This document shows, in pieces, positions 1 to 64,000 of a DNA stretch of 64,000 bases. Under the pieces are notes generated by a model, which saw nothing but the letters and a program-made list of their open reading frames with translations, made no database searches and was not told the DNA's origin. The translations under genes were made by a program, and so were the position numbers. Within the stretch, counting starts at the first letter, position 1. Each line of letters opens with the position of its first letter. The stretch comes from Lachnospiraceae bacterium. Its GTDB lineage: Bacteria; Bacillota; Clostridia; Lachnospirales; Lachnospiraceae. The stretch covers positions 1 through 64,000 of the forward strand of contig JAFUVF010000058.1 of the NCBI GenBank assembly GCA_017483735.1, read 5' to 3'.

Positions 1-26
1 CATTGGCGATTTCATGTAGGTAATAT

Positions 27-112
27 GTGCTAAGCGGCGAATTATACAGTATTGTTGTCGATGCCATCAATGAATATAAGAGGATAAAGTGTTAAGCGAC
101 GAATTGTACCGT
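27..112. repeat. Pair of 24-bp imperfect direct repeats
   Basis: Two 24-bp units at 27-50 and 89-112 match at 20 of 24 positions and share the core AAGCGRCGAATT. A weaker third match lies near 143-160. They sit in a gene-free stretch (1-422) with no convincing coding sequence. The spacing of 62 bp is not an obvious multiple of the helical repeat. They could be the end of a repeat array that starts before the window, or remnants of a mobile element. Confidence 0.4.
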
Positions 113-231
113 GTCCCGACGACAAATTAAAATCCTGTATTCTTAAGCGATAACGACGAGCTTTAATCCTTATGATGTGGTATTTCCAATTTCACATTTC
201 GTGAAGTCGCATATTTGCTGACTTTTTTATC

Positions 232-260
232 TTGCATTCAATTGATGGTTATGCTATATT
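232..260 (+). promoter_or_regulatory. Sigma-A promoter for the Rpn-like gene
   Basis: TTGCAT at 232-237 and TATATT at 255-260 are separated by 17 bp. The expected transcript leader of about 160 nt contains GGAGC and GCTCC segments (about 366-410) that could pair around the region ahead of the ribosome site. Confidence 0.5.
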
Positions 261-428
261 CATCTTGAAAGCATAATACATCGGTCTTTGAAATCCAATT
301 TCCGACATTTCTGATATCATTCAGGTTTCGTATGCTTTTATTATTCAAAAACAAAAATAAAAGTAGGAGCCTGAAAGCGGAGAAGATTCCGAAAGTCCAT
401 AAAAGCTCCTGTAAAAGGAGGTATGCTT

Positions 429-1304
429 ATGGACAAGAACATAACTGTTGACAATAATTACAAGGATTCGGTATTCCGTATGATATTCAGGGAGAAGGAA
501 GCACTGCTGTCGCTGTATAATGCCGTAAACGGAACGGAATATGATAATCCGGATGAGTTGAAGATTACCACGTTGGAGAATGCGGTGTTCCTTGGGATAA
601 AGAACGACATATCCTGCCTGATAGATATGAGGCTCAGCCTCTTTGAACATCAGTCCACGGTAAACCCGAATATGCCATTCAGATATTTAAAATATGTATC
701 TGCACAGCTTGAAAGGGATTATTCTGGGAAGAAGGAATACGGATATAAGAGGATTACGCTTCCTAGGCCGAGCTTTGTTACCTTTTATAACGGAACTGAG
801 AAGCAGCCGGAGAGAGTGGAATTTAAGCTTTCGGATTTGTATGAGAGAACCTCCGGTAATGAGGAAATAAATTTGGAGCTGATATGTGTACAGCTCAATA
901 TAAATACGGGATATAATGAGAAGCTCAAGGAAAGCTGTAAGCTTTTGGCGGAATATGTGGAGTTTGTAAACAGCGTAAGAGGGAATAAGAAAATATACAA
1001 AACTACCGAGGAAGCTGTAAAGGCAGCGGTTGATGAATGTATAATGGATGGCATATTGGCGGACTTCTTAAGGAGGAATAAGGCTATGGTATATATGAAG
1101 AGCTTATATGAGTTTGATGAAGAGGGCTATAAAGAAGTACTGCGTGAGGAAAGTTATGAGGATGGGTTCAGTGACGGAACGGAAAATGGTCGAAGAGAGC
1201 AGCGAGAGGCAGATGAGGCTGAAATGCAGCAGTACAGAGAACAGAATGAGAGATACAAGGAAGAAATTGAGCATCTAAAGGCGCAGCTTGCGGCATTGGT
1301 ATAG
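429..1304 (+). CDS. Rpn-family (PD-(D/E)XK) recombination-promoting nuclease / putative transposase
   Basis: This 291-residue protein looks like the Rpn/YhgA-like family, which is abundant in Lachnospiraceae. The nuclease core is in the first half: a conserved Asp in CLIDMRLSLFEHQS (about residues 62-75) followed by the Glu-X-Gln element EHQ typical of this PD-(D/E)XK group. The C-terminal third is charged and coiled-coil-like, ending in Glu/Gln-rich helices. I chose the ATG at 429 because AAGGAGG at 415-421 is 7 nt upstream; the in-frame ATG at 423 would be only 1 nt away. Family members are thought to be DNA endonucleases linked to recombination, and their biological role is unclear. It stands alone, with its own promoter. 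Confidence 0.75.
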   Translation: MDKNITVDNNYKDSVFRMIFREKEALLSLYNAVNGTEYDNPDELKITTLENAVFLGIKNDISCLIDMRLSLFEHQSTVNPNMPFRYLKYVSAQLERDYSGKKEYGYKRITLPRPSFVTFYNGTEKQPERVEFKLSDLYERTSGNEEINLELICVQLNINTGYNEKLKESCKLLAEYVEFVNSVRGNKKIYKTTEEAVKAAVDECIMDGILADFLRRNKAMVYMKSLYEFDEEGYKEVLREESYEDGFSDGTENGRREQREADEAEMQQYREQNERYKEEIEHLKAQLAALV

Positions 1305-1336
1305 GCATGGCTACTCCTGACTGACCAAGATGTCGG

Positions 1337-1364
1337 TTTAGTGTTGTTGGCGTGGTACACTAAA
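1337..1364. other. Inverted repeat between Rpn-like gene and GH28 gene
   Basis: TTTAGTGT (1337-1344) and ACACTAAA (1357-1364) are perfect 8-bp arms around a 12-nt loop. No T-run follows, so it is a poor terminator. It lies about 70 bp before the GH28 start and could be an operator for pectin or rhamnose control. That role is inference. Confidence 0.35.
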
Positions 1365-1433
1365 GTCGTTAATTTGCATTGTGAATACTCCATAAAAATG
1401 ATAAAATTATATATATTTTTATTGGAGGGCGAT

Positions 1434-2666
1434 ATGGCAGATTCAAAGGAGTTTTTTCCCGATGGCGTAACCGAGATTGACGATTGGTTCTATGATACGA
1501 AAGTTCCCACGCTTTCAGAACTTGGGAAGCAGTATGTGCTGACGGATTTCGGTATAATGGATGACGGCAGGATATATACAAATGAGCTTCAGGCGCTCAT
1601 TGACAGGGTGCATTCCGAGGGCGGCGGCGTCATAGTGGTTCCGGCGGGCACATATATGACCGGAGCGGTATGGTTTAAACAGGACGTTAATCTGTATTTG
1701 GAAAAAGACGGGATATTAAAGGGTAGTGACGATACAGAGGATTATCCGGTATGTGATACTCGCATAGAGGGGGAGTGCTGCAAATATTTTCCTGCATTGA
1801 TAAATATTGAAAAATGTGACGGAACTGTCATATCGGGAGAAGGAACTATCGACGGAAACGGGCTTCGCTCATGGAAAGCATTTCGCCAAAGAAGGATATG
1901 GAATCCCTCCTGCACTAACAAGGACGAACAGAGAGCAAGACTTATCTTTATATCGGAATGCAGGAATATTGTTGTTGAGGGTCTTACAATTCAAAATTCC
2001 CAGTTTTGGACAAATCATTTATATCGAAGTGATCACATTAAATACTTAAATTGCCGCATATTGTCTCCCAAGGAGCCTGTGAAGGCGCCCAGCACCGACG
2101 CTATAGATATTGACGGCTGCACCGACGTGCTGATAAAGGGCTGTTATATGGAGGTAAATGATGATGCGGTTGCATTGAAGGGAGGCAAAGGACCGGATGC
2201 CTGGGAGCTTCCCGGCAATGCCCCTAATGAGAGGATATTGATAGAGGATTGTCGATATGGCTTTTGCTTTGGATGTCTGACGGTAGGTTCGGAGTCAATA
2301 CACAGCAAGAATATCATATTGCGCCGTACAAAGATAAGTGAGAGCGTGAATCTCCTCTGGTTAAAAATGCGCCCCGACACACATCAGGAATATGAATATA
2401 TTTCCGTAGAGGATATAGAAGGCACAACTACAAGCTTTCTAAACATAAACCCGTGGACACAGTTTTTTGACTTAAAGGGTATGGAAAAGCCGGAGAAATC
2501 GTCAGCACATCATATAAGCATCAAAAGATGTGATATAGAATGCGTGATAGCTTATGGTGTGAGCACAACGCATGATTACTATGAGCTTTCAGACTTTCAT
2601 CTGGAGGCGTTGAATATTTCGGCAAAGCAGATGGGAGCAGAGGAATATATACGAAATTTATCATAA
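1434..2666 (+). CDS. Glycoside hydrolase family 28 (polygalacturonase-like), intracellular
   Basis: This 410-residue right-handed beta-helix enzyme probably cleaves galacturonic acid linkages in imported pectin or rhamnogalacturonan oligomers. GH28 hallmarks in order are STDAIDID (about residue 220), NDDAVALKGG (about 240), FGCLTVGSES (about 277) and WLKMRPDT (about 308). There is no signal peptide, so it should act in the cytoplasm. The ATG at 1434 has GGAGGGC just upstream; the open frame extends to 1341 but without a ribosome site. Odd point: the GH28 catalytic His, normally just before the G-x-x-x-x-GS segment, seems to be Phe here. The next genes degrade rhamnose, so rhamnogalacturonan-derived fragments are a plausible substrate. 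Confidence 0.85.
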   Translation: MADSKEFFPDGVTEIDDWFYDTKVPTLSELGKQYVLTDFGIMDDGRIYTNELQALIDRVHSEGGGVIVVPAGTYMTGAVWFKQDVNLYLEKDGILKGSDDTEDYPVCDTRIEGECCKYFPALINIEKCDGTVISGEGTIDGNGLRSWKAFRQRRIWNPSCTNKDEQRARLIFISECRNIVVEGLTIQNSQFWTNHLYRSDHIKYLNCRILSPKEPVKAPSTDAIDIDGCTDVLIKGCYMEVNDDAVALKGGKGPDAWELPGNAPNERILIEDCRYGFCFGCLTVGSESIHSKNIILRRTKISESVNLLWLKMRPDTHQEYEYISVEDIEGTTTSFLNINPWTQFFDLKGMEKPEKSSAHHISIKRCDIECVIAYGVSTTHDYYELSDFHLEALNISAKQMGAEEYIRNLS

Positions 2667-2678
2667 AAATGCACGTTT

Positions 2679-2706
2679 TTGATTGTTGTATGATAAAGAA
2701 TATAAT
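2679..2706 (+). promoter_or_regulatory. Promoter of the rhamnose operon
   Basis: TTGATT (2679-2684) and a perfect TATAAT (2701-2706) are spaced by 16 bp. The ribosome site AAGGAGG at 2723-2729 follows, giving a short leader to rhaM. No regulator gene for rhamnose is in the window. Confidence 0.65.
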
Positions 2707-2737
2707 GATAACATTTTAGAATAAGGAGGTATTGAGG

Positions 2738-3052
2738 GTGTTACACAAAGGCTTTAAGATGAAGCTCTACCCCGGAATGGAGGCGGAGTATGAGAAGCGC
2801 CACAACGAGCTGTGGCCGGAGATGAAGGAAGCGATACACCGCCACGGCGGGCGCAACTATTCTATCTATCTTGACAGGGAGACCCTGACGCTCTATGGGT
2901 ACATCGAGATAGAAAGCGAGGAGGAATGGGCGAAGCAGGCGGATGAGCCCATCAACCGCAAGTGGTGGGATTTTATGGCGGATATAATGGAGACGAATCA
3001 GGATAACTCGCCGGTGAGCGTGGATTTGGATTTGTTGTTCCACTTGGACTGA
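2738..3052 (+). CDS. rhaM: L-rhamnose mutarotase
   Basis: RhaM interconverts the alpha and beta anomers of L-rhamnose and so feeds the isomerase. The 104-residue product matches E. coli RhaM in length and in its conserved stretches: the N-terminal KGFKMKLYPG, RHNELWPEM, YSIYLDRET, IEIESEEEW and the C-terminal NPDNSPVS-like segment (here NQDNSPVSVD). I chose the GTG at 2738, 8 nt after AAGGAGG; the in-frame TTG at 2732 is only 2 nt from that site. The GTG start also gives the N-terminus expected from E. coli. First gene of the rha operon, 15 nt before rhaA. Confidence 0.93.
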   Translation: MLHKGFKMKLYPGMEAEYEKRHNELWPEMKEAIHRHGGRNYSIYLDRETLTLYGYIEIESEEEWAKQADEPINRKWWDFMADIMETNQDNSPVSVDLDLLFHLD

Positions 3053-3067
3053 GAAGGAGGATTACAA

Positions 3068-4315
3068 ATGAGTACGGAACGCTACGAATATGCGAAAAAA
3101 AGATACGCCGAGGTGGGCGTGGATATTGACAAGGCTATAGAGGCGACAGAGAAAATACAGCTCTCCATGCACTGCTGGCAGGGAGATGATGTGAAGGGCT
3201 TCGACGTAAAGGGAGAGCTTACAGGCGGTATACAGACTACGGGAAATTACCCCTACAGGGCGACTACACCCGAGGAGCTTATGCAGGATATCGAGAAGGT
3301 CTATTCCTATATCCCCGGAAAGCACAAGCTCAATCTCCACGCAAGCTACGCCATCTTTGAAAACGGCGAATGGGTAGACAGGGATAAGCTGGAGCCCAGA
3401 CATTTCACAAAATGGGTTGAGTTTGCAAAGAAGCTGGGCATTGGTCTTGACTTTAATCCCACGCTTTTTGCACACCCGAAGTCGGATGACGGAACTCTGT
3501 CCTCCGAGAAGGACGATATCCGCCGCTTCTGGATAAACCACTGCATAGCATGTATCAGGATTTCCGAGTATTTCGCAAAGGAGACCGGCGTGCCCTGTAT
3601 GATGAATATATGGATACCTGACGGCTTCAAGGATATCCCTGCAGACAGAAAGGGACCCAGAGCAAGGCTTAAGGCTTCTCTTGATGAGATACTTGCCTGC
3701 GGCTACGACAAGTCCCTCGTATATGTGGCGGTAGAGCAGAAGGTATTCGGAATCGGTCTTGAATCCATGACCGTGGGAAGCCATGAGTTCTATATGAACT
3801 ATGCGGCAAAGAATGACATTATGTGCCTCATAGATTCGGGACATTTCCATCCCACGGAAAATGTGGCGGACAAATTATCGTCAATGCTTTTGTTCTATGA
3901 CAAGATGGCGCTCCATGTGACCCGCCCCGTGCGCTGGGATTCCGACCATGTTGTGCTGTTTAATGACGACCTAAGGGAGATTGCACTTGAGATAGTCAGA
4001 AACGGTGCGGACAGATTCTTCATCGGTATGGACTATTTTGACGCCTCAATTAACCGTGTATCCGCATGGACCAACGGAATGAGAAATATGGAAAAGGCTC
4101 TGCTCTATGCAAACCTTGCTCCCAACGAGGAGCTTGCAAAGCTCCAGAACGACAGAAACTTCACGAAGCTTATGAGCCTCAGGGAGGAAGTAAAAACCTT
4201 GCCTTTTGGGGACGTTTGGGATTATTATTGTAGTAAGACAGGAGTGCTTTCCGAGCATGAATGGTTCGCAGACTGCGAGAAGTATGAGAAAGAGGTACTG
4301 TCAAAGAGGGCATAG
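3068..4315 (+). CDS. rhaA: L-rhamnose isomerase
   Basis: RhaA converts L-rhamnose to L-rhamnulose in the cytoplasm. The 415-residue length and sequence fit the family, including SMHCWQGDDVKGF near the N-terminus, KLNLHASYAIF, GLDFNPTLFAHPKS (metal/substrate region) and the later IDSGHFHPTENVADKLS and LHVTRPVRWDSDHVV segments that carry metal-binding Asp/His residues. A strong AAGGAGG precedes the ATG. It follows rhaM closely and precedes rhaD in one operon. No anomalies were seen. Confidence 0.97.
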   Translation: MSTERYEYAKKRYAEVGVDIDKAIEATEKIQLSMHCWQGDDVKGFDVKGELTGGIQTTGNYPYRATTPEELMQDIEKVYSYIPGKHKLNLHASYAIFENGEWVDRDKLEPRHFTKWVEFAKKLGIGLDFNPTLFAHPKSDDGTLSSEKDDIRRFWINHCIACIRISEYFAKETGVPCMMNIWIPDGFKDIPADRKGPRARLKASLDEILACGYDKSLVYVAVEQKVFGIGLESMTVGSHEFYMNYAAKNDIMCLIDSGHFHPTENVADKLSSMLLFYDKMALHVTRPVRWDSDHVVLFNDDLREIALEIVRNGADRFFIGMDYFDASINRVSAWTNGMRNMEKALLYANLAPNEELAKLQNDRNFTKLMSLREEVKTLPFGDVWDYYCSKTGVLSEHEWFADCEKYEKEVLSKRA

Positions 4316-4346
4316 CAAAAGCTGCAATTAAAGGAGGGAACAGAGT

Positions 4347-5198
4347 ATGAAGGTAGTGGATACTGCATTTGCAAAAAGCTTTTTCCGTATGTGCGGAGAC
4401 GGCTTCTATCAGGGGTGGCATGAGAGAAACGGCGGAAATTTAAGCTACAGACTCAAAGAGGACGAGATAAGGGAAATTTGGGACGATTTGAATTTTGAGA
4501 GCGGAAGGCAGTATGATATAGGAACATTTGTACCTACGCTCGCCGGAGAATTCTTTATGGTAACAGGCTCCGGAAAATATATGAGAAACATACCCGACGC
4601 TCCGGAGGAAAATGTCTGCATAGTCAAGCTTGATGCAAGCGGTGTCAGATACCAGATAGTATGGGGACTTACAAACGGCGGAAAGCCCACATCGGAGCTT
4701 CCCAGCCACCTTATGAATCTCGAGGTGTGCAAGAGAAGAGACCCGAATATCAGAGTGGTATACCATGCTCATCCTGCGAATATCATAGCGCTGACATATC
4801 TGCTTCCTTTGGACGGGGAGATATTCACAAGAGAGATTTTCGAGATGGCTACGGAATGTCCCGTTGTGTTCCCCAAGGGAATCGGCGTGGTTCCGTGGAT
4901 GGTGCCCGGCGGTAAGGATATCGCCGTTGCGACATCAAAGATAATGGAGGAACAGGACTTTGCGGTATGGGCGCATCACGGTGCTTTTGCCTGCGGCACG
5001 GATTTTGATATGGCGTTTGGACTTATGCATACCGTGGAGAAGGCTGCGGAGGTGCTCATAAAGGTAATGTCCGTCACGGATAAGAAACGCCAGACCATAA
5101 GCCCCAGAAACTTCCGTGCGCTGAATGCACCCTTCGGAATAGATATAGACGAAAGGTTCCTTTATGACAAAAAGAGCAATGTGATTGGAGAAAGATAA
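4347..5198 (+). CDS. rhaD: Rhamnulose-1-phosphate aldolase
   Basis: RhaD is a class II, zinc-dependent aldolase that cleaves L-rhamnulose-1-phosphate to dihydroxyacetone phosphate and L-lactaldehyde. The 283-residue protein carries the aldolase-II features: NGGNLSYRL near the N-terminus, EFFMVTGSGKYMRN, the zinc-site HAHPANIIAL (about residue 141) and the later WAHHGAFACG. AAAGGAGGG precedes the ATG. Gene order M-A-D-B is compact, and rhaB begins 2 nt after the stop. No fucO or lactaldehyde reductase is nearby, so disposal of lactaldehyde must be encoded elsewhere. Confidence 0.95.
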   Translation: MKVVDTAFAKSFFRMCGDGFYQGWHERNGGNLSYRLKEDEIREIWDDLNFESGRQYDIGTFVPTLAGEFFMVTGSGKYMRNIPDAPEENVCIVKLDASGVRYQIVWGLTNGGKPTSELPSHLMNLEVCKRRDPNIRVVYHAHPANIIALTYLLPLDGEIFTREIFEMATECPVVFPKGIGVVPWMVPGGKDIAVATSKIMEEQDFAVWAHHGAFACGTDFDMAFGLMHTVEKAAEVLIKVMSVTDKKRQTISPRNFRALNAPFGIDIDERFLYDKKSNVIGER

Positions 5199-5200
5199 AG

Positions 5201-6601
5201 ATGAGATATTATCTTGCTATAGATATAGGTGCCTCCTCCGGGAGGCACATTCTCTCTCATATAGAGGGCGGAAGGATAGTTACGGAGGAGATACACCGCT
5301 TTGCAAACGGCAATGAAGAAAAGGACGGGCATAGGGTGTGGAATCTGGACGGACTGTTTGCGGAGATTATCGCAGGCATGCAAAAATGCGCAGAGCTTAA
5401 AAAGCTACCCTGCTCTATGGGAATAGATACATGGGGCGTGGACTATGTGCTTCTGGACAAAGATGATAAGCGTGTCGGTTTGAGCTATGCCTACAGGGAC
5501 AGCCGTACAGAGGGGATGGACGAAGAGGTCTACAGGATAATACCGGAGGATAAGCTCTATGAGAGAACCGGTATTCAGAAGGCAATCTTTAATACCATAT
5601 ATCAACTTATGGCGGTAAAGCTAAAGGAGCCGGAAAACCTTTCAAGGGCTGAGAGCCTGCTTCTTCTGCCGGATTATTTCAATTTCCTTTTGACGGGAGT
5701 TAAGAAATGGGAGTATACCAATGCGAGCACCACGCAGCTCTTGAGTCCGAAGACCTTTGACTGGGATTATGAGCTCATTAATATGCTCGGATTTCCGACA
5801 AAGCTTTTCGGAAAGTTAAGTATGCCCGGAGAAACCGTAGGGGAGCTGTCGGAGGAAATAGCAAGGAAGGTCGGCTATTCCTGCAAGGTAATACTTCCCG
5901 CAACCCATGATACAGGCTCGGCGGTAATCAGCGTTCCTAAGGAGGATACCATTTATATCTCATCCGGCACATGGTCGCTTATGGGCTGTGAATTAAAGGA
6001 GGCAATCTGCACGCCCAAGGCAAAGGCGGCAAACCTCACAAATGAAGGCGGCTATGACCATCGCTTCCGATTCCTTAAAAATATAATGGGACTTTGGATG
6101 ATTCAGTCCGTGAAAAAGGAGCTGGAGGCGGAGAACGCAAATGAGGATTATTCCTTCGCAAATCTCTGTAAGCGTGCCGAGGAAGCGGATATATCCTCGA
6201 TAGTGGATGCAAATGACGGAAGATTTCTTGCGCCCGCATCCATGATAGAAGAGATAAAGGCGGCGTGCAGGGAAAGCGGGCAGAGAATTCCGGAGACCCC
6301 GTGGGAGCTTGCAAGAGTTATATACCGCTCCCTTGCGGTATGTTACAAAAAGGCTGCGGAGGAAATCGAGGATATTACCGGAAAGCATTTTGACAGGATA
6401 AATATCGTGGGCGGAGGCTCAAATGCGGAATACTTGAATGTCCTTACCGCAAAGGAGACCGGAAAGAAGATATCCGCAGGTCCGTCCGAGGCTACCGCAA
6501 TAGGAAACCTTGGCGTGCAGCTGATAGCTGACGGAGTATACGGCAGTCTTGCGGAATTCAGAGGGGCGGTTGGAGATAGCTTTGAGCTTAAGGAGTATTG
6601 A
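5201..6601 (+). CDS. rhaB: Rhamnulokinase
   Basis: RhaB phosphorylates L-rhamnulose with ATP. This FGGY-family kinase (466 residues) starts with AIDIGASSGRH, the phosphate-1 motif with the Ser/Gly pattern typical of rhamnulokinase, and has SMGIDTWGVDYVLLD, a dense substrate region around YAYRDSRTEGM, DTGSAVISVP, and the C-terminal adenosine motif NIVGGGSNAEYLN. The ATG follows GGAGAAAG. It is the last sugar gene; its stop overlaps a TTG that could start the next frame, but an ATG 5 nt downstream is better placed. Confidence 0.95.
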   Translation: MRYYLAIDIGASSGRHILSHIEGGRIVTEEIHRFANGNEEKDGHRVWNLDGLFAEIIAGMQKCAELKKLPCSMGIDTWGVDYVLLDKDDKRVGLSYAYRDSRTEGMDEEVYRIIPEDKLYERTGIQKAIFNTIYQLMAVKLKEPENLSRAESLLLLPDYFNFLLTGVKKWEYTNASTTQLLSPKTFDWDYELINMLGFPTKLFGKLSMPGETVGELSEEIARKVGYSCKVILPATHDTGSAVISVPKEDTIYISSGTWSLMGCELKEAICTPKAKAANLTNEGGYDHRFRFLKNIMGLWMIQSVKKELEAENANEDYSFANLCKRAEEADISSIVDANDGRFLAPASMIEEIKAACRESGQRIPETPWELARVIYRSLAVCYKKAAEEIEDITGKHFDRINIVGGGSNAEYLNVLTAKETGKKISAGPSEATAIGNLGVQLIADGVYGSLAEFRGAVGDSFELKEY

Positions 6602-6606
6602 TTGAT

Positions 6607-7311
6607 ATGGACTTTCTTGTAGAGATAAATAATCTTACAAAGCAATATGAGAGCAACAGATATCCGGCGATAAACAATGTTTCGCTGACGCTGCCGAGAG
6701 GAAAGATAATAGGGCTTTTGGGACCCAACGGAAGCGGAAAGACAACCCTCATAAAGATGCTAAACGGAATATTGGTTCCCACAAGCGGCAGTATCCGCAT
6801 CGGAGGCTGCAATGTCGGAGTGGAGACGAAGCGTCATATCGCATATCTTCCGGACAGGACATACCTTTATGACAATCAGAAGATTTCCGATATTTTGGAG
6901 ATGTTCAGGGATTTCTATGAGGATTTCGATGTAAATCGTGCAATGGAAATGCTTAAAAGCTTACAGGTAGACCCGACAAGGAGGCTCCAGACTCTTTCAA
7001 AGGGCACCAAGGAGAAGGTGCAGCTCATACTTGTAATGAGCAGGCGTGCAGACCTCTACATATTGGATGAACCTATAGCGGGAGTTGATCCTGCGGCGAG
7101 GGATTATATCCTAAAGACAATACTTTCAAACCACAGCGCCGGAAGCACAATACTCATCTCCACACACCTCATAAGCGATATTGAGCAGGTTTTGGACGAG
7201 GTGGTATTTGTAAGAAACGGCAGTATACTCCTCTACAATTCCGTTGAAAATATAAAGGCGGAGCAGGGAAAATCCATTGACGCATATTTCAGGGAGGTGT
7301 TCGCATGTTAG
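6607..7311 (+). CDS. ABC transporter ATP-binding protein (ABC-2 type)
   Basis: This 234-residue nucleotide-binding subunit has Walker A GPNGSGKTTL, signature LSKGTKEKV, Walker B LYILDEPIAGVDP and the switch His in ISTHLISDIE. The GTK variant of the signature and the short length are usual in YtrB/ECF-independent ABC-2 exporters in Firmicutes. AAGGAG at 6590-6595, inside the rhaB end, favours the ATG at 6607. It overlaps its permease by 7 bp. Its place right after rhaB suggests co-transcription, but sequence family points to export or cell-envelope function rather than rhamnose import. Confidence 0.85.
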   Translation: MDFLVEINNLTKQYESNRYPAINNVSLTLPRGKIIGLLGPNGSGKTTLIKMLNGILVPTSGSIRIGGCNVGVETKRHIAYLPDRTYLYDNQKISDILEMFRDFYEDFDVNRAMEMLKSLQVDPTRRLQTLSKGTKEKVQLILVMSRRADLYILDEPIAGVDPAARDYILKTILSNHSAGSTILISTHLISDIEQVLDEVVFVRNGSILLYNSVENIKAEQGKSIDAYFREVFAC

Positions 7312-8177
7312 GCAGGCTCATTAAATATGAATGGAAAAACTTGTGGAAGGTGGAGAGCATACTTGCCGGAATAATGGCGGCATTTGCGCTTATGGAAGCG
7401 GTAATGCTGCAGACGCCGATGTTTGCGAATTTGTTTCTGGACAATAAGGAAATGCCGGACGTTCTCGAGGGACTTTCCATTACTTCAATGATATTCGGCG
7501 CAATATTCCTTGCGCTTCTTATAATCGGAGTGCTCTACGGCAGTATGATATTTTTAGGTGTACGTTTCTACCGCTCGATGTACTGCGATGAAGGGTATCT
7601 TACACATACACTTCCCGTCACGAAAAAGGAGCTTCTCGGGGCGAAGCTTATTACCGGCATGCTCTGGCAGATAATCATGAATGTGGTGGCAGCTCTTTCC
7701 ATTGCAGCAATATTTACCTCGATAACGGCACTTTCATTGCGCAACGGTATGGATATGACGGAGGTGGCGGACGAATACACGGAGATTTATACAGACCTCG
7801 TTGATTTGGATGCGGGAGTGCTTTTTCACGGTACAGTCACAACTTTGCTCACAGGATTATTTGAGCCCTTCATTTCCATATCACTTATCTACGGCGCAAT
7901 AACTCTGGCACAGCTTCTAAAGAAAAACAGAGGCTTTATGGGAATAGTATTTTACTTCCTCATAAATTTCGTGATACGCTTTGTGTTGACGATATTCAAG
8001 GGCTTGGGATATATCACGCTTCTCCCCCTCCTTGATGAAATGGACTCATACAGTGAGTATATGAACAGGTCGCTGTTTTCATCATACGATATGAGGCTTA
8101 TATTATATCTGGGCGTGGCGATAGCGTTGGTTGTCATCTCACACTATATTATCGAGCAGAAGCTTAATCTGCAGTAA
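7305..8177 (+). CDS. ABC-2 type transporter permease
   Basis: The 290-residue membrane protein has about six hydrophobic segments: one near residue 22, a second near 55-80 ending in GVLYGSMIFLG, then several across 115-280. The segment FYRSMYCDEGYLTHTLPVTKKELLGAKLI is the typical cytoplasmic loop of Lachnospiraceae ABC-2 permeases. It overlaps the ATPase gene, so the two form one exporter. Its last codons (QKLNLQ) and stop lie inside an 85-bp sequence that is repeated at 10381. Confidence 0.82.
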   Translation: MLGRLIKYEWKNLWKVESILAGIMAAFALMEAVMLQTPMFANLFLDNKEMPDVLEGLSITSMIFGAIFLALLIIGVLYGSMIFLGVRFYRSMYCDEGYLTHTLPVTKKELLGAKLITGMLWQIIMNVVAALSIAAIFTSITALSLRNGMDMTEVADEYTEIYTDLVDLDAGVLFHGTVTTLLTGLFEPFISISLIYGAITLAQLLKKNRGFMGIVFYFLINFVIRFVLTIFKGLGYITLLPLLDEMDSYSEYMNRSLFSSYDMRLILYLGVAIALVVISHYIIEQKLNLQ

Positions 8178-8240
8178 TAAACGGGTTACACCAATTTAGA
8201 TGCTTGTTATGCAAAAGGTCTTGCCTTAGACGACAGCTTT
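8156..8240 (+). repeat. 85-bp direct repeat, left copy
   Basis: This copy covers the last codons of the ABC permease, its stop and about 60 bp downstream. It matches 10381-10465 at 80 of 85 positions with no gaps. It includes a small stem, GCAGA / TCTGC, around AGCTTAA. Together with the right copy it brackets the ATPase/TOPRIM-like cassette. Confidence 0.9.
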
Positions 8241-8245
8241 CGAAG

Positions 8246-8341
8246 GCATTCGGGCTTTGCAAGAAGGAAACTCTGGTCGCTGCGGATATGCTGATAATCA
8301 AGTACCGCACAAAGAGGGATGAATTGCAGAGGAAAATATAG
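8246..8341 (+). pseudogene. C-terminal fragment of an unidentified gene
   Basis: A frame without a start codon reads FGLCKKETLVAADM, then IIKYRTKRDELQRKI and stops at 8339-8341. It has the look of a coding tail (helical, charged) cut off on its 5' side at the edge of the direct repeat. I do not recognise the family. Confidence 0.35.
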
Positions 8342-8354
8342 AACAGATTACGGA

Positions 8355-8383
8355 TTGTTAAAGCCCCTAAAAAATGCTAAAAT
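8355..8383 (+). promoter_or_regulatory. Promoter of the ATPase/TOPRIM-like cassette
   Basis: TTGTTA (8355-8360) and TAAAAT (8378-8383) are 17 bp apart, followed by GGAGAG about 8 nt ahead of the ATG at 8423. The cassette therefore has its own promoter, independent of the rha/ABC operon. Confidence 0.6.
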
Positions 8384-8422
8384 ATAAATTACTTGAAATT
8401 GTGAAAATTATGGAGAGAAACC

Positions 8423-9562
8423 ATGATAGAATATTTGTATGCAAATAACTATAAAACGCTTGTTAATTTTGAGGTAAAGTTTAATAAGACAAATGTACTG
8501 ATTGGGAAAAGCGGTGCCGGTAAATCTACAGTTTTATTTCTTTTGGGCTGTTTAAGAGATTTTATGGCGGGTACGGTGAATATTACGGAGTGTTTTCCTA
8601 ACTTTTCCAAAACTGTGTGGTATGGGAGTGCTGTGCAGACTTTTGAAATAGGTTATTTGCGTGATGGTAAACATTTTACTTATCATTTGGAAATTGACCA
8701 TAGTGAAAATGAACAAAATTGTACAGTCAAATATGAAAGTGTCAAATATGAAAATACAATAATTCTTGAAGAGAAAAACGGAAAAGCTGAATTATATAAT
8801 GATGATTTTGAATTGTCAAACAGCATACAGGCTGATATGTCACGTTCCGGATTGAATTTTGTTTTTGCGGGAAACGGAAATAAAAAATTATCAGAATTTA
8901 AAAATGAAGCCGTAGGAAATGTGATTATATGTGAGCCAAATCCAAAGAATATGATTGTTTTCAGCAGTAATGGTATAGACAATGCGTTTCCGGACAGTTC
9001 ATTCAGCAATATAATATCAGTATATGCCTACTTGTCTCAGGCACATCCTGAGGTAATATATAAATTATGGGAACAGCTCAGAGAGATAAATCCGGCATTT
9101 GTTCAAACTAATGCCAAAATAACACAATATGGAAAGACAATGTACACATCATATAATGTCGGAGAAGAGTCTTCGGCTTTTTCGTTCAATCTTATGCAGC
9201 TATCAGACGGAGAAAGAAAGCTGTTGGCATTATATTTATTGCTCTATGCGTATTTGGAAAATGGAATGACTGTTTTGATTGATGAACCCGAAAATTACTT
9301 GGGGTTAAGAGAAGTACAGCCGTGGTGCGCAGAAGTAGATATGATATGTAATGAGAGCGAAAACGGAGGACAATGTATATTTGCATCACACCATCCGGAA
9401 ACTATAGATTATTATGCAAACAATTCTGCCATATGGATGTCAAGAATAAATTCCGGAGAAAGCAAAATTGCAATGAATAATCCGTTAATTTTTGCTGAGG
9501 ACGATTCGCTTATGAAATATTCTGAACTTATAGCAAAGGGATATTGGAATGAAGCTCAATAA
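8423..9562 (+). CDS. AAA/ABC-type ATPase of the OLD/RecF-like class (candidate defence ATPase)
   Basis: This 379-residue protein has Walker A LIGKSGAGKST (about residues 27-37), an ABC-like signature LSDGERKLLALY (about 258), Walker B TVLIDEPENYLG (about 282) and a following IFASHHPETIDYY that resembles the H-switch region. This is the layout of AAA_15/AAA_21 ATPases found in OLD, PARIS AriA, Septu and retron systems. It is AT-rich with codon choices unlike its neighbours, which suggests transfer. It overlaps the next gene by 14 bp, so the two products are probably made together. It lies within direct repeats. A role in phage defence is inference from family and pairing. Confidence 0.75.
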   Translation: MIEYLYANNYKTLVNFEVKFNKTNVLIGKSGAGKSTVLFLLGCLRDFMAGTVNITECFPNFSKTVWYGSAVQTFEIGYLRDGKHFTYHLEIDHSENEQNCTVKYESVKYENTIILEEKNGKAELYNDDFELSNSIQADMSRSGLNFVFAGNGNKKLSEFKNEAVGNVIICEPNPKNMIVFSSNGIDNAFPDSSFSNIISVYAYLSQAHPEVIYKLWEQLREINPAFVQTNAKITQYGKTMYTSYNVGEESSAFSFNLMQLSDGERKLLALYLLLYAYLENGMTVLIDEPENYLGLREVQPWCAEVDMICNESENGGQCIFASHHPETIDYYANNSAIWMSRINSGESKIAMNNPLIFAEDDSLMKYSELIAKGYWNEAQ

Positions 9563-10115
9563 AAAATACCAATATATAATATTTTGTGAAGATGATAAGA
9601 CAAGGTCATTTATTATCAATATTTTGGTGAGTCAGGGTATAAACATAAACAAAATACGCTCAGATGTCGCACCCAGCGGCAGAGGTAGCGGAGAGGCCTA
9701 TGTAAGGAATAGTTATCGCAGGAATCTGTCAACCTTAAGGAAATTCAACTATAATTCAATAGCATTAATTGTTTGCACAGATGCAGATACTCATTCTATT
9801 GATGAAATCTATAAATCTTTTTCAGATGAATGTACAAAGGTTGAACCTAAAATGGAGGACAGAACCGATAAGGAACCGGTATTGATATGGATTCCAAAGC
9901 GGCATATTGAAACGTGGATAGAATTTTTCAAAAATAACGGCGTGGGTGTAAACGAAGAAAGAAAATATAAAATCAACAGTCAGAATGTGAGATGTAAAGA
10001 AGAAGCGAATAAAATGTCAGAATTTTTGCAGGGAAATAGAGTATATAAAGAATATCTGCCGTCACTTGAAGCGGCGTATGTGGAATACGAGAGATTGTGT
10101 AAGGTACAGAAATAA
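9549..10115 (+). CDS. Small TOPRIM-like partner of the ATPase (putative nuclease/effector)
   Basis: The 188-residue product begins with IIFCEDDKTRSFI, giving an acidic residue after a hydrophobic strand, and has ALIVCTDADTHSID near residues 72-85. The strand-Glu then strand-DxD order is that of a minimal TOPRIM fold. A later IWIPKRHIETWIEFF with a basic HIETW motif is probably conserved in the family. The gene starts inside the ATPase gene (14-bp overlap), as in ATPase-effector pairs. It is smaller than AriB/DUF4435 or OLD TOPRIM domains, so it is not an obvious member of a named system. Function is inferred from motif order only. Confidence 0.55.
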   Translation: MKLNKKYQYIIFCEDDKTRSFIINILVSQGININKIRSDVAPSGRGSGEAYVRNSYRRNLSTLRKFNYNSIALIVCTDADTHSIDEIYKSFSDECTKVEPKMEDRTDKEPVLIWIPKRHIETWIEFFKNNGVGVNEERKYKINSQNVRCKEEANKMSEFLQGNRVYKEYLPSLEAAYVEYERLCKVQK

Positions 10116-10186
10116 AAATGATTGAGATAGTTACTACGGAGCACAAGGAGCTTATTGAGATTAAATCCGATAAATAAGGAGCAACC

Positions 10187-10346
10187 ATGATACATTATCT
10201 AATGCTGTGGGGGACGCAGGATGACAGAGTATGCGCCGTATGTGTTGATGAGCATATTTGTGGGAGCGCTTAGCGATAAATGGGATAAGAAGCGTACACT
10301 GTTGGTATGCAATGCAGTAGCGGCTCTTGGCACTTTGCTGTTCTAA
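10187..10346 (+). pseudogene. Frameshifted and internally deleted MFS transporter remnant
   Basis: One frame from 10187 reads IHYLMLWGTQ; a second from 10221 reads MTEYAPYVLMSIFVGALSDK and then WDKKRTLLVCNAVAALGTLLF before a stop. GALSDKWDKKR is the classic loop 2-3 motif of MFS drug exporters. The two parts are adjacent transmembrane regions of one protein joined after a deletion and frame change. A 19-codon open frame at 10118-10177 just upstream is probably also debris. Confidence 0.6.
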
Positions 10347-10380
10347 GGGGGATTGCGGTGTTGAGTGGAAGGAATTGTAA

Positions 10381-10465
10381 GCAGAAGCTTAATCTGCAGT
10401 AATAAGCGGGTTACACCAATTTAGACGCATGTTATGCCAAAGCTCTTGCCTTAGACGACAGCTTT
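10381..10465 (+). repeat. 85-bp direct repeat, right copy
   Basis: Matches 8156-8240 at 80 of 85 positions without gaps, including the permease-tail codons and stop, although no permease gene precedes it here. This shows the sequence was duplicated, most simply when the intervening 2.2-kb segment was inserted or by unequal recombination. Confidence 0.9.
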
Positions 10466-10517
10466 TCCGAAAATAATTGTTAGAAGGAACTGTTGTTTTG
10501 CAAGGAGGCAGGATGAT

Positions 10518-11339
10518 ATGAGCGGAATCGGTATTTACAATACAGGCATGGTGCGAATTGAATTAAAGGATGCTGCGGGCAATGTAGTCGGCAGCATCAG
10601 TTATTCAAAGAAAAAAGGAGCCCCAAAGAAAAGAAAGCTCAACTACAATTTCAAGCAGTTATCGTCAATGATAATGTCTGCAAAAACATCGGGAAACGCC
10701 GGAAAAACCGTGACTAAGATAAGGCAGAAGCTGGCGGAGCTTTATATGAAAAGGAAAAACAGCGAGTTGGATTCTGCGGAGCTTGAAAGCGCCATAGCTC
10801 ATGCAGAGAGTATGCTCCGGGTCGCAAAGAAGAGGAAGAAAAATCTGAGGACGGAGGAGCTTGCAGAAAGAAATGCCGAATCCCCGGAGGAGGAGCTCCT
10901 TGAAGAGCTTACAGAGGATGGAGAGGAGGATGGCTCCTTGGGAGCGTATCTTCTGTCTGATGAAGAGCTTGAGGAAATGGTAAGCGAGAATATGGAAGAG
11001 TTCACTGAGGATATGGAGGAGCTTCAAAGAAGGGCGGAGGAAAACATAGAGCTTACAGAGGAGCTTGAGGAGATGTCGACAGCCCTGGAGGGCGGCATGG
11101 AGTCTGCTGATATAGAGGAGCTTAAGCGCAAGCACCGTGTGGATGAATTGAGAGATATTATGAAGGCGGATATGAAGTATCTAAAGTCTATGTTTGACAG
11201 GCTTGCGAGGGAGAAAGCGGAAAACGGGAAAGGTATGTCAACCGGTGCGGCTGTGAATATTGGCGGCGTAGAGCTTCCTGTAATTCCCTCCTCCATACCG
11301 CCGGTGACAGAGGGCGGAAATGTGGATGCGAGGGTGTAG
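10518..11339 (+). CDS. Acidic coiled-coil protein of unknown function
   Basis: I do not recognise this 273-residue protein. The N-terminus (SGIGIYNTGMVRIELKDAAG) and a basic stretch around residues 33-45 (KKKGAPKKRKLNYNF) precede a helical region that becomes strongly acidic around 115-185, with long Glu-rich heptad-like runs. The C-terminus is Gly/Pro-rich. No signal peptide or membrane segment is visible. AAGGAGG is 9 nt before the ATG. It lies just beyond the right direct repeat. The charge segregation suggests binding to nucleic acid or to a basic protein, but this is speculation. Confidence 0.7.
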   Translation: MSGIGIYNTGMVRIELKDAAGNVVGSISYSKKKGAPKKRKLNYNFKQLSSMIMSAKTSGNAGKTVTKIRQKLAELYMKRKNSELDSAELESAIAHAESMLRVAKKRKKNLRTEELAERNAESPEEELLEELTEDGEEDGSLGAYLLSDEELEEMVSENMEEFTEDMEELQRRAEENIELTEELEEMSTALEGGMESADIEELKRKHRVDELRDIMKADMKYLKSMFDRLAREKAENGKGMSTGAAVNIGGVELPVIPSSIPPVTEGGNVDARV

Positions 11340-11429
11340 GATGGCTTGAATATTGCAAAAAAATATAGGATTTGCTATTATATTATTCATATAAATAAAT
11401 TTTGATAGCTTGGGCAAAGGATTCCTATA

Positions 11430-11765
11430 ATGATATTAACTGAACCTATTGAATTGGAAAAGTTAAAAGAGATAAGCAAAGGCTTTTATCCCGACAGAAT
11501 TAAGTTTTGCATTGATCGTATTCAGAAAAAGGTTGCTATAGACGAAGAAATGCATATAGATATGGAATGGGAGCTTATTGATGCCGGTGCAAATCAGAAT
11601 GATATTTTTGGTGGAGATATATTGCTTGATCCGATTTCAGTAATTTGGGAGAGTCATCCTAATATAGAACGGAATAGAATTCTTCATACCGGATATGGGC
11701 GCAAATTAGAGGATGAAAAGCTGATTGATGAATTATTTGAAATACTAAAATATTGGGTAAGGTAA
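11430..11765 (+). CDS. DUF5674 family protein
   Basis: The 111-residue product has the pattern I associate with DUF5674: an N-terminal EPIELEKLKEISK, a central KVAIDEEMHIDMEWELIDAG (a strand with His-x-Asp followed by helix), Q-N-D-I-F-G-G and a C-terminal helix. Biochemical function is unknown. The gene is followed after 2 nt by another small gene and then by a radical SAM gene, so the three may form an operon. Confidence 0.6.
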   Translation: MILTEPIELEKLKEISKGFYPDRIKFCIDRIQKKVAIDEEMHIDMEWELIDAGANQNDIFGGDILLDPISVIWESHPNIERNRILHTGYGRKLEDEKLIDELFEILKYWVR

Positions 11766-11767
11766 AT

Positions 11768-12073
11768 ATGACCGCAGAAAGATGGAATACATTAACTATA
11801 TTTGAGCAGATGTCAAACATATCAGGCGAAGTGACCCGGCTTATTCAGAATAAGCAGGCTGTCGATAATGGAAATACCGACAAAAATTATACGGATTTCT
11901 ATATCAAAAGGATTATGGATTTGATATATTTAACCCTCTCTGACCCCAAAAATCAAAGAAGGGAGAGGGAGCTTCTGGATGAATTCTACGAAATAGAACG
12001 CTATATCATGGGGGATGTTGATGCGGACTATATTTCGGATTATTGGGAGCAATATACGAAAGCGTTAGGCTGA
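11768..12073 (+). CDS. Small helical protein of unknown function
   Basis: This 101-residue protein starts MTAERWNTLTIFEQMSNISG. It is predicted to be all helical (a four-helix type) with the motif YLTLSDPKNQRRERELLDEFYEIE. I chose the ATG at 11768, 2 nt after the stop of the DUF5674 gene; the frame is open to a TTG at 11753 without a ribosome site. Similar small proteins occur next to nucleotide or RNA-related genes, but I cannot assign a function. Confidence 0.6.
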   Translation: MTAERWNTLTIFEQMSNISGEVTRLIQNKQAVDNGNTDKNYTDFYIKRIMDLIYLTLSDPKNQRRERELLDEFYEIERYIMGDVDADYISDYWEQYTKALG

Positions 12074-12076
12074 GCT

Positions 12077-12967
12077 ATGCACTACGTTGATGCAAAGGGA
12101 ATACTTACCGGAAGTGGCGGGCATTACGGTATGAATATATACAGAGGATGCTCCCACGGCTGCATATATTGTGACAGCCGTAGCAAGTGCTATCAGTTTA
12201 AGCATCCCTTCGAGGATATAGAGGTTAAGCAGAATGCGCCAGAGCTTCTGGAAGCCGCACTCCGCTCAAAGAGAAAAAGAGGCATGATAGGAACCGGCGC
12301 AATGTCTGACCCATATATGCACTGCGAGGAGGAGCTGGGGCTTACAAGAAAATGCCTTGAAATAATACTAAAATACGGCTTCGGTGCATCAATTATCACA
12401 AAGTCCGACAGGATTCTGCGGGATATTGACCTCTTGGATGAAATCAACAGAGAGACAAAATGCGTGGTACAGGTCACGCTTACAACCTACGATGACAGGC
12501 TTTGCCGTATAATAGAGCCAAATGTGTGCAATACAATGAGGCGCATAGAGGTTCTTTCCAAAATGCGGGAGAGGGGAATCCCGACCCTGGTCTGGCTCTG
12601 CCCTATTCTTCCGTTCATAAATGATACCGAGGATAATATCAGAAAAATTCTTGACGAGTGCATCCGTGTGGGCGCAAAGGGCATTATGTGCTTTGGCATG
12701 GGTCTGACACTCAGGGACGGAGACAGGGAATATTATTATGCGGCGCTTGATAAGCATTTTCCCGGACTTAAGGAAAAATATATAAGCATCTATGGCAATG
12801 CCTACGAGCTTCCAAGTCCCAATGCGGATAAGCTTATGTCGATATTTATGAGAACCTGCAGAGAAAACAATATGCTCTGTACGCCGGATGAATGCTTTAC
12901 CTATCTTCACGAGCTGCCCGATAAATATGAGCAGATGAGTATTTTTGCACTCTCTCAGTATTTGTGA
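12077..12967 (+). CDS. Radical SAM protein of the spore-photoproduct-lyase-like (SPL/COG1533) family
   Basis: The 296-residue enzyme has the cluster motif GCSHGCIYC (about residues 25-33, CxxxCxxC) that binds the 4Fe-4S cluster and S-adenosylmethionine. It continues with GTGAMSDPYMHCEEELGLTRKCL and TKSDRILRDIDLL, typical of the COG1533 group. It lacks the extra conserved Cys and C-terminal context of true SplB, and the organism seems non-sporulating, so a DNA photoproduct lyase role is doubtful. It begins 3 nt after the preceding small gene. Substrate unknown. Confidence 0.82.
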   Translation: MHYVDAKGILTGSGGHYGMNIYRGCSHGCIYCDSRSKCYQFKHPFEDIEVKQNAPELLEAALRSKRKRGMIGTGAMSDPYMHCEEELGLTRKCLEIILKYGFGASIITKSDRILRDIDLLDEINRETKCVVQVTLTTYDDRLCRIIEPNVCNTMRRIEVLSKMRERGIPTLVWLCPILPFINDTEDNIRKILDECIRVGAKGIMCFGMGLTLRDGDREYYYAALDKHFPGLKEKYISIYGNAYELPSPNADKLMSIFMRTCRENNMLCTPDECFTYLHELPDKYEQMSIFALSQYL

Positions 12968-13018
12968 TACACTTACCCTACATCGAAATACACTAATGGT
13001 ATTATACGGAAATAATAT

Positions 13019-13651
13019 ATGCAAATAAAAATATGCGGATTACAAAATACTGAGGATGCTAAGATTGTGAACGAAGCCGGGGTTTCCTACGCCGGCATAA
13101 TACAGCATTACGAAAAGAGCCACCGAAACGTGGATACGGATACGGCAAAAAGAATAATCGCCGCACTCTCTCCGGATATTAAAAAGGTTGGGGTTACCGT
13201 AAGCCCGACGCTTGAAGCGATAAGGGATATAGAGGCAGCAGGCTTTGACATTATCCAGATACACGGTAAGCTTCCCTTTGAATATATCGATATGATAAAC
13301 ATTCCGATATGGCGTGCCTTCAATGTGGACAACAATTCTCTTTCTGCGGAATATCTCAAATACAAAAAGATAGAGGCGTTCCTTTTTGACGCAAAGCTTC
13401 CGGGGAGCGGAAAAACCTTTGACTGGGAGCTTTTAAAAGCTCTTCCGAGGGATGAGATGAAGGAAAAAAATGTGGCATTCATCCTTGCAGGAGGGATAAG
13501 CAGCGAAAATGTGGAGGAAGCCGTAAAAAAAACCTCTCCGGATATCATAGATGTGAGCTCCGCTGTCGAGAGAGCCGACAAAAAAGGAAAGGATGCCGAA
13601 AAGGTCAGGGAATTTTGTAAAATTATTGTAAATCTGCCCGAAATCTGCTAA
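13019..13651 (+). CDS. trpF: Phosphoribosylanthranilate isomerase
   Basis: TrpF catalyses the Amadori rearrangement of N-(5-phosphoribosyl)anthranilate in tryptophan synthesis. The 210-residue TIM barrel has the catalytic Cys in IKICGLQN (residue 6), the general acid Asp in LFDAKLPGSGKTFDW, and phosphate-binding ILAGGISSENV and IDVSSAVE. It stands outside any trp operon, in front of parA, where many Firmicutes have rsmG/gidB. The ribosome site is weak. Assignment is firm on motifs. Confidence 0.92.
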   Translation: MQIKICGLQNTEDAKIVNEAGVSYAGIIQHYEKSHRNVDTDTAKRIIAALSPDIKKVGVTVSPTLEAIRDIEAAGFDIIQIHGKLPFEYIDMINIPIWRAFNVDNNSLSAEYLKYKKIEAFLFDAKLPGSGKTFDWELLKALPRDEMKEKNVAFILAGGISSENVEEAVKKTSPDIIDVSSAVERADKKGKDAEKVREFCKIIVNLPEIC

Positions 13652-13697
13652 ACTATATAGCGCACATTTTACACAGGTATCATTTTCGGAGGTAATA

Positions 13698-14462
13698 ATG
13701 GGAAAAATCATAGCAATTGCTAATCAAAAGGGCGGAGTGGGAAAGACCACCACAGCCATAAATCTTTCGGCGGCGCTTGCTGCGGAGGGCAAAAAGGTGC
13801 TTGTCATAGATACCGACCCTCAGGGAAATACGACAAGCGGCTACGGTATCGACAAGAATACGCTTGAAAATACCGTATACGAGCTTATGCTTGGGGAATG
13901 CCCGGTACAGAGTTGTCTTATAAAGAATGTGGTGGACAATGTAAATCTGATTCCCGCAAATGTAAACCTTGCGGCGGCAGAGATAGAGCTAATTGATACA
14001 GAGAAGAACCATTCAGTATTGAAAAACCAGATAGATTTCGTCACGGAGGATTATGATTATACGATAATCGACTGCCCTCCGTCACTTAGCTTGCTTACCG
14101 TAAATGCTATGACGGCGGCGGATTCGGTGCTTGTACCCATACAGTGCGAGTATTATGCGCTGGAAGGCTTGAGCCAGCTCATCCACACCATAAATCTCGT
14201 GAAGACGAGGCTTAACCCCGAGCTTGAAATGGATGGCATCGTGTTTACAATGTACGATTCCCGCACGAACCTTTCAATGCAGGTGGTTGAGAATGTTAAG
14301 CAGAATATCACACAGCATGTATACAAGACTTTGATACCGAGAAATATTCGTCTTGCGGAGGCGCCCAGCTTCGGAAAGCCTATAAATATCTATGACGGGA
14401 AGTCCGCCGGAGCGGAGGCGTATGCGGAGCTTGCAAAAGAAGTGATTGCAAAGAACGGTTAA
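13698..14462 (+). CDS. parA: ParA/Soj chromosome partitioning ATPase
   Basis: The 254-residue deviant-Walker ATPase has KGGVGKTTTAINLS (residues 11-24), the switch-I DTDPQGN and Walker B DYTIIDCPPSLSLLT. With ParB it segregates the replication origin and controls DnaA in Firmicutes. A strong GGAGGTAATA precedes the ATG. It is followed after 14 nt by parB. I searched the immediate neighbourhood by eye for a parS palindrome and found none. Confidence 0.96.
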   Translation: MGKIIAIANQKGGVGKTTTAINLSAALAAEGKKVLVIDTDPQGNTTSGYGIDKNTLENTVYELMLGECPVQSCLIKNVVDNVNLIPANVNLAAAEIELIDTEKNHSVLKNQIDFVTEDYDYTIIDCPPSLSLLTVNAMTAADSVLVPIQCEYYALEGLSQLIHTINLVKTRLNPELEMDGIVFTMYDSRTNLSMQVVENVKQNITQHVYKTLIPRNIRLAEAPSFGKPINIYDGKSAGAEAYAELAKEVIAKNG

Positions 14463-14476
14463 ACAGGAGAAAAATT

Positions 14477-15385
14477 ATGGCTTCTAAAAACAGAGGGTTA
14501 GGAAAAGGATTGGATGCGCTTATTCCCACAGCGGCGAATGAGAGCAAGAATCGTCAGGGGAAGGATGAGGCTGCTTCGGGGAGTGCAAATTCATCCGGAG
14601 AGGGCGTAAGCTATGTGAAAATTACAATGGTTGAGCCCGACAGGAATCAGCCGAGAAAAGCCTTTGATGAGGACAAACTGGAGGAGCTTGCGGAGTCCAT
14701 AAAGCAGCACGGAGTGATTACTCCTTTAGTGGTGCAGGACAGAAAAGACCATTACCAGATAATCGCCGGAGAGCGCAGATGGCGTGCATCAAAGATGGCA
14801 GGCATAAAGGAAATCCCCGTTGTAATAAAGAATTATACTGAGGAGGAGATTGCCGAAATCTCCCTTATCGAGAATATACAGAGAGAGGATTTAAACCCCA
14901 TAGAGGAGGCTTTAGCGTACAAGCGTCTTATTGAGGAGTTTAATCTCAAGCAGGATGAGGTGGCGGAGAGGGTTTCAAAGAGCCGTACCACCGTTACCAA
15001 CTCCTTGAGGCTTCTAAAGCTCTGCGACGAGGTTCAGAAAATGGTTATCGACGATATGATAGACACCGGACATGTGCGTCCGCTCATCACAGTCGAGGAT
15101 CCCAAGGAGCAGTATGAGCTTGCTCAGCGTATATTCGATGAAAAGCTCTCCGTCCGCGAGGTGGAGAAGCTGGTTAAGGATTTGCACAAGCCGAAGAAGT
15201 CGAAAAAGAACAAGGATGTTACCATTGAAGCAATCTACGCCGATATAGAGGAAAAGCTTAAGCAGAAGCTCGGGACAAAGGTAAGCATCACGGGGCGTGA
15301 CGGCGGCGCAGGGAAGCTTGAGATAGAGTTTTATAATCATGACGATTTGGACAGGATATTCCTTCTTTTGAACAATAAGGAATAA
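14477..15385 (+). CDS. parB: ParB/Spo0J centromere-binding CTPase
   Basis: The 302-residue protein has the start RGLGKGLDALIP typical of ParB/Spo0J, the CTP-binding NQPRKAFD and GERRWRASKMAGIKEIPVV, the IENIQREDLNPIEEALAY segment, and a helix-turn-helix around DEVAERVSKSRTTVTNSLRLL. The C-terminus is the dimerisation domain (KLGTKVSI). It forms an operon with parA and the DUF4446 gene. Confidence 0.95.
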   Translation: MASKNRGLGKGLDALIPTAANESKNRQGKDEAASGSANSSGEGVSYVKITMVEPDRNQPRKAFDEDKLEELAESIKQHGVITPLVVQDRKDHYQIIAGERRWRASKMAGIKEIPVVIKNYTEEEIAEISLIENIQREDLNPIEEALAYKRLIEEFNLKQDEVAERVSKSRTTVTNSLRLLKLCDEVQKMVIDDMIDTGHVRPLITVEDPKEQYELAQRIFDEKLSVREVEKLVKDLHKPKKSKKNKDVTIEAIYADIEEKLKQKLGTKVSITGRDGGAGKLEIEFYNHDDLDRIFLLLNNKE

Positions 15386-15401
15386 GAAAGTGTGAAAATA
15401 A

Positions 15402-15935
15402 ATGAGCACTGACAGTTATATTTTGGATTATACGGGTCTGCACGGACTCAATATGGATACGGTGATAATATCGCTTCTTGTATTGCTTGCGCTGTTTCTC
15501 ATATTGTTTATTGTCATCCTTGTGCAGGGCGGAAGGCTAAAGAAGCTGAACCGCAGACTGGATAAGTTTATGCGGGGAACCGAAGCGGGAAGCCTCGAGG
15601 AGGAGATAGCAAAGATATTTGCGGACAATACCTATCTAAAGAAGGTAAGCGAGGAGAACCGTCACAATATAAAGACGCTTTTCAGGAATTTCGAGAGCGC
15701 ATTCCAGAAGGTGGGACTTGTAAAATATGATGCCCTGAACCAGATGGGAGGAAAGCTAAGCTTCTCTCTGGCGCTCCTTGATGAGAAGGACAACGGCTTT
15801 GTGCTTAACTCCGTACATTCCAACGATGGAAGCTACTGCTACGCTAAGGAGATTACAAAGGGAAGCTGCAAGATAGAGCTTGGCAAGGAAGAAAAGGAAG
15901 CTCTTAATATTGCTATGGGAGAGAAAAACGTTTAG
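15402..15935 (+). CDS. DUF4446 family membrane-anchored protein
   Basis: This 177-residue protein has one N-terminal transmembrane segment (about residues 20-43, LLVLLALFLILFIVILVQ) followed by a coiled coil and a compact domain with FRNFESAFQKVGLVKYDALN and SYCYAKEITKGSC. This is DUF4446, which in clostridia sits next to parAB. Function unknown; proximity suggests a link to chromosome segregation or the envelope. 16 nt separate it from parB. Confidence 0.85.
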   Translation: MSTDSYILDYTGLHGLNMDTVIISLLVLLALFLILFIVILVQGGRLKKLNRRLDKFMRGTEAGSLEEEIAKIFADNTYLKKVSEENRHNIKTLFRNFESAFQKVGLVKYDALNQMGGKLSFSLALLDEKDNGFVLNSVHSNDGSYCYAKEITKGSCKIELGKEEKEALNIAMGEKNV

Positions 15936-15944
15936 GAGGCATAT

Positions 15945-17231
15945 ATGATAGACATCAAATTTTTAAGGGAAAATCCGGATATAGTAAAGGAAAATATCAA
16001 AAAGAAGTTTCAGGACGAAAAGCTTCCTCTGGTGGATGAGGTAATAGAGCTCGACAAAAAGAGCCGTGCCGCAAAGCAGGAGGCAGACGATTTAAGAGCG
16101 TCCAGAAACAAGATATCCAAGGAGATAGGAGCCTTATTTGCTCAAGGCAAAAAGGAGGAGGCAGAGGCAAAGAAGAAGGAGGTCACAGCAAACGCAGAGC
16201 GTCTTGCGGCTCTGGAGGAGGATGAGACCAGGCTTCAGGAAAAGATAACCTCCATAATGATGAAGATACCCAATATCATAGACGCTTCCGTACCTATCGG
16301 AAAGGATGATACGGAAAATGTGGAGATTCAAAAATACGGCGAGCCCGCAGTTCCTGATTTTGAGGTGCCGTATCATGCGGATATATTAAACGCCATAAAC
16401 GGTCTTGACAAGGATGCGGCGGGGCGCACCTCCGGCAACGGCTTCTACTATCTTATCGGGGATGCGGCAAGGCTCCATTCTGCCATGATAAGCTATGCAA
16501 GAGATTTTATGATAGACAAGGGCTTTACCTACTGCATACCGCCCTTTATGATCAGAAGCGATGTCGTTACAGGTGTTATGAGCTTTGCGGAGATGGAAGC
16601 CATGATGTACAAGATTGAGGGGGAGGATCTCTACCTCATCGGCACAAGTGAGCACTCCATGATAGGCAAGTTCAAGGGAGAGCTGGTAAAGGAGGAAGCT
16701 CTTCCCATAACAATGACCTCCTATTCTCCGTGCTTTAGAAAGGAAGTCGGCTCCCACGGAATAGAGGAGAGGGGCGTGTACAGAGTGCATCAATTTGAAA
16801 AGCAGGAGATGGTGGTGCTCTGCAAGCCCGAGGATTCCATGGAATGGTATGACAAGATGTGGTCGTACACCGTAGAATTTTTCCGCTCTCTTGACATCCC
16901 GGTGCGCACATTGGAGTGCTGCAGTGGGGATCTTGCGGACCTTAAAGTCAAGTCCTGCGATGTGGAGGCGTGGAGTCCCAGACAGAAGAAATATTTTGAG
17001 GTAGGGTCATGCTCCACCTTGGGAGATGCGCAGGCCAGAAGGCTCGGCATCCGCACTAAGGGAGAGAAGGGAACCTACTATGTACATACATTAAACAACA
17101 CAGTTCTTGCCACCCCCAGAGCCCTCATTGCATTCCTCGAAAACAATGTGCAGGCTGACGGCAGCATCAAGGTACCCGAGGCGCTGCGCATGTACATGGG
17201 CGGCAAGGAAATAATTAAACCAGAGAAATAA
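15945..17231 (+). CDS. serS: Seryl-tRNA synthetase
   Basis: SerRS charges tRNA-Ser. The 428-residue protein has the N-terminal helical arm for tRNA binding (residues 1-110, highly charged) and the class II core with motif 2 CFRKEVGSHGIEERGVYRVHQFEK and motif 3 near NNTVLATPRALIAFLENN. AGGAGGCATAT precedes the ATG, 9 nt after the DUF4446 gene. The parA-parB-DUF4446-serS-DUF3881 order is typical of Lachnospiraceae origin regions. No T-box precedes it, since there is no room. Confidence 0.97.
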   Translation: MIDIKFLRENPDIVKENIKKKFQDEKLPLVDEVIELDKKSRAAKQEADDLRASRNKISKEIGALFAQGKKEEAEAKKKEVTANAERLAALEEDETRLQEKITSIMMKIPNIIDASVPIGKDDTENVEIQKYGEPAVPDFEVPYHADILNAINGLDKDAAGRTSGNGFYYLIGDAARLHSAMISYARDFMIDKGFTYCIPPFMIRSDVVTGVMSFAEMEAMMYKIEGEDLYLIGTSEHSMIGKFKGELVKEEALPITMTSYSPCFRKEVGSHGIEERGVYRVHQFEKQEMVVLCKPEDSMEWYDKMWSYTVEFFRSLDIPVRTLECCSGDLADLKVKSCDVEAWSPRQKKYFEVGSCSTLGDAQARRLGIRTKGEKGTYYVHTLNNTVLATPRALIAFLENNVQADGSIKVPEALRMYMGGKEIIKPEK

Positions 17232-17234
17232 CAT

Positions 17235-18122
17235 ATGCACAGATATCTCCGCTCCGTAGGCTTCGCAGGCCTTACGGACCACAAAGAAATAAATAAGCTT
17301 CTAAAGGACGTCGTCCTTAACGCAGACGAGCGCAGCTACACCACCAACGAGGAGGATGTGCTCCTTGGGGAGTTTTGCCGCAATTTTGCCGACGGTATCG
17401 GCATATCCGTGTGCGGAGAGTTCGACGAGGAGGACAAATTTACCTTAAATTATTACTTCCCATACCTAAAAGGCACCGGAGTCAGCTCCCTTGAGGATGT
17501 TACCGTGGAGCGCCATGCGGCGAAGGAATCTTATGCGGGAGTATGCGATGATTTGAAGGTAGGTATCTCCCTGATATTTTACTTAAAGAATATGATACCC
17601 TATATCCGTGCCAAGGTAATGAACCGTCTGCCGGTGAAGGGTACAACCCTCACTCTTTCGGCTCTCTGCGTTCAGGGGACGGTCATACTTCCTGTTGAGA
17701 AGGACGAGGACGCAAAAAACAAGGCAAAGGCGGAATCCGACCACAGAACCAGCCTCCTGCAGGCGGCAAGACAGGGGGATGAGGATGCCATAGAGACCCT
17801 TACCATAGAGGATATGGATCTCTACACGTCCATTTCCAAGAGGGTATTCAGAGAAGATATATTAAGCATTGTCGATACATATTTTATGCCCTATGGCGTG
17901 GAATGTGACCAATATTCGGTGTTGGGAGAGATTCTCGGAGTACGTAAGGTCAAAAACTCCATTACGGGGGAAGAAATTTATGTGCTCACTTTGTGCTGTA
18001 ATGAGTTGACTTTTGATGTCTGTATCAATATAATAGATTTGGTCGGGGAGCCACAGGTCGGCAGACGCTTCAAGGGAGCGGTATGGCTTATGGGCGAGAT
18101 AAATTACCCCGAGGAAATATAA
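17235..18122 (+). CDS. DUF3881 family protein
   Basis: The 295-residue soluble protein begins MHRYLRSVGFAGL, a signature of DUF3881 proteins that follow serS in Lachnospiraceae. No catalytic motif or membrane segment is visible. The C-terminus holds a beta-rich segment (GVRKVKNSITGEEIYVL). It starts 3 nt after serS and is likely co-transcribed. Function unknown. Confidence 0.8.
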   Translation: MHRYLRSVGFAGLTDHKEINKLLKDVVLNADERSYTTNEEDVLLGEFCRNFADGIGISVCGEFDEEDKFTLNYYFPYLKGTGVSSLEDVTVERHAAKESYAGVCDDLKVGISLIFYLKNMIPYIRAKVMNRLPVKGTTLTLSALCVQGTVILPVEKDEDAKNKAKAESDHRTSLLQAARQGDEDAIETLTIEDMDLYTSISKRVFREDILSIVDTYFMPYGVECDQYSVLGEILGVRKVKNSITGEEIYVLTLCCNELTFDVCINIIDLVGEPQVGRRFKGAVWLMGEINYPEEI

Positions 18123-18125
18123 TAG

Positions 18126-18197
18126 GTTCCCGTAGTTAAGTGGATATAACACGCCCCTCCTAAGGGTGAATCGGCAGTTCGACTCTGCCCGGGAACG
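18126..18197 (+). tRNA. tRNA-Arg (CCT)
   Basis: Full cloverleaf: acceptor GTTCCCG / CGGGAAC, D stem GTTA / TAAC, anticodon stem CGCCC / GGGTG with loop CTCCTAA (anticodon CCT), and T stem GGCAG / CTGCC with loop TTCGACT. The 3' CCA is not encoded. It begins 3 nt after the DUF3881 stop. A GGCACCGG / CCGGTGTC stem at 18204-18227 follows, without a T-run. Confidence 0.95.
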
Positions 18198-18259
18198 AGA
18201 CAAGGCACCGGAGTAAATGCCGGTGTCTGCCAATATAAGGGGATAAAGGAGAGAAGCAT

Positions 18260-18754
18260 ATGGAGAATGAAAATCTTGCGGTTGACAACCGCACCGAGGA
18301 GCAGAAGGATATCTACGCCGACCTCTACAAGAGCTTAAAGACCACAAGAATACTCTGCGTCATAAGCTCAGTCCTGACCTTTGCCCTCTTTGTGGCATTT
18401 ATTATACTGTTTACGAAGATTGAGCCGGTATTTGCTTTTATGGATTCGCTGGGACCTGCGGTTGATAATATCGCAAGCATTGATGTGGAGGCGGCAAACG
18501 AGGCGCTCAATATATTTAACCGTGAGGCTGTAAAGATTGACTGGGAGAAGCTATCCGTATCCATTCAGGAGCTTGATGTTGAAGCTATAAATGAGGCTGT
18601 AAAGGGTATTGATGTGGAAACATTAAACAAGAAATTGGGCGCTCTTGATGTAAATGAGCTCAACAAGTCCTTGGAGAATCTCAACACCGCATCGGCGGCA
18701 ATTTCCGCACTTAACGAGAGGTTCAGCGGAATAACCTCCATATTCGGGAGGTAG
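18260..18754 (+). CDS. Single-pass membrane protein with 12-residue repeats
   Basis: I do not recognise this 164-residue protein. A transmembrane helix lies at about residues 32-54, after a charged 30-residue N-terminus. The extracytoplasmic part contains a 12-residue repeat with consensus (L/I)DVExxNExxxG, seen in consecutive copies around LDVEAINEAVKG, IDVETLNKKLGA and LDVNELNKSLEN, with a degenerate copy earlier (IDVEAANEALNI). This would give an amphipathic helical rod or solenoid. AAGGAGAG precedes the ATG. The following genes encode a kinase-like protein and a DHp-REC protein. Confidence 0.7.
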   Translation: MENENLAVDNRTEEQKDIYADLYKSLKTTRILCVISSVLTFALFVAFIILFTKIEPVFAFMDSLGPAVDNIASIDVEAANEALNIFNREAVKIDWEKLSVSIQELDVEAINEAVKGIDVETLNKKLGALDVNELNKSLENLNTASAAISALNERFSGITSIFGR

Positions 18755-18769
18755 AAGGGAGCTTACGGC

Positions 18770-19255
18770 ATGAATCTTGTAATCACAATGAGCAGACGCT
18801 TTGGCACGGGAGCCAGCCTCATAGCAAAGGAGCTTTCGGAGAAGCTAGGCATCCCGGTATATGACAAGGCATATATAGAGCATGAGGCGGAGAATACCTC
18901 GTACAAGGAGGAGGGAGAGCTTATAAGAAAGCTTGCCAAGGAGCCCTGTATAATCCTCGGGCGCTGCGCCTCGGAAATTCTTAAAGATCAGAGCAATGTC
19001 TTCAATGTGTATGTAAGTGCGGCAAAGTCAGACCGTATTAAGCGCATTATGGAGCAGTACAGCCTCTCCGAGGAGGAGGCAAAGGAAAAGCTCGAAAAGA
19101 ACGACAAAGAGAGAGCGGATTATTACTACGAGCACACCGGAATGGTATGGGGCGATGTGAACAACTACCATATGATACTCGATACCAGCACCCTCGGGAT
19201 AGAGAACTGTGCGGATATAATGATAAAATACTTTAAAAAGATGGAACTCATCTAG
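18770..19255 (+). CDS. Cytidylate kinase-like family protein
   Basis: The 161-residue protein starts NLVITMSRRFGTGASLIAKELSEKLGIPVYD. This is the degenerate P-loop of the cytidylate-kinase-2 family, with a serine/arginine-rich loop in place of GxxxxGK. It continues with PCIILGRCASEIL, a Walker-B-like strand, and RIKRIMEQYSLSEEEAKEKLEKNDKERADYY, the lid region. Such proteins are common in Lachnospiraceae; substrate is uncertain. It is 15 nt after the membrane protein and 8 nt before the DHp-REC gene. Confidence 0.75.
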   Translation: MNLVITMSRRFGTGASLIAKELSEKLGIPVYDKAYIEHEAENTSYKEEGELIRKLAKEPCIILGRCASEILKDQSNVFNVYVSAAKSDRIKRIMEQYSLSEEEAKEKLEKNDKERADYYYEHTGMVWGDVNNYHMILDTSTLGIENCADIMIKYFKKMELI

Positions 19256-19263
19256 GAGAGCTT

Positions 19264-19863
19264 ATGATAAATATTCATGATGTCAGAAATTATATAAATT
19301 CCATCAGCGGATTTGTGGGGCTTGCAAGGAAGCATGCGGATGACCAAAAGAAGCTTACGGAATATCTGGGCAAGGCGGAGGAAGCTGCGGCTGCATTAAA
19401 GGAAATGCTTGATGAGTTAGAGGCATCCGAAAGCGACGGAAGCTTCGTCAATTCAAAGCCCGACAAGGACAGGATTGGCGCCATAGATTTAAAGCGTATA
19501 CTTATTGCGGAGGATATGGAGATAAACAGGGAGCTTGCGGAGATTATCCTGAAGGAAACCGGGTATCTTGTGGATTCTGTTCCCGACGGAATAGATGCAA
19601 TAGAGGCGGTAAAGCGCCATGCGCCCACATATTACGATATGATACTTATGGATATAGAGATGCCCATTATGGGCGGATATGATGCTGCAAGGCTTATCAG
19701 AAAGATAGGCAGGGAGGACACCAGCACGATTCCCATTATAGCAGTCAGCGGCAATGTCTCGGACGAGGACAAAAGGAAGGCGCTGGAAAACGGTATGAAT
19801 GCCCATATATCCAAGCCATTCAATGTAGAAGAAATGATTGCCACGATCAAAGAATATATTTAG
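19264..19863 (+). CDS. Minimal DHp-receiver protein (histidine phosphotransfer-like plus REC)
   Basis: The first 58 residues look like the dimerisation/phosphoacceptor hairpin of histidine kinases: NIHDVRNYINSISGFVGLAR aligns with the usual SHEIRTPMNAIIG box with the His kept, followed by the second helix. There is no ATPase domain. Residues about 77-199 form a receiver with acidic EDME, phosphoacceptor Asp in ILMDIEMP, Ser in AVSGN and Lys in HISKPF. GGAGAG precedes the ATG. A protein like this could pass phosphate between His and Asp but cannot use ATP on its own. A terminator follows at 19871. Confidence 0.75.
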   Translation: MINIHDVRNYINSISGFVGLARKHADDQKKLTEYLGKAEEAAAALKEMLDELEASESDGSFVNSKPDKDRIGAIDLKRILIAEDMEINRELAEIILKETGYLVDSVPDGIDAIEAVKRHAPTYYDMILMDIEMPIMGGYDAARLIRKIGREDTSTIPIIAVSGNVSDEDKRKALENGMNAHISKPFNVEEMIATIKEYI

Positions 19864-19870
19864 TCGGAAC

Positions 19871-19896
19871 AAAAGCCGGGGTTACCTCGGCTTTTT
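19871..19896 (+). terminator. Intrinsic terminator
   Basis: AAAGCCG and CGGCTTT arms enclose GGGTTACCT and are followed by a T-run. It closes the transcript of the DHp-REC gene and separates it from the leuA promoter. Confidence 0.8.
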
Positions 19897-19933
19897 AAAT
19901 TAAAAAAAATCAATTATTATTTTCTAAAATCCC

Positions 19934-19962
19934 TTGATTTTTCTAAAAATTAGTAGTAGTAT
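19934..19962 (+). promoter_or_regulatory. Promoter of leuA-araC fusion gene
   Basis: TTGATT (19934-19939) and TAGTAT (19957-19962) are 17 bp apart. An alternative -10, TATAGT, starts a few bases later. The leader of about 65 nt has no room for a T-box or leucine attenuator, so control would have to be at initiation, perhaps by the fused domain itself. Confidence 0.6.
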
Positions 19963-20034
19963 AGTCTCTACACGGACAAAATACGTCAATTTATTAAAAG
20001 AAAATCTATCAAATTACAATAAAGAGGAGATGCT

Positions 20035-22047
20035 ATGAGAAAAGTAAAGACAGCCGACAAGTACAAACCAACCTTTTATATGCCTCCGAAGGTAAGCTAT
20101 GACTGGGTCAAAAATCCGGTCATCACGAAGCCGCCGGTATGGTGCAGCGTGGATCTGCGGGACGGAAATCAGGCGCTGATCGACCCTATGAGCCTCGAGA
20201 CCAAGCTTGAATTCTTTAAGCTTTTGGTGGATATAGGCTTCAAGGAGATAGAGGTGGGCTTTCCCGCTTCCTCAGATACGGAGTACAATTTTATCCGTGC
20301 TCTTATCGAAAAGGATATGATACCCGAGGATGTGACCATACAGGTGCTTACTCAGGCGAGGGAGCATATTATCAAAAAGACCTTCGAGGCTGTCAAGGGT
20401 GCGCCGAAGGCGATTGTGCATCTCTACAATTCCACCTCCGTGGAGCAGAGGGAGCAGGTATTTAAAAAGAGCAAGGAGCAGATAAAGAAGATTGCCGTGG
20501 ACGGCGCCAAGCTTTTAAAGAAGCTTGCGGACGAGACGGAAGGGAACTTTATGTTCGAGTATTCCCCCGAGAGCTTCTCCCAGACGGAGCCCGAATATGC
20601 TCTGGAGGTGTGCAATGCGGTCTTGGATGTATGGAAGCCCTCAGCAAAGAACAAGGTCATAATCAATCTTCCCTCCACGGTGCAGGTGGCAATGCCCCAT
20701 GTGTTTGCGGCGCAGATAGAATATATGTCAAAGAATTTAAAGTACAGAAAGGATGTCGTGCTCTCCGTGCACCCGCATAATGACAGAGGTACCGGCGTTT
20801 CCGACGCAGAGTTTGGAATTCTTGCGGGAGCTGACCGTGTGGAGGGAACAATCTTCGGAAACGGCGAGAGGACAGGTAATGTGGATCTTGTGACGGTTGC
20901 CCTCAACATGATGACACACGGCGTGGACTCCGGACTTGATTTCAGCAACATAATGGAAATCAGGGAAGCCTATGAGAACTATACCGGAATGAAGGTTCAT
21001 GAGAGAACCCCCTATGCGGGAGATTTGGTATTTACGGCATTCTCCGGCTCGCATCAGGATGCGATAAGCAAGGGTATGACCTATTTGAGTGAGGGAAAGA
21101 CCGGGAAGCGTTGGGATGTTCCCTATCTTCCCATAGACCCCAAGGATGTGGGGAGAGAGTACGAATCCGATGTTATCCGCATCAACTCTACCTCCGGGAA
21201 GGGCGGCGTAGCCTTCGTATTGAAGAATCAGTTCGGATATTCCCTGCCTCAGGCTATGAGGGAGGAGGTAGGCTATCTCATAAAGGGTGTCTCCGACAGA
21301 AGACATCAGGAATTACAGCCCAAGGAGATAAAGGATATCTTCAAGGAAAATTATGTGCTTCCCAGAACAGTGTTCGATATAAGGGAGTGCCATTTCAAAC
21401 AGGAGAACGGCATAAAGGCGATAGTTACCATCTCCGAGAAAAAGGGGGATTACACCTTTACGGCGCAGGGCAACGGACGTCTGGATGCGGTAAGCAATGC
21501 GATAAAGACGTATTTCGGAATTAATTATCTCCTCACGGTATACGAGGAGCATGCCATAAGCAGGGGCTCCTCCAGTAAGGCTGCGGCTTATGTGGGTATC
21601 GCCCAGAATGACAAGATGTACTGGGGCGTGGGCGTGGACGAGGATATCATAAAGGCGTCCATAGCAGCGCTTGTGTCCGCAGTAAACAGGCTTGCAGCGG
21701 AGCAGCACATCACGGAGGGCAGGGAGGAAAGGATTGTTGAGATACTTTCCTTTATCCAGACCCACTACGAGGAAGCCACTCTGGATATGATAGCGGAGGA
21801 GTTTCATCTCTCAAAGCCATATCTCTCCAAGTACATAAAGGAGAAGGCGGGGCTTACCTTCCAGGATGTGGTAAAGGAGGAGCGCTTAAAGAGAGCGGAG
21901 GCGCTTCTTAAGGAGACGGATCTAAGCATAGAGAATGTTGCCGCAGAGGTGGGATATGAAAATGTGGAGCATTTCAACCGCCTGTTTAAGAAAAAGCACG
22001 GCGTCACTCCGGTACAGTTCAGGAAGGCGGCGCAAAAAACTCTTTAA
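20035..22047 (+). CDS. leuA: 2-isopropylmalate synthase fused to a C-terminal AraC-type DNA-binding domain
   Basis: Residues 1 to about 562 form a complete long-type LeuA: catalytic WCSVDLRDGNQAL, the metal-binding HPHNDRG, GNGERTGNVD, and the C-terminal regulatory half with the leucine-sensing domain (about 430-562). LeuA makes 2-isopropylmalate from 2-oxoisovalerate and acetyl-CoA. Residues about 567-670 add an AraC/XylS DNA-binding domain with two helix-turn-helix units: DMIAEEFHLSKPYLSKYIKE and SIENVAAEVGYENVEHFNRL, ending FKKKHGVTPVQFRK. The frame is continuous with no stop between the parts. Normal long LeuA is about 560 residues. The fusion suggests a leucine-responsive transcription factor. 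AGAGGAGA precedes the ATG. Confidence 0.93.
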   Translation: MRKVKTADKYKPTFYMPPKVSYDWVKNPVITKPPVWCSVDLRDGNQALIDPMSLETKLEFFKLLVDIGFKEIEVGFPASSDTEYNFIRALIEKDMIPEDVTIQVLTQAREHIIKKTFEAVKGAPKAIVHLYNSTSVEQREQVFKKSKEQIKKIAVDGAKLLKKLADETEGNFMFEYSPESFSQTEPEYALEVCNAVLDVWKPSAKNKVIINLPSTVQVAMPHVFAAQIEYMSKNLKYRKDVVLSVHPHNDRGTGVSDAEFGILAGADRVEGTIFGNGERTGNVDLVTVALNMMTHGVDSGLDFSNIMEIREAYENYTGMKVHERTPYAGDLVFTAFSGSHQDAISKGMTYLSEGKTGKRWDVPYLPIDPKDVGREYESDVIRINSTSGKGGVAFVLKNQFGYSLPQAMREEVGYLIKGVSDRRHQELQPKEIKDIFKENYVLPRTVFDIRECHFKQENGIKAIVTISEKKGDYTFTAQGNGRLDAVSNAIKTYFGINYLLTVYEEHAISRGSSSKAAAYVGIAQNDKMYWGVGVDEDIIKASIAALVSAVNRLAAEQHITEGREERIVEILSFIQTHYEEATLDMIAEEFHLSKPYLSKYIKEKAGLTFQDVVKEERLKRAEALLKETDLSIENVAAEVGYENVEHFNRLFKKKHGVTPVQFRKAAQKTL

Positions 22048-22111
22048 ATTTGACGTAAAGTAAGATAAAATAGGTAGGCAATTTGTCAATATAAACTGAG
22101 GAGATGGAAAA

Positions 22112-23323
22112 ATGTCTGATACTAAGGAAGAGATAAAAGAAGAAAAGCAGGAGAAGGTTGTTACCCGCTACGACAAGCGTATGGAGCGGAGAAAGAAGGA
22201 GAAGGAAGCCCAGAAGCGCAGGGACAATATCTCTAAAATCATAGGTATTGCGGTGCTTGTGGCGATCATAGCCTTTATTGCATCCTTCCCCATCAGAAAG
22301 CTTTATGCTACATATTCCACATACATCATCGCCGACGGGGAGAAGATGACCAGAGCGGAGTATGATTACTATTATTATGTGACCAAGAGCAATTACGTGA
22401 ATAATTACGGCTCCTATATGTCATATTTCGGAGTGGACTTTGATGGGGATCTCTCAGCACAGCCCTACAGTGAGAATATGACCTGGAAGGATCTTATGGA
22501 TGAGCAGACCGTGGACAGCATCAAGCAGACTAAGGCGCTTAAGAAGGAGATTGCTGCGGCAGGCTTTACCTACGATACCACGGATGAATTCAATGAGTAT
22601 AAGGAGGTTATGCAGACTGTAGCCGACACTCTGGGCAAATCCCTGAAGGACTATGTAAAGGAGCAGTACGGCCCCTATGCGACGCTCAACAATATTGCGC
22701 CTTATCTTAAGGATTCCATGGTTATAAACCAGTTCTACAACGAGAAGCTTGCAACCCTTGAGCCCACTGATGCGGAGGTTGAAAGCTATTATCAGGAGAA
22801 TAAGATAAGATATGACCTTGTGGATTACAGGATGACGGAGATAGAGGCCGAGTTAAGCAGCGAAGCTCCCACGGATGATGAGATCGCAAAGGCAATGACT
22901 GCGGCGGAGCCTCTTGCAACGGCTGCGCTCGAAACGATAGACAAGGACGGAGAGCTTACAGAGGGCGCTTCCTATTATGATTTCGATTCAACGGATGTAA
23001 GCTCATGGCTCTATGATGAGACAAGGGCAGCAGGCGAGACTACAGTTATAAGGGATAATAATTTCAACAAGTTCTATTGTGTGGAATTTATAAAGCGCTA
23101 TAAGAACGAGGCGCCGGATGAAACTACCGGAGAGCCCACATACATTGCAACAATAAAGAACCTTCTCGCATCCAATGCAATGCAGGATTATCTTGACGGT
23201 ATTGCGGAGCCCATCACGATAGAGGATCCCAAGGACAATCTTAAGTATGAGGAGAGAAGAGCGCTGGATGAGGCTTCCACAGAGGAGAGTGAGCCGGCTG
23301 TGGAGGTGCAGGCAGTACCTTAA
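22112..23323 (+). CDS. Membrane-anchored SurA/PrsA-like foldase homologue
   Basis: The 403-residue protein has a very basic cytoplasmic N-terminus (residues 1-42), one transmembrane helix (about 44-64) and a large external part. The segment YIIADGEKMTRAEYDYYYYVTKSNYVNNY resembles the SurA-N/PrsA chaperone start, followed by helical DAEVESYYQENKIRYD typical of trigger-like PPIases. A clear parvulin catalytic domain is not visible. An acidic Glu-rich tail ends the protein. It probably helps secreted proteins fold outside the membrane. TGAGGAGA precedes the ATG, and cca follows after 3 nt. Confidence 0.65.
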   Translation: MSDTKEEIKEEKQEKVVTRYDKRMERRKKEKEAQKRRDNISKIIGIAVLVAIIAFIASFPIRKLYATYSTYIIADGEKMTRAEYDYYYYVTKSNYVNNYGSYMSYFGVDFDGDLSAQPYSENMTWKDLMDEQTVDSIKQTKALKKEIAAAGFTYDTTDEFNEYKEVMQTVADTLGKSLKDYVKEQYGPYATLNNIAPYLKDSMVINQFYNEKLATLEPTDAEVESYYQENKIRYDLVDYRMTEIEAELSSEAPTDDEIAKAMTAAEPLATAALETIDKDGELTEGASYYDFDSTDVSSWLYDETRAAGETTVIRDNNFNKFYCVEFIKRYKNEAPDETTGEPTYIATIKNLLASNAMQDYLDGIAEPITIEDPKDNLKYEERRALDEASTEESEPAVEVQAVP

Positions 23324-23326
23324 TAT

Positions 23327-24667
23327 ATGAGAATAAATGTACCCGACAACGCAAATTACATATTGGATAAGCTTGGTCAGGCGGGCTTTGAGGCATATGT
23401 TGTCGGGGGCTGCGTGAGGGACAGTATACTTGGGAAGACCCCCTCTGATTGGGATGTGACGACATCCGCAAAGCCGGAGGATGTCAAGCGGATATTCAGG
23501 CGTACCGTGGATACGGGCATAAAGCACGGAACCGTGACGGTGCTTCTTGACAAGGAGAGCTATGAGGTCACAACCTATCGTATAGATGGGGACTACGGGG
23601 ACGGCAGACATCCGGACAGTGTGCTTTTTACCGACAAATTAAAGGAAGATTTGCGCCGCAGGGATTTTACCATAAATGCCATGGCGTACAATGACAGGGA
23701 CGGTCTTGTGGATATCTTCGGAGGCATCGGGGATATCGAAAAGAAGCTTATAAGATGCGTGGGAGTCCCTGATGAGCGCTTCTCGGAGGATGCCCTTCGC
23801 ATGATGAGGGCAGTGCGATTTTCCGGACAGCTGGGCTATGAGATAGATGAGGATACCCTTAAGGCGATAGAGGCGCATTCCTCCGATCTGAGGAAGATAA
23901 GCGCAGAGAGGATAAGGGATGAGTTCGTAAAGCTCTTAATCTCAGAGCATCCCGAAAAGCTTCGCATCGCATACAGAACGGGACTTACAAAGGTATTTCT
24001 TCCGGAGTTCGACACCATGATGCGCACTAAGCAGATACATCCCCACCATATGTATGATGTGGGGGAGCATACGATACATGCCGTTATGGAGATAGATGCG
24101 GAAAAGGATTTGCGGCTTGCAATGTTTTTTCATGATATTGCAAAGCCCCCGTGCCTTACCGTGGACAAGGAGGGCATAACCCATTTTCACGGGCATCCGG
24201 AGATGGGGGCAAAGATGACTGTCGATATTATGAGGCGTCTTCGCTTTGACAACGACACCATCGAGAGGGTAAGCCGTCTTGTAAAGTTCCATGACTATGG
24301 CAACGGTATGGATATCACGAAAAAGGTTACCCGCAGAGCCATGAGAAAGATGGGAAAGGACATTTTCCCTGCATTCCTTAAGATAAAGCGTGCGGATATA
24401 CTCTCCCAGAGTATGTATTTAAGGGAGGAGAAGCTGGCGGAGCTGGGGCATTTTGCCGGATATTATGAGGAAATCATAAGGGATGAGGAATGCACCGGAT
24501 TAAAGGAGCTTGCGGTAAACGGAAGCGATCTTATCGCCCACGGAATGTCTCCCGGAAGAGAGCTTGGGGAAACCCTTAATAAGCTTCTTGACAGAGTGGT
24601 GGACAATCCCAAGCTTAACGAGAAGAGTAAGCTCTTGGAGCTGGTGGATCAGTGGCAGGGCATATGA
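23327..24667 (+). CDS. cca: CCA tRNA nucleotidyltransferase with HD domain
   Basis: The enzyme adds or repairs the 3' CCA of tRNAs; the tRNA genes in this window lack an encoded CCA, which fits. The 446-residue class II enzyme has VVGGCVRDSILGKTPSDWDVTTSA with the catalytic DxD (about residue 25), RRDFTINAM, the RRR-type GRHPDSVLF region, and an HD domain with HTIHAVMEIDAEKDLRLAMFFHDIAKP. The ATG comes 3 nt after the preceding stop, with GGAGGTG further upstream inside that gene. Its stop overlaps the next start (ATGA). Confidence 0.93.
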   Translation: MRINVPDNANYILDKLGQAGFEAYVVGGCVRDSILGKTPSDWDVTTSAKPEDVKRIFRRTVDTGIKHGTVTVLLDKESYEVTTYRIDGDYGDGRHPDSVLFTDKLKEDLRRRDFTINAMAYNDRDGLVDIFGGIGDIEKKLIRCVGVPDERFSEDALRMMRAVRFSGQLGYEIDEDTLKAIEAHSSDLRKISAERIRDEFVKLLISEHPEKLRIAYRTGLTKVFLPEFDTMMRTKQIHPHHMYDVGEHTIHAVMEIDAEKDLRLAMFFHDIAKPPCLTVDKEGITHFHGHPEMGAKMTVDIMRRLRFDNDTIERVSRLVKFHDYGNGMDITKKVTRRAMRKMGKDIFPAFLKIKRADILSQSMYLREEKLAELGHFAGYYEEIIRDEECTGLKELAVNGSDLIAHGMSPGRELGETLNKLLDRVVDNPKLNEKSKLLELVDQWQGI

Positions 24668-26010
24668 TAATGAACAAGGAGATTCTTGTTAAAAATCTAA
24701 AGAAAACTCTTACAGCGGGCGCAGGAATACTTCTTGCGCTCACTTTTGGCGCTTGCGGGGAAAATACTGTCTCCGGACAGCCGGCCGCATCTCCCGCAAA
24801 GGCTGAGACGGGTTTTACGGCCACCAATGCAAGGAGCTACGATTCCGCAGACACTTCGGTAATAGTAAAGATAAAGGAGGAGGATAGCGCTATAACCTTC
24901 TTAAATCTTGATATAGGCAGGAAGTACACTTTAAATTACGATGGGACCAGCAGTATTACGGATAAATACGGCAATGCCTTATCAATAACCCAAATCAGAC
25001 CGGGCAATATCGTGGATGTGAAATTTTTAAAGAGCAAGAAGCACCTGACGGCAATGACCCTAAGCAGCGCCGCATGGGAGCTTGATAATGTGGATAATTA
25101 TGAGATAGACAATATAAAAAAGGAAATGTCCATAGGCAGCGAGACCTATAAATTCACGGATGATACGCAGTACTTTTCCGATGATAAGCGCATTGATCCC
25201 ATGGAGCTGAATGCGGCGGATGTACTGGATTTCAAGGGAATTGATACGACAATCCTCTCAGTTACCGTAAAAAAAGGGCATGGGTACTTAAGGCTTTCCG
25301 GTGCAGAGAATTTCTTCGGAGGCTGGATAGATGTGGGGCAGAAGCTGTTTTCAGAGATTTCCGAGGATATGATACTTACGGTGCCGGAAGGGATATATGA
25401 GGTAACTGTGAGCAATATGGGTAATAGCGGCACGAAGCCTGTGGAGATAGTGAGGAACAAGGAGACGACCCTTGACCTTTCGGATCTGGTCATAGAAGCG
25501 CCCAAGGAGGGAACCGTGCTTTTTTCTGTGACACCGTCGGATGCGGAGCTTTTTGTAGACGGGGAGCCTGCGGACTATTCGGCGCCGGTGCAGTTGTTGT
25601 ACGGTATACACCAGATAATTGCAAGAAAGGAAGGCTATCAGACAGTCACACAGTATCTGCGTGTTGGAGAGGAGAATGCCGGAGTGAGCATCACTCTTGA
25701 CGTGGAGAGGAAGACTGATGATACGGAGACTTCATCTGCAGGCAATACTGCAAGCTCAAACAATACCGCCAGCAGCAATAATACTACAGGAAGCTATTAC
25801 AAGCTCTATGTGGATGCGCCGGAGGGGGCGGAGGTTTATTTTGACGGAAGCTATATGGGGATCGTTCCCACCGGATTTAAGAAGGTGGAGGGACTACATG
25901 TGGTAACCTTGCGCAAGAGTGGCTATGAAACCCGTAGCTACACGGTTTCCGTGGATGACGACGACAGAGATGAGACGTTATCCTTCGCAGATTTAGAGGT
26001 CGAGGACTAA
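24664..26010 (+). CDS. PEGA-domain lipoprotein
   Basis: Likely an exported lipoprotein of 448 residues: a basic N-terminus, hydrophobic stretch and FGAC lipobox near residue 30. Two PEGA repeats are clear, VLFSVTPSDAELFVDGEPAD and YKLYVDAPEGAEVYFDGSYMG, each followed by the expected LRKSGYE-like hairpin. They are joined by a Ser/Thr/Asn-rich linker around residues 350-375. The start overlaps the cca stop as ATGA; an ATG 6 nt later is equally possible. PEGA domains are thought to bind the cell surface or envelope components. Function here is unknown. Confidence 0.8.
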   Translation: MIMNKEILVKNLKKTLTAGAGILLALTFGACGENTVSGQPAASPAKAETGFTATNARSYDSADTSVIVKIKEEDSAITFLNLDIGRKYTLNYDGTSSITDKYGNALSITQIRPGNIVDVKFLKSKKHLTAMTLSSAAWELDNVDNYEIDNIKKEMSIGSETYKFTDDTQYFSDDKRIDPMELNAADVLDFKGIDTTILSVTVKKGHGYLRLSGAENFFGGWIDVGQKLFSEISEDMILTVPEGIYEVTVSNMGNSGTKPVEIVRNKETTLDLSDLVIEAPKEGTVLFSVTPSDAELFVDGEPADYSAPVQLLYGIHQIIARKEGYQTVTQYLRVGEENAGVSITLDVERKTDDTETSSAGNTASSNNTASSNNTTGSYYKLYVDAPEGAEVYFDGSYMGIVPTGFKKVEGLHVVTLRKSGYETRSYTVSVDDDDRDETLSFADLEVED

Positions 26011-26048
26011 AAAATGAGGTAAATATCGCTAAATTTAGTATAAAAGGG

Positions 26049-26077
26049 TTGACAAATGCCATAAAAACGTCTATATA
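26049..26077 (+). promoter_or_regulatory. Promoter of hup
   Basis: TTGACA (26049-26054) and TATATA (26072-26077) are 17 bp apart. A perfect CTAAATTTAG palindrome lies at 26029-26038, just upstream of the -35. The strong promoter fits the abundant HU protein. Confidence 0.75.
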
Positions 26078-26141
26078 TATACACATAGGGTCAATTGTGG
26101 CACCTAAAAAACGAAAAAACTCATTATAGGAGGAGTTAATC

Positions 26142-26414
26142 ATGAACAAATCAGAGTTAGTTGCAGCTATTTCTGACAATGCCAAGATTTCTAAGAAGGA
26201 CGCTGAGAAGGCTGTTAAGGCTTTCACCGAGGTTGTTACCAAGGCACTTAAGAAGGGCGACAAGGTTCAGCTTGTTGGCTTCGGTACCTTCGAGGTAGTT
26301 AAGAGAGCAGCTAGAGAGGGTAGAAATCCTCAGACTGGCAAGCCCATGAAGATTAAGGCTTCTAAGGCTCCTAAGTTCAAGGCTGGTAAGGCATTCAAGG
26401 ATGCTCTTAACTAA
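26142..26414 (+). CDS. hup: HU-family DNA-binding protein
   Basis: The 90-residue protein is a typical HU: MNKSELVAAISDNAKISKKD, the GFGTFEV turn, then the DNA-inserting arm RAAREGRNPQTGKPMKIKAS with its Arg-Asn-Pro tip, and the closing FKAGKAFKDAL. It compacts and bends DNA as a dimer. Codon use differs from neighbours (many AAG, GTT, GCT), as expected for a highly expressed gene. AGGAGGAGT precedes the ATG. A strong terminator follows. Confidence 0.97.
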   Translation: MNKSELVAAISDNAKISKKDAEKAVKAFTEVVTKALKKGDKVQLVGFGTFEVVKRAAREGRNPQTGKPMKIKASKAPKFKAGKAFKDALN

Positions 26415-26437
26415 TCCGATTAAATTTGGATGATTTG

Positions 26438-26469
26438 GAAGCGTTCTTCTTCGGAAGGGCGCTTCTTTC
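26438..26469 (+). terminator. Intrinsic terminator after hup
   Basis: Twelve-bp arms GAAGCGTTCTTC and GAAGGGCGCTTC (with two G-T pairs) enclose a TTCG tetraloop and lead into TTTCTTT. Confidence 0.9.
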
Positions 26470-26495
26470 TTTATCATTTTGTAAGGAGAAAAGCA

Positions 26496-26735
26496 ATGCG
26501 TTTGGATAAATACCTGAAGGTTTCGAGACTCATAAAGCGTCGCACGGTGGCAAACGAGGCCTGTGATGCCGGCAGAGTAATGATAAATGACAAGGTTGCA
26601 AAGGCCTCTGCGGAGGTAAAGGTGGGGGACGTGATAACCATAAGCTTCGGAAACAAGGACGTAAAAGCCGAGGTTTTGAGCGTTTCCGAGACTGTCAGAA
26701 AGGAAGAGGCGAAGGAACTTTTCAAATACCTGTGA
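26496..26735 (+). CDS. rqcP: S4-domain RNA-binding protein RqcP (YabO)
   Basis: The 79-residue S4 protein starts MRLDKYLKVSRLIKRRTVAN, with the S4 motif continuing VNDKVAKAS-like (here INDKVAKASAEVKVGDVI). RqcP helps RqcH add alanine tails to nascent chains on stalled 50S ribosomes. AAGGAGA lies 7 nt ahead of the ATG at 26496; the longer open frame is upstream of the terminator and unlikely. In Bacillus yabO is followed by yabP and yabQ, then divIC; here divIC follows directly. Confidence 0.88.
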   Translation: MRLDKYLKVSRLIKRRTVANEACDAGRVMINDKVAKASAEVKVGDVITISFGNKDVKAEVLSVSETVRKEEAKELFKYL

Positions 26736-26742
26736 TTTTAGG

Positions 26743-26771
26743 TTGACATAAATTATAAAACGAGTTATTAT
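26743..26771 (+). promoter_or_regulatory. Consensus promoter placed at the divIC start codon
   Basis: A perfect TTGACA (26743-26748), a 17-bp spacer and TATTAT (26766-26771). The predicted transcription start is at about 26778-26780, and the first ATG of divIC is at 26780. No Shine-Dalgarno sequence lies between, so the transcript would be leaderless. Confidence 0.75.
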
Positions 26772-26779
26772 TCTTCTAT

Positions 26780-27100
26780 ATGGGTTACATAACACACAGA
26801 AGACAAAAGGTCGCATACAAAAAAAATAAGCAGAATAAGCTGAGTATCTTCCTGGTAAGCTTGACAGTCAGCCTTATTATCGTTGTGACAGCGGTAAGGG
26901 GTATGGATCTCAAAAAGAAGATTGCTGTGCTGGATGAGAAGGAGGCAAGCCTCAAAGCCCAGATTGAAAAGGAGGAGGCACGAGCCGAGGAGATAGAGCA
27001 GTACGGTATCTATACCCAGACCAAGGCGTATTATGAGGAGGTCGCCAAGGACAAGCTGGGGTTGGTATACGAGGGGGAAATATTATTTAAGAAAGAATAG
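26780..27100 (+). CDS. divIC: Septum formation initiator DivIC/FtsB-like
   Basis: The 106-residue bitopic protein has a basic N-terminus (HRRQKVAYKKNKQNK), one transmembrane helix (about residues 23-42) and a coiled coil to about residue 80, ending in VAKDKLGLVYEGEILF, the conserved C-terminal box of DivIC/FtsB. It would join FtsL and DivIB/FtsQ in the divisome. No ribosome site precedes the ATG, and the promoter -10 box lies 8 nt upstream, so translation is probably leaderless. No other in-frame ATG would keep the membrane helix. Confidence 0.85.
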   Translation: MGYITHRRQKVAYKKNKQNKLSIFLVSLTVSLIIVVTAVRGMDLKKKIAVLDEKEASLKAQIEKEEARAEEIEQYGIYTQTKAYYEEVAKDKLGLVYEGEILFKKE

Positions 27101-27127
27101 CTGCAATTATTCTAAATATTTGCGAGG

Positions 27128-27154
27128 GAGCCGGGTGTATCTGCCGGCTCTTTT
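27128..27154 (+). terminator. Intrinsic terminator between divIC and tilS
   Basis: GAGCCGG and CCGGCTC enclose GTGTATCTG and are followed by TTTT. It ends the divIC transcript; tilS begins 18 nt beyond it, so some read-through is possible. Confidence 0.75.
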
Positions 27155-27171
27155 GCGATAAGGGAGAAAAC

Positions 27172-28608
27172 TTGAAGGGTTCGGATGTCAAAGCAAAAAC
27201 AGAGAATAAGGTAATCGGATATATCAAAGAGAAAGATATGCTGAATTCCGGGGATACTCTTATAATCGGGGTGTCCGGCGGAGCGGACTCCATGTGCCTT
27301 TTATTGCTTTTGCAAAAATACAGGGAAAAGCATCCCATAACAATTTATGTTGTGCACATTAATCATGGTATAAGAACGGAGGCGGGAGAGGACGAGGCTT
27401 TTGTGGAGGAGTACTGCAGAAATTACGGTATCCCATTCAGAGCTGTACATGAGAATGTGCCCATAATCGCAGAAAAGCAGCACCTTACGGAGGAGGAAGC
27501 GGGGAGGCGTATAAGGTATGAGGCGTTTAATAAGCTTGCGGACGAGATATGCGCATCAGAGGGAATACGCCCCGAAGCTGTCAGGATAGCTGTTGCACAC
27601 AATTTAAACGATCTTGCGGAAACGGCGCTTTTTAATATGCTGAGAGGAAGCTCGCTGACGGGACTGTCGGGAATAAAGCCCGTGCGGCACGGAAAATATA
27701 CCATCATACGCCCGCTGCTTTGTCTTGAAAGAAGCGAGATAGAAGAATATCTGAAAAGCACCGGGCAGAGCTATTGCACGGATTCCACAAACGCCACGGA
27801 CGATTATGCGAGAAACCGGATCAGGCATAATATCATCCCAGTTGCGGAAAGGGATATAAACTCAAATGCCGTTATGCACATTGCAGAGGCGGCTAAGGAA
27901 GCGGCGGAGGCGGATGAGTACATAGGTGCGGAGGCGGAATGCGCACTAAGGCGATGTGTCGTGGCAACCCTTGAAGACTGTGAAAGGAGCTATTGTCTGC
28001 AGGCTTTGGCTTTTTTGAAGGAAGCTCCTATAATACAGAAAAAAATGCTGCATATCATATTGACAAGGCTTTCCCCTGGGCATAAGGACATATCGAGGAT
28101 TCACATAGACAAGCTGCAGGAGCTTTTTTATGTGGCGGGGAACCGCAGCGTTGATCTTCCCTTCGGAATCAGTGCAATAAGAGAGTACAATAATGTCTTT
28201 ATTGGCTTTCTGGATGAAAGGGATGAGGCGGAAAACGTAAATATCTCTATGAAAGAGGTAGCCTTATCGGAGCTTGGAATTTATAAAAATTCTATCAAAG
28301 TTCCTTCATTGGAGTGTACGAAATGGTTTGATTATGATAAAATAAACTCTGACCCAATTGTACGCACACGCTTGCCGGGTGATTACATAAGCATTTCAGG
28401 CGGCAAAAAAAGCCTTAAAAAGTATTTTATAGACGAAAAGATTCCGAAGTCCGAAAGGGACAGGATGCTCCTTTTGGCTGACGGAAGCCATATTATGTGG
28501 ATACTTAAGGGCAGAATAAGCGAGTACTATAAGATTACAGAGGCTACAAGACGTGTGCTTCGGGTGGATATCGGAGAACAGGACACAAATCAGGGCAACA
28601 CACTATAA
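27172..28608 (+). CDS. tilS: tRNA(Ile)-lysidine synthase
   Basis: TilS modifies C34 of tRNA-Ile(CAU) to lysidine. The 478-residue N-type ATP pyrophosphatase has IIGVSGGADSMCLL (P-loop SGGADS at about residue 35-40), VHINHGIR, AVAHNLNDLAETALFNMLRGSSLTGLSGI, and a C-terminal TilS domain around TRLPGDYISISGGKKSLKKYFIDEKIPKSERD. The TTG start at 27172 follows AAGGGAG. It is followed 10 nt later by hpt, then ftsH, the order seen in Bacillus and Listeria. Confidence 0.95.
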   Translation: MKGSDVKAKTENKVIGYIKEKDMLNSGDTLIIGVSGGADSMCLLLLLQKYREKHPITIYVVHINHGIRTEAGEDEAFVEEYCRNYGIPFRAVHENVPIIAEKQHLTEEEAGRRIRYEAFNKLADEICASEGIRPEAVRIAVAHNLNDLAETALFNMLRGSSLTGLSGIKPVRHGKYTIIRPLLCLERSEIEEYLKSTGQSYCTDSTNATDDYARNRIRHNIIPVAERDINSNAVMHIAEAAKEAAEADEYIGAEAECALRRCVVATLEDCERSYCLQALAFLKEAPIIQKKMLHIILTRLSPGHKDISRIHIDKLQELFYVAGNRSVDLPFGISAIREYNNVFIGFLDERDEAENVNISMKEVALSELGIYKNSIKVPSLECTKWFDYDKINSDPIVRTRLPGDYISISGGKKSLKKYFIDEKIPKSERDRMLLLADGSHIMWILKGRISEYYKITEATRRVLRVDIGEQDTNQGNTL

Positions 28609-28618
28609 GGAGGGCAGC

Positions 28619-29149
28619 ATGGAAGAACAGATTTCCGTACTTATTTCCGAGGAAGATGTTGATAAGCGCATAGAAGAGCTGGCAGCGCAGATAAGCGAGG
28701 ATTACAGAGGGCGTCAGATACATCTGATATGTGTATTAAAGGGCGGTGCGCCCTTTATGATAGAGCTGTCGAAGCGTCTTACGGTGCCGGTATCCATGGA
28801 TTATATGGCGGTGTCAAGCTACGGCTCGTCCACCAAGTCAAGCGGTGTAGTAAGAATCGTGAAGGACTTGGACGAGTCCATAAAGGACAGGGATGTGCTT
28901 ATCGTGGAGGATATAGTGGATTCGGGGAGAACCCTCAAATATCTGATGGAGCTGCTTTCCGCAAGGGAGCCCAGATCCCTGAAGCTGTGTACGCTTTTGG
29001 ACAAGCCCGATGGACGCATGGTGGATGTCGAGGCGGACTATTCCTGCTTTGAAATACCGGATAAGTTTGTGGTGGGCTACGGACTTGATTATGACCAGAA
29101 ATATCGCAATCTTCCCTATGTGGGAGTGCTTTCGTTTGTGGAGAATTAG
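28619..29149 (+). CDS. hpt: Hypoxanthine phosphoribosyltransferase
   Basis: The 176-residue enzyme salvages hypoxanthine (and guanine) with PRPP. It has LICVLKGGAPFMIEL, the flexible-loop MDYMAVSSYGSSTKSSG, the PRPP motif VLIVEDIVDSGRTL (about residue 99) and DKFVVGYGLDYDQKYRNLPYVG. AAGGAGGG precedes the ATG at 28619; the longer open frame overlaps tilS without a ribosome site. In Listeria, HprT and TilS have been reported to act together on ftsH expression, and the same gene order is kept here. Confidence 0.95.
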   Translation: MEEQISVLISEEDVDKRIEELAAQISEDYRGRQIHLICVLKGGAPFMIELSKRLTVPVSMDYMAVSSYGSSTKSSGVVRIVKDLDESIKDRDVLIVEDIVDSGRTLKYLMELLSAREPRSLKLCTLLDKPDGRMVDVEADYSCFEIPDKFVVGYGLDYDQKYRNLPYVGVLSFVEN

Positions 29150-29151
29150 GA

Positions 29152-29261
29152 GTCACTACGTTATAGGAGGACAGACGCCGGAATTTAGGCTGTGAAACAT
29201 CGTGACCGGCGCAGGCAATTTGCAGAAGAACATTGCAAATTGTCACTACGTTATAGGAGGA
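29152..29261 (+). promoter_or_regulatory. Duplicated ribosome-site leader with hairpins before ftsH
   Basis: A 20-bp sequence containing TATAGGAGGA is present identically at 29152-29171 and 29242-29261. Between the copies are two stems: CGCCGG / CCGGCG (about 29176-29212) and a 9-bp CAATTTGCA / TGCAAATTG (29216-29224 and 29234-29242). The second stem abuts the ribosome site used by ftsH, and its last base lies in the second repeat. This could control ftsH translation or be an accident of duplication. Confidence 0.65.
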
Positions 29262-29271
29262 ATATACTACA

Positions 29272-31095
29272 TTGAATCAACAAAACAACAGAGGCTATAA
29301 TGCATATTTCATATTCATTATTCTTCTGGCGGGACTGGTGTTTGTGCTCACACAGATACGCAGCCGCACCATAGAATACACCCGCACCGGACTTGAGGCG
29401 GATATCGCAAGGGACAATATCGCAGGGATATACATTGTTCCCAACGAGGAGGCGCCCACGGGATATGCGGAGGTAACCTTAAAGGACGGCACGGAGAAGA
29501 AGCTCTATGCAACGGATATTAACGAGCTTGAAAATCTTTTGAGAACCGAGGGCTACGACCCCGTGGTAAGTAATGTCAGAAGGGAGAGCTTTATTCTGAC
29601 GACCATAGTACCCATGCTTATCGTTCTTGCGGTGGCGTTTTTCTTCTTTATGATGCTGAACGCCCAGAATATGGGCGCCGGAGGCGGAGCGGGAGCCCGC
29701 ATGATGAATTTCGGAAAGAGCCACGCCCGCATGTCGAAGGGCGACAACAAGACCAATTTCGAGGGTGTTGCGGGGCTTAAGGAAGAAAAGGAAGAGCTTG
29801 AAGAGATTGTGGAATTTTTGAAAACTCCAGAGAAGTTTACCACTCTGGGGGCAAGGATTCCTAAAGGCGTGCTTTTGGAGGGACCTCCCGGAACCGGCAA
29901 AACCCTGCTTGCAAAGGCAGTTGCAGGGGAGGCGGGCGTTCCCTTTTTCTCGATATCAGGCTCGGATTTCGTGGAAATGTTTGTGGGTGTCGGCGCTTCC
30001 AGAGTGAGAGACCTTTTTGAGGATGCGAAGAAGAATGCACCCTGTATGGTATTTATAGACGAGATAGATGCAGTTGCCAGACGCCGCGGTACGGGAATGG
30101 GCGGCGGTCATGACGAGAGGGAGCAGACACTTAATCAGCTCCTTGTGGAGATGGACGGCTTCAACGAAAATTCCGGTATCATAGTCATGGCGGCTACCAA
30201 CAGGGTCGACATACTTGACCCTGCGATAATGCGTCCGGGACGCTTCGACAGAAAGATTGTGGTAGGCAGACCGGATGTGGGCGGCAGGGAGGAAATCCTC
30301 GAGGTTCACGCAAAGAATAAGCCCCTTTCGGATGATGTCGATTTGAAGCAGATAGCACAGACCACGGCGGGCTTTACCGGAGCGGATTTGGAGAACCTTC
30401 TAAACGAGGCTGCCATAAATGCGGCGAGAGATTCCAAAGCCTATATCACACAGGACGATATCAAAAAGGCCTTTGTAAAGGTGGGTATCGGCGCAGAGAA
30501 GAAGAGCAAGATCATATCCGAGAAGGAGAAGAGGATAACCGCATACCATGAGGCGGGACACGCCATTCTTTTCCATGTGCTGCCGGATGTGGGTCCCGTG
30601 TACTCCGTATCCATAATTCCAACAGGAATGGGCGCTGCGGGCTATACTATGCCCCTTCCCGAGAAGGACGAGATGTTTATGACAAAGGGACGCATGCTTC
30701 AGGATATAATGGTTTCCCTGGGCGGGCGCATCGCAGAGGAGATAATATTCAAGGATGTGACTACGGGTGCCTCCAGTGACATCAAGAAAGCAACAAAGAT
30801 GGCACGCTCCATGGTTACCAAGTACGGAATGAGCGAGAATATCGGTGTCATCTGCTATGACAACGAGGATGATGAGGTATTTATCGGAAGGGATCTTGCG
30901 CATGCCAAGGCAAACAGCGAGGCTATATCCGGAGAGATAGACAGAGAAGTCAAATCAATAATCGATGACTGCTACAGGAAGGCCAAGGACATAATAATGA
31001 ACAACGAGGGTGTATTGCACTCCTGCGCCAAGCTTCTTTTGGAAAAGGAGAAGATATCCCGTGCAGAGTTTGAGGCGCTCTTTCTGGCTTTGTGA
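29272..31095 (+). CDS. ftsH: ATP-dependent zinc metalloprotease FtsH
   Basis: FtsH is a membrane AAA+ protease that removes misfolded membrane proteins and regulators. The 607-residue protein has two transmembrane helices (about residues 9-25 and 106-128), Walker A GPPGTGKT (about 204), Walker B FIDEIDAV, the second region of homology [20 protein letters not shown], and the zinc site HEAGH (about 426) with a distal Glu/Asp region. The start is TTG at 29272, 11 nt after AGGAGG. The leader carries a duplicated ribosome-site sequence. Confidence 0.97.
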
Positions 31096-31245
31096 AAGTT
31101 GCACAAATTTGGGGGTGAGTTTTTGTGAAATTTGTTGAATTTAAGAGTAGTCAAGGAATGAAACCTCTGCTATTATAATATGCGTAACCCCCCAATACAT
31201 TATATAGTTTTTTGCTATACCCCATTAAGAAGAAATACCTTCTCT

Positions 31246-31280
31246 AAAGAGACTGCCGGAAACGGCGGTCTCTTTACTTT
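31246..31280 (+). terminator. Terminator with GAAA tetraloop
   Basis: A 13-bp stem (AAAGAGACTGCCG with its partner, one G-T pair) is capped by GAAA and followed by a short interrupted T-rich stretch. It lies between ftsH and the GH13 gene. The remaining intergenic sequence (31096-31245) is AT-rich and I see no gene in it. Confidence 0.7.
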
Positions 31281-31335
31281 ATGTCAGTTTTTTGTTAAAA
31301 TAGAAAAGACTATATTTTGACATCAAGGTGATTTA

Positions 31336-33456
31336 ATGGATTTAGAAACACTGCACAGACTGGAGCTCAATCAAAACTACATCGCAAATATGCGTCCCGT
31401 GTTTAACAGGGCGGCGCTGTATGCCGACACTACGGAGGATTATGTTATTCCCGTGGAACCGGTGCCATATTCCGTCGTAAAGATACGCTTCCGCACTGCG
31501 GTAAACAATGTGGACAGTGTCTTCCTCGTATGCCGTGGCAGGAAGGAGCTTATGATGAAGGTGGAGTCCACGGAGTATTTCGATTATTATGAGCATGAGA
31601 TAACCGTGGATAACGAGAAGGTGGGCTACCATTTTGAGGTTCAGACCGGCAAGGTCATAGGCTACTACGACACCAGAGGTCTCGGACAGGATATAAACGA
31701 GTATTATGATTTCATAATTATCCCCGGCTTCAAGACCCCCGATTGGGCAAAAGGGGCGGTAATGTACCAGATATATACTGACCGCTTCTGCAACGGTGAC
31801 GAGACGAATGACGTATTGACCAACGAATATACCTATATCGGCGACCATGTACACAGGGTGGAGGATTGGAACCGCTATCCACAGGCTATGGATGTGAGGG
31901 AATTCTACGGCGGAGATTTGCAGGGAGTAATGGATAAGCTAGATTATCTGGAAAGCCTCGGAGTGGAGGTTATATATTTTAATCCCCTGTTTGTATCTCC
32001 ATCCAACCACAAATATGATATTCAGGATTACGACTTCATTGACCCGCACTTCGGGAAGATAGTGTATGACGAGGGAGAGCTTTTAAAGGATTCGGAAAAG
32101 GATAATGCGGAAGCGACAAGATATATTAACAGAGTGACGGACAGAAGAAATCTCGAAGCCTCAAACCGCTTCTTCATACAGCTTGTGGAGGAAATTCACA
32201 GGCGGGGAATGAAGGTTATTCTGGACGGTGTTTTCAACCACTGCGGCTCCTTCAACAAGTGGCTTGACAGGGAAAGGATATATGAGAACGCCCCGGGATA
32301 TGAAAAGGGAGCCTACATCACAAAGGATAGCCCATATAACAGCTATTTCAGCTTCCATGAGGACAAGCCGGAAAAATGGCCCTACAACACCTCCTACGAC
32401 GGATGGTGGGGACATGATACCCTGCCTAAGCTTAATTACGAGGGCTCAAGACAGCTCTTTGATTATATTCTATATATTGGAAAAAAGTGGGTATCGCCGC
32501 CATACAATGTGGACGGCTGGAGACTTGACGTGGCAGCGGATTTGGGTCACAGTCAGGACTTCAATCACAAATTCTGGCAGGAGTTCAGAAAGGCAGTAAA
32601 ATCCGCAAATCCCAATGCCATTATCCTTGCGGAGCACTATGGCAACACAAGGGATTGGCTGCAGGGAAACGAGTGGGATACCGTAATGAACTATGACGCC
32701 TTTATGGAGCCCGTTACATGGTTTTTGACCGGTATGGAGAAGCATTCCGACGACTTCAGGGAAGACCTTTTGGGAAATGCGGATTCCTTCTGGGGGGCTA
32801 TGAAGCATCATTCGTCAAGCTTCGCAATGCCCAGCTGGCAGGTGGCTATGAACGAGCTTTCAAACCACGACCATTCCAGATTCCTTACCCGCACGAATCA
32901 CAAGGTGGGACGTACCAACACTATGGGACCCGAGGCTGCGGAGCAGGGAATAAGCTACAGTGTGTTCCGTGAGGCTGTCATTATGCAGATGACCTGGGTG
33001 GGGGCACCCACTATATATTACGGCGATGAAGCCGGAGTCTGCGGCTTTACCGACCCGGACAGCAGGCGTACATACCCCTGGGGACATGAAAACAAGGAGC
33101 TCATAGAGTTCCACAGGGATATCATAAAGATACGCAACCGCTTCCGTGTATTCCGCACAGGCTCCATAAAGCCCGTGGAGAGCGGATATAATTTCCTTTC
33201 CTATGCCCGCTTCAACAAGAAGGAGCACCTGATAGTCATTATCAACAATAATGATTATGAGGTCGAGAAGGTTTTGAACGTCTGGACTGTGGGGATACCC
33301 AAAAGAGGCACTATGGAGACCTTGATACAGTCCGATGACACCGGCTACAGACTCGGAGGAGAGGAATATCCAATAAACGTGGGGAAGATAAAGATAAAGC
33401 TTCCACCTCATTCCGGCACCATAATCCGGCATAAAAGGAATATGTATGAAGCTTAG
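31336..33456 (+). CDS. Glycoside hydrolase family 13 (cyclomaltodextrinase/neopullulanase-like)
   Basis: The 706-residue intracellular enzyme likely hydrolyses maltodextrins or cyclodextrins. An N-terminal beta domain (residues 1-130) precedes the (beta/alpha)8 core: YQIYTDRFCNGD, GVEVIYFNPLFVSPSNHKYD, VILDGVFNHCG, the nucleophile Asp in VDGWRLDVA, the acid Glu in ILAEHYG and the third Asp in LSNHDHSRF. No signal peptide. The ATG follows AAGGTGA. Its end overlaps the next gene by 11 bp; why a maltodextrin enzyme is coupled to membrane glycosyltransferases is unclear. Confidence 0.92.
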   Translation: MDLETLHRLELNQNYIANMRPVFNRAALYADTTEDYVIPVEPVPYSVVKIRFRTAVNNVDSVFLVCRGRKELMMKVESTEYFDYYEHEITVDNEKVGYHFEVQTGKVIGYYDTRGLGQDINEYYDFIIIPGFKTPDWAKGAVMYQIYTDRFCNGDETNDVLTNEYTYIGDHVHRVEDWNRYPQAMDVREFYGGDLQGVMDKLDYLESLGVEVIYFNPLFVSPSNHKYDIQDYDFIDPHFGKIVYDEGELLKDSEKDNAEATRYINRVTDRRNLEASNRFFIQLVEEIHRRGMKVILDGVFNHCGSFNKWLDRERIYENAPGYEKGAYITKDSPYNSYFSFHEDKPEKWPYNTSYDGWWGHDTLPKLNYEGSRQLFDYILYIGKKWVSPPYNVDGWRLDVAADLGHSQDFNHKFWQEFRKAVKSANPNAIILAEHYGNTRDWLQGNEWDTVMNYDAFMEPVTWFLTGMEKHSDDFREDLLGNADSFWGAMKHHSSSFAMPSWQVAMNELSNHDHSRFLTRTNHKVGRTNTMGPEAAEQGISYSVFREAVIMQMTWVGAPTIYYGDEAGVCGFTDPDSRRTYPWGHENKELIEFHRDIIKIRNRFRVFRTGSIKPVESGYNFLSYARFNKKEHLIVIINNNDYEVEKVLNVWTVGIPKRGTMETLIQSDDTGYRLGGEEYPINVGKIKIKLPPHSGTIIRHKRNMYEA

Positions 33457-35005
33457 TATTACTGTGGAAAAAAAGCTTTATAACAGTCCCTTCGTCAGAT
33501 TTTGCATTAAATGGATACCGAGGATATGGCTCTATGTGCTTTCGGCGTTGGTGCTCATAGCAAATTTTTCTTTGATATTCGATAACGTGCTCTGGGGGGA
33601 TGAGGCGTTTGCAGCAAACCTTATAAGAAACGGGGATGTGGCAGGAATCTTTCAGGTGCTCAATGCCTATGAAAATCATCCGCCCCTGTATTATCTGTGG
33701 CTTAAGCTCTTTGCTGAAATATTCGGATACGAAACCTGGGTGTATCATCTTGCGTCCTTTGTACCCTTTGCCATTGGAATCATTATGGCGCTTACCCTCT
33801 TTAAAAAGCATTTCGGAGCGCTTCCCACAGCCTTCTATATAATACTTTCGGGGCTCTCCATGCCTGCCGTTACCTACAATCAGGAGGTAAGGATGTACGA
33901 GCTTGCCTTTATAGGAGTGATGGGAGCGGTTTATTGCATGTACAGGGTGCTTGATGCGGACAAGCTTATCTCATGGGCGGGTCTTGTATTCTTTTCGCTT
34001 GTTGCGGCGTACTCCCATTACTATGCGCTCGTCGCCGTAGGGGGAATGCTCTTCGTAAATATATTTGCGGTGCAGCTTAAGAATAAGAAAAAGAGCTTCT
34101 TAAAGGGCATTGCGGCCCTTGCGAGCTTCGTGCTGCTCTATCTGCCATGGCTTAAGCGTCTTCTTGAATCCACGGGGGAGGTCGCCGGAAACTGGTGGAT
34201 GGATGCGATAGAGCCTGTGGGGAACAGCCTGCGCATGACAGGCTGCGGCGACAGGATGAGCAGGCTCGTATGGTTGCTTGCAATCCTTGTATATCTGCTT
34301 GTCGGCGTAATGGACATTGCAGGGGAGATATCCTATGAGGAAGAGAGAGTTTTAATCAGCTTTAAGTATCCGGAGTTTAAGCGAATTTCCGCAGCGTTTG
34401 CCGCAATGACGACAGGCTTTGCAACAATAGCGGGAACGCTGATTTTTGCATACGGAATGAGCTATATTGTGCGCCCTTTGGTATCTGTCAGATATTTCTA
34501 TGCGCTGACTGCGGTAATGATGCTGATACTGGTCATAGGATACGGGGAGCTTCTGCACAGGGCGGATACTATGGATTGCCCGGTGAAGCTAAAGAAAAAT
34601 ATCGGGATTGCAGTGCGGGTATTTATAGTATTGATGCTCTTAATTCTCTTTAAAAGGGGTATTGCGGATTACAGGGAATTTCGTGCGGTATGCAGACAGG
34701 AGGATGCTGCTACGAAGGCAACTCTCGAGATAATAGGGGATGCGGACGAAAATGTGACATTCCTTAACTATCAGGTAACACATATCGGGTGGACGGTGCT
34801 TGAATATTACTACCCCGAGGCGAACATCGAAAACGGACATTACAGAAGCGCAGAGGGCGATCTAGTGTGGTATTTTACCAACAACGAGCTTACCTTTGAT
34901 GAGTGGGACGAGATAAGCTCAATGGGTTATGATATATATAATTATGAAGTGCAGCAGCTTGCAAAATACCCATTCCGTCTGTACAGATTTACGAGACAGG
35001 AATAA
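33446..35005 (+). CDS. GT-C glycosyltransferase (GT39/ArnT-like), integral membrane
   Basis: The 519-residue protein has about ten hydrophobic helices and an early extracytoplasmic WGDEAFAANLIRNGD containing the acidic DE pair characteristic of polyprenyl-phosphate-dependent GT-C enzymes, followed by ENHPPLYYLWLKLFAEIFG, the HPP motif of ArnT/PMT-like families. It probably transfers a sugar from a lipid carrier to an envelope glycan or protein outside the membrane. It overlaps the GH13 gene and is 5 nt before a second GT-C-like gene. Confidence 0.8.
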   Translation: MKLSITVEKKLYNSPFVRFCIKWIPRIWLYVLSALVLIANFSLIFDNVLWGDEAFAANLIRNGDVAGIFQVLNAYENHPPLYYLWLKLFAEIFGYETWVYHLASFVPFAIGIIMALTLFKKHFGALPTAFYIILSGLSMPAVTYNQEVRMYELAFIGVMGAVYCMYRVLDADKLISWAGLVFFSLVAAYSHYYALVAVGGMLFVNIFAVQLKNKKKSFLKGIAALASFVLLYLPWLKRLLESTGEVAGNWWMDAIEPVGNSLRMTGCGDRMSRLVWLLAILVYLLVGVMDIAGEISYEEERVLISFKYPEFKRISAAFAAMTTGFATIAGTLIFAYGMSYIVRPLVSVRYFYALTAVMMLILVIGYGELLHRADTMDCPVKLKKNIGIAVRVFIVLMLLILFKRGIADYREFRAVCRQEDAATKATLEIIGDADENVTFLNYQVTHIGWTVLEYYYPEANIENGHYRSAEGDLVWYFTNNELTFDEWDEISSMGYDIYNYEVQQLAKYPFRLYRFTRQE

Positions 35006-35010
35006 AAATA

Positions 35011-36573
35011 ATGATAAAAAAATTAGAAAAAGCAATCGAGATAATACTTCTTATAATCGGTATTTTTATTTCGGGATATATATTGATAAACGCTTTAAGA
35101 TACACCGGCAGGAATCTCATTGTGCAGGAGAAGGTGCGGCTTTCAAATGACACAAAGAGCACGCTTCTGTTTCTTATATTGCTTACGGTATTCTTTGTCA
35201 TATTGGTTTTTGCGGAGAAGAATGCAATTAAATACGAGGAAAAAATTGCCGAATTAAAAAAGGTTATGCTCCCTGTGGCAGCAGTATTGTTCTTTGCGGC
35301 GGGGTGCCTTTTGATATTCATCCTAAAACCGGAAACCACCTCCGATGATGCCGGAGTTCTGGTATCGGAGGCATGGAATTATCAACACGGCGGATATGGC
35401 GCATTAAAGCCGGGAGGTTATCTTTCCGTATGGCCCCACAATGCCATGATATATCTGGTGGATGCGTTAAACTGGAGGCTTTTTGACAGCTATACGCCCT
35501 TTTATTATTTCAACGTGCTGTACTGTACCATAACTCTGGTAACAGGGGCGCTCATAGTCAGAGAGATGGAAAAGCATTTTCACACGCATTTTGCGGAGCC
35601 GTTGTTTGTACTGCTCTTTGTGACAAATCTTCCGACAATATTATACATTTTTTACCTCTACGGAGATGTTATGTCCATAACAAGCATGATAAGCAGCGGA
35701 TATTTTCTCTATATGTATATCAAAAAAGAGAAAAACATATATCTCATTCCAATGGCGTTAATGATAATGCTTGGGGTAAGCTACAGAAAGACTACAGCGC
35801 TTTTTCTGATAGCGTCGATTATTGTGCTTATATTTGAACTAAGGAAATCAAAAAGATTCCTTGTGGGAATATTGGTAATAATCATTTCATATCTTGCTGC
35901 GGCAAGGCTCCCGATAAGGATAGTATGGTCAGGCACGGGTATAACCCCCGGAAGCGGACAGCCCTATATTCTGCATATCGCAATGGGACTTCAGGACGAG
36001 TGGGCAGGACCGGGATGGTACAACGATTATAACCGCAGGATATATGATGAGCAGAACGGCGACATAGAAGCCTGCATGAGGATTGGAAAAGAGGAGATAG
36101 ACAGAAGACTGTCCGCATTTAAGGAGGATAAGGCATATGCACTTGATTTCTTCAACAGAAAGCTGCAGACCCAATGGACAGAGCCCTCCTATGATTCCCT
36201 TTTCAAGACGATAATGATACTTGATGAAAATATACCGGCGATAAAAATGCTACAGGATGATGCCGGAACTGACCCGCTGTGGTCATATATGAATATCTAT
36301 CAATCCTTTGTATATACGGGTTTTTTGGTTTATCTGATATATATGCTGATAACGAGGATAAAGCTGTTTAAGGATGAGAGTGATAAGACAGATATGTCGG
36401 AGCATATTTTCTTAATCGCAATAATCGGGTCTTTTCTTTTGAGCATCATATGGGAGGCGAAAAGCAGATATTGCATAGAGGCATTTGTGATGATGCTGCC
36501 CCTGGCTGTCACAGGATACTCGGCAGCTGCCGTAAAAATAGCGAAACGCCTTGCAATTTCCAAGAAACTATGA
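35011..36573 (+). CDS. Second polytopic GT-C-like membrane protein
   Basis: The 520-residue protein has about eleven hydrophobic segments. After three N-terminal helices an external loop carries KPETTSDDAGVLVSEAWNY, with a DD pair in the place where GT-C enzymes keep acidic catalytic residues, then HNAMIYLVDALNW. LYGDVMS and YRKTTAL motifs follow. It is only weakly similar in pattern to its upstream neighbour. Likely a lipid-linked sugar transferase acting with it. The start ATG follows GAGACAGGA. Confidence 0.65.
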   Translation: MIKKLEKAIEIILLIIGIFISGYILINALRYTGRNLIVQEKVRLSNDTKSTLLFLILLTVFFVILVFAEKNAIKYEEKIAELKKVMLPVAAVLFFAAGCLLIFILKPETTSDDAGVLVSEAWNYQHGGYGALKPGGYLSVWPHNAMIYLVDALNWRLFDSYTPFYYFNVLYCTITLVTGALIVREMEKHFHTHFAEPLFVLLFVTNLPTILYIFYLYGDVMSITSMISSGYFLYMYIKKEKNIYLIPMALMIMLGVSYRKTTALFLIASIIVLIFELRKSKRFLVGILVIIISYLAAARLPIRIVWSGTGITPGSGQPYILHIAMGLQDEWAGPGWYNDYNRRIYDEQNGDIEACMRIGKEEIDRRLSAFKEDKAYALDFFNRKLQTQWTEPSYDSLFKTIMILDENIPAIKMLQDDAGTDPLWSYMNIYQSFVYTGFLVYLIYMLITRIKLFKDESDKTDMSEHIFLIAIIGSFLLSIIWEAKSRYCIEAFVMMLPLAVTGYSAAAVKIAKRLAISKKL

Positions 36574-36614
36574 TAATATCTCATTTGTTGAGGTAATGGC
36601 TGCCTTTGATACCT

Positions 36615-36698
36615 GCTGGTGTGGCGGAATAGGCAGACGCAAGGGACTTAAAATCCCTCGGGAGCAATCCCGTGCCGGTTCAAGTCCGGCCACCAGCA
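36615..36698 (+). tRNA. tRNA-Leu (TAA)
   Basis: Class II tRNA with acceptor GCTGGTG / CACCAGC, anticodon stem AGGGA / TCCCT with loop CTTAAAA (anticodon TAA), a long variable arm CGGGAGCAATCCCG and T stem GCCGG / CCGGC. CCA is not encoded. A terminator follows. Downstream sequence on the other strand contains toxin-family remnants, consistent with use of this tRNA as an insertion site. Confidence 0.95.
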
Positions 36699-36713
36699 CA
36701 TAAACTTAAGTGG

Positions 36714-36741
36714 AAACCCTGAAAATATCAGGGTTTTCTTT
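36714..36741 (+). terminator. Terminator after tRNA-Leu
   Basis: AAACCCTG / CAGGGTTT arms around AAAATAT, followed by TTCTTTT. Confidence 0.85.
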
Positions 36742-36759
36742 TGCTTTCGCATAATCGGT

Positions 36760-36996
36760 CTATATCCCTGCATAATACATCCTCCTTTCCTTCGGTGTCG
36801 CCGCTCTTGCTGATATTATCCTTGTGGCGTTCATCCGCTCCGTATAAACCACATACAAGATTTTATCAACTTCTCCGATGGCAGTATACCTTTCCTCATA
36901 TATGGAATGCTCTTCATCCGGTATTATGAGGACATTTTCATCCTCAAATACTCTGGATGCCACTTCAAAGCTGATACCATGTATCCTCTGGTTGAT
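36760..36996 (-). pseudogene. 5'-truncated BrnT-family (DUF497) toxin
   Basis: On the minus strand the frame reads INQRIHGISFEVASRVFED and ends in IISARAATPKERRMYYAGI, the conserved end of BrnT ribonuclease toxins. The usual first 10-15 residues (FEWDxxK region) are missing: the codon just before INQR is a stop. A GTG at 36963 could start a 67-residue product, but it would lack the N-terminal strand. No BrnA antitoxin gene is next to it. I read it as a decayed toxin. Confidence 0.75.
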
Positions 36997-37016
36997 CTAT
37001 ACTAGAGCCGGTCTGC

Positions 37017-37424
37017 TTATTGCCTCGAAAGAAATTCAGCAGGTGTAAAAGCGATGACCTTGCTGCTCTTGAAGTCTTTGACATTTCTGGTAATGATGTG
37101 GTCGGCACCGATTCTTTCAGCCGTAACGGACTGGATCGCATCCTCGAAGTATTCCCACTGCAGGGACGCCGCTGCGCTTATGTCGGCGGCTTTCAGATCT
37201 TCGAAGCGAAAGATCAGGGACAGCGATTTAAGCGTTTCTTCGATCTTTTCGGATGAAAGATCCTTTCGCATCACATAGATGAGGTTTGCGAAAGTCAGCG
37301 CAGAGACATACCCCTCTGCCAAGTCTGTCTCGCACATTTTCCATATCTTTGCCGAATCCTCATAGTGCGGTTCTCGTTTCTGGAGCACATCCAGAAGAAT
37401 ATTTCCATCAATCAGTAAGCGCAT
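37017..37424 (-). CDS. PIN-domain toxin (VapC-like)
   Basis: The 135-residue protein has the PIN-fold acidic pattern: LLIDGNILLDVLQKR at the N-terminus with the first Asp, an internal YFEDAIQSVTAERIGADHIITRN with the later acidic residue, and KDFKSSKVIAFTPAEFL at the end, common in this VapC subgroup. PIN toxins are Mg-dependent ribonucleases, often cutting tRNA. I chose the ATG at 37424 (minus strand), preceded by AGGG; an ATG pair 24 nt earlier lacks a site. It overlaps the antitoxin gene by 17 bp. The pair looks intact. Confidence 0.8.
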   Translation of the reverse strand: MRLLIDGNILLDVLQKREPHYEDSAKIWKMCETDLAEGYVSALTFANLIYVMRKDLSSEKIEETLKSLSLIFRFEDLKAADISAAASLQWEYFEDAIQSVTAERIGADHIITRNVKDFKSSKVIAFTPAEFLSRQ

Positions 37425-37656
37425 ACTTTTCCCTGAGCCCTTCATCACGTGCTGTATCTATATCGTCGTTTCCTTTGAGAATTCCGGTAAGGGAATCCGT
37501 AAGATAGGATACGGCTTTCTCTCTGGGGACAAATCTGCCAACTTCTTTGCCGTTTCTGGTAACGATGACCTCTTTACCGCTCTGTACGATAGACAGGTAG
37601 CGCCCGAAATTGTTCTGCATCTCTGTAGCGGTAGCTACTGCTGTATTTCCAATCAT
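37408..37656 (-). CDS. Phd/YefM-family antitoxin
   Basis: The 82-residue product starts IGNTAVATATEMQNNFGRYL and has IVQSGKEVIVTRNGKEVGRFVP, the Phd/YefM DNA-binding fold. The C-terminal third (DIDTARDEGLREKY) would bind and block the PIN toxin. GAGGTAATATTC precedes the ATG. Phd with PIN is a common mixed type II pair. The cognate promoter is probably autorepressed, as in the family. Confidence 0.85.
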   Translation of the reverse strand: MIGNTAVATATEMQNNFGRYLSIVQSGKEVIVTRNGKEVGRFVPREKAVSYLTDSLTGILKGNDDIDTARDEGLREKYALTD

Positions 37657-37897
37657 GAATATTACCTCGCTTTCTTTAGCTAATTTTCAAGTGAAATCTG
37701 CATCTATAAAGCTTGTTAAGGGCGTATACTCAATCATTTGCTCATTTATTCATTATAAGCAAGGATTGGAGAAAGTACAGTAAAATCCGCCCAAAATTCG
37801 ATTGCATTATTTTTGGAGCTTGGCTAAAATAAAATTGAAAGAAATAAGAGCTTAAATTTTATGAAACTATCAACCCAACTCTGGCTTGGAGGGCAAG

Positions 37898-38923
37898 ATG
37901 AAAGCATTATTTATCGGCGGAACAGGTACAATCAGTACGGCAGTGGTTAAGAGACTGGCGGAGGAGCTTGACTGGGAGGTATGGCTCATCAACCGAGGCA
38001 ACCGCAAGGTTTTCAAATCCGACAGGATTCATTCAATCATCGCAGACATCAATGATGAGGCGGATGTTGCGAAGAAGCTGGAGGGGCTGTCGTTTGATAC
38101 GGTCTGTGAGTTCATCGGATTTACCGTGGAGCAGGTGGAGCGTGATTATCGTCTGTTCAAAGGTAAAACGAGGCAGTATATCTACACTAGCTCTGCGTCT
38201 GCGTATCATAAGCCCGCAGCGGATTACCGAATCACGGAGGGCACGACGCTTGCCAATCCATATTGGCAGTATTCAAGGGACAAAATAGCCTGTGAGGAAT
38301 TTTTGATGAAGAAATACAGGGAGGAAGGATTTCCCGTGACCATCGTCCGTCCAAGTCATACCTACGATGAAAGGCATATTCCTCTCGGAGTACATGGAAA
38401 GAATGGCTTCTGGCAGGTTATAAAGAGAATGCAGGAGGGCAAGCCCGTGATTATACAAGGCGACGGGACATCTCTTTGGCATCTTACCTTTAATTCGGAT
38501 TTTGCCATTGGTTATACAGGGCTTATGGGCAACAGGCACGCAATAGGGGAGGCATTTCATATCACGGGAGATGAGACGCTTTCGTGGAACCAGATATATG
38601 CGACCATAGCGGATGCACTGGGTGTAGAGCTTAAGGCTTATCATGTGGCGTCGGATTTTCTGGCGGCAGTCGGGGATAAATACGGATATGATTATACAGG
38701 CAGTCTGATTGGGGATAAGTCTGTTTCCGTTGTATTTGACAACAGTAAGTTAAAGCGTCTTGCGCCTGATATGGGAACTCATATTCCGTTCCACAGAGGG
38801 GTCAGAATAGCGCTCGATTACATCCTGTCCCATCCCGAGGAGTGCCAGAAGGAGGATGCGGAATTTGATGCCTGGTGCGACAGGGTAATAGAGGCGCAGG
38901 AAAAGGCTAAGGAGGCTGTTTGA
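37898..38923 (+). CDS. NAD-dependent epimerase/dehydratase family protein
   Basis: The 341-residue extended SDR begins KALFIGGTGTISTAVVKRL with the GxxGxxS dinucleotide motif, then YIYTSSASAYHKP in the catalytic-Ser region and a possible YSRDKIACE (Tyr-x-x-x-Lys) active site. The C-terminus resembles CSP41/UDP-sugar epimerases. I chose the ATG at 37898 after GGAGGGC; the TTG at 37886 would overlap that site. Substrate unknown. A strong terminator follows. A paralogue lies at 41191. Confidence 0.8.
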   Translation: MKALFIGGTGTISTAVVKRLAEELDWEVWLINRGNRKVFKSDRIHSIIADINDEADVAKKLEGLSFDTVCEFIGFTVEQVERDYRLFKGKTRQYIYTSSASAYHKPAADYRITEGTTLANPYWQYSRDKIACEEFLMKKYREEGFPVTIVRPSHTYDERHIPLGVHGKNGFWQVIKRMQEGKPVIIQGDGTSLWHLTFNSDFAIGYTGLMGNRHAIGEAFHITGDETLSWNQIYATIADALGVELKAYHVASDFLAAVGDKYGYDYTGSLIGDKSVSVVFDNSKLKRLAPDMGTHIPFHRGVRIALDYILSHPEECQKEDAEFDAWCDRVIEAQEKAKEAV

Positions 38924-38938
38924 AAAGGTGCAACGCAG

Positions 38939-38978
38939 CTGCGGACATTGGGAGGAAGCCCGATGTCCGCAGTTTTTT
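38939..38978 (+). terminator. Strong intrinsic terminator
   Basis: A 14-bp stem (CTGCGGACATTGGG with its partner, one T-G pair) around AGGAAG and followed by six T. It isolates the epimerase gene from the next transcription unit. Confidence 0.92.
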
Positions 38979-38994
38979 GATGAAAAAATTTTTA

Positions 38995-39033
38995 GATGTA
39001 ACTATTGACATTACATCAAGAAGGTGTTATATT
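38995..39033 (+). promoter_or_regulatory. Promoter with operator 1 (YwnB-like gene)
   Basis: TTGACA (39005-39010), a 17-bp spacer and TATATT (39028-39033). The inverted repeat GATGTAA (38995-39001) / TTACATC (39011-39017), with 9 bp between, frames the -35 box. The same 17-bp core, GTAAC..TTGA.ATTAC, recurs in the same register at 39781. The downstream Rrf2 protein is the obvious candidate binder. Confidence 0.75.
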
Positions 39034-39142
39034 GGCGTTATCAGATGAAACCACCGTTGTTATATCAGGATGACGGGAGAATCTGAAATACAGATAAAAA
39101 AGTAATTTGATTGCCACTTAAGTGGCGGAAAGGCGGTAAGTT

Positions 39143-39775
39143 ATGAGGATAGCAGTAGTTGCGGCAAACGGCAGAGTAGCACAGAAGGTTGTGAAGGAAG
39201 CATTGGATCGTGGTTTTGAGGTAAAGGCATTCGGGCGTGGAGCTGAGAATAAAACAGCGGCTTCCGATTACGTCCAGAAGGATATTATGGATATCACAAA
39301 GGATGACCTTGCAGGATTTGATGCCGTTGTTGATGGCTTCGGAGCATGGACGGATGATGAACAGCCGATGCATATTAAGACATCTCAACACCTTTGCGAT
39401 ATTCTTGCAGGAACGGATACAAGGCTTCTTGTGGTAGGCGGAGCAGGCAGCCTCTACGTGAATCCCGAGCATACTGTTCAGGTCAAGGATGGAGCGGACT
39501 TCCCGGCGATGTTCCTTCCTCTGGCAAATGCACAGGGACAGGAGCTGGATGAGCTTCGAAAGAGAGATGATGTAAAGTGGACATTCATAAGCCCGGCAGG
39601 GGATTTTCAGGCGGACGGAGAAAGAAGCGGCGAGTATATCCTTGCAGGGGAGGAGCTTACCTTAAATGATAAAGGGGAAAGCATTATCAGCTATGCGGAT
39701 TATGCAATAGCTATGGTTGATGAGATTGAAAAAGGCAATCACATCAGGCAGAGGATTAGCGTGGTTAGAAAATAA
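39143..39775 (+). CDS. NAD(P)-binding YwnB-like protein (NmrA/SDR type)
   Basis: The 210-residue protein starts MRIAVVAANGRVAQKVVKEA, with the dinucleotide site AANGRVA, and has LLVVGGAGSLYVNPE and WTFISPAGDFQADG, typical of the small YwnB/NAD(P)H-binding group. Members are thought to bind NADP(H) in stress-related pathways. It is preceded by a consensus promoter with a palindromic operator and followed by an Rrf2-family regulator. In Bacillus, ywnB also lies beside the Rrf2 gene ywnA. Confidence 0.82.
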   Translation: MRIAVVAANGRVAQKVVKEALDRGFEVKAFGRGAENKTAASDYVQKDIMDITKDDLAGFDAVVDGFGAWTDDEQPMHIKTSQHLCDILAGTDTRLLVVGGAGSLYVNPEHTVQVKDGADFPAMFLPLANAQGQELDELRKRDDVKWTFISPAGDFQADGERSGEYILAGEELTLNDKGESIISYADYAIAMVDEIEKGNHIRQRISVVRK

Positions 39776-39780
39776 TAGAA

Positions 39781-39816
39781 GTAACCGTTGAAATTACAAC
39801 AGATTCGAAGTAAAAT
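39781..39816 (+). promoter_or_regulatory. Promoter with operator 2 (rrf2-sirtuin operon)
   Basis: TTGAAA (39788-39793), a 17-bp spacer and TAAAAT (39811-39816). GTAA (39781-39784) and TTAC (39794-39797) again lie 9 bp apart, and the 17-bp core matches operator 1 at 14 of 17 positions. Register relative to the -35 is identical to operator 1. This supports joint repression of both units. Confidence 0.72.
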
Positions 39817-39837
39817 GATGACAGGAGGTATGGATAA

Positions 39838-40278
39838 ATGCAGATTTCAAGCAGATTTACAGTTGCCCTGCATATATTCTCCTGTGTGGATACATTTGGA
39901 GATGAACACAAGGTTACCAGTGATTTTCTGGCATCCAGTATCAATACAAATCCTGTCATCATACGGAGAATCTTAGGACAGCTGAAAAAGGCGGGACTTA
40001 TCGAGATTGCGAGAGGGACGGGCGGTATCACGCCTACCAGACCCTTATCAGAAATCACATTCTATGATGTGTACAAGGCCGTGGATTCAATAGAGGATGA
40101 GAAATTGTTTCATTTCCATGAGAATCCGAATCCGGAATGCCCTGTAGGGCGGAATATCCATAATCTTCTGAATGACAAGCTGGATGCGATTCAGAAGGCT
40201 ATGGAGGATGAGATGCGGGGGTACACGATAGAAGACCTGCATAAAGGAATGGAAAGCCTTCTGGCAAAGGAAACGTAG
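39838..40278 (+). CDS. Rrf2-family transcriptional regulator (YwnA-like)
   Basis: The 146-residue protein starts QISSRFTVALHIFSCV and has a winged helix with VTSDFLASSINTNPVIIRRI and LKKAGLIEIARGTGGITPTRP. It keeps a Cys near residue 15 and one in NPECPVGRNIH but lacks the three-Cys iron-sulphur pattern of IscR. AGGAGGTATGG precedes the ATG. It likely binds the two GTAAC..TTGA.ATTAC operators and so represses itself and the YwnB-like gene. The inducing signal is unknown, perhaps a reactive electrophile or redox change. Confidence 0.87.
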   Translation: MQISSRFTVALHIFSCVDTFGDEHKVTSDFLASSINTNPVIIRRILGQLKKAGLIEIARGTGGITPTRPLSEITFYDVYKAVDSIEDEKLFHFHENPNPECPVGRNIHNLLNDKLDAIQKAMEDEMRGYTIEDLHKGMESLLAKET

Positions 40279-40287
40279 GAGAGAACT

Positions 40288-41172
40288 ATGGGAAAAGCTA
40301 TGATTGACAAGCTGAAGAAGGAAATTGAGACGGCGGATGCCATCGTAATCGGCGCAGGAGCGGGTTTGTCCACCTCCGCCGGTTTCACATACAGCGGAGA
40401 GCGCTTTGAGAAATATTTCTTTGATTTTGCTTCGGCTTATGGTATAAGAGATATGTATTCCGGCGGTTTTTATCCCTTCCCGGACGAAGAGACACGTTGG
40501 GCGTGGTGGGCAAGACATATATATTTTAACCGGTATATTGATGCCCCGAAGCCTGTGTATCAGAGGCTTTATGAGCTTGTGAGGGACAAGGATTATTTTG
40601 TCATCACGACGAATGTGGATCATATGTTCCAAAAAGCCGGCTTTGACAAGAAGAGGCTCTTCTACACACAGGGGGACTACGGATTGTTCCAGAGCGTAAA
40701 CCCCGACGCAGAGGAGACGATTGACAACGAGGAATGGGTAATGCGGGCGCTGGAGGCTCAGGGCTTTGTGCGGGATGAGACGGGAGTATTTGCCGTACCT
40801 ATGGATGGCAAGCTTTCAATGCGTATTCCGACTGACCTGATACCAAGATGCGAAGCCGACGGGAGTGAGGTTGTGATGAACCTTCGTGCAGATGACAGCT
40901 TCCTTGAGGATGAGGGATGGCACAAAGCGTCGGAGGCGTATTCGGATTTCTTAAGACGGCATGAGAAGCTCCATGTGCTCTATCTGGAGCTGGGCGTGGG
41001 CTCCAATACCCCCGTGATTATTAAGTATCCCTTCTGGCGGATGACGGCGGCAAATCATAAGGCGGTGTATGCATGTCTGAACTTCGGTGAGACATTCTGT
41101 CCGAGAGAGATAGAGGACAGGGCAATCTGCATTGACGGAGATATAGGAGAGGTTTTGGACGCAATCGGCTGA
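40288..41172 (+). CDS. Sir2-family protein, class-M-like (putative protein ADP-ribosyltransferase)
   Basis: The 294-residue sirtuin has the NAD-binding VIGAGAGLSTSAGFTYSG (about residues 20-37) and TTNVDHMFQKAG (about 107). The catalytic His-Gly of deacetylases is replaced by Gln-Gly-Asp in LFYTQGDYGLF (about 124-131), the hallmark of SirTM enzymes, which ADP-ribosylate lipoylated proteins. Unusually, the zinc-binding cysteines seem lost: the region around NPDAEETIDNE and IPRCEADGSEVV retains just one Cys. No macrodomain, GcvH-L or LplA gene is adjacent, unlike known SirTM operons. GGAGAG precedes the ATG, 9 nt after the Rrf2 gene. Confidence 0.82.
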   Translation: MGKAMIDKLKKEIETADAIVIGAGAGLSTSAGFTYSGERFEKYFFDFASAYGIRDMYSGGFYPFPDEETRWAWWARHIYFNRYIDAPKPVYQRLYELVRDKDYFVITTNVDHMFQKAGFDKKRLFYTQGDYGLFQSVNPDAEETIDNEEWVMRALEAQGFVRDETGVFAVPMDGKLSMRIPTDLIPRCEADGSEVVMNLRADDSFLEDEGWHKASEAYSDFLRRHEKLHVLYLELGVGSNTPVIIKYPFWRMTAANHKAVYACLNFGETFCPREIEDRAICIDGDIGEVLDAIG

Positions 41173-41190
41173 TTATTTGATGAGGGCAAA

Positions 41191-42129
41191 ATGAAAATTC
41201 TGATTTTAGGCGGAACATATTTTTTGGGAAGGGCATTTTTGAAGGAGCTTCTTACGGGGGATACCGTGGAGAAGACCTCGCTTTCAGTTACTCTTTTTAA
41301 CAGAGGTACAAGACCGCTTCCGTTTGAGATACACGAATACGCCAAAAATAAAGGCATAGAGCTAAAGGAGATTGCAGGCGACAGGAAGGATGCGGCGGCG
41401 ATAGAAAATATTCCCGACGGGCACTTTGATGTAATCGTGGATTTCTGCGGTTATGATGAGGGAGATATAAGACTTGTTACGGAGAATTTGAAGGCATCCT
41501 TTTTCCAATATATCTTTGTAAGCACCTGCGATGTATACAGGCGCGGGAACGGCGGATACATTGATGAGACCGGAGAATTTGAGGACAGGAGCTTTGGCGG
41601 AGAAGCAGGGGAGTATATTACAGGCAAGGTAGCGCTGGAAAAGGAGCTTCCGAAGGCTGTCTCGGAAAAGGGCGCTGTGTGGACATCCATCCGTCCTGCG
41701 TTCATATATGGTCCGTATAACTATGCTCCCAGAGAAGGGATATATTTCCGCTGGATAGACAATGCGGGGCAGATAATCTCTCCCTCGGATTCAGAGGGAC
41801 ATTTCCGTATGGTTTATGTCAGGGATGCGGCGAAGGCGATTGCAATGTGCGCCGGAAATTCAAAGGCATATAACAGGGCGTTAAACCTTGCCGGAGATGA
41901 GAAGCTTACCTATGAGGGCTTTTCGGAAATTCTGCGGAAAGCCACCGGGAAGGATTTTACGGAGATAAAGCTTCCTGTTGCGGATATATACGGCAGGGAG
42001 ATTCCGCTTCCGTTTCCTCTTACAAAGGAGGAATCGGAGGACTACGACGGAAGGACTGTAAAGAGCGTGCTTGAAGGCTTTTCATATACTCCTGTGGAGG
42101 AGGGAATGGCAGAGACCTACAGAAGCTAA
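41191..42129 (+). CDS. NAD-dependent epimerase/dehydratase family protein
   Basis: The 312-residue extended SDR begins MKILILGGTYFLGRAFLKEL (GGTxFLG). It has YIFVSTCDVYRRG, then GEYITGKVALEKEL as the probable Tyr-x-x-x-Lys site and RPAFIYGPYNYAPREG. It resembles CSP41-like or UDP-glucose-4-epimerase-like proteins. GAGGGC precedes the ATG, 18 nt after the sirtuin gene, so it should be co-transcribed with rrf2 and the sirtuin. It is a distant paralogue of the protein at 37898. Confidence 0.82.
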   Translation: MKILILGGTYFLGRAFLKELLTGDTVEKTSLSVTLFNRGTRPLPFEIHEYAKNKGIELKEIAGDRKDAAAIENIPDGHFDVIVDFCGYDEGDIRLVTENLKASFFQYIFVSTCDVYRRGNGGYIDETGEFEDRSFGGEAGEYITGKVALEKELPKAVSEKGAVWTSIRPAFIYGPYNYAPREGIYFRWIDNAGQIISPSDSEGHFRMVYVRDAAKAIAMCAGNSKAYNRALNLAGDEKLTYEGFSEILRKATGKDFTEIKLPVADIYGREIPLPFPLTKEESEDYDGRTVKSVLEGFSYTPVEEGMAETYRS

Positions 42130-42134
42130 AAAAT

Positions 42135-42188
42135 CAGCGGTTATGATGGAAATAAGCCAAATTTCACATTCGTAACCGCTGTTTTTTT
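42135..42188 (+). terminator. Terminator closing the sirtuin operon
   Basis: CAGCGGTTA (42135-42143) pairs with TAACCGCTG (42173-42181); a GAAAT / ATTTC stem extends it inward. Seven T follow. Confidence 0.85.
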
Positions 42189-42220
42189 GTGCTATTATCA
42201 AGCCATAGGAGATGAAAAAT

Positions 42221-43672
42221 ATGAAACTGGCAAACAAGGATGCAAACAGAGACCTTATATTGAACGGGAATATGTACAGGGCTATTTTTTCCATTGCGGT
42301 GCCTGTAATGATAAACAGCTTCCTTCAGACTATGTACAATCTGGTGGATACCTACTGGCTGGGACAGATTGGCACAAAGCAGCTGGCGGCCATAAATCTT
42401 GTAAGCCCCGTGCAGAATATAATTATCAACTTCGGGAACGGGATCACTGTGGCGGGTTCCGTGCTTATAGCGCAGTTTATCGGCGCAGGGCTCAAAAAGG
42501 ATGCAAAGTCCATGGCGAACCAGATTTTCAAATGCGCCATGATATTTGCACTCTGCTGTGCAGCTGTATGCTTTGTACTGACCGGCGGGATTGTCTCATG
42601 GCTCGGAGCGAGCGGAGAGACGGCGCACCATGCGGAGGTTTACCTGCGGACGGTCATATGGGATATGCCGTTTTTGTTTATGGTAAATATTTTCAGCGCA
42701 GTACATCAGGCGCAGGGAGATACAGTGCGCCCCATGTTTCTTAATTTCGGCGGCATATGCCTGAATATGCTGCTTGACCCGCTCTTTATGATAGTCCTCG
42801 GGTGGAATACCTTCGGCGCAGCAATAGCGACAGTTCTTGCAAAGGCAGTGCCTGCGACCATTGCATTTATTCTTCTTCTGAACAGGAATAATGCGGTATG
42901 TCTCGACCGGTCATATATGCATATAGAGAAAGAGAAGCTAAAGACGATATTGAGCATAGGACTTCCCACGGCAATCGGCGGGAGCACCATGCAGCTTGGC
43001 TTCCTCCTTATGAGCAGAAATGTGTATGTATACGGGGATGCGGCTATGGCGGCATACGGCATAGGAAACAAGGTAAACAGTCTGATAACCCTGCCTGTGA
43101 CGGGCGTGGGGAGCTCTGTTGCGACTATAGTGGGGCAGAATACAGGAGCAAGGAAGCTTGACAGGGCGGAGCTCGGCTACAGACTTTCCATGAGAATGTC
43201 CATGGCATTCCTCTTTGTCGGCGGAATGATACTTTCGAGACCCTTTATATCCACGGCGATCGTGAGCATCTTTTCAAAGGAGCCGGAGGTGGTCGGGATG
43301 GCGGCGGATTTTCTGTCGATAATGGCATTCTGGTGCTTCACAAACGGAATATACAACACTACCAGCGGACTCTTCCAGGGAACAGGGCATACTGAAGTTA
43401 CCATGACGATAGACGCTACGAGGCTCTGGGTATTCAGATTTTTGACACTTTGGTTCTGCGGAAGTATACTACATATGGGAGTAAGGAGCGTATGGTATTC
43501 CGTCGTGGTAAGTAACGGCATATCCGCAGTGATATTGTATGTGCTTTACCGCACGGGACTTTGGAGAAAGCCGAGGATAAAGATAGAAGGCAAGGATGAA
43601 GAGAAGCAGCTTAAGGATAAAAAAACCGACAATAACGGCTATCGTTCTAACGCTCTCCACCGCACTGCTTAA
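42221..43672 (+). CDS. MATE family efflux transporter
   Basis: The 483-residue polytopic protein has twelve hydrophobic helices and the MATE pattern: FSIAVPVMINSFLQTMYNLVDTYWLGQIG at the N-terminus and the matching GLPTAIGGSTMQLGFLLMSRNVYVYGDAAMAAYGIGNK in the second half. It probably exports drugs or metabolites with Na+ or H+. ATG at 42221 is 6 nt after GGAG; the ATG at 42212 would lie directly on the site. Its last 77 bp overlap the next gene in another frame. Confidence 0.9.
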   Translation: MKLANKDANRDLILNGNMYRAIFSIAVPVMINSFLQTMYNLVDTYWLGQIGTKQLAAINLVSPVQNIIINFGNGITVAGSVLIAQFIGAGLKKDAKSMANQIFKCAMIFALCCAAVCFVLTGGIVSWLGASGETAHHAEVYLRTVIWDMPFLFMVNIFSAVHQAQGDTVRPMFLNFGGICLNMLLDPLFMIVLGWNTFGAAIATVLAKAVPATIAFILLLNRNNAVCLDRSYMHIEKEKLKTILSIGLPTAIGGSTMQLGFLLMSRNVYVYGDAAMAAYGIGNKVNSLITLPVTGVGSSVATIVGQNTGARKLDRAELGYRLSMRMSMAFLFVGGMILSRPFISTAIVSIFSKEPEVVGMAADFLSIMAFWCFTNGIYNTTSGLFQGTGHTEVTMTIDATRLWVFRFLTLWFCGSILHMGVRSVWYSVVVSNGISAVILYVLYRTGLWRKPRIKIEGKDEEKQLKDKKTDNNGYRSNALHRTA

Positions 43673-44816
43673 TGTACTTTCATGGCGCAGCAGCGCTTTT
43701 TCCGATGCTTATATCAAATATGCATTCCCGTACCTTGCAGGAAGCTACAGCAGGGTAACGGGAATCTTTCCGTTTTCGGTCGGAGAATTTCTGATAGCTC
43801 TGGGACTTGTTTTGGTGGCGGCAGCGATTCTTTTCGGCGTTATTCGTTTTTGTATATTTATCATTGAAAAAATCCACAGAGCATTCCGGGGAGGAAATGC
43901 CGGGAATGAAAGGGATTACAGCCTTATTAAAAAAATAATACGGCGCTATTACAGGATTTTTCTCTGGATATTATTGATCGTGGCTTTTATAATGACCCTC
44001 AACTGCTTCATACTCTATCATGCGACTCCATATGAGGAGAGATTTTTTGCGGATGTGAAGGATGTGGATGAGAGGGAGGAGCTTAGTGAGTTACTCATTT
44101 TAAGAAATGGGATAGTTACGGAATTAAAGAACTTAGCGCCGGAATTACTCCGTGATGAGGAAGGAAGGATAGCATATCCCGGAAGCAAAAGGGATATGCA
44201 GGATGAGGCATGCAGGATGATGAGGGAGATAGGAGCTACAGAAGGGATCTCGCAGCTTTCGGGATTTTATCCACGTCCCAAGGCGCTCATATCCTCTGAT
44301 TTTATGTGCCAGCAGTATATGCAGGGCTATTATTTTCCTTTTTCGATGGAGGCAAATTATAATGACGTAATGTATGTGAACAACAAGCCCTTTACAATGT
44401 GTCACGAGCTGGCGCACCTGAAGGGCTTCATATACGAGGACGAGGCGAACTTCATAGGGTTTCTTGCATGCATAAATTCCGATGACATATATTTCAAGTA
44501 CAGCGGCTATATGACGGCATTAAACTACGTCAATAATGACCTCATAAACGCAATGAATACCGCACCGAAGCTCTCGGAGGAGGTAATGGATAAGATAGGG
44601 GTGGAGCCCCTGAATGACCTCGTCCGCTCCGACAATATCTTTGTGGAACAAAAGGAGTGGGACAGGATAAACGGCAAGGCGCTCATAGATACCGAGACCG
44701 TGGACAAGGCTGCCGACAAATTCATCGACGCAAATCTGAAGATAAACGGTGTGTCCGACGGCGCATTAAGCTACAACCGAATGGTACGGCTGATGCTTTT
44801 GTATTACAGGAATTAA
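43596..44816 (+). CDS. DUF3810 family membrane protein with HExxH motif
   Basis: The 406-residue protein has three N-terminal transmembrane helices (about residues 13-30, 55-85 and 118-140) and a large domain with MCHELAHLKGFIYEDEANF (HELAH at about 269, followed by E in EDEAN), a zinc-metallopeptidase-like site. DUF3810 proteins have no established function; a membrane-linked peptidase is likely. AAGG lies before the ATG at 43596, inside the MATE gene. The overlap of 77 bp is long for this genome, but the first helix requires a start in this area. Confidence 0.8.
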   Translation: MKRSSLRIKKPTITAIVLTLSTALLNVLSWRSSAFSDAYIKYAFPYLAGSYSRVTGIFPFSVGEFLIALGLVLVAAAILFGVIRFCIFIIEKIHRAFRGGNAGNERDYSLIKKIIRRYYRIFLWILLIVAFIMTLNCFILYHATPYEERFFADVKDVDEREELSELLILRNGIVTELKNLAPELLRDEEGRIAYPGSKRDMQDEACRMMREIGATEGISQLSGFYPRPKALISSDFMCQQYMQGYYFPFSMEANYNDVMYVNNKPFTMCHELAHLKGFIYEDEANFIGFLACINSDDIYFKYSGYMTALNYVNNDLINAMNTAPKLSEEVMDKIGVEPLNDLVRSDNIFVEQKEWDRINGKALIDTETVDKAADKFIDANLKINGVSDGALSYNRMVRLMLLYYRN

Positions 44817-44897
44817 ACATCTTTTTCAAAAATAGCTTGACAATTTCTTCTTATGCCTTTAGAATAGCATTGTTGTAAATTTAATACTTCTTTTTAT

Positions 44898-44968
44898 GCG
44901 GATGTAGTTCAGTGGTAGAACACCAGCCTTCCAAGCTGGATATGTGGGTTCGATTCCCATCATCCGCT
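44898..44968 (+). tRNA. tRNA-Gly (TCC)
   Basis: Acceptor GCGGATG / CATCCGC, D stem GTTC / GAAC, anticodon stem CCAGC / GCTGG with loop CTTCCAA (anticodon TCC), T stem GTGGG / CCCAT with one G-T pair. No CCA encoded. Confidence 0.95.
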
Positions 44969-44974
44969 CGTCTG

Positions 44975-45005
44975 AAAGCTGACTTCCAATGAAGGCAGCT
45001 TTTTT
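44975..45005 (+). terminator. Terminator after tRNA-Gly
   Basis: AAAGCTG / CAGCTTT with an inner CTTC / GAAG stem around CAAT, followed by a T-run. Confidence 0.88.
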
Positions 45006-45074
45006 AATCTACATCTTGTGCTTGATACCTTACAGCAAATAGGATAAAATTAAAGCCAAACGAAGGAAACCTTA

Positions 45075-46712
45075 ATGGGGAACAAAAGAGGGTTTGGCAA
45101 ATTTAAAGAAGAGTTTAAGAAGCACCGTGCGCAGCATATAAGAGAGGGGAACATGCTCGTTCCCGCAACAGTATTTATGCTGGTTCTGACATTGGTGGGG
45201 GTTCTTATCCGCAGATATATGGAGACGATTTTTGCAACCAACGGCGGCAAAGCATTCTCCATAGAGGATGTTGTGCGGTTTATTGCGGGCTTCATAGTCG
45301 CTATTGTTATTCTTTTTGTGCTCTTCGGACTCTATCTGTATCGCTCCTCATCCAAAATAAAAGAAAACGACGAACTCATAAAGGCAAAGCAGATTGCCGA
45401 GGAGGCTTCTCAGGCAAAGAGCGAGTTCCTCGCCAATGTTTCCCATGAGATACGCACCCCCATAAATGCAATAATGGGTATGGATGAGCTGATACTCAGG
45501 GAATTTGACGACCCTGTGCTTTCCGGCTATGCGGAGAACATAAAGAGCGCCGGAAATACTCTCCTTTCCATAGTCAATAATATTCTTGATTTCTCAAAAA
45601 TTGAAGCAAACAAGATGGAGATAGTCGAGAGTGAATACGACCTTGTACAGCTTGTGACCGAGCTGATTTCCATGATAAAGCCCAGAGCGGATGCCAAGAA
45701 CATAGGCCTAAATGTGGAGGTGGACGAGAATATTCCGCATAAGCTTTTGGGAGACAGTCTGCGTCTTGAACAATGCATATTGAATATGCTCACAAATGCC
45801 GTCAAGTACAGCGACAGCGGAACGGTCACTTTTTCTGTGGGCTATGAGAGAGTAACCGAAAAAGAAATTCTGTTAAAGATTCACGTCATAGATCAGGGTA
45901 TCGGAATCAAGGCGGAGGATGTGGCAAGGCTTTTTGCACCCTTTGAGCGCATAGAGGAGATACGTAACCGCTATGTGGAGGGCACGGGCTTAGGCATGAG
46001 CATTACCATGAACCTCCTTAAGAATATGGGAAGCGAGCTGAAGGTAGTAAGTGAGTACGGAAAGGGCTCTGATTTCTCCTTCGACATAAAGCAGATGGTA
46101 ATGGGCTGGGAGCCCCTGGGGCGCCTTGAGGATGCACAGAAGAAGCTTGTGGCGGAGGGAGCGCACCATGACAAGCTGCGTGCGCCCATGGCAAGAATAC
46201 TTGTGGTGGATGACAACGAGTTAAACCTTGTCGTGATGAAGGGACTTTTGAAGGATACAAGGATAATGATAGATACCGCCATCGGTGCAAAGGAGGGTAT
46301 CGACAGGCTCATGACCAAGGAGTACGACTGTCTTTTCATCGACCACAGAATGCCCAATATGGACGGCGTGGAAATGCTGGAGGCTATCAGAAACGATACT
46401 GTGAACGAGAATGTCATAAAGAATGCAAAGAAGCCCTGTATCGCTCTTACCGCAAATGCAATCTCCGGGGCGAGAAAGTTCTATATGGATGCCGGCTTTG
46501 ACGATTATCTCTCAAAGCCTGTAAGCCCGGGAAGTCTTGAAAATCTCCTTATCAGATATCTTCCTGCGGAAAAGGTGCTTACTGTGGAGGAAGACGGAAA
46601 TAATGAGGAAGCGGAGAAGATAAAGATATCAATAACAGCAAACGAAGCCTTCCGGGAGGCGGCGCAGGTGCTCAAGAAGCGTGCTGAGCGCAGCGGAAAG
46701 GAGGGTGCCTGA
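45075..46712 (+). CDS. Hybrid sensor histidine kinase
   Basis: Phosphorelay kinase of 545 residues: two transmembrane helices (about 29-45 and 73-98) with a very short external loop, then HisKA with [14 protein letters not shown] (His about 124), HATPase with [16 protein letters not shown] and GTGLGMSI, and a C-terminal receiver with VVDDNELNL, Asp in [12 protein letters not shown] and Lys in LSKPV. The short sensor loop suggests it senses the membrane or a partner. AAGGAAA precedes the ATG. Its stop overlaps the next start (TGATG), making a three-gene operon. Confidence 0.93.
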
Positions 46713-49087
46713 TGAGCTCTGAGGTGTGTATATATATCGGAATGGGCGTCCTCATTCTGCTTCTTCTTATCGTGACGGGGATACTGGCATTTCTGTACAA
46801 GCACAAGATGCCGGATTATTCTGAGCTTAAAAAGGCGATGTCGGAGCTTGAATATGCCAAAATGGAGAGCGAGAAGGCAAAGGCAAAGGCTCTGGAGGCA
46901 AACAGGGCAAAGAGCATATTCTTATCCCAAATGTCCCATGAGATACGCACTCCCATAAATGCCATATTGGGCTATAACGGTCTTATTCTGGACGATACGG
47001 CGGAGGTTTCTACGAGAGAATATGCGGGAAAGGTGGAGGCAGCGGCATACGGACTTTTGAATTTCTTTAAGGATGTGCTCGACCATGTGGGGGATGAGGA
47101 CGAGGCCGGTACGGAGGATTTCCGTGCAGAGAACTTTTTTGAGTCCATAACCAACGAAAAATACCGCAGCAAGGAAGCAAAGGAAGCCTATCATGACGCT
47201 GCAGCGGAAAAAGAGAATAAGCTTCTGTCCATACTCATAGTGGACGATACGGAGATGAATGTGGATCTGCTCAACAGGATTCTCGTAAAATTAGGCTATG
47301 TCACGGACTCTGCGGGGAACGGAAAGGAAGCCATAGAAAAGATAAAGGGTAACGACTATGATTTGATTTTTATGGATCATATGATGCCCGTAATGGACGG
47401 CGTGGAGGCGTTAAAGATAATAAGGGATGATAAGCTCTGCGAGAATACGCCCGTCGTGATGCTTACCGCCAATGCCCTTGAAGGAGAGTCCGAGAAGTAT
47501 ATAAGGGAAGGCTTTGACGCCTTTATCACAAAGCCCTTTACAGAGGAGACGATTCAGCAGACCCTTAAGAAATTCGTACCCATCCCGAACAGTATAAAGC
47601 GGACGGTCAGCGCCGCCTTTAAGGATGCCGAGTGGGTAACATCCCATCTTCCTTTTTTGTCGGAGTCGGCTTTTTCCAGATACTGTATGGAGGATATCAG
47701 CTTTTACTTGAAAATGATTTCCATTTATTCGGAGAGCGATGTAATGCAGCGGATAAAGCAGGCGTTCTCCGAAGATGATAAGGAGAGATACAGGGCGTAT
47801 CTGCGTGAACTCAGGGATATGACCGGCATTATCGGCGCCAGAGATTTGAGACATCTTGCAAGGGATATAGAAACCGCCTCGCATACGGGAAGCAGGCAGC
47901 AGCTTAACGCTATGCAAAAAAAGCTTGAAGATGAATACGGAGAGCTTTTGGAGAGGATACGTACAGCTCTTGCGGGGATTCGTTTTGAGGGCGAGTACCA
48001 GACAAGGCAGGTATCCGGCGACAGCTATGAAACTGCCGTAAAGACCGATATGCGGCCGAGAGTGCTGGTTGTGGATGATGATGATGTAATTGCGGATGCG
48101 GCGGCAAATATCCTGGGCTCAATCTATGATGTGGATATAGTATACAGCGGCAGGGAAGCCGTGAAATATGCGATGGATACGCCGCCGGCGCTCATACTTC
48201 TGGATATAATGATGCCCGATATGGACGGCTTTGAGGTAATAGAGCTTCTCAAAAAGAGCAGACGCACGTCCTCCATTCCGGTTGTGCTCCTTACGCAGGA
48301 TACGGACAGAGACACGGAGATAAAGGGCTTCAAGCTCGGCGTGCAGGATTATGTGAGAAAGCCCTTCGTCGCAGATGTGCTCTTGCAGCGCATACGACGT
48401 GTTATTGATTTGGATTATCTCCAGAGGTTCCTACAAAGAGAGGTTGCGGAGCAGACAAAGAAGGTGGGACATCTCTCGAAGGAGATTATGATAGCCCTGT
48501 CAAAGGCTGTGGATGCAAAGGATCATGCAACGGACGGTCACTCCCTAAGAGTTGCAAGGTATTCTGCGGAGATTGCAAGGCGTCTCGGGAAGTCCAGAAA
48601 AGAGCAGGATGATATCTACTCTATGGGACTTATCCATGATGTAGGCAAGCTTGCGGTGCACGAATCCATAATAAACAAGCCCGGGAGGCTGTCGGATGCG
48701 GAGTATGAGGAGATAAAGACACATACCACCATAGGCTATGACATACTCAAATCCATCACGGAGATGCCGGGACTTGCGGAGGCGGCACGCTGGCACCACG
48801 AAAGATATGACGGGAGAGGCTATCCTGACGGACTTGTGGGGGAGGATATACCGGAGACCGCACGTATCATATGCATTGCGGACTGCTATGATGCCATGAC
48901 CTCCAGAAGGTCATATTCAAAGATCAGAAATCAACAGACTGTACGTGAGGAGATAATCAAGAACAGCGGAACACAGTTTGACCCCCGCATTGCGGAGGTG
49001 CTGATATCAATGATAGATGACGACCCGGATTACAGCTTAAGTGAGCACACAGATAATGCTTCGGCGAAGGAAGGGGCTGCGCCTTGA
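46712..49087 (+). CDS. DHp-REC-HPt-like-REC-HD-GYP protein lacking an ATPase domain
   Basis: The 791-residue protein has one transmembrane helix (about 5-27) and a coiled coil leading to [15 protein letters not shown] (His about 75). No HATPase domain follows: after about 90 residues comes receiver 1 (about 173-290, Asp in LIFMDHMMPVMDG). Residues about 315-410 look like an HPt domain whose His is missing (LRELRDMTGIIGA in place of HxLKGxxxxIGA). Receiver 2 (about 450-570) has ILLDIMMPDMDG. The C-terminus is a full HD-GYP with HDVGK (about 641) and HHERYDGRGYPDG (about 694), the signature of c-di-GMP (or 3'3'-cGAMP) phosphodiesterases. Confidence 0.9.
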   Translation: MSSEVCIYIGMGVLILLLLIVTGILAFLYKHKMPDYSELKKAMSELEYAKMESEKAKAKALEANRAKSIFLSQMSHEIRTPINAILGYNGLILDDTAEVSTREYAGKVEAAAYGLLNFFKDVLDHVGDEDEAGTEDFRAENFFESITNEKYRSKEAKEAYHDAAAEKENKLLSILIVDDTEMNVDLLNRILVKLGYVTDSAGNGKEAIEKIKGNDYDLIFMDHMMPVMDGVEALKIIRDDKLCENTPVVMLTANALEGESEKYIREGFDAFITKPFTEETIQQTLKKFVPIPNSIKRTVSAAFKDAEWVTSHLPFLSESAFSRYCMEDISFYLKMISIYSESDVMQRIKQAFSEDDKERYRAYLRELRDMTGIIGARDLRHLARDIETASHTGSRQQLNAMQKKLEDEYGELLERIRTALAGIRFEGEYQTRQVSGDSYETAVKTDMRPRVLVVDDDDVIADAAANILGSIYDVDIVYSGREAVKYAMDTPPALILLDIMMPDMDGFEVIELLKKSRRTSSIPVVLLTQDTDRDTEIKGFKLGVQDYVRKPFVADVLLQRIRRVIDLDYLQRFLQREVAEQTKKVGHLSKEIMIALSKAVDAKDHATDGHSLRVARYSAEIARRLGKSRKEQDDIYSMGLIHDVGKLAVHESIINKPGRLSDAEYEEIKTHTTIGYDILKSITEMPGLAEAARWHHERYDGRGYPDGLVGEDIPETARIICIADCYDAMTSRRSYSKIRNQQTVREEIIKNSGTQFDPRIAEVLISMIDDDPDYSLSEHTDNASAKEGAAP

Positions 49088-50136
49088 GAGAAAACGGTAA
49101 GCTTTCGGTTTTAATTGCAGACGATTCGGAGATGGAGAGCATATTTCTCTCCGAGCTTTTCGCACGCATGGATATACGTCCCGATGTTGTCACGGGAGCT
49201 GAGGATTGCATCAAGATGTGTACGGTAAAAAACTATGATGTCATCCTCTATGACCTCATAATGCCCGGAGCCGACGCAAGGCTTATTATGGACAAGATAA
49301 AGAGTCTGCCGCACATAAAGGACAGGGCGACTCCTGTTATCGCCATGGGAGGCAATGAGGAGCTTGCGGATATTGAGGCTTTTTTGGAGGCAGGCTTTAA
49401 GAATATATTGAAAAAGCCTGTTTCCATGCCGATGCTGCAGGCGGCGCTTTACCTGTATCTGCCTGAGGACTGCTTTAGACTTATCGAAAAAGACGAGAAG
49501 CTGCTTGCAGATGGGGAGGATGCGAGACTTCCGGAGTGGCTTAGCGACCTGACGAAGCTGGATGCCGAGGAGGGTGTCAAAAACTGTGCCTCCGTGGAGG
49601 GATATTTGTCAGCCCTTGGTATCTTCTATAATTCTATCGGTGTGAAGGCTGATGAGATAAAGAAATACTATGATGACGGGGACTGGAAAGCATATACCAT
49701 AAAGGTGCATGCGCTTAAGAGCTCTGCAAGGCTTATAGGAGCAATGGAGCTTTCGGAGCTTGCAAAGAATCTGGAGGCAGCAGGAAATAATTTTGATGAG
49801 ACCACAATAAAGCTCGATACGGACAGACTTCTGTCAATGTACCGGGAATATGAGCGCATTCTTTCGCCTCTTGGCGAGGATAAGGGGGCATCCTCTGCGG
49901 AGTCAGGTGCGGAAGAGGATATGCGAGAGGTAATTCCTGCGAATGTTTTGGAGGATGCGGTAAAATCCCTCAAAGAATTTGCAGACAATTATGATTATGA
50001 GCTGGTGGAGATGGTGCTTAATTCCGTGAAGGAGTACAAACTTCCGGAAAGACCGAAGGAGCTCTTTGAGCGGATAGAAAAGCTCTTAATCAGCATGGAT
50101 TGGGACGAAATACGAAAGCTTCTGCAGAATGTGTGA
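49084..50136 (+). CDS. Receiver-HPt phosphorelay protein
   Basis: The 350-residue protein starts LSVLIADDSEMES and has a receiver (residues 5-125) with Asp in VILYDLIMPGAD and Lys in ILKKPVS; the usual Thr/Ser after the third strand is replaced by Met-Gly-Gly. An HPt domain follows with the phosphoacceptor His in IKVHALKSSARLIGA (about 208). A helical C-terminal segment of about 70 residues has no assigned role. The start is a TTG that overlaps the upstream stop, with AAGGAAGGGG before it. It probably links the hybrid kinase to the HD-GYP protein. Confidence 0.87.
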   Translation: MRENGKLSVLIADDSEMESIFLSELFARMDIRPDVVTGAEDCIKMCTVKNYDVILYDLIMPGADARLIMDKIKSLPHIKDRATPVIAMGGNEELADIEAFLEAGFKNILKKPVSMPMLQAALYLYLPEDCFRLIEKDEKLLADGEDARLPEWLSDLTKLDAEEGVKNCASVEGYLSALGIFYNSIGVKADEIKKYYDDGDWKAYTIKVHALKSSARLIGAMELSELAKNLEAAGNNFDETTIKLDTDRLLSMYREYERILSPLGEDKGASSAESGAEEDMREVIPANVLEDAVKSLKEFADNYDYELVEMVLNSVKEYKLPERPKELFERIEKLLISMDWDEIRKLLQNV

Positions 50137-52257
50137 TCAGGAGTTTAACAGATCAAACTGCCTGCGAATCTCGGGCGGAACCTTGGTACCTGAGTTTTCA
50201 AGCTTCGTTATAAGGTTCTGTATAGGCTTTAATTTCTGCGCAACCCGAACATTATGTGCTTGAATATATGCGACAAAAAGAGGATTGTCGCTTATCCTGT
50301 CACGTATTTCCTTGGAGAAGGGGCAGAACGTGAACAGAATCTCTCTCGTATTCTTGATGAGTCTGGGAGACCCCTGTGACTCATATTTTATGTAGGTAAA
50401 ATAATCTCCCACAAACACCTTTTTGAAGCTGTTGGAATTGTTTTTGAGAGCCGTCGATATCTTCTCCTTTGCCTCTGCGGAGAGAGAGGAATTTTTTCTG
50501 TAAAACTGCAGGAAATCACAGTAATTCGCCGTAAGGGAAGGATCTGTGACATCATTCCAATGTACACCCTGTTCGGTCTTGCACATCTCCCAACGGAATT
50601 CGGCAACCAGCTTTGTGAAAGTATCTTCGAGATTCTCCGTGTGGAAAATGGATATCAGCATACGTGCCGGTGTATTTCTCTTCTTTCCATCGATCTCCTG
50701 CCAAAGGGCTGCTCTGGAGCCCACATTTGGCATAAGGATGATATAGGGAAGCACCTCCTCGTCAAGATAGAAGGAGTTTATGCCGATATTCGGGTTGGAA
50801 TATACGGACTGTCTGCAGAATGCCTTGAAATCAATGCTTTTGATACGTGCTATCTCGTTGTTGAGCTTATTTGCATCCAGATACGCATGCTCCAATGCCT
50901 TTGTCACATTTTCGCTGTCAAACATAGGCACAAATGTGGTAATCCGCCCGAAGGTCACACGGTTTCCCGTGGAAAAAAGGTTCTTTATCTCGAACTTGAT
51001 CTTTTCAGTCTTATTTTCCAGAAGTCTTTTTTCATCCGCATCCTTTATCTCGCCGTTTCGCTTAAGATCCTTGAGATATGTGGGATAATCCATATCGAAT
51101 TCATTCTTTGACGGCATTACCTTGCCCTTGTAAATATTTAAGAGCCACTCATAGATGCTGATAATCCTTCCGTCCTTATCGGGAGAGTAGGAGGATGCAA
51201 TGGAGATGAGCTTGGAGGTATTTTCCTCCCCGGCAAGTTTTTCGCTCACAAAACCAAAGAGGAAGAACATTCTGACACCTAACGGAATGCTGTCCCAGCT
51301 CTTTCCGATGCTCTGTATGAAGCTTATGGTATATATCTCATAGAAATCCGTGGCGAGATCACGACGCAGCTTTCGTATATTATCGCCGCTTCCGTAGCGA
51401 TCCTCGTTTTTCATAAATTTATCCAGATTTTTGGTAAAGCGCTCGAAAAGCTCCGGCTCCAGCATTGCAAATTCTGAGATGGCATCAAGGCAGTTCCTCA
51501 CGGAATTATCGTCTATTCCGGTATCGGAGAAGAGCACCTCTCCGCCCGAGGCTGCCTTTGACTTCATTGAGTTGTAGGACATCATAAACTCTCTGGAGAT
51601 GCGCTTTAAATTGTCCAGATAGTCAAATATGGACGCAATGAAATCTCTGGTTTCGAGGGCATACGAATTGACGGTAAGCCCTATGCCCAGACCTATACTG
51701 GGGAGCGGGAAGAAGTCTTTCTTGAATTTCGCCTCGTATGTGAACAGCTCCTCTATAAAATCTTTGTGCCAGCCTCTGGTAGGGTCAAGCATTGCAGGGG
51801 GCATAAGAGAGTTAAGCTCTGGAAATTCTTTGGCAGTTCCACCTGCTGATATGGCTGCGATAGGATAATCAGCCTGCGCAGCCTTTATTCTGGCAAACTC
51901 CGAGCGAGCAAGCTCCATTGAATCAAGGGTTGCAATCTGCAGATTCCTTGCAAAGCGGACACAGCCCGACACAAGTGTCCCCAAAAGCTTGGGATTTGCC
52001 TTGAAAAGAGCCACAAGACTTGCCTCGGACTCATAGGGATAGGAAAAGAGAGTAACCTCATCCACCGCCTCATAGCCCAAGGTGTACATTGCACCGGGAT
52101 TTTCGCCGATACCGATAATGCTTCCCACGGGAAGATCTATGCTGCAATAATCGTTTGAGGCACGAACCATGCCCTTTACGACCACATCAAGCGTCTGTAC
52201 GATATTTTTTCTGCCTTCGAATATCGTGCTTCCGGCAGAGTAAACCTTATTTGCCAT
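50137..52257 (-). CDS. Large orphan protein with N-terminal cyclic-nucleotide-binding-like domain
   Basis: This 706-residue protein is convergent with the phosphorelay operon and divergent from the TRAP/GGDEF operon. Residues 1 to about 125 resemble a cNMP-binding (Crp-like) beta-roll: KVYSAGSTIFEGRKNI, VVVKGMVRAS, SIDLPVGSIIGIGEN and VTLFSYPYESEASLVALF followed by helices. The remaining about 580 residues are mostly helical, without a recognisable domain, signal or membrane segment; no DNA-binding motif is visible. GAGGGAA precedes the ATG. It may be a cyclic-nucleotide-responsive scaffold, given the cyclases nearby. I do not recognise the family beyond the N-terminus. Confidence 0.65.
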   Translation of the reverse strand: MANKVYSAGSTIFEGRKNIVQTLDVVVKGMVRASNDYCSIDLPVGSIIGIGENPGAMYTLGYEAVDEVTLFSYPYESEASLVALFKANPKLLGTLVSGCVRFARNLQIATLDSMELARSEFARIKAAQADYPIAAISAGGTAKEFPELNSLMPPAMLDPTRGWHKDFIEELFTYEAKFKKDFFPLPSIGLGIGLTVNSYALETRDFIASIFDYLDNLKRISREFMMSYNSMKSKAASGGEVLFSDTGIDDNSVRNCLDAISEFAMLEPELFERFTKNLDKFMKNEDRYGSGDNIRKLRRDLATDFYEIYTISFIQSIGKSWDSIPLGVRMFFLFGFVSEKLAGEENTSKLISIASSYSPDKDGRIISIYEWLLNIYKGKVMPSKNEFDMDYPTYLKDLKRNGEIKDADEKRLLENKTEKIKFEIKNLFSTGNRVTFGRITTFVPMFDSENVTKALEHAYLDANKLNNEIARIKSIDFKAFCRQSVYSNPNIGINSFYLDEEVLPYIILMPNVGSRAALWQEIDGKKRNTPARMLISIFHTENLEDTFTKLVAEFRWEMCKTEQGVHWNDVTDPSLTANYCDFLQFYRKNSSLSAEAKEKISTALKNNSNSFKKVFVGDYFTYIKYESQGSPRLIKNTREILFTFCPFSKEIRDRISDNPLFVAYIQAHNVRVAQKLKPIQNLITKLENSGTKVPPEIRRQFDLLNS

Positions 52258-52287
52258 GTTTTCCCTCGAAAGAATATTATTATGTAT

Positions 52288-52316
52288 ATTATATGCGGAA
52301 ATTTAATATAATTCAA
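52288..52316 (-). promoter_or_regulatory. Promoter of the orphan cNMP-like gene
   Basis: On the minus strand TTGAAT (52311-52316), a 17-bp spacer and TATAAT (52288-52293). It lies about 30 bp before the ATG at 52257. Confidence 0.7.
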
Positions 52317-52387
52317 ACACTAGATGATGTGTCTATGAGAGCTGCAGAACACAAATTTGCTGTTAAAGTGTCAAGGAATTAACAATG

Positions 52388-52416
52388 TTGTTAAAAAATA
52401 TATATTGTGCTATACT
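52388..52416 (+). promoter_or_regulatory. Promoter of the TRAP/GGDEF operon
   Basis: TTGTTA (52388-52393), 17 bp and TATACT (52411-52416), with a leader of about 70 nt to the ATG at 52492. It is divergent to the promoter at 52288-52316, so a shared regulator could act on both. Confidence 0.65.
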
Positions 52417-52491
52417 GAAATTTGCAAAAAACTATGAAAATACTTGAATAATATAAAAATTCGCAAAAATTACAATGGGGGGCACAGGTTA

Positions 52492-53589
52492 ATGAAAAAA
52501 CTCACTTCTATAGCACTATCTATAGCAATGATTCTTTGTCTAATGTCCGGCTGCGGCTCGAAACCCATACGACAGACGGCTGACACTCCGGCGGCTACAG
52601 AAGCTCCGCAGGGAGACAGTGATGCGGCGAATGCGGATTCCGGAAACGGCACCTTTGTAATGCGCATAGGACATGCACAGACAGAGGAATCGCCGAGACA
52701 TCGCTCGCTTCTTTATTTCAAGCAGCAGGTGGAGCAAAAGACCGACGGCAAGGTAAAGGTCGAGATATATCCCAACGGCGAGCTCGGGGATGAGACAGAG
52801 ATGACAGTTTCGGTTTCCGAGGGACGTTTGGAGGCGGTAAGAGGAGGAGATCTTGATTTCGTGCCTAAGTCACAGCTTTTGAGCCTTCCTATGATAGCTA
52901 CAGATTTGGAGCAGGCAAGAGAGCTCTGTTACAGCGACTTCGTTGCGGATATGTTAAGCTCGGCGGAGACGGATTACAATATGAAGGTTTTGGCGATAGG
53001 AGATGATTCCGGATTCAGACAGATTACCAACAATGTGCGCCGCATACAGAAGCCGGAGGACATAAAGGGGCTGAAGATACGTGCACCGCAGATTGTGGCT
53101 ACCGTTACCTTCTTTGACGAGATAGGCGGCACGGGAACAGCGACGGTTGTTCCTTTCACGGAGCTCTATGAAAGCCTTGCTTCGGGTAAGGTTGATGGAC
53201 AGGAGAATCCTCTCGCCCTCATAGACACCAGCAAATTTTATGAGGTTCAGAAATACTGCACACTTATAAATTATCAGTTTTTCCCGGAGCTTATGTACGT
53301 AAATCTCGATTGGTGGAACAGTCTTCCTACGGATATACAGACCACGCTTACAAAGTGCGCAAAGGATATGATGGATGAGTGCAGTCGTATAACCGACGAG
53401 GAGAATGAGCAGTATATGAAGCATATTCAGGACAACGGCTGCGAGATATATGTGCTCACTCCCGATGAGAGGGAGGCATTCGAAATCTATGCCCAGAGAA
53501 CCTGGCAGAAGTATGTGGATCAGGGCTATGCCACCAAACAGGACATTGAAGATATGCTTTCTGTGATAGGAAAAGAGGTTAGTTGGTAG
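52492..53589 (+). CDS. TRAP-type (DctP) solute-binding lipoprotein
   Basis: The 365-residue protein has a lipoprotein signal (MKKLTSIALSIAMILCLMSGCG, cut before the Cys) and a DctP fold: FVMRIGHAQTEESPRHRSLL, VEIYPNGELGDETEMT, LKIRAPQIVATVTF with the substrate-binding Arg, and the PFTELYESLASGKVDGQENPL segment. DctP proteins usually deliver organic acids to TRAP permeases, but no DctQ or DctM gene lies nearby. The next gene, 1 nt away, is a Cache-GGDEF protein, so this protein may present its ligand to a sensor instead. Start at 52492; earlier in-frame ATG lacks a signal. Confidence 0.88.
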   Translation: MKKLTSIALSIAMILCLMSGCGSKPIRQTADTPAATEAPQGDSDAANADSGNGTFVMRIGHAQTEESPRHRSLLYFKQQVEQKTDGKVKVEIYPNGELGDETEMTVSVSEGRLEAVRGGDLDFVPKSQLLSLPMIATDLEQARELCYSDFVADMLSSAETDYNMKVLAIGDDSGFRQITNNVRRIQKPEDIKGLKIRAPQIVATVTFFDEIGGTGTATVVPFTELYESLASGKVDGQENPLALIDTSKFYEVQKYCTLINYQFFPELMYVNLDWWNSLPTDIQTTLTKCAKDMMDECSRITDEENEQYMKHIQDNGCEIYVLTPDEREAFEIYAQRTWQKYVDQGYATKQDIEDMLSVIGKEVSW

Positions 53590-53590
53590 G

Positions 53591-55255
53591 ATGAGGTCCA
53601 TCAGAAGCAAGATCATTCTGGTATATGTAGTATTTACGATATTTACCGTGGCGGTATTATTGGGGATATCCATATATTCCATAAACACGCTGAACAAACG
53701 GGATTCAGACCAGCTTTTAGAGCATCTAGGCAGGGAGAACGCCGGCAATATAAACAGCAGACTGGAAACCATAGAGCATTCCGTGGGAAATGTGGAATAC
53801 TATGCCTACGACCAGCTGGAGGCGCTTTTCGGAAAGCTTCTCGGGCAGCAGTTCCGCACAATGTATCTGGAGAATGTGGGGTTCCTTGCATTAAATCAGG
53901 TAAACGGTGTGGAAAATGCATTGTCTGTCTACTACAGAGTGACAACGGATATAAAGGATGAACCTGTGGGCTTTCGGTACAGCTTAAATAAGCGTACCGG
54001 AGATTTTGAAGCTCTGCCCGCCATTGATATGGACGCTTACGAATCGGATGATTTGGAGCATGTGGGCTGGTATTATCTGCCAAAGAAATCCAAGGAGCCT
54101 ATGTGGATAGGTCCCTATGACAGCGAGGAATTCGGAACCAGAGTGATGACCTATGTCTACCCGGTGTATGTCTACGGAAGATTTGCAGGAGTCATAGGTA
54201 TGGATGTGGATATAGACGAGCTCTGTGATGAGCTCAGGGAGATTACCGTATACAATACGGGCTCCGCTGTGCTTTTCGATATCGAAGGCAATCTTCTCTA
54301 CAACAAGGAGCACGAGGGGGGACTTGCAAAAACCGCCTATACGGATGAGGAGGCAACTATTCTATATGCAACGCAGGTGGCGCTTGATACGGGGCATCCC
54401 GTGGAATATCTTTCGGATTCCGGCGTTATGAAGCTCTATGCCTGTGAGCTTGTAAACGGTATGACCCTGTGCATCACGGCGCCAATAGAGGAGATCAATT
54501 CCACGCAGCAGACGGTGCTTTTAAATTCGATAATAGCAAGTATTATAGTTATCCTTGTATCACTTATAGCGATTATACTTGTTACAAGAAGCTTCCTGCG
54601 GCCGTTAAAGGAGCTTACCGAGGCATCGGAACAGCTTGCCAGCGGTAATTTTGATGTGCCCTTAAGGCATGACAGCAAGGATGAGATTGGTCAGCTGTCA
54701 AAGACCTTTGAGCTTATGGCAAATTCACTGAAGCGTTACTTCGACCACTTCCACTCTCTGGCATATACGGATGCCCTTACGGGACTTAACAACAAGGCTG
54801 CCTATGCCATCAGAAAGGATGTTATCGAGAGCGAGGTTAAAATGGGGCTTGCAAACTTCGCTATTATCGTAATGGATGTAAATAATCTAAAGACCATAAA
54901 TGATACTCTGGGACATGAAAGGGGAGATGTACTTTTAAAGCATGTGACGGAGTGCTTAAGAGCCACCTTTGTGGGCTTCCCTCTGTATCGTATCGGCGGG
55001 GATGAATTTGTTACCATCATAAATGATGCGGATCCGGATAATCTTATTGCCCACCTGCAGAGCAATACTGCGAAAAAGAGCGAAGAGGATTCGGAGTTCT
55101 TTGAGGGAGTGAGATACCAGATAGCCGCCGGAGCCGCCATATACAATAAGAATAAAGATGAAAGCTTTGATGATGTATTTAACAGGGCTGATTCGGCTAT
55201 GTACGAGAACAAGAAGATGCTCAAGGCAAGAAGCGGCCAGACGAGCGCAAGATAG
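53591..55255 (+). CDS. Cache-HAMP-GGDEF diguanylate cyclase
   Basis: The 554-residue membrane protein has a TM helix near 10-30, a large external Cache-type domain (about 33-295), a second TM (about 309-333), HAMP (about 335-388) and GGDEF (about 393-550). The catalytic core is intact: DALTGLNNKAAY, VNNLKTINDTLGHERGD and RIGGDEF (about 469). The inhibitory RxxD five residues upstream is absent, so product feedback may be lacking. It should make c-di-GMP from two GTP in response to a ligand. It starts 1 nt after the TRAP-binding protein gene. Confidence 0.93.
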   Translation: MRSIRSKIILVYVVFTIFTVAVLLGISIYSINTLNKRDSDQLLEHLGRENAGNINSRLETIEHSVGNVEYYAYDQLEALFGKLLGQQFRTMYLENVGFLALNQVNGVENALSVYYRVTTDIKDEPVGFRYSLNKRTGDFEALPAIDMDAYESDDLEHVGWYYLPKKSKEPMWIGPYDSEEFGTRVMTYVYPVYVYGRFAGVIGMDVDIDELCDELREITVYNTGSAVLFDIEGNLLYNKEHEGGLAKTAYTDEEATILYATQVALDTGHPVEYLSDSGVMKLYACELVNGMTLCITAPIEEINSTQQTVLLNSIIASIIVILVSLIAIILVTRSFLRPLKELTEASEQLASGNFDVPLRHDSKDEIGQLSKTFELMANSLKRYFDHFHSLAYTDALTGLNNKAAYAIRKDVIESEVKMGLANFAIIVMDVNNLKTINDTLGHERGDVLLKHVTECLRATFVGFPLYRIGGDEFVTIINDADPDNLIAHLQSNTAKKSEEDSEFFEGVRYQIAAGAAIYNKNKDESFDDVFNRADSAMYENKKMLKARSGQTSAR

Positions 55256-55267
55256 GGCAGGGCGAAA

Positions 55268-56038
55268 ATGCCGGATATGAAGCTGACCGTCCTCGGCGCA
55301 AGGGGTTCAATTCCCGTGGACGGGGAAAAATATAATATTTTTGGTGGTGCAACATCCTCATATATGCTGAAGGCGGGAGAGGAAATTATTTTTCTCGACG
55401 CTGGCAACGGAATAATAAATGCGCCGGATACTGGCAATCGCCCCGTTTCCATTGTCATTTCTCACAGTCATCTGGATCACATTCTGGGTTTGCCGTTTTT
55501 TGGCGGAATGACTATTCCAGGTAAAAAAATAAATATATATGCCAGAAGGGAGGACGTGGACAAGCTCTATGCACCTCCGCTCTGGCCGGTCAGTATTTCG
55601 GAGTACCCTGCGGATGTGTCGTTTTGTGACATAAAGGATGTATTTAATATAGGGGATGTGAGGTTTGAAGCCGCAGCCTCCAATCATCCCGGTGGTTCTA
55701 ATATCTATAAAATACTTTACGGTGCCAGGAAAATAGTGTATGCTACAGACTATGAGCATGATGGAAGTGGAGATACAGAGCTTACGGGGCTTTGCAGGGA
55801 TGCGGATCTGATTCTCTATGATGCCCAGTACACACCGGAGGATTACGAGAGGAAAAAGGGCTTCGGACATTCCACGGTGGAGGCGGGGCTTTCCGTACTT
55901 AAAGAAAGTCATGCAAGGCTGATGATATTCGTGCATCATGACCCGAATTATGATGATTGTAAGCTCCTTGCACTGGATAGGGAGATAGCCGTGCCGAATG
56001 CGCATTATGCGAGGGCGGGGGAAGTAATTACCATATGA
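55268..56038 (+). CDS. MBL-fold metallohydrolase
   Basis: The 256-residue beta-lactamase-fold protein begins KLTVLGARGSIP, like the PhnP/ElaC-like branch, and has the metal motif HSHLDHILGL (about residues 65-74), a second His in SNHPGGSNIY, Asp in YATDYEHDG and HHDP near the C-terminus. Members include phosphodiesterases acting on cyclic nucleotides or RNA. Its place between a GGDEF and a GAF-HD-GYP gene suggests a role in nucleotide second-messenger turnover, but this is inference. Its stop overlaps the next start (ATGA). Confidence 0.85.
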   Translation: MPDMKLTVLGARGSIPVDGEKYNIFGGATSSYMLKAGEEIIFLDAGNGIINAPDTGNRPVSIVISHSHLDHILGLPFFGGMTIPGKKINIYARREDVDKLYAPPLWPVSISEYPADVSFCDIKDVFNIGDVRFEAAASNHPGGSNIYKILYGARKIVYATDYEHDGSGDTELTGLCRDADLILYDAQYTPEDYERKKGFGHSTVEAGLSVLKESHARLMIFVHHDPNYDDCKLLALDREIAVPNAHYARAGEVITI

Positions 56039-57540
56039 AGAATTATTCGCTGGACAGACTTATAAAGATAAATATTGCGCTCTCTGCGGAGAAGGACATT
56101 CACAACCTTTTGGAGCTCATCCTTAAGGAGGCAATGGAGATAACCAATTGTGACGGCGGTACTATGTATGTGAAGGAGAAGGAATATCTTCACTTCAACA
56201 ATATGATAACGAAGTCCAAGAATTTCGACAAAAACAATCGCAACGGCGATATCGGGGTGCCGCCCGTGCCTCTTAACAGGCAGCATGTCTGTGCGGTTTC
56301 GGCGCTTGACCACAAGAGGATAAATATTCCCGATGTATACGAATCAAAGGAATATGATTTCTCCGGTGCGCAGAATTACGACAGACTGAACGGTTACCGC
56401 ACGGGCTCCATGCTTGTCATCCCTATGGAGGACGACAAATATAATGTTATCGGCGTGATGCAGCTCATAAATGCGCTTGATGATGACGGGAAATTCATTC
56501 CCTTTGAGGAGGCCGACGAGGAGCTTATATATGCGCTCTCCTCCTTTGCGGCAATCAGCATAAACAACAGACGCCTTGCGCAGAATGTGAACGATATACT
56601 CCATTCCTTTGTGGAGGTAATGGTGGAGGCAGTAGATATCCGCACGCCATACAATGCGAACCATACAAGGAGTATGGCACGCTACGGCAGACAGTTTGTG
56701 GAGTGGCTTGATACCGTGGACGTGGGCTGGCGCTTTACGGAGGAGAAGAAGGATCCCTTCATAATGAGCATCTGGCTCCATGATATAGGAAAGCTCCAGA
56801 TACCCGGAAGAGTGATGAACAAGCCCACAAGATTGGGACAGCTCAAAACGGAGGTATTCCACAGAATAGAGGTTGCGATTCTCATGGAGAGGCTGAGGGC
56901 TTTGGAAAAGCCCGATGAAGAGGATGAGGCAAACAGACGCATCGCAATGCTTAAGGAAGCAAGAGAGGACATAGAGAAGGCGGATGATGCAGGATTTTTG
57001 TCAGATGAGCTTGTGATGAAGCTCGATACCTATAAGGCTTTGACCGTGACGGATTCCGAAGGCAAGGATACGAAGCTTTTGAACGAAGAAGAATATACGG
57101 CGATAAGCGTAAGAAAGGGCACGCTCACGGAAGCCGAGAGACGCATAATGGAGCAGCATGTAAGCTACACCTCGCAGATGCTCTCTAAGATGAAGTTTGA
57201 CGGAGATTATGAGGAGGTGCCTCTCTGGGCGGGAGCGCACCATGAATTTATAAACGGTACAGGGTATCCGAAGCAGCTGTCGGGGGATGAGCTCTCGAAG
57301 GAAATGAGGCTACTTACAATCCTCGACATATATGATGCGCTGACAGCGGAGGACAGACCCTACAAGCCGCCCATGTCTCCGGAAAAGGCATTTGATGTGC
57401 TCAAGAGCATGAGGGATGAGGGAAAGCTTGACGGAGAGATCTTGGAGCTTTTCATAAGGAGCAATGCATGGGAGAGACGAGAGAATCCCAGAGGCGAGAA
57501 TGATGAAATCTGGACCAAGGAAAGAAGAAGTCTTTTGTAA
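56035..57540 (+). CDS. GAF-HD-GYP-type phosphohydrolase with a helical insertion
   Basis: The 501-residue cytosolic protein has an N-terminal GAF domain (about 10-185; LGGxMY-like GTMYVKEKEYL, GSMLVIPMEDD, GVMQLINALDD), then an HD domain with SIWLHDIGKLQIP (HD about 246) and AHHEFINGTGYP (about 401), a variant of the HD-GYP box with Phe-Ile-Asn in place of the usual Arg-Tyr-Asp. Between these is an insertion of roughly 80-100 residues, mainly charged helices (KPDEEDEANRRIAML), beyond normal HD-GYP spacing. Likely a ligand-controlled cyclic dinucleotide phosphodiesterase. GAF ligand unknown. Confidence 0.85.
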   Translation: MKNYSLDRLIKINIALSAEKDIHNLLELILKEAMEITNCDGGTMYVKEKEYLHFNNMITKSKNFDKNNRNGDIGVPPVPLNRQHVCAVSALDHKRINIPDVYESKEYDFSGAQNYDRLNGYRTGSMLVIPMEDDKYNVIGVMQLINALDDDGKFIPFEEADEELIYALSSFAAISINNRRLAQNVNDILHSFVEVMVEAVDIRTPYNANHTRSMARYGRQFVEWLDTVDVGWRFTEEKKDPFIMSIWLHDIGKLQIPGRVMNKPTRLGQLKTEVFHRIEVAILMERLRALEKPDEEDEANRRIAMLKEAREDIEKADDAGFLSDELVMKLDTYKALTVTDSEGKDTKLLNEEEYTAISVRKGTLTEAERRIMEQHVSYTSQMLSKMKFDGDYEEVPLWAGAHHEFINGTGYPKQLSGDELSKEMRLLTILDIYDALTAEDRPYKPPMSPEKAFDVLKSMRDEGKLDGEILELFIRSNAWERRENPRGENDEIWTKERRSLL

Positions 57541-57570
57541 CATATAGAGGAGAGGGATAGGAGAGCAATA

Positions 57571-59163
57571 ATGGAAGAAAAGAAAATGACGGACAAAAAG
57601 AAGCTTATAATTGGGGGGGCAATAGGAGTAATTGCGGCAATTATTGTTATAATAGCCGTGTTTTACGGAAGGCGTATTACCGCAAAGGTAATGCGTATCG
57701 CGGAGATAAAGGGTATTGTCAATTTGGAGGATAGCGGCAAGAGCACCCGGATAGTCGACAATATGCGCCTGCATGACGGAAACGCCCTGTCCACCGAGAC
57801 GGAGAGCTATGTAAGCGTCAATCTCGACGATTCGAAGCTGGTTACCGTGGAGGAAGCCTCCCGAGCGGAATTTGTAAAGAGCGGAAAGAACATAGAGCTT
57901 GAGCTTACAAGGGGAAGCCTCTTTTTCAATGTAATGAAGCCCCTTGCCAAGGATGAGAGCTTTGATATCACAACCTCCACTATGGTTGTCGGAATAAGAG
58001 GAACCTCCGGCGTAGTTACCATGGGGGATGACGGAAGGGCGAACTTCTATCTCATAGAGGGGCATGTGCACATAACCGGCATTAACCCTGTCACAAATGA
58101 GAAGAAGGAAATAGACCTCGGTCCCGGACAGAAGCTTACGGTATATCTGTTTAATGACCGTACTGTGGATTCTGTTATGTTCGAGATAGAGAAATTTTCC
58201 GAGGATGAGCTTACCTATAATGAGCTTACGCAGATTTATTATGATGATGACCTTATGGAAAGGATCAGACAGGGAGGAGTATTAAGCACTGTAAGGATAG
58301 AGGAGCTTGTAAATGGAACGAGGAATGAAGGCGGATACAGCAGCAATGCGGATCCGGAGGTAATTGGGGAGGTATTAAGTAATGACAGACCCGGTCCGAG
58401 CCCTGCAGTTACGCCTACTCCTACGGCTACCCTGGCGCCCAGTCCTTCCGCAAGCGCAGAGAGTACGCCTGTCGCAAGTCCCACAGCAGCACCTGCGCCT
58501 AGTGCTGCCCGCACATCTGCGCCGATACCTGCAGTGACGCCGACACAGACTCCGGCTGCGGCTCCTTCGGCAGCACAGGAGGCGGATGACGATGATGATG
58601 ACTCCGATAGTGCTTCCGGTAGTGATTCCGTGGAAACACCTGCGGCAACTGTGCCTGCGACTGCAACTGCGACTGCGACAGCTGCGCCTACCGCAACGGA
58701 AACCCCTACAGCTACACCTGCACCTACGGAAACGGAGGCACCAACGCCGGAACCGACACCGACGGCGGCAAATTCGACGACGGTAGAATTTGAGGTAAGC
58801 GATGCAAATTCAACCCCGCATAAAACCATAAACGGTGCAATATATTCCCTGCCTTCCGGTGGAGATTTGCAGGTTGATGCACAGGGGGCATCGGTAATTG
58901 TCGTCCCGTCAACTATAACATATACCAATTTAAAAGGAATAACAGTTATTTCTACTCCCACATCGCTTACTATGTATTCTCTCGGAAGTGTAAATTCAAT
59001 TACGCTTACGGATAGTATTACTAGAGTCAATATAAGTGGATTAACAGCAGAAAATATCAATAATATTACATGGAGTGGTGTTGCTGAAGAAACAGTAGTT
59101 ATTATGTCCAACGGCGCGAGCGCAACATATATTAATGGAGAATGGAATATTATATATGGATAA
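57571..59163 (+). CDS. FecR-domain membrane protein with Pro/Thr/Ala-rich stalk
   Basis: The 530-residue protein has one TM helix (about residues 11-33), then a FecR-like beta domain (about 45-200) with TTSTMVVGIRGTSGVV and the LELTRGSLFFNV pattern, an acidic helical stretch, a low-complexity stalk rich in Pro, Thr, Ala and Ser (about 270-405) holding an Asp run, and a Thr/Ser/Ile-rich C-terminus (about 408-530) that resembles beta-helix or adhesin-like repeats. The final third is more AT-rich than the rest. It is probably exposed outside the membrane. GGAGAG precedes the ATG. A terminator follows at 59205. Confidence 0.82.
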   Translation: MEEKKMTDKKKLIIGGAIGVIAAIIVIIAVFYGRRITAKVMRIAEIKGIVNLEDSGKSTRIVDNMRLHDGNALSTETESYVSVNLDDSKLVTVEEASRAEFVKSGKNIELELTRGSLFFNVMKPLAKDESFDITTSTMVVGIRGTSGVVTMGDDGRANFYLIEGHVHITGINPVTNEKKEIDLGPGQKLTVYLFNDRTVDSVMFEIEKFSEDELTYNELTQIYYDDDLMERIRQGGVLSTVRIEELVNGTRNEGGYSSNADPEVIGEVLSNDRPGPSPAVTPTPTATLAPSPSASAESTPVASPTAAPAPSAARTSAPIPAVTPTQTPAAAPSAAQEADDDDDDSDSASGSDSVETPAATVPATATATATAAPTATETPTATPAPTETEAPTPEPTPTAANSTTVEFEVSDANSTPHKTINGAIYSLPSGGDLQVDAQGASVIVVPSTITYTNLKGITVISTPTSLTMYSLGSVNSITLTDSITRVNISGLTAENINNITWSGVAEETVVIMSNGASATYINGEWNIIYG

Positions 59164-59204
59164 GCCACTAAAGAACATACTCTCATACGCATATTAGTAA
59201 ATAA

Positions 59205-59237
59205 CTGCCTGCAAGAAAATCCCTTGCAGGCGGTTTT
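59205..59237 (+). terminator. Terminator of the TRAP/GGDEF/FecR operon
   Basis: GCCTGCAAG (59207-59215) and CTTGCAGGC (59223-59231), extended by two pairs, around an A-rich loop and followed by TTTT. Its right half is copied at 59942 without the left half. Confidence 0.85.
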
Positions 59238-59276
59238 ATATGTGTTATACTTAAAATATGTGAAAGGGGAGACAAA
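59218..59276 (+). repeat. Direct repeat copy 1 with promoter
   Basis: The first 37 bp (59218-59254) are identical to 59942-59978; the following 22 bp differ only slightly and end in GGGGAGACAAA. The unit contains TTGCAG (59224-59229), a 16-bp spacer and TATACT (59246-59251), a working promoter shape, and a ribosome site for the YgiT-like gene. Confidence 0.88.
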
Positions 59277-59279
59277 GCT

Positions 59280-59507
59280 ATGAAGTATATCAGATGCGGA
59301 CACAATACATATGAGAGCACCACAACTGAGGCGGTGGAAATAAACGGCGGAGTTTTGGTAATACGCAACATACCTTGTTACAAGTGTGATAACTGTGATG
59401 AAATTCATTTTAATGGAGAGGTTGTAAAAAAACTTGAGCAGATAACAAAGGCTGTTGAAGAAAGAGCGCAGGAAATAACAATCTTGGATTATAATAAGGC
59501 GGCGTAA
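59280..59507 (+). CDS. YgiT-type zinc-finger protein (MqsA-like antitoxin domain)
   Basis: The 75-residue protein has VVEINGGVLVIRNIPCYKCD-like core with CYKCDNCDEIHF, a Cys pair that with an earlier Cys could bind zinc, and a short helical tail (VVKKLEQITKAVEERAQ). YgiT-type fingers are the N-terminal part of MqsA antitoxins, but the DNA-binding HTH half is absent here, and no MqsR/DUF4258 toxin gene is adjacent. GGGGAGAC precedes the ATG. It lies between two direct repeats. Confidence 0.75.
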   Translation: MKYIRCGHNTYESTTTEAVEINGGVLVIRNIPCYKCDNCDEIHFNGEVVKKLEQITKAVEERAQEITILDYNKAA

Positions 59508-59509
59508 TA

Positions 59510-59635
59510 ATGGACGAGCTTAAAGAATTGCTTAAAAATGTATCCGGCACCTATGACGATTTCGTCAGAGGAGTATTAAATTTTTGCTTATATAGAGATG
59601 ACAGAAAAGAGAGGATTATGGACTTTATTATGTAA
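59510..59635 (+). CDS. Small 41-residue ORF coupled to the YgiT-like gene
   Basis: ATG at 59510 comes 2 nt after the YgiT-like stop. The frame gives a 41-residue acidic/hydrophobic helical product starting MDELKELLKNVSGTYDDFVR and ending RKERIMDFIM. Similar small proteins of about 60 residues accompany YgiT/toxin-like genes in Lachnospiraceae, so this may be a short or truncated member. No obvious ribosome site apart from coupling. Function unknown. Confidence 0.5.
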   Translation: MDELKELLKNVSGTYDDFVRGVLNFCLYRDDRKERIMDFIM

Positions 59636-59641
59636 AATCCG

Positions 59642-59914
59642 ATGGTGTTTATGATTTGGGGCTATATAGTAGTTATAAATATTGTTGCCTTTATTGTGTA
59701 CGGAATTGATAAGCATAAAGCAATAAAAGGAAGGTGGAGAATACCGGAGAGTACACTTATTGGTTTGACCGTTATTGGCGGTGGTGTCGGAGCGCTTCTC
59801 GGGATGCTTATCTGGCACCACAAGACAAGAAAGTGGAAATTTAAGCTCCTCGTTCCGCTATTTTTGGCTTTATGGGCAGGTTTTATAAGTTTTATTCTCT
59901 TGTGTTACGAATGA
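59642..59914 (+). CDS. DUF1294 family membrane protein
   Basis: The 90-residue protein has three hydrophobic helices and the DUF1294 pattern: YGIDKHKAIKGRWRIPE, LIGLTVIGGGVGALLGMLIWHHKT and KFKLLVPLF. The family is small, membrane-bound and of unknown function. The ATG at 59642 has only a weak upstream site; an ATG at 59651 is possible. It completes the inserted cassette. Confidence 0.8.
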   Translation: MVFMIWGYIVVINIVAFIVYGIDKHKAIKGRWRIPESTLIGLTVIGGGVGALLGMLIWHHKTRKWKFKLLVPLFLALWAGFISFILLCYE

Positions 59915-59941
59915 AATAACATATGACGTTACGTTCCTCCC

Positions 59942-60001
59942 AATCCCTTGCAGGCGGTTTTATATGTGTTATACTTAAGGAGTGTGAAAAGGGGAGACAA
60001 A
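59942..60001 (+). repeat. Direct repeat copy 2 with cyclase promoter
   Basis: Copy of 59218-59276. It begins inside the loop of the terminator and so lacks the left stem. It carries TTGCAG (59948-59953), 16 bp and TATACT (59970-59975) and the GGGGAGACAAA ribosome site of the cyclase gene. Copy 2 is probably the original cyclase promoter or its equal partner in a duplication. Confidence 0.88.
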
Positions 60002-60003
60002 AT

Positions 60004-61791
60004 ATGAAAAAAATTATAGTACCTATAGCGGCGGCGTTACTTCTGTCTGTGATTGCATACTCGGGAGTATTAAAAACTCCCGACCGCTATGTACAGGATA
60101 CAATGTATCAGACAGGACAGGCTTTGTCCGGAGAAATAGTCGTAATCGGTATAGACGAGAAGGCGCTTACGGAGATAGGCGCTTATAATACATGGGACAG
60201 AAATATTATGGCGCAGGCTCTTGAAGCGCTATATTCCGACCCTGAAAACAAGCCTGCGGTCGTTGCGATAGATACGCTGTACTCGGGAGAGACTGATGAA
60301 GCTGCGGATGCGCACCTTGCCGAGGCTGCCAAGGCTCTGGGGAATGTCATAACTGCGGGGACAGCCGCCTTCGGCAGCAGGCTTGAAACCGATGCTGACG
60401 GCGGAAGATTTATAAACAATTACGCTATCGTGCAGTACGAGGAGTCCTATGATGCGCTGAAAAATGTCACGACTGTGGGACATATAAATGCAATGTACGA
60501 TACCGACGGCATAATGCGTCATGCCGTCCTCTATGTGGAGCCGGACGGAAAAAAGATATATTCCATGGCATATGAGACTGCAAAGAAATACGCCGAAGGT
60601 AAGGGTATTGAGATAAACGAGCCCAAAACCAATGTGAGAGGGCAGTTTTACGTATCCTTCTCCGCACATCCCGGCGACTATTACGACAGCGTGTCAATCG
60701 CAGACCTCATAAACGGCAGGGTTCCGTCGGATTACTATGCAGGGAAGATAGTGTTTATAGGTCCTTATGCGGCAGGGCTTCAGGATGCATATTTTACGCC
60801 GATTGAGAGATCGTCACAGATGTACGGCGTGGAATTTCAGGCGAATGTTGTTGAACAGATTTTGTCCGGAGATTATAAGACCGAGGCTTCAGACCTTTTG
60901 CAGGCTGTAGCTCTCTTCATCCTATGCACCATAACAGGCTTTCTGTTCTATAACAAATTAAAGCTGAGGGGCTCGTCGATATTGGCGGCGGTGCTCATAA
61001 TAGCGGGAATCGGGATAAGCATTCTCCTTTATAATGCAGGCTATATTATTCATCCGCTGTGGCTTCCCGTGGCGGTGCTGGTTCTTTATATTGCTTCCAT
61101 TGCGGTGCGCTATGTGCAGTCCCTGATAGAAAAGCAGAGAGTGACGAGAACCTTCGAGAGATATGTTGCCCCGGATGTAGTGCAGGAAATATTGAAGGGC
61201 GGTACGGATGCGTTACAGCTGGGCGGAAGGCTCTGCGATATTGCGGTGCTTTTCGTGGATGTCAGAGGCTTTACGACTATGTCCGAGAGACTCGACCCTG
61301 AGAAAGTGGTATATATACTAAACAAATATCTGACAGTGACTGCGGCTTGCATAGAGAGGAACAAGGGTACCCTGGATAAATTCGTGGGGGATGCCACAAT
61401 GGCATTCTGGGGAGCGCCCCTTCCCTCGGAGGATCCGGTGTATCTGGCGGTAAAGACGGCAAAGGAGATCGTGGAGGGCGCAAACAGCGTATCGGATGAG
61501 CTGAAGGAGGAAATCGGAGAGGAGCTTCATGTAGGTGTCGGCGTGCATTACGGGCCTGCTGTTGTCGGCAATATGGGCTCTGAGAGGAGAATGGATTTCA
61601 CAGCCATCGGAGATACGGTAAATACCTCCGCAAGGCTCGAAGCTAATGCGCCGGGAGGCTGTGTATATATAAGCCGTGCCGTGGCGGATGCGCTTGGAGA
61701 CAGGATAACATATACCTCCCTTGGAGATACCGTTAAGCTCAAGGGAAAGAAGGAAGGCTTTGAAGTGCTTTTGCTTGAAAGCGTAAAATAG
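60004..61791 (+). CDS. CHASE2-domain class III adenylate cyclase
   Basis: The 595-residue protein has an N-terminal TM, an extracytoplasmic CHASE2 domain (about 20-275; VVIGIDEKALTEIGAYNTWDR, VAIDTLYSGETDEA, FIGPYAAGLQDAYFTPI), three TM helices (about 300-385) and a catalytic domain (about 395-595). Metal Asp residues are in LFVDVRGFTTMSERL and FVGDATMAFWG; the adenine-selecting Lys is in GTLDKFVGD, its partner Asp in MDFTAIGDTVNTSARLE, with Asn and Arg of the transition state kept. It should make cAMP. The start ATG at 60004 follows GGGGAGACAAA; the open frame extends upstream without a site. Confidence 0.92.
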   Translation: MKKIIVPIAAALLLSVIAYSGVLKTPDRYVQDTMYQTGQALSGEIVVIGIDEKALTEIGAYNTWDRNIMAQALEALYSDPENKPAVVAIDTLYSGETDEAADAHLAEAAKALGNVITAGTAAFGSRLETDADGGRFINNYAIVQYEESYDALKNVTTVGHINAMYDTDGIMRHAVLYVEPDGKKIYSMAYETAKKYAEGKGIEINEPKTNVRGQFYVSFSAHPGDYYDSVSIADLINGRVPSDYYAGKIVFIGPYAAGLQDAYFTPIERSSQMYGVEFQANVVEQILSGDYKTEASDLLQAVALFILCTITGFLFYNKLKLRGSSILAAVLIIAGIGISILLYNAGYIIHPLWLPVAVLVLYIASIAVRYVQSLIEKQRVTRTFERYVAPDVVQEILKGGTDALQLGGRLCDIAVLFVDVRGFTTMSERLDPEKVVYILNKYLTVTAACIERNKGTLDKFVGDATMAFWGAPLPSEDPVYLAVKTAKEIVEGANSVSDELKEEIGEELHVGVGVHYGPAVVGNMGSERRMDFTAIGDTVNTSARLEANAPGGCVYISRAVADALGDRITYTSLGDTVKLKGKKEGFEVLLLESVK

Positions 61792-61811
61792 TGTAGAGTA
61801 TTCCAAAAATA

Positions 61812-61847
61812 AAAAAGACTTCTGCGCAATAACACAGAAGTCTTTTT
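61812..61847. terminator. Bidirectional terminator
   Basis: AAAAAGACTTCTG and its perfect complement enclose CGCAATAACA. A and T runs on both sides let it stop the cyclase transcript and the convergent glutathione peroxidase transcript. Confidence 0.92.
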
Positions 61848-61858
61848 ATTCATATTCC

Positions 61859-62401
61859 CTACAGTAATGATGCCACGCACTCATCGAGCTTCTTCATATC
61901 CGCTGTGGGCTCGAAGCGTGCCACAACCTCGCCGTTCTTGTCTACGACAAACTTTGTGAAATTCCACTTTATTTCGGGGTTGTTCTTGTAATCACTGTCA
62001 ATCTTCTTGAGCATAGTGGACATCGCCAGCGCCTTGGGTCCCTTCCCGAAGCCCTCAAAGCCCTTCTTGCTCTTTAAGAATTTAAAGAGCTCGATTGCAT
62101 TCTCTCCGTTTACGTCAGCCTTCTTCATCTGGGGGAACTTTGTATTGTAATGAAGCTGGCAGAACTCATGAATCTCATCATCCGTTCCGGGGGTCTGTCC
62201 TGCGAACTGGTTGCAGGGCACATCCACAATCTCAAGTCCCTTTTCGTGATATTTCTCGTACATATCCTCCAAATCCTTGTATTGGGGAGTGAAACCGCAG
62301 CCTGTAGCTGTATTTACGACAACGACTACCTTTCCCTCAAAATCCTTCATGTTTACCGACTCTCCGGTGGGAGTCTCAACGCTTAAATCATAAAAACCCA
62401 T
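61859..62401 (-). CDS. Glutathione peroxidase family thiol peroxidase
   Basis: The 180-residue protein has NTATGCGFTPQY with the peroxidatic Cys at 35 (not selenocysteine), CNQFAGQTPG with the catalytic Gln (about 70) and IKWNFTKFVVD with the Trp/Asn (about 145). In Firmicutes such enzymes use thioredoxin or other thiols rather than glutathione. It reduces peroxides in the cytoplasm. AGGAGGTAAGA precedes the ATG at 62401. The promoter upstream carries a palindrome that may be a redox operator. Confidence 0.93.
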   Translation of the reverse strand: MGFYDLSVETPTGESVNMKDFEGKVVVVVNTATGCGFTPQYKDLEDMYEKYHEKGLEIVDVPCNQFAGQTPGTDDEIHEFCQLHYNTKFPQMKKADVNGENAIELFKFLKSKKGFEGFGKGPKALAMSTMLKKIDSDYKNNPEIKWNFTKFVVDKNGEVVARFEPTADMKKLDECVASLL

Positions 62402-62446
62402 AATTCTTACCTCCTATGCTCTTTCAGTTTAAAAATAAAAACTCAA

Positions 62447-62493
62447 TTAGATTGTACACAATTTAATAATAACACCTTTTGCTATTTTGTCAA
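62447..62493 (-). promoter_or_regulatory. Promoter and palindrome of glutathione peroxidase gene
   Basis: Minus-strand TTGACA (62488-62493), 16 bp and TATTAT (62466-62471). A near-palindrome with the core ATTGT-AC-ACAAT and 9-bp outer arms (8 of 9 paired) spans about 62447-62466, at the expected transcription start. Such a site could bind a peroxide- or metal-sensing repressor. It does not match the PerR box exactly. Confidence 0.55.
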
Positions 62494-62609
62494 TGGCAAA
62501 TTTAAAAATTTTTCTGAATATTTTCGAGGTACTTGTAATAAAGGCGATTATTGTTTAAACTAATAGTATTGTGATTCGTTTATAAGGCATAAAGAAAGGA
62601 AAGGGCAGC

Positions 62610-64000
62610 ATGGGTGGATTTTTCGGAGCAGCATTAAAGGGCGATGCGGCATTTGATGTTTTTTTCGGTACGGACTATCATTCACATTTAGGCACCAGAA
62701 GAGCGGGAATGGTGTTCTACGGGGAGGAGGACGGCTTCAACCGTGCCATCCACAATATAGAGAACACTCCCTTCAGAACCAAATTTGACAAGGATTATCA
62801 CGAGATGAGCGGGAATCTGGGGATTGGATGTATCTCCGATTTTGAACCCCAGCCGCTTATCATCCGTTCCCACCACGGGACATACGCTTTGACTACCGTG
62901 GGTAAGATAAACAATGCGGAGGAGCTTGCGGACGAGATAATCAAAAAGAGCGGTACTCATTTCTTTGAGCTTTCCGGCGGAAATATAAACGCCACGGAGC
63001 TTGTGGCGGCTCTCATAAATACAAAGGACAATATAATCGAAGGCATCAAATATGCGCAGGATGTGATTGAAGGCTCCATAACCATACTTCTTCTGACTCC
63101 CGCAGGAATATATCTTGCAAGGGACAGGTTCGGCAGAACTCCCATAATCCTGGGGAAGAGGGATGACGGATACTGTGCTACCTTTGAGTCCTTTGCGTAT
63201 CTGAATCTGGGCTACAGGGATTACAGGGAGCTTGGTCCCGGAGAGATTGCCATAATGACCCCGGAGGGTGTTCAGACGCTCGTTAAGCCCGGCGACAATA
63301 TGAAAATATGTACCTTCCTCTGGGTATATTACGGCTATCCGTCGTCCAGATATGAGGGCGTATCGGTGGAGCAGATGAGATACCGCTGTGGCGCAAATAT
63401 GGCAAAGCGGGATATGGCGAGAGCCGAGAAGATAGAGATGGACATTGCTGCGGCAGTGCCGGATTCCGGTACGGCGCACGCCGTGGGGTATGCGAACGAA
63501 TCGGGAATACCCTTTTCACGTCCCTTCATCAAATACACTCCCACATGGCCCCGCTCCTTTATGCCTACAATTCAGGAAAAGCGAAATATGATTGCGAAGA
63601 TGAAGCTGATACCGGTGCATGAGCTCATAGACGGTCAGAGGATTCTTCTGATAGACGATTCCATAGTGAGAGGTACGCAGCTTAGAGAGACTACGGAGTT
63701 TCTGTATAAGTCAGGCGCAAAGGAGGTGCATGTGCGCCCTGCCTGCCCGCCTATAATGTATGGCTGTAAATACCTCAATTTCTCACGTTCTTCCTCTGAG
63801 ATGGAGCTTATCGCCCGTCAGGTGATCCATGAGGAGGAGGGAGAGAAGGTTTCGAGGACTATTCTGGATGACTATGTCAATCCGGATTCCGACAGATATC
63901 ATCTTATGCTGGATAGGATAAAGGAGAGGCTGGGATTCTCGACTCTTGCCTTCAACCGTCTGGACGATATGCTTGATGCGGTGGGAATCGAGAGGGAGAA
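62610..64000 (+). CDS. purF: Amidophosphoribosyltransferase-like protein lacking the N-terminal catalytic Cys (3' end outside window)
   Basis: An open frame from 62610 runs past the window end (463 codons so far). It reads GTDYHSHLGTRRAGMVFYG, IENTPFRTKFDKDY, GIGCISDFEPQPLI, ARDRFGRTPIILG and the PRPP motif RILLIDDSIVRGTQL (about residues 345-359). These are PurF features: an Ntn glutaminase half and a phosphoribosyltransferase half. But the protein begins MGGFFG where active PurF has Met or a propeptide followed by Cys-Gly-x-x-Gly, so the catalytic Cys is replaced by Gly. It may use free ammonia, depend on a partner, or have another role. AAAGGAAAGGG precedes the ATG. Confidence 0.88.
   Translation, partial: MGGFFGAALKGDAAFDVFFGTDYHSHLGTRRAGMVFYGEEDGFNRAIHNIENTPFRTKFDKDYHEMSGNLGIGCISDFEPQPLIIRSHHGTYALTTVGKINNAEELADEIIKKSGTHFFELSGGNINATELVAALINTKDNIIEGIKYAQDVIEGSITILLLTPAGIYLARDRFGRTPIILGKRDDGYCATFESFAYLNLGYRDYRELGPGEIAIMTPEGVQTLVKPGDNMKICTFLWVYYGYPSSRYEGVSVEQMRYRCGANMAKRDMARAEKIEMDIAAAVPDSGTAHAVGYANESGIPFSRPFIKYTPTWPRSFMPTIQEKRNMIAKMKLIPVHELIDGQRILLIDDSIVRGTQLRETTEFLYKSGAKEVHVRPACPPIMYGCKYLNFSRSSSEMELIARQVIHEEEGEKVSRTILDDYVNPDSDRYHLMLDRIKERLGFSTLAFNRLDDMLDAVGIERE

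Follow-up and report, generated by a model that had tools for sequence, protein, structure and literature searches.

What does a long gene do that lies alone on its strand amongst genes of signal transduction? In the stretch of DNA analysed here (the window, 64,000 nucleotides of a Lachnospiraceae contig), an intact open reading frame of 706 codons, present as one copy in its own 3.2-Mb genome, is the sole minus-strand gene between an upstream plus-strand group encoding a histidine kinase, a response regulator and an Hpt protein, and a downstream plus-strand run encoding DctP, Cache-HAMP-GGDEF, metallo-hydrolase, GAF-HD-GYP, FecR and CHASE2-class III cyclase proteins. The gap at 52258-52443 carries promoter-like sites which point away from each other. 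The gene map and these sites thus bear out an earlier sequence-only reading, which saw here a lone minus-strand gene with divergent promoters between a phosphorelay and a cyclase operon. The other end of the gene abuts a convergent plus-strand neighbour (49084-50136) with 0 bp between them; as no base separates the two stop codons at 50136/50137, any terminator would have to lie within coding sequence. The coordinates of all features are collected in Table 1.

The sequence-only reading proposed that the product is a receptor for cyclic nucleotides made nearby. The reading preferred here, to which we give a probability of about 0.45 on a correlational link to flagella, is that in a single lineage of the flagellated Lachnospiraceae the protein assists or regulates flagellar motility from the cytoplasm, and that it combines a non-canonical Crp-like head with an output domain of no recognised type. 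Butyrivibrio and its motile relatives in the Lachnospiraceae are among the major bacteria of the gut and rumen, and flagellin is a principal antigen sensed by the host. An unannotated, conserved protein that tracks flagella, and whose output domain extends to Leptospira and has no known fold, would, if this role holds, offer an entry into how poorly tractable lineages build or regulate motility.

Table 1. Positions of the gene, its upstream signals and the parts of its product in the window
Feature	Position	Strand	Basis or remark
Whole gene, 706-aa protein	50137..52257	-	ATG 52257-52255, stop 50139-50137; family alignments
Residues 1-105, Crp/CNB-like beta-roll, degenerate phosphate-binding cassette	51943..52257	-	Pfam, PDB profile, AlphaFold model
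Residues 106-250, long-helix region	51508..51942	-	AlphaFold model; presumed dimerisation and linker
Residues 251-706, conserved C-terminal domain	50140..51507	-	No Pfam, NCBIfam or PDB-fold match
Residues 481-539, five-stranded stretch, ending ahead of FRW, a conserved motif at 554-556	50641..50817	-	Models, Leptospira comparison
Promoter-like TTGAAT-17-TATAAT	52288..52316	-	10/12 matches; 30 bp upstream of the start codon
Ribosome-binding-like GAGGG	52263..52267	-	Read from the upstream sequence

Relatives of the gene

The gene had been described as an orphan, a description that does not survive a search of related genomes. Of 150 Lachnospiraceae genomes sampled, a protein search found it in 46, each time as a single copy, and a profile search of the same 150 genomes returned the identical 46 carriers, with full-length or near full-length members; nine additional matches were ordinary CNB-only proteins. 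Relatives were also fetched from 80 named-species loci, mostly of Butyrivibrio and unnamed Lachnospiraceae, with 34-59% identity to the window protein in their best segments, and the C-terminal part extends to other Bacillota and to Leptospira. No family in Pfam or NCBIfam covers the 706-aa protein.

Domain organisation

The window protein alone gives no match to the Pfam family cNMP_binding, even at E<=1. The N-terminal beta-roll is nevertheless real, as 28 of the 37 sequences in alignment A2 match this family (best 6e-9), a PDB search with the family profile turns up CRP, FNR and channel CNB domains (best 3.5e-5), and the AlphaFold model (mean pLDDT 89.4) matches CRP with probability 1.00 in a Foldseek search of the PDB. 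The sequence-only reading, which looked to a predicted structure for just such a roll, was therefore right as to its presence but not its extent: the Crp-type sensor was put at about 125 residues, whereas the roll ends at about residue 105 and the remainder is part of a helix spanning residues 89-137.

The ligand-binding residues of the roll are degenerate. Position 58, aligned with Arg82 of CRP, is Y, F or C in alignment A1 (66 rows) and Y, H, F or G in A2 (37 rows), and is never R; the canonical R-[ST]-A signature with the arginine of the phosphate-binding cassette (PBC) was not found, and where an arginine occurs nearby, it does so in a minority of rows and at varying positions. As the PBC arginine is absent from all aligned members, canonical binding of cyclic nucleotides is unlikely; a non-canonical ligand of the head is possible. 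A comparable case is the CNBHD of EAG/KCNH channels, which likewise has a roll lacking the canonical ligand residues and is not known to bind cNMPs. KCNH1 was amongst the profile matches, although the 706-aa protein is soluble and has no channel domain.

Beyond the roll, the AlphaFold model has a second helix at residues 186-236 and a disordered hinge at 239-248. By analogy with the C-helix of CRP, this long-helix region is presumed to mediate dimerisation. The arrangement of an N-terminal beta-roll that leads into a long helix, together with the sequence and fold matches to CRP, recalls the CRP/FNR regulators (PF00027 roll and HTH). In contrast to these, the protein has a degenerate phosphate-binding cassette, an additional, unrelated domain of 455 residues into which the long helix runs, and no HTH, either in the sequence (Pfam, NCBIfam) or in the model. 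It also lacks TM segments, and is in the best reading cytoplasmic.

The C-terminal domain (residues 251-706) is the most conserved part of the protein, with a mean column identity of 62% in alignment A3, and is confidently predicted when modelled alone (pLDDT 90.7, pTM 0.88). Foldseek searches with this domain gave nothing significant against the PDB (best E 0.33) or against viral models (best E 0.21), and the whole chain gave only CNB matches or noise against the PDB. With no significant match in a fold library made up of the PDB and viral models, a new fold is possible. The sequence-only reading, which proposed structure prediction and profile searches of this part, had called the 580 residues beyond the roll helical, unrecognised and free of an HTH. 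Neither a known fold nor a known family turned up and the last two points hold, but the five strands at residues 481-539 show that the part is not wholly helical.

Outside the Lachnospiraceae, a stand-alone version of the C-terminal domain, of about 475 aa, occurs in other Bacillota families, and a hypothetical protein of Leptospira interrogans (WP_000465640.1, 707 aa) is 26.7% identical over residues 324-661 (E 2e-31). The Leptospira protein shares the C-terminal domain, but its N-terminal part differs in having a TM-like segment and lacking a CNB signature. From Lachnospiraceae to Leptospira, R515, WQ 519-520, RW 555-556, DY 618-619, E626, RL 632-633 and R638 are conserved or almost conserved. 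These residues, and the strong conservation of the domain in A3, could point to an enzyme of unknown type, with many invariant residues (Arg, Trp, Gln, Asp and Glu) grouped around an active site and a Crp-like roll that controls its activity or brings about dimerisation. However, searches of Pfam, NCBIfam and PDB folds gave no match to the domain, it has no recognisable catalytic motif and it lies in no metabolic neighbourhood, and we regard an enzyme as quite improbable. If the protein is instead a regulator of motility, as preferred here, the roll and the long helices would probably dimerise it, the roll serving as an input or protein-docking module that works without the canonical chemistry of cAMP binding, whilst the 455-residue C-terminal domain would be the output and would act on a protein partner rather than on DNA.

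A 350-kb L. interrogans replicon (NZ_CP020413.2, a plasmid in PLSDB) encodes at L186:5047-7170 a hypothetical protein of 707 aa with the homologous C-terminal domain; the corresponding place in NZ_CP043881.1 carries no annotation. Three unannotated human-faecal scaffolds filed as 'Bacteriophage sp.' (MT836426.1, L318; MT839620.1; MT835844.1) encode relatives; the record of the one that was inspected carries the mark UNVERIFIED. These scaffolds are probably host sequence filed as phage, and as the set viral_contigs contained no confirmed relative of the protein, a viral origin is unsupported.

The cyclase genes of the window

The setting of the gene in the window is not shared by its relatives. 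Across the 80 other loci there is no conserved operon partner and the flanking genes share no theme that sets them apart from genes further away; the cyclase neighbourhood is absent at every one of them, and a kinase-type cluster is found further out in a few. The recurrent neighbours vary by lineage (alaS, tmcAL with ackA, and ligA, named from their sequences and not all by family search) and are mostly variable housekeeping genes with no theme.

These observations bear on the proposal that the protein is a second-messenger receptor, the roll of which binds cAMP, cGMP, c-di-GMP or c-di-AMP made through the GGDEF and CHASE2-cyclase genes close by and thereby switches the C-terminal domain. A Crp-type roll in a protein encoded, in the window, less than 10 kb from GGDEF and class III cyclase genes would suggest as much, and GGDEF proteins account for 4 of 91 sampled neighbours. 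In the sample of 150 genomes, the raw co-occurrence with class III cyclases, the one cyclase class to which the test applied, is also above chance (p 2.6e-4; 18 of 46 carriers). However, class III cyclases are missing from 28 of the 46 carriers, and the association disappears amongst genomes positive for X4 (p 0.28), a 396-aa protein with two TM-like segments from the DUF5717-DUF5716-TPR cluster. Independent contrasts of the gene and class III cyclases on the tree likewise give no trend, with 2.3 pairs one way and 2.0 the other. Neither the expected co-occurrence with the cyclase operon nor the idea of a receptor for cAMP made nearby is thus upheld, given also the absence of the PBC arginine from all aligned members and the fact that the carriers track flagella, and we judge a second-messenger receptor quite unlikely. 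The case cautions against taking every Crp-like roll encoded near a cyclase operon for a cAMP receptor.

Flagella and the membrane protein X4

The preferred reading, that the protein serves flagellar motility, is based on the distribution of the gene. FliG is present in 45 of the 46 carriers, compared with 82 of the 150 genomes overall (Fisher 2.8e-14), and the sole FliG-negative carrier (G129) is a genome that is 86% complete and 6% contaminated, with its copy of the gene in a shortened frame. Lachnospiraceae FliG proteins fall into two groups by score (~1e-42 or better, and ~1e-37 to 1e-40); the carriers make up 45 of the 67 genomes in the higher-scoring group and none of the 15 in the other. 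Further carrier genomes that were checked, 10 from other families included, are all FliG-positive. As 22 of the 67 flagellates of the same lineage lack the gene, it is not essential for flagella, and across the phylum FliG is so widespread (329 of 398 genomes) that the comparison has no power to discriminate.

Such a pattern could also reflect shared ancestry and not function, if the protein belongs to the general housekeeping or envelope equipment of an ancestral clade that had flagella. A single copy per genome and neighbours (alaS, tmcAL, ligA) that are mostly housekeeping genes are in keeping with this, and on a 100-row DUF5716 tree of moderate support the phylogeny-aware sign test is not significant (median p 0.25-0.5), although with few informative pairs it is underpowered. 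On the same tree at least 19 changes are counted for the gene and at least 15 for FliG, never in opposite directions in independent pairs, yet there is no FliG-negative carrier bar the one incomplete genome, and the carriers from other Bacillota families are flagellated too. By our count on this moderately supported tree, some eight to ten FliG-negative branches are nested amongst FliG-positive rows and the gene is found in none of them; the chance of such nested absences is ~1e-4 to 1e-5 if the gene were independent of FliG at the lineage rate of 45/67. We find the reading of shared ancestry rather than function rather unlikely. A location in flagellar or chemotaxis operons was not found, beyond occasional proximity such as ~8 kb past fli/che genes in G440, and there were 0 matches to a FliA-type promoter in 111 upstream regions.

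For a regulator of flagellar motility, the candidate direct target would be the flagellar machinery or X4, which has the same phyletic pattern. X4 occurs in 65 genomes, 64 of them flagellated, nearly confined to one FliG group, and in 44 of the 46 carriers, the remaining two being without any DUF5716 match. The four-gene cluster of DUF5717, DUF5716, a TPR protein and X4 is seen at L131:6578-13398 and, in the genome of the window itself, at G000:C6, ~95.8-102.7 kb (L185), with X4 at ~101.5-102.7 kb; DUF5716 was detected in 145 of the 150 family genomes and in 0 of 14 control genomes. In two genomes of one lineage only (G066 and G138), the family gene directly follows the DUF5717-DUF5716-TPR-X4 run and is adjacent to X4. 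X4 was not found in carriers from other families, so that any partnership with it would be specific to Lachnospiraceae. Nothing relevant was found in the literature on DUF5717/DUF5716 or on this protein family.

A broader view, which we hold to be unlikely, is that residues 251-706 represent both the founding member of a new fold and a new flagellar regulatory module common to Clostridia and Leptospira, with exchangeable heads (Crp-like roll, membrane segment or none), working with X4 of the DUF5717/DUF5716 cluster in Lachnospiraceae. In one other Bacillota genome (G254, L143:8546-10664), a short gene judged by eye to be CheW-like lies divergently beside the gene for a stand-alone C-terminal domain.

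A known parallel for the narrower reading of a flagellar regulator is YcgR/PilZ (PF12945, PilZNR), the flagellar brake, a flagellum-linked soluble regulator which also has an N-terminal input domain; the 706-aa protein differs in having no PilZ domain. Replacement of YcgR by the protein is ruled out, as YcgR/PilZNR is present alongside it in 45 of the 46 carriers. Across the genomes, X4 and PilZNR/YcgR accompany the first FliG group (~1e-42 or better) almost one to one.
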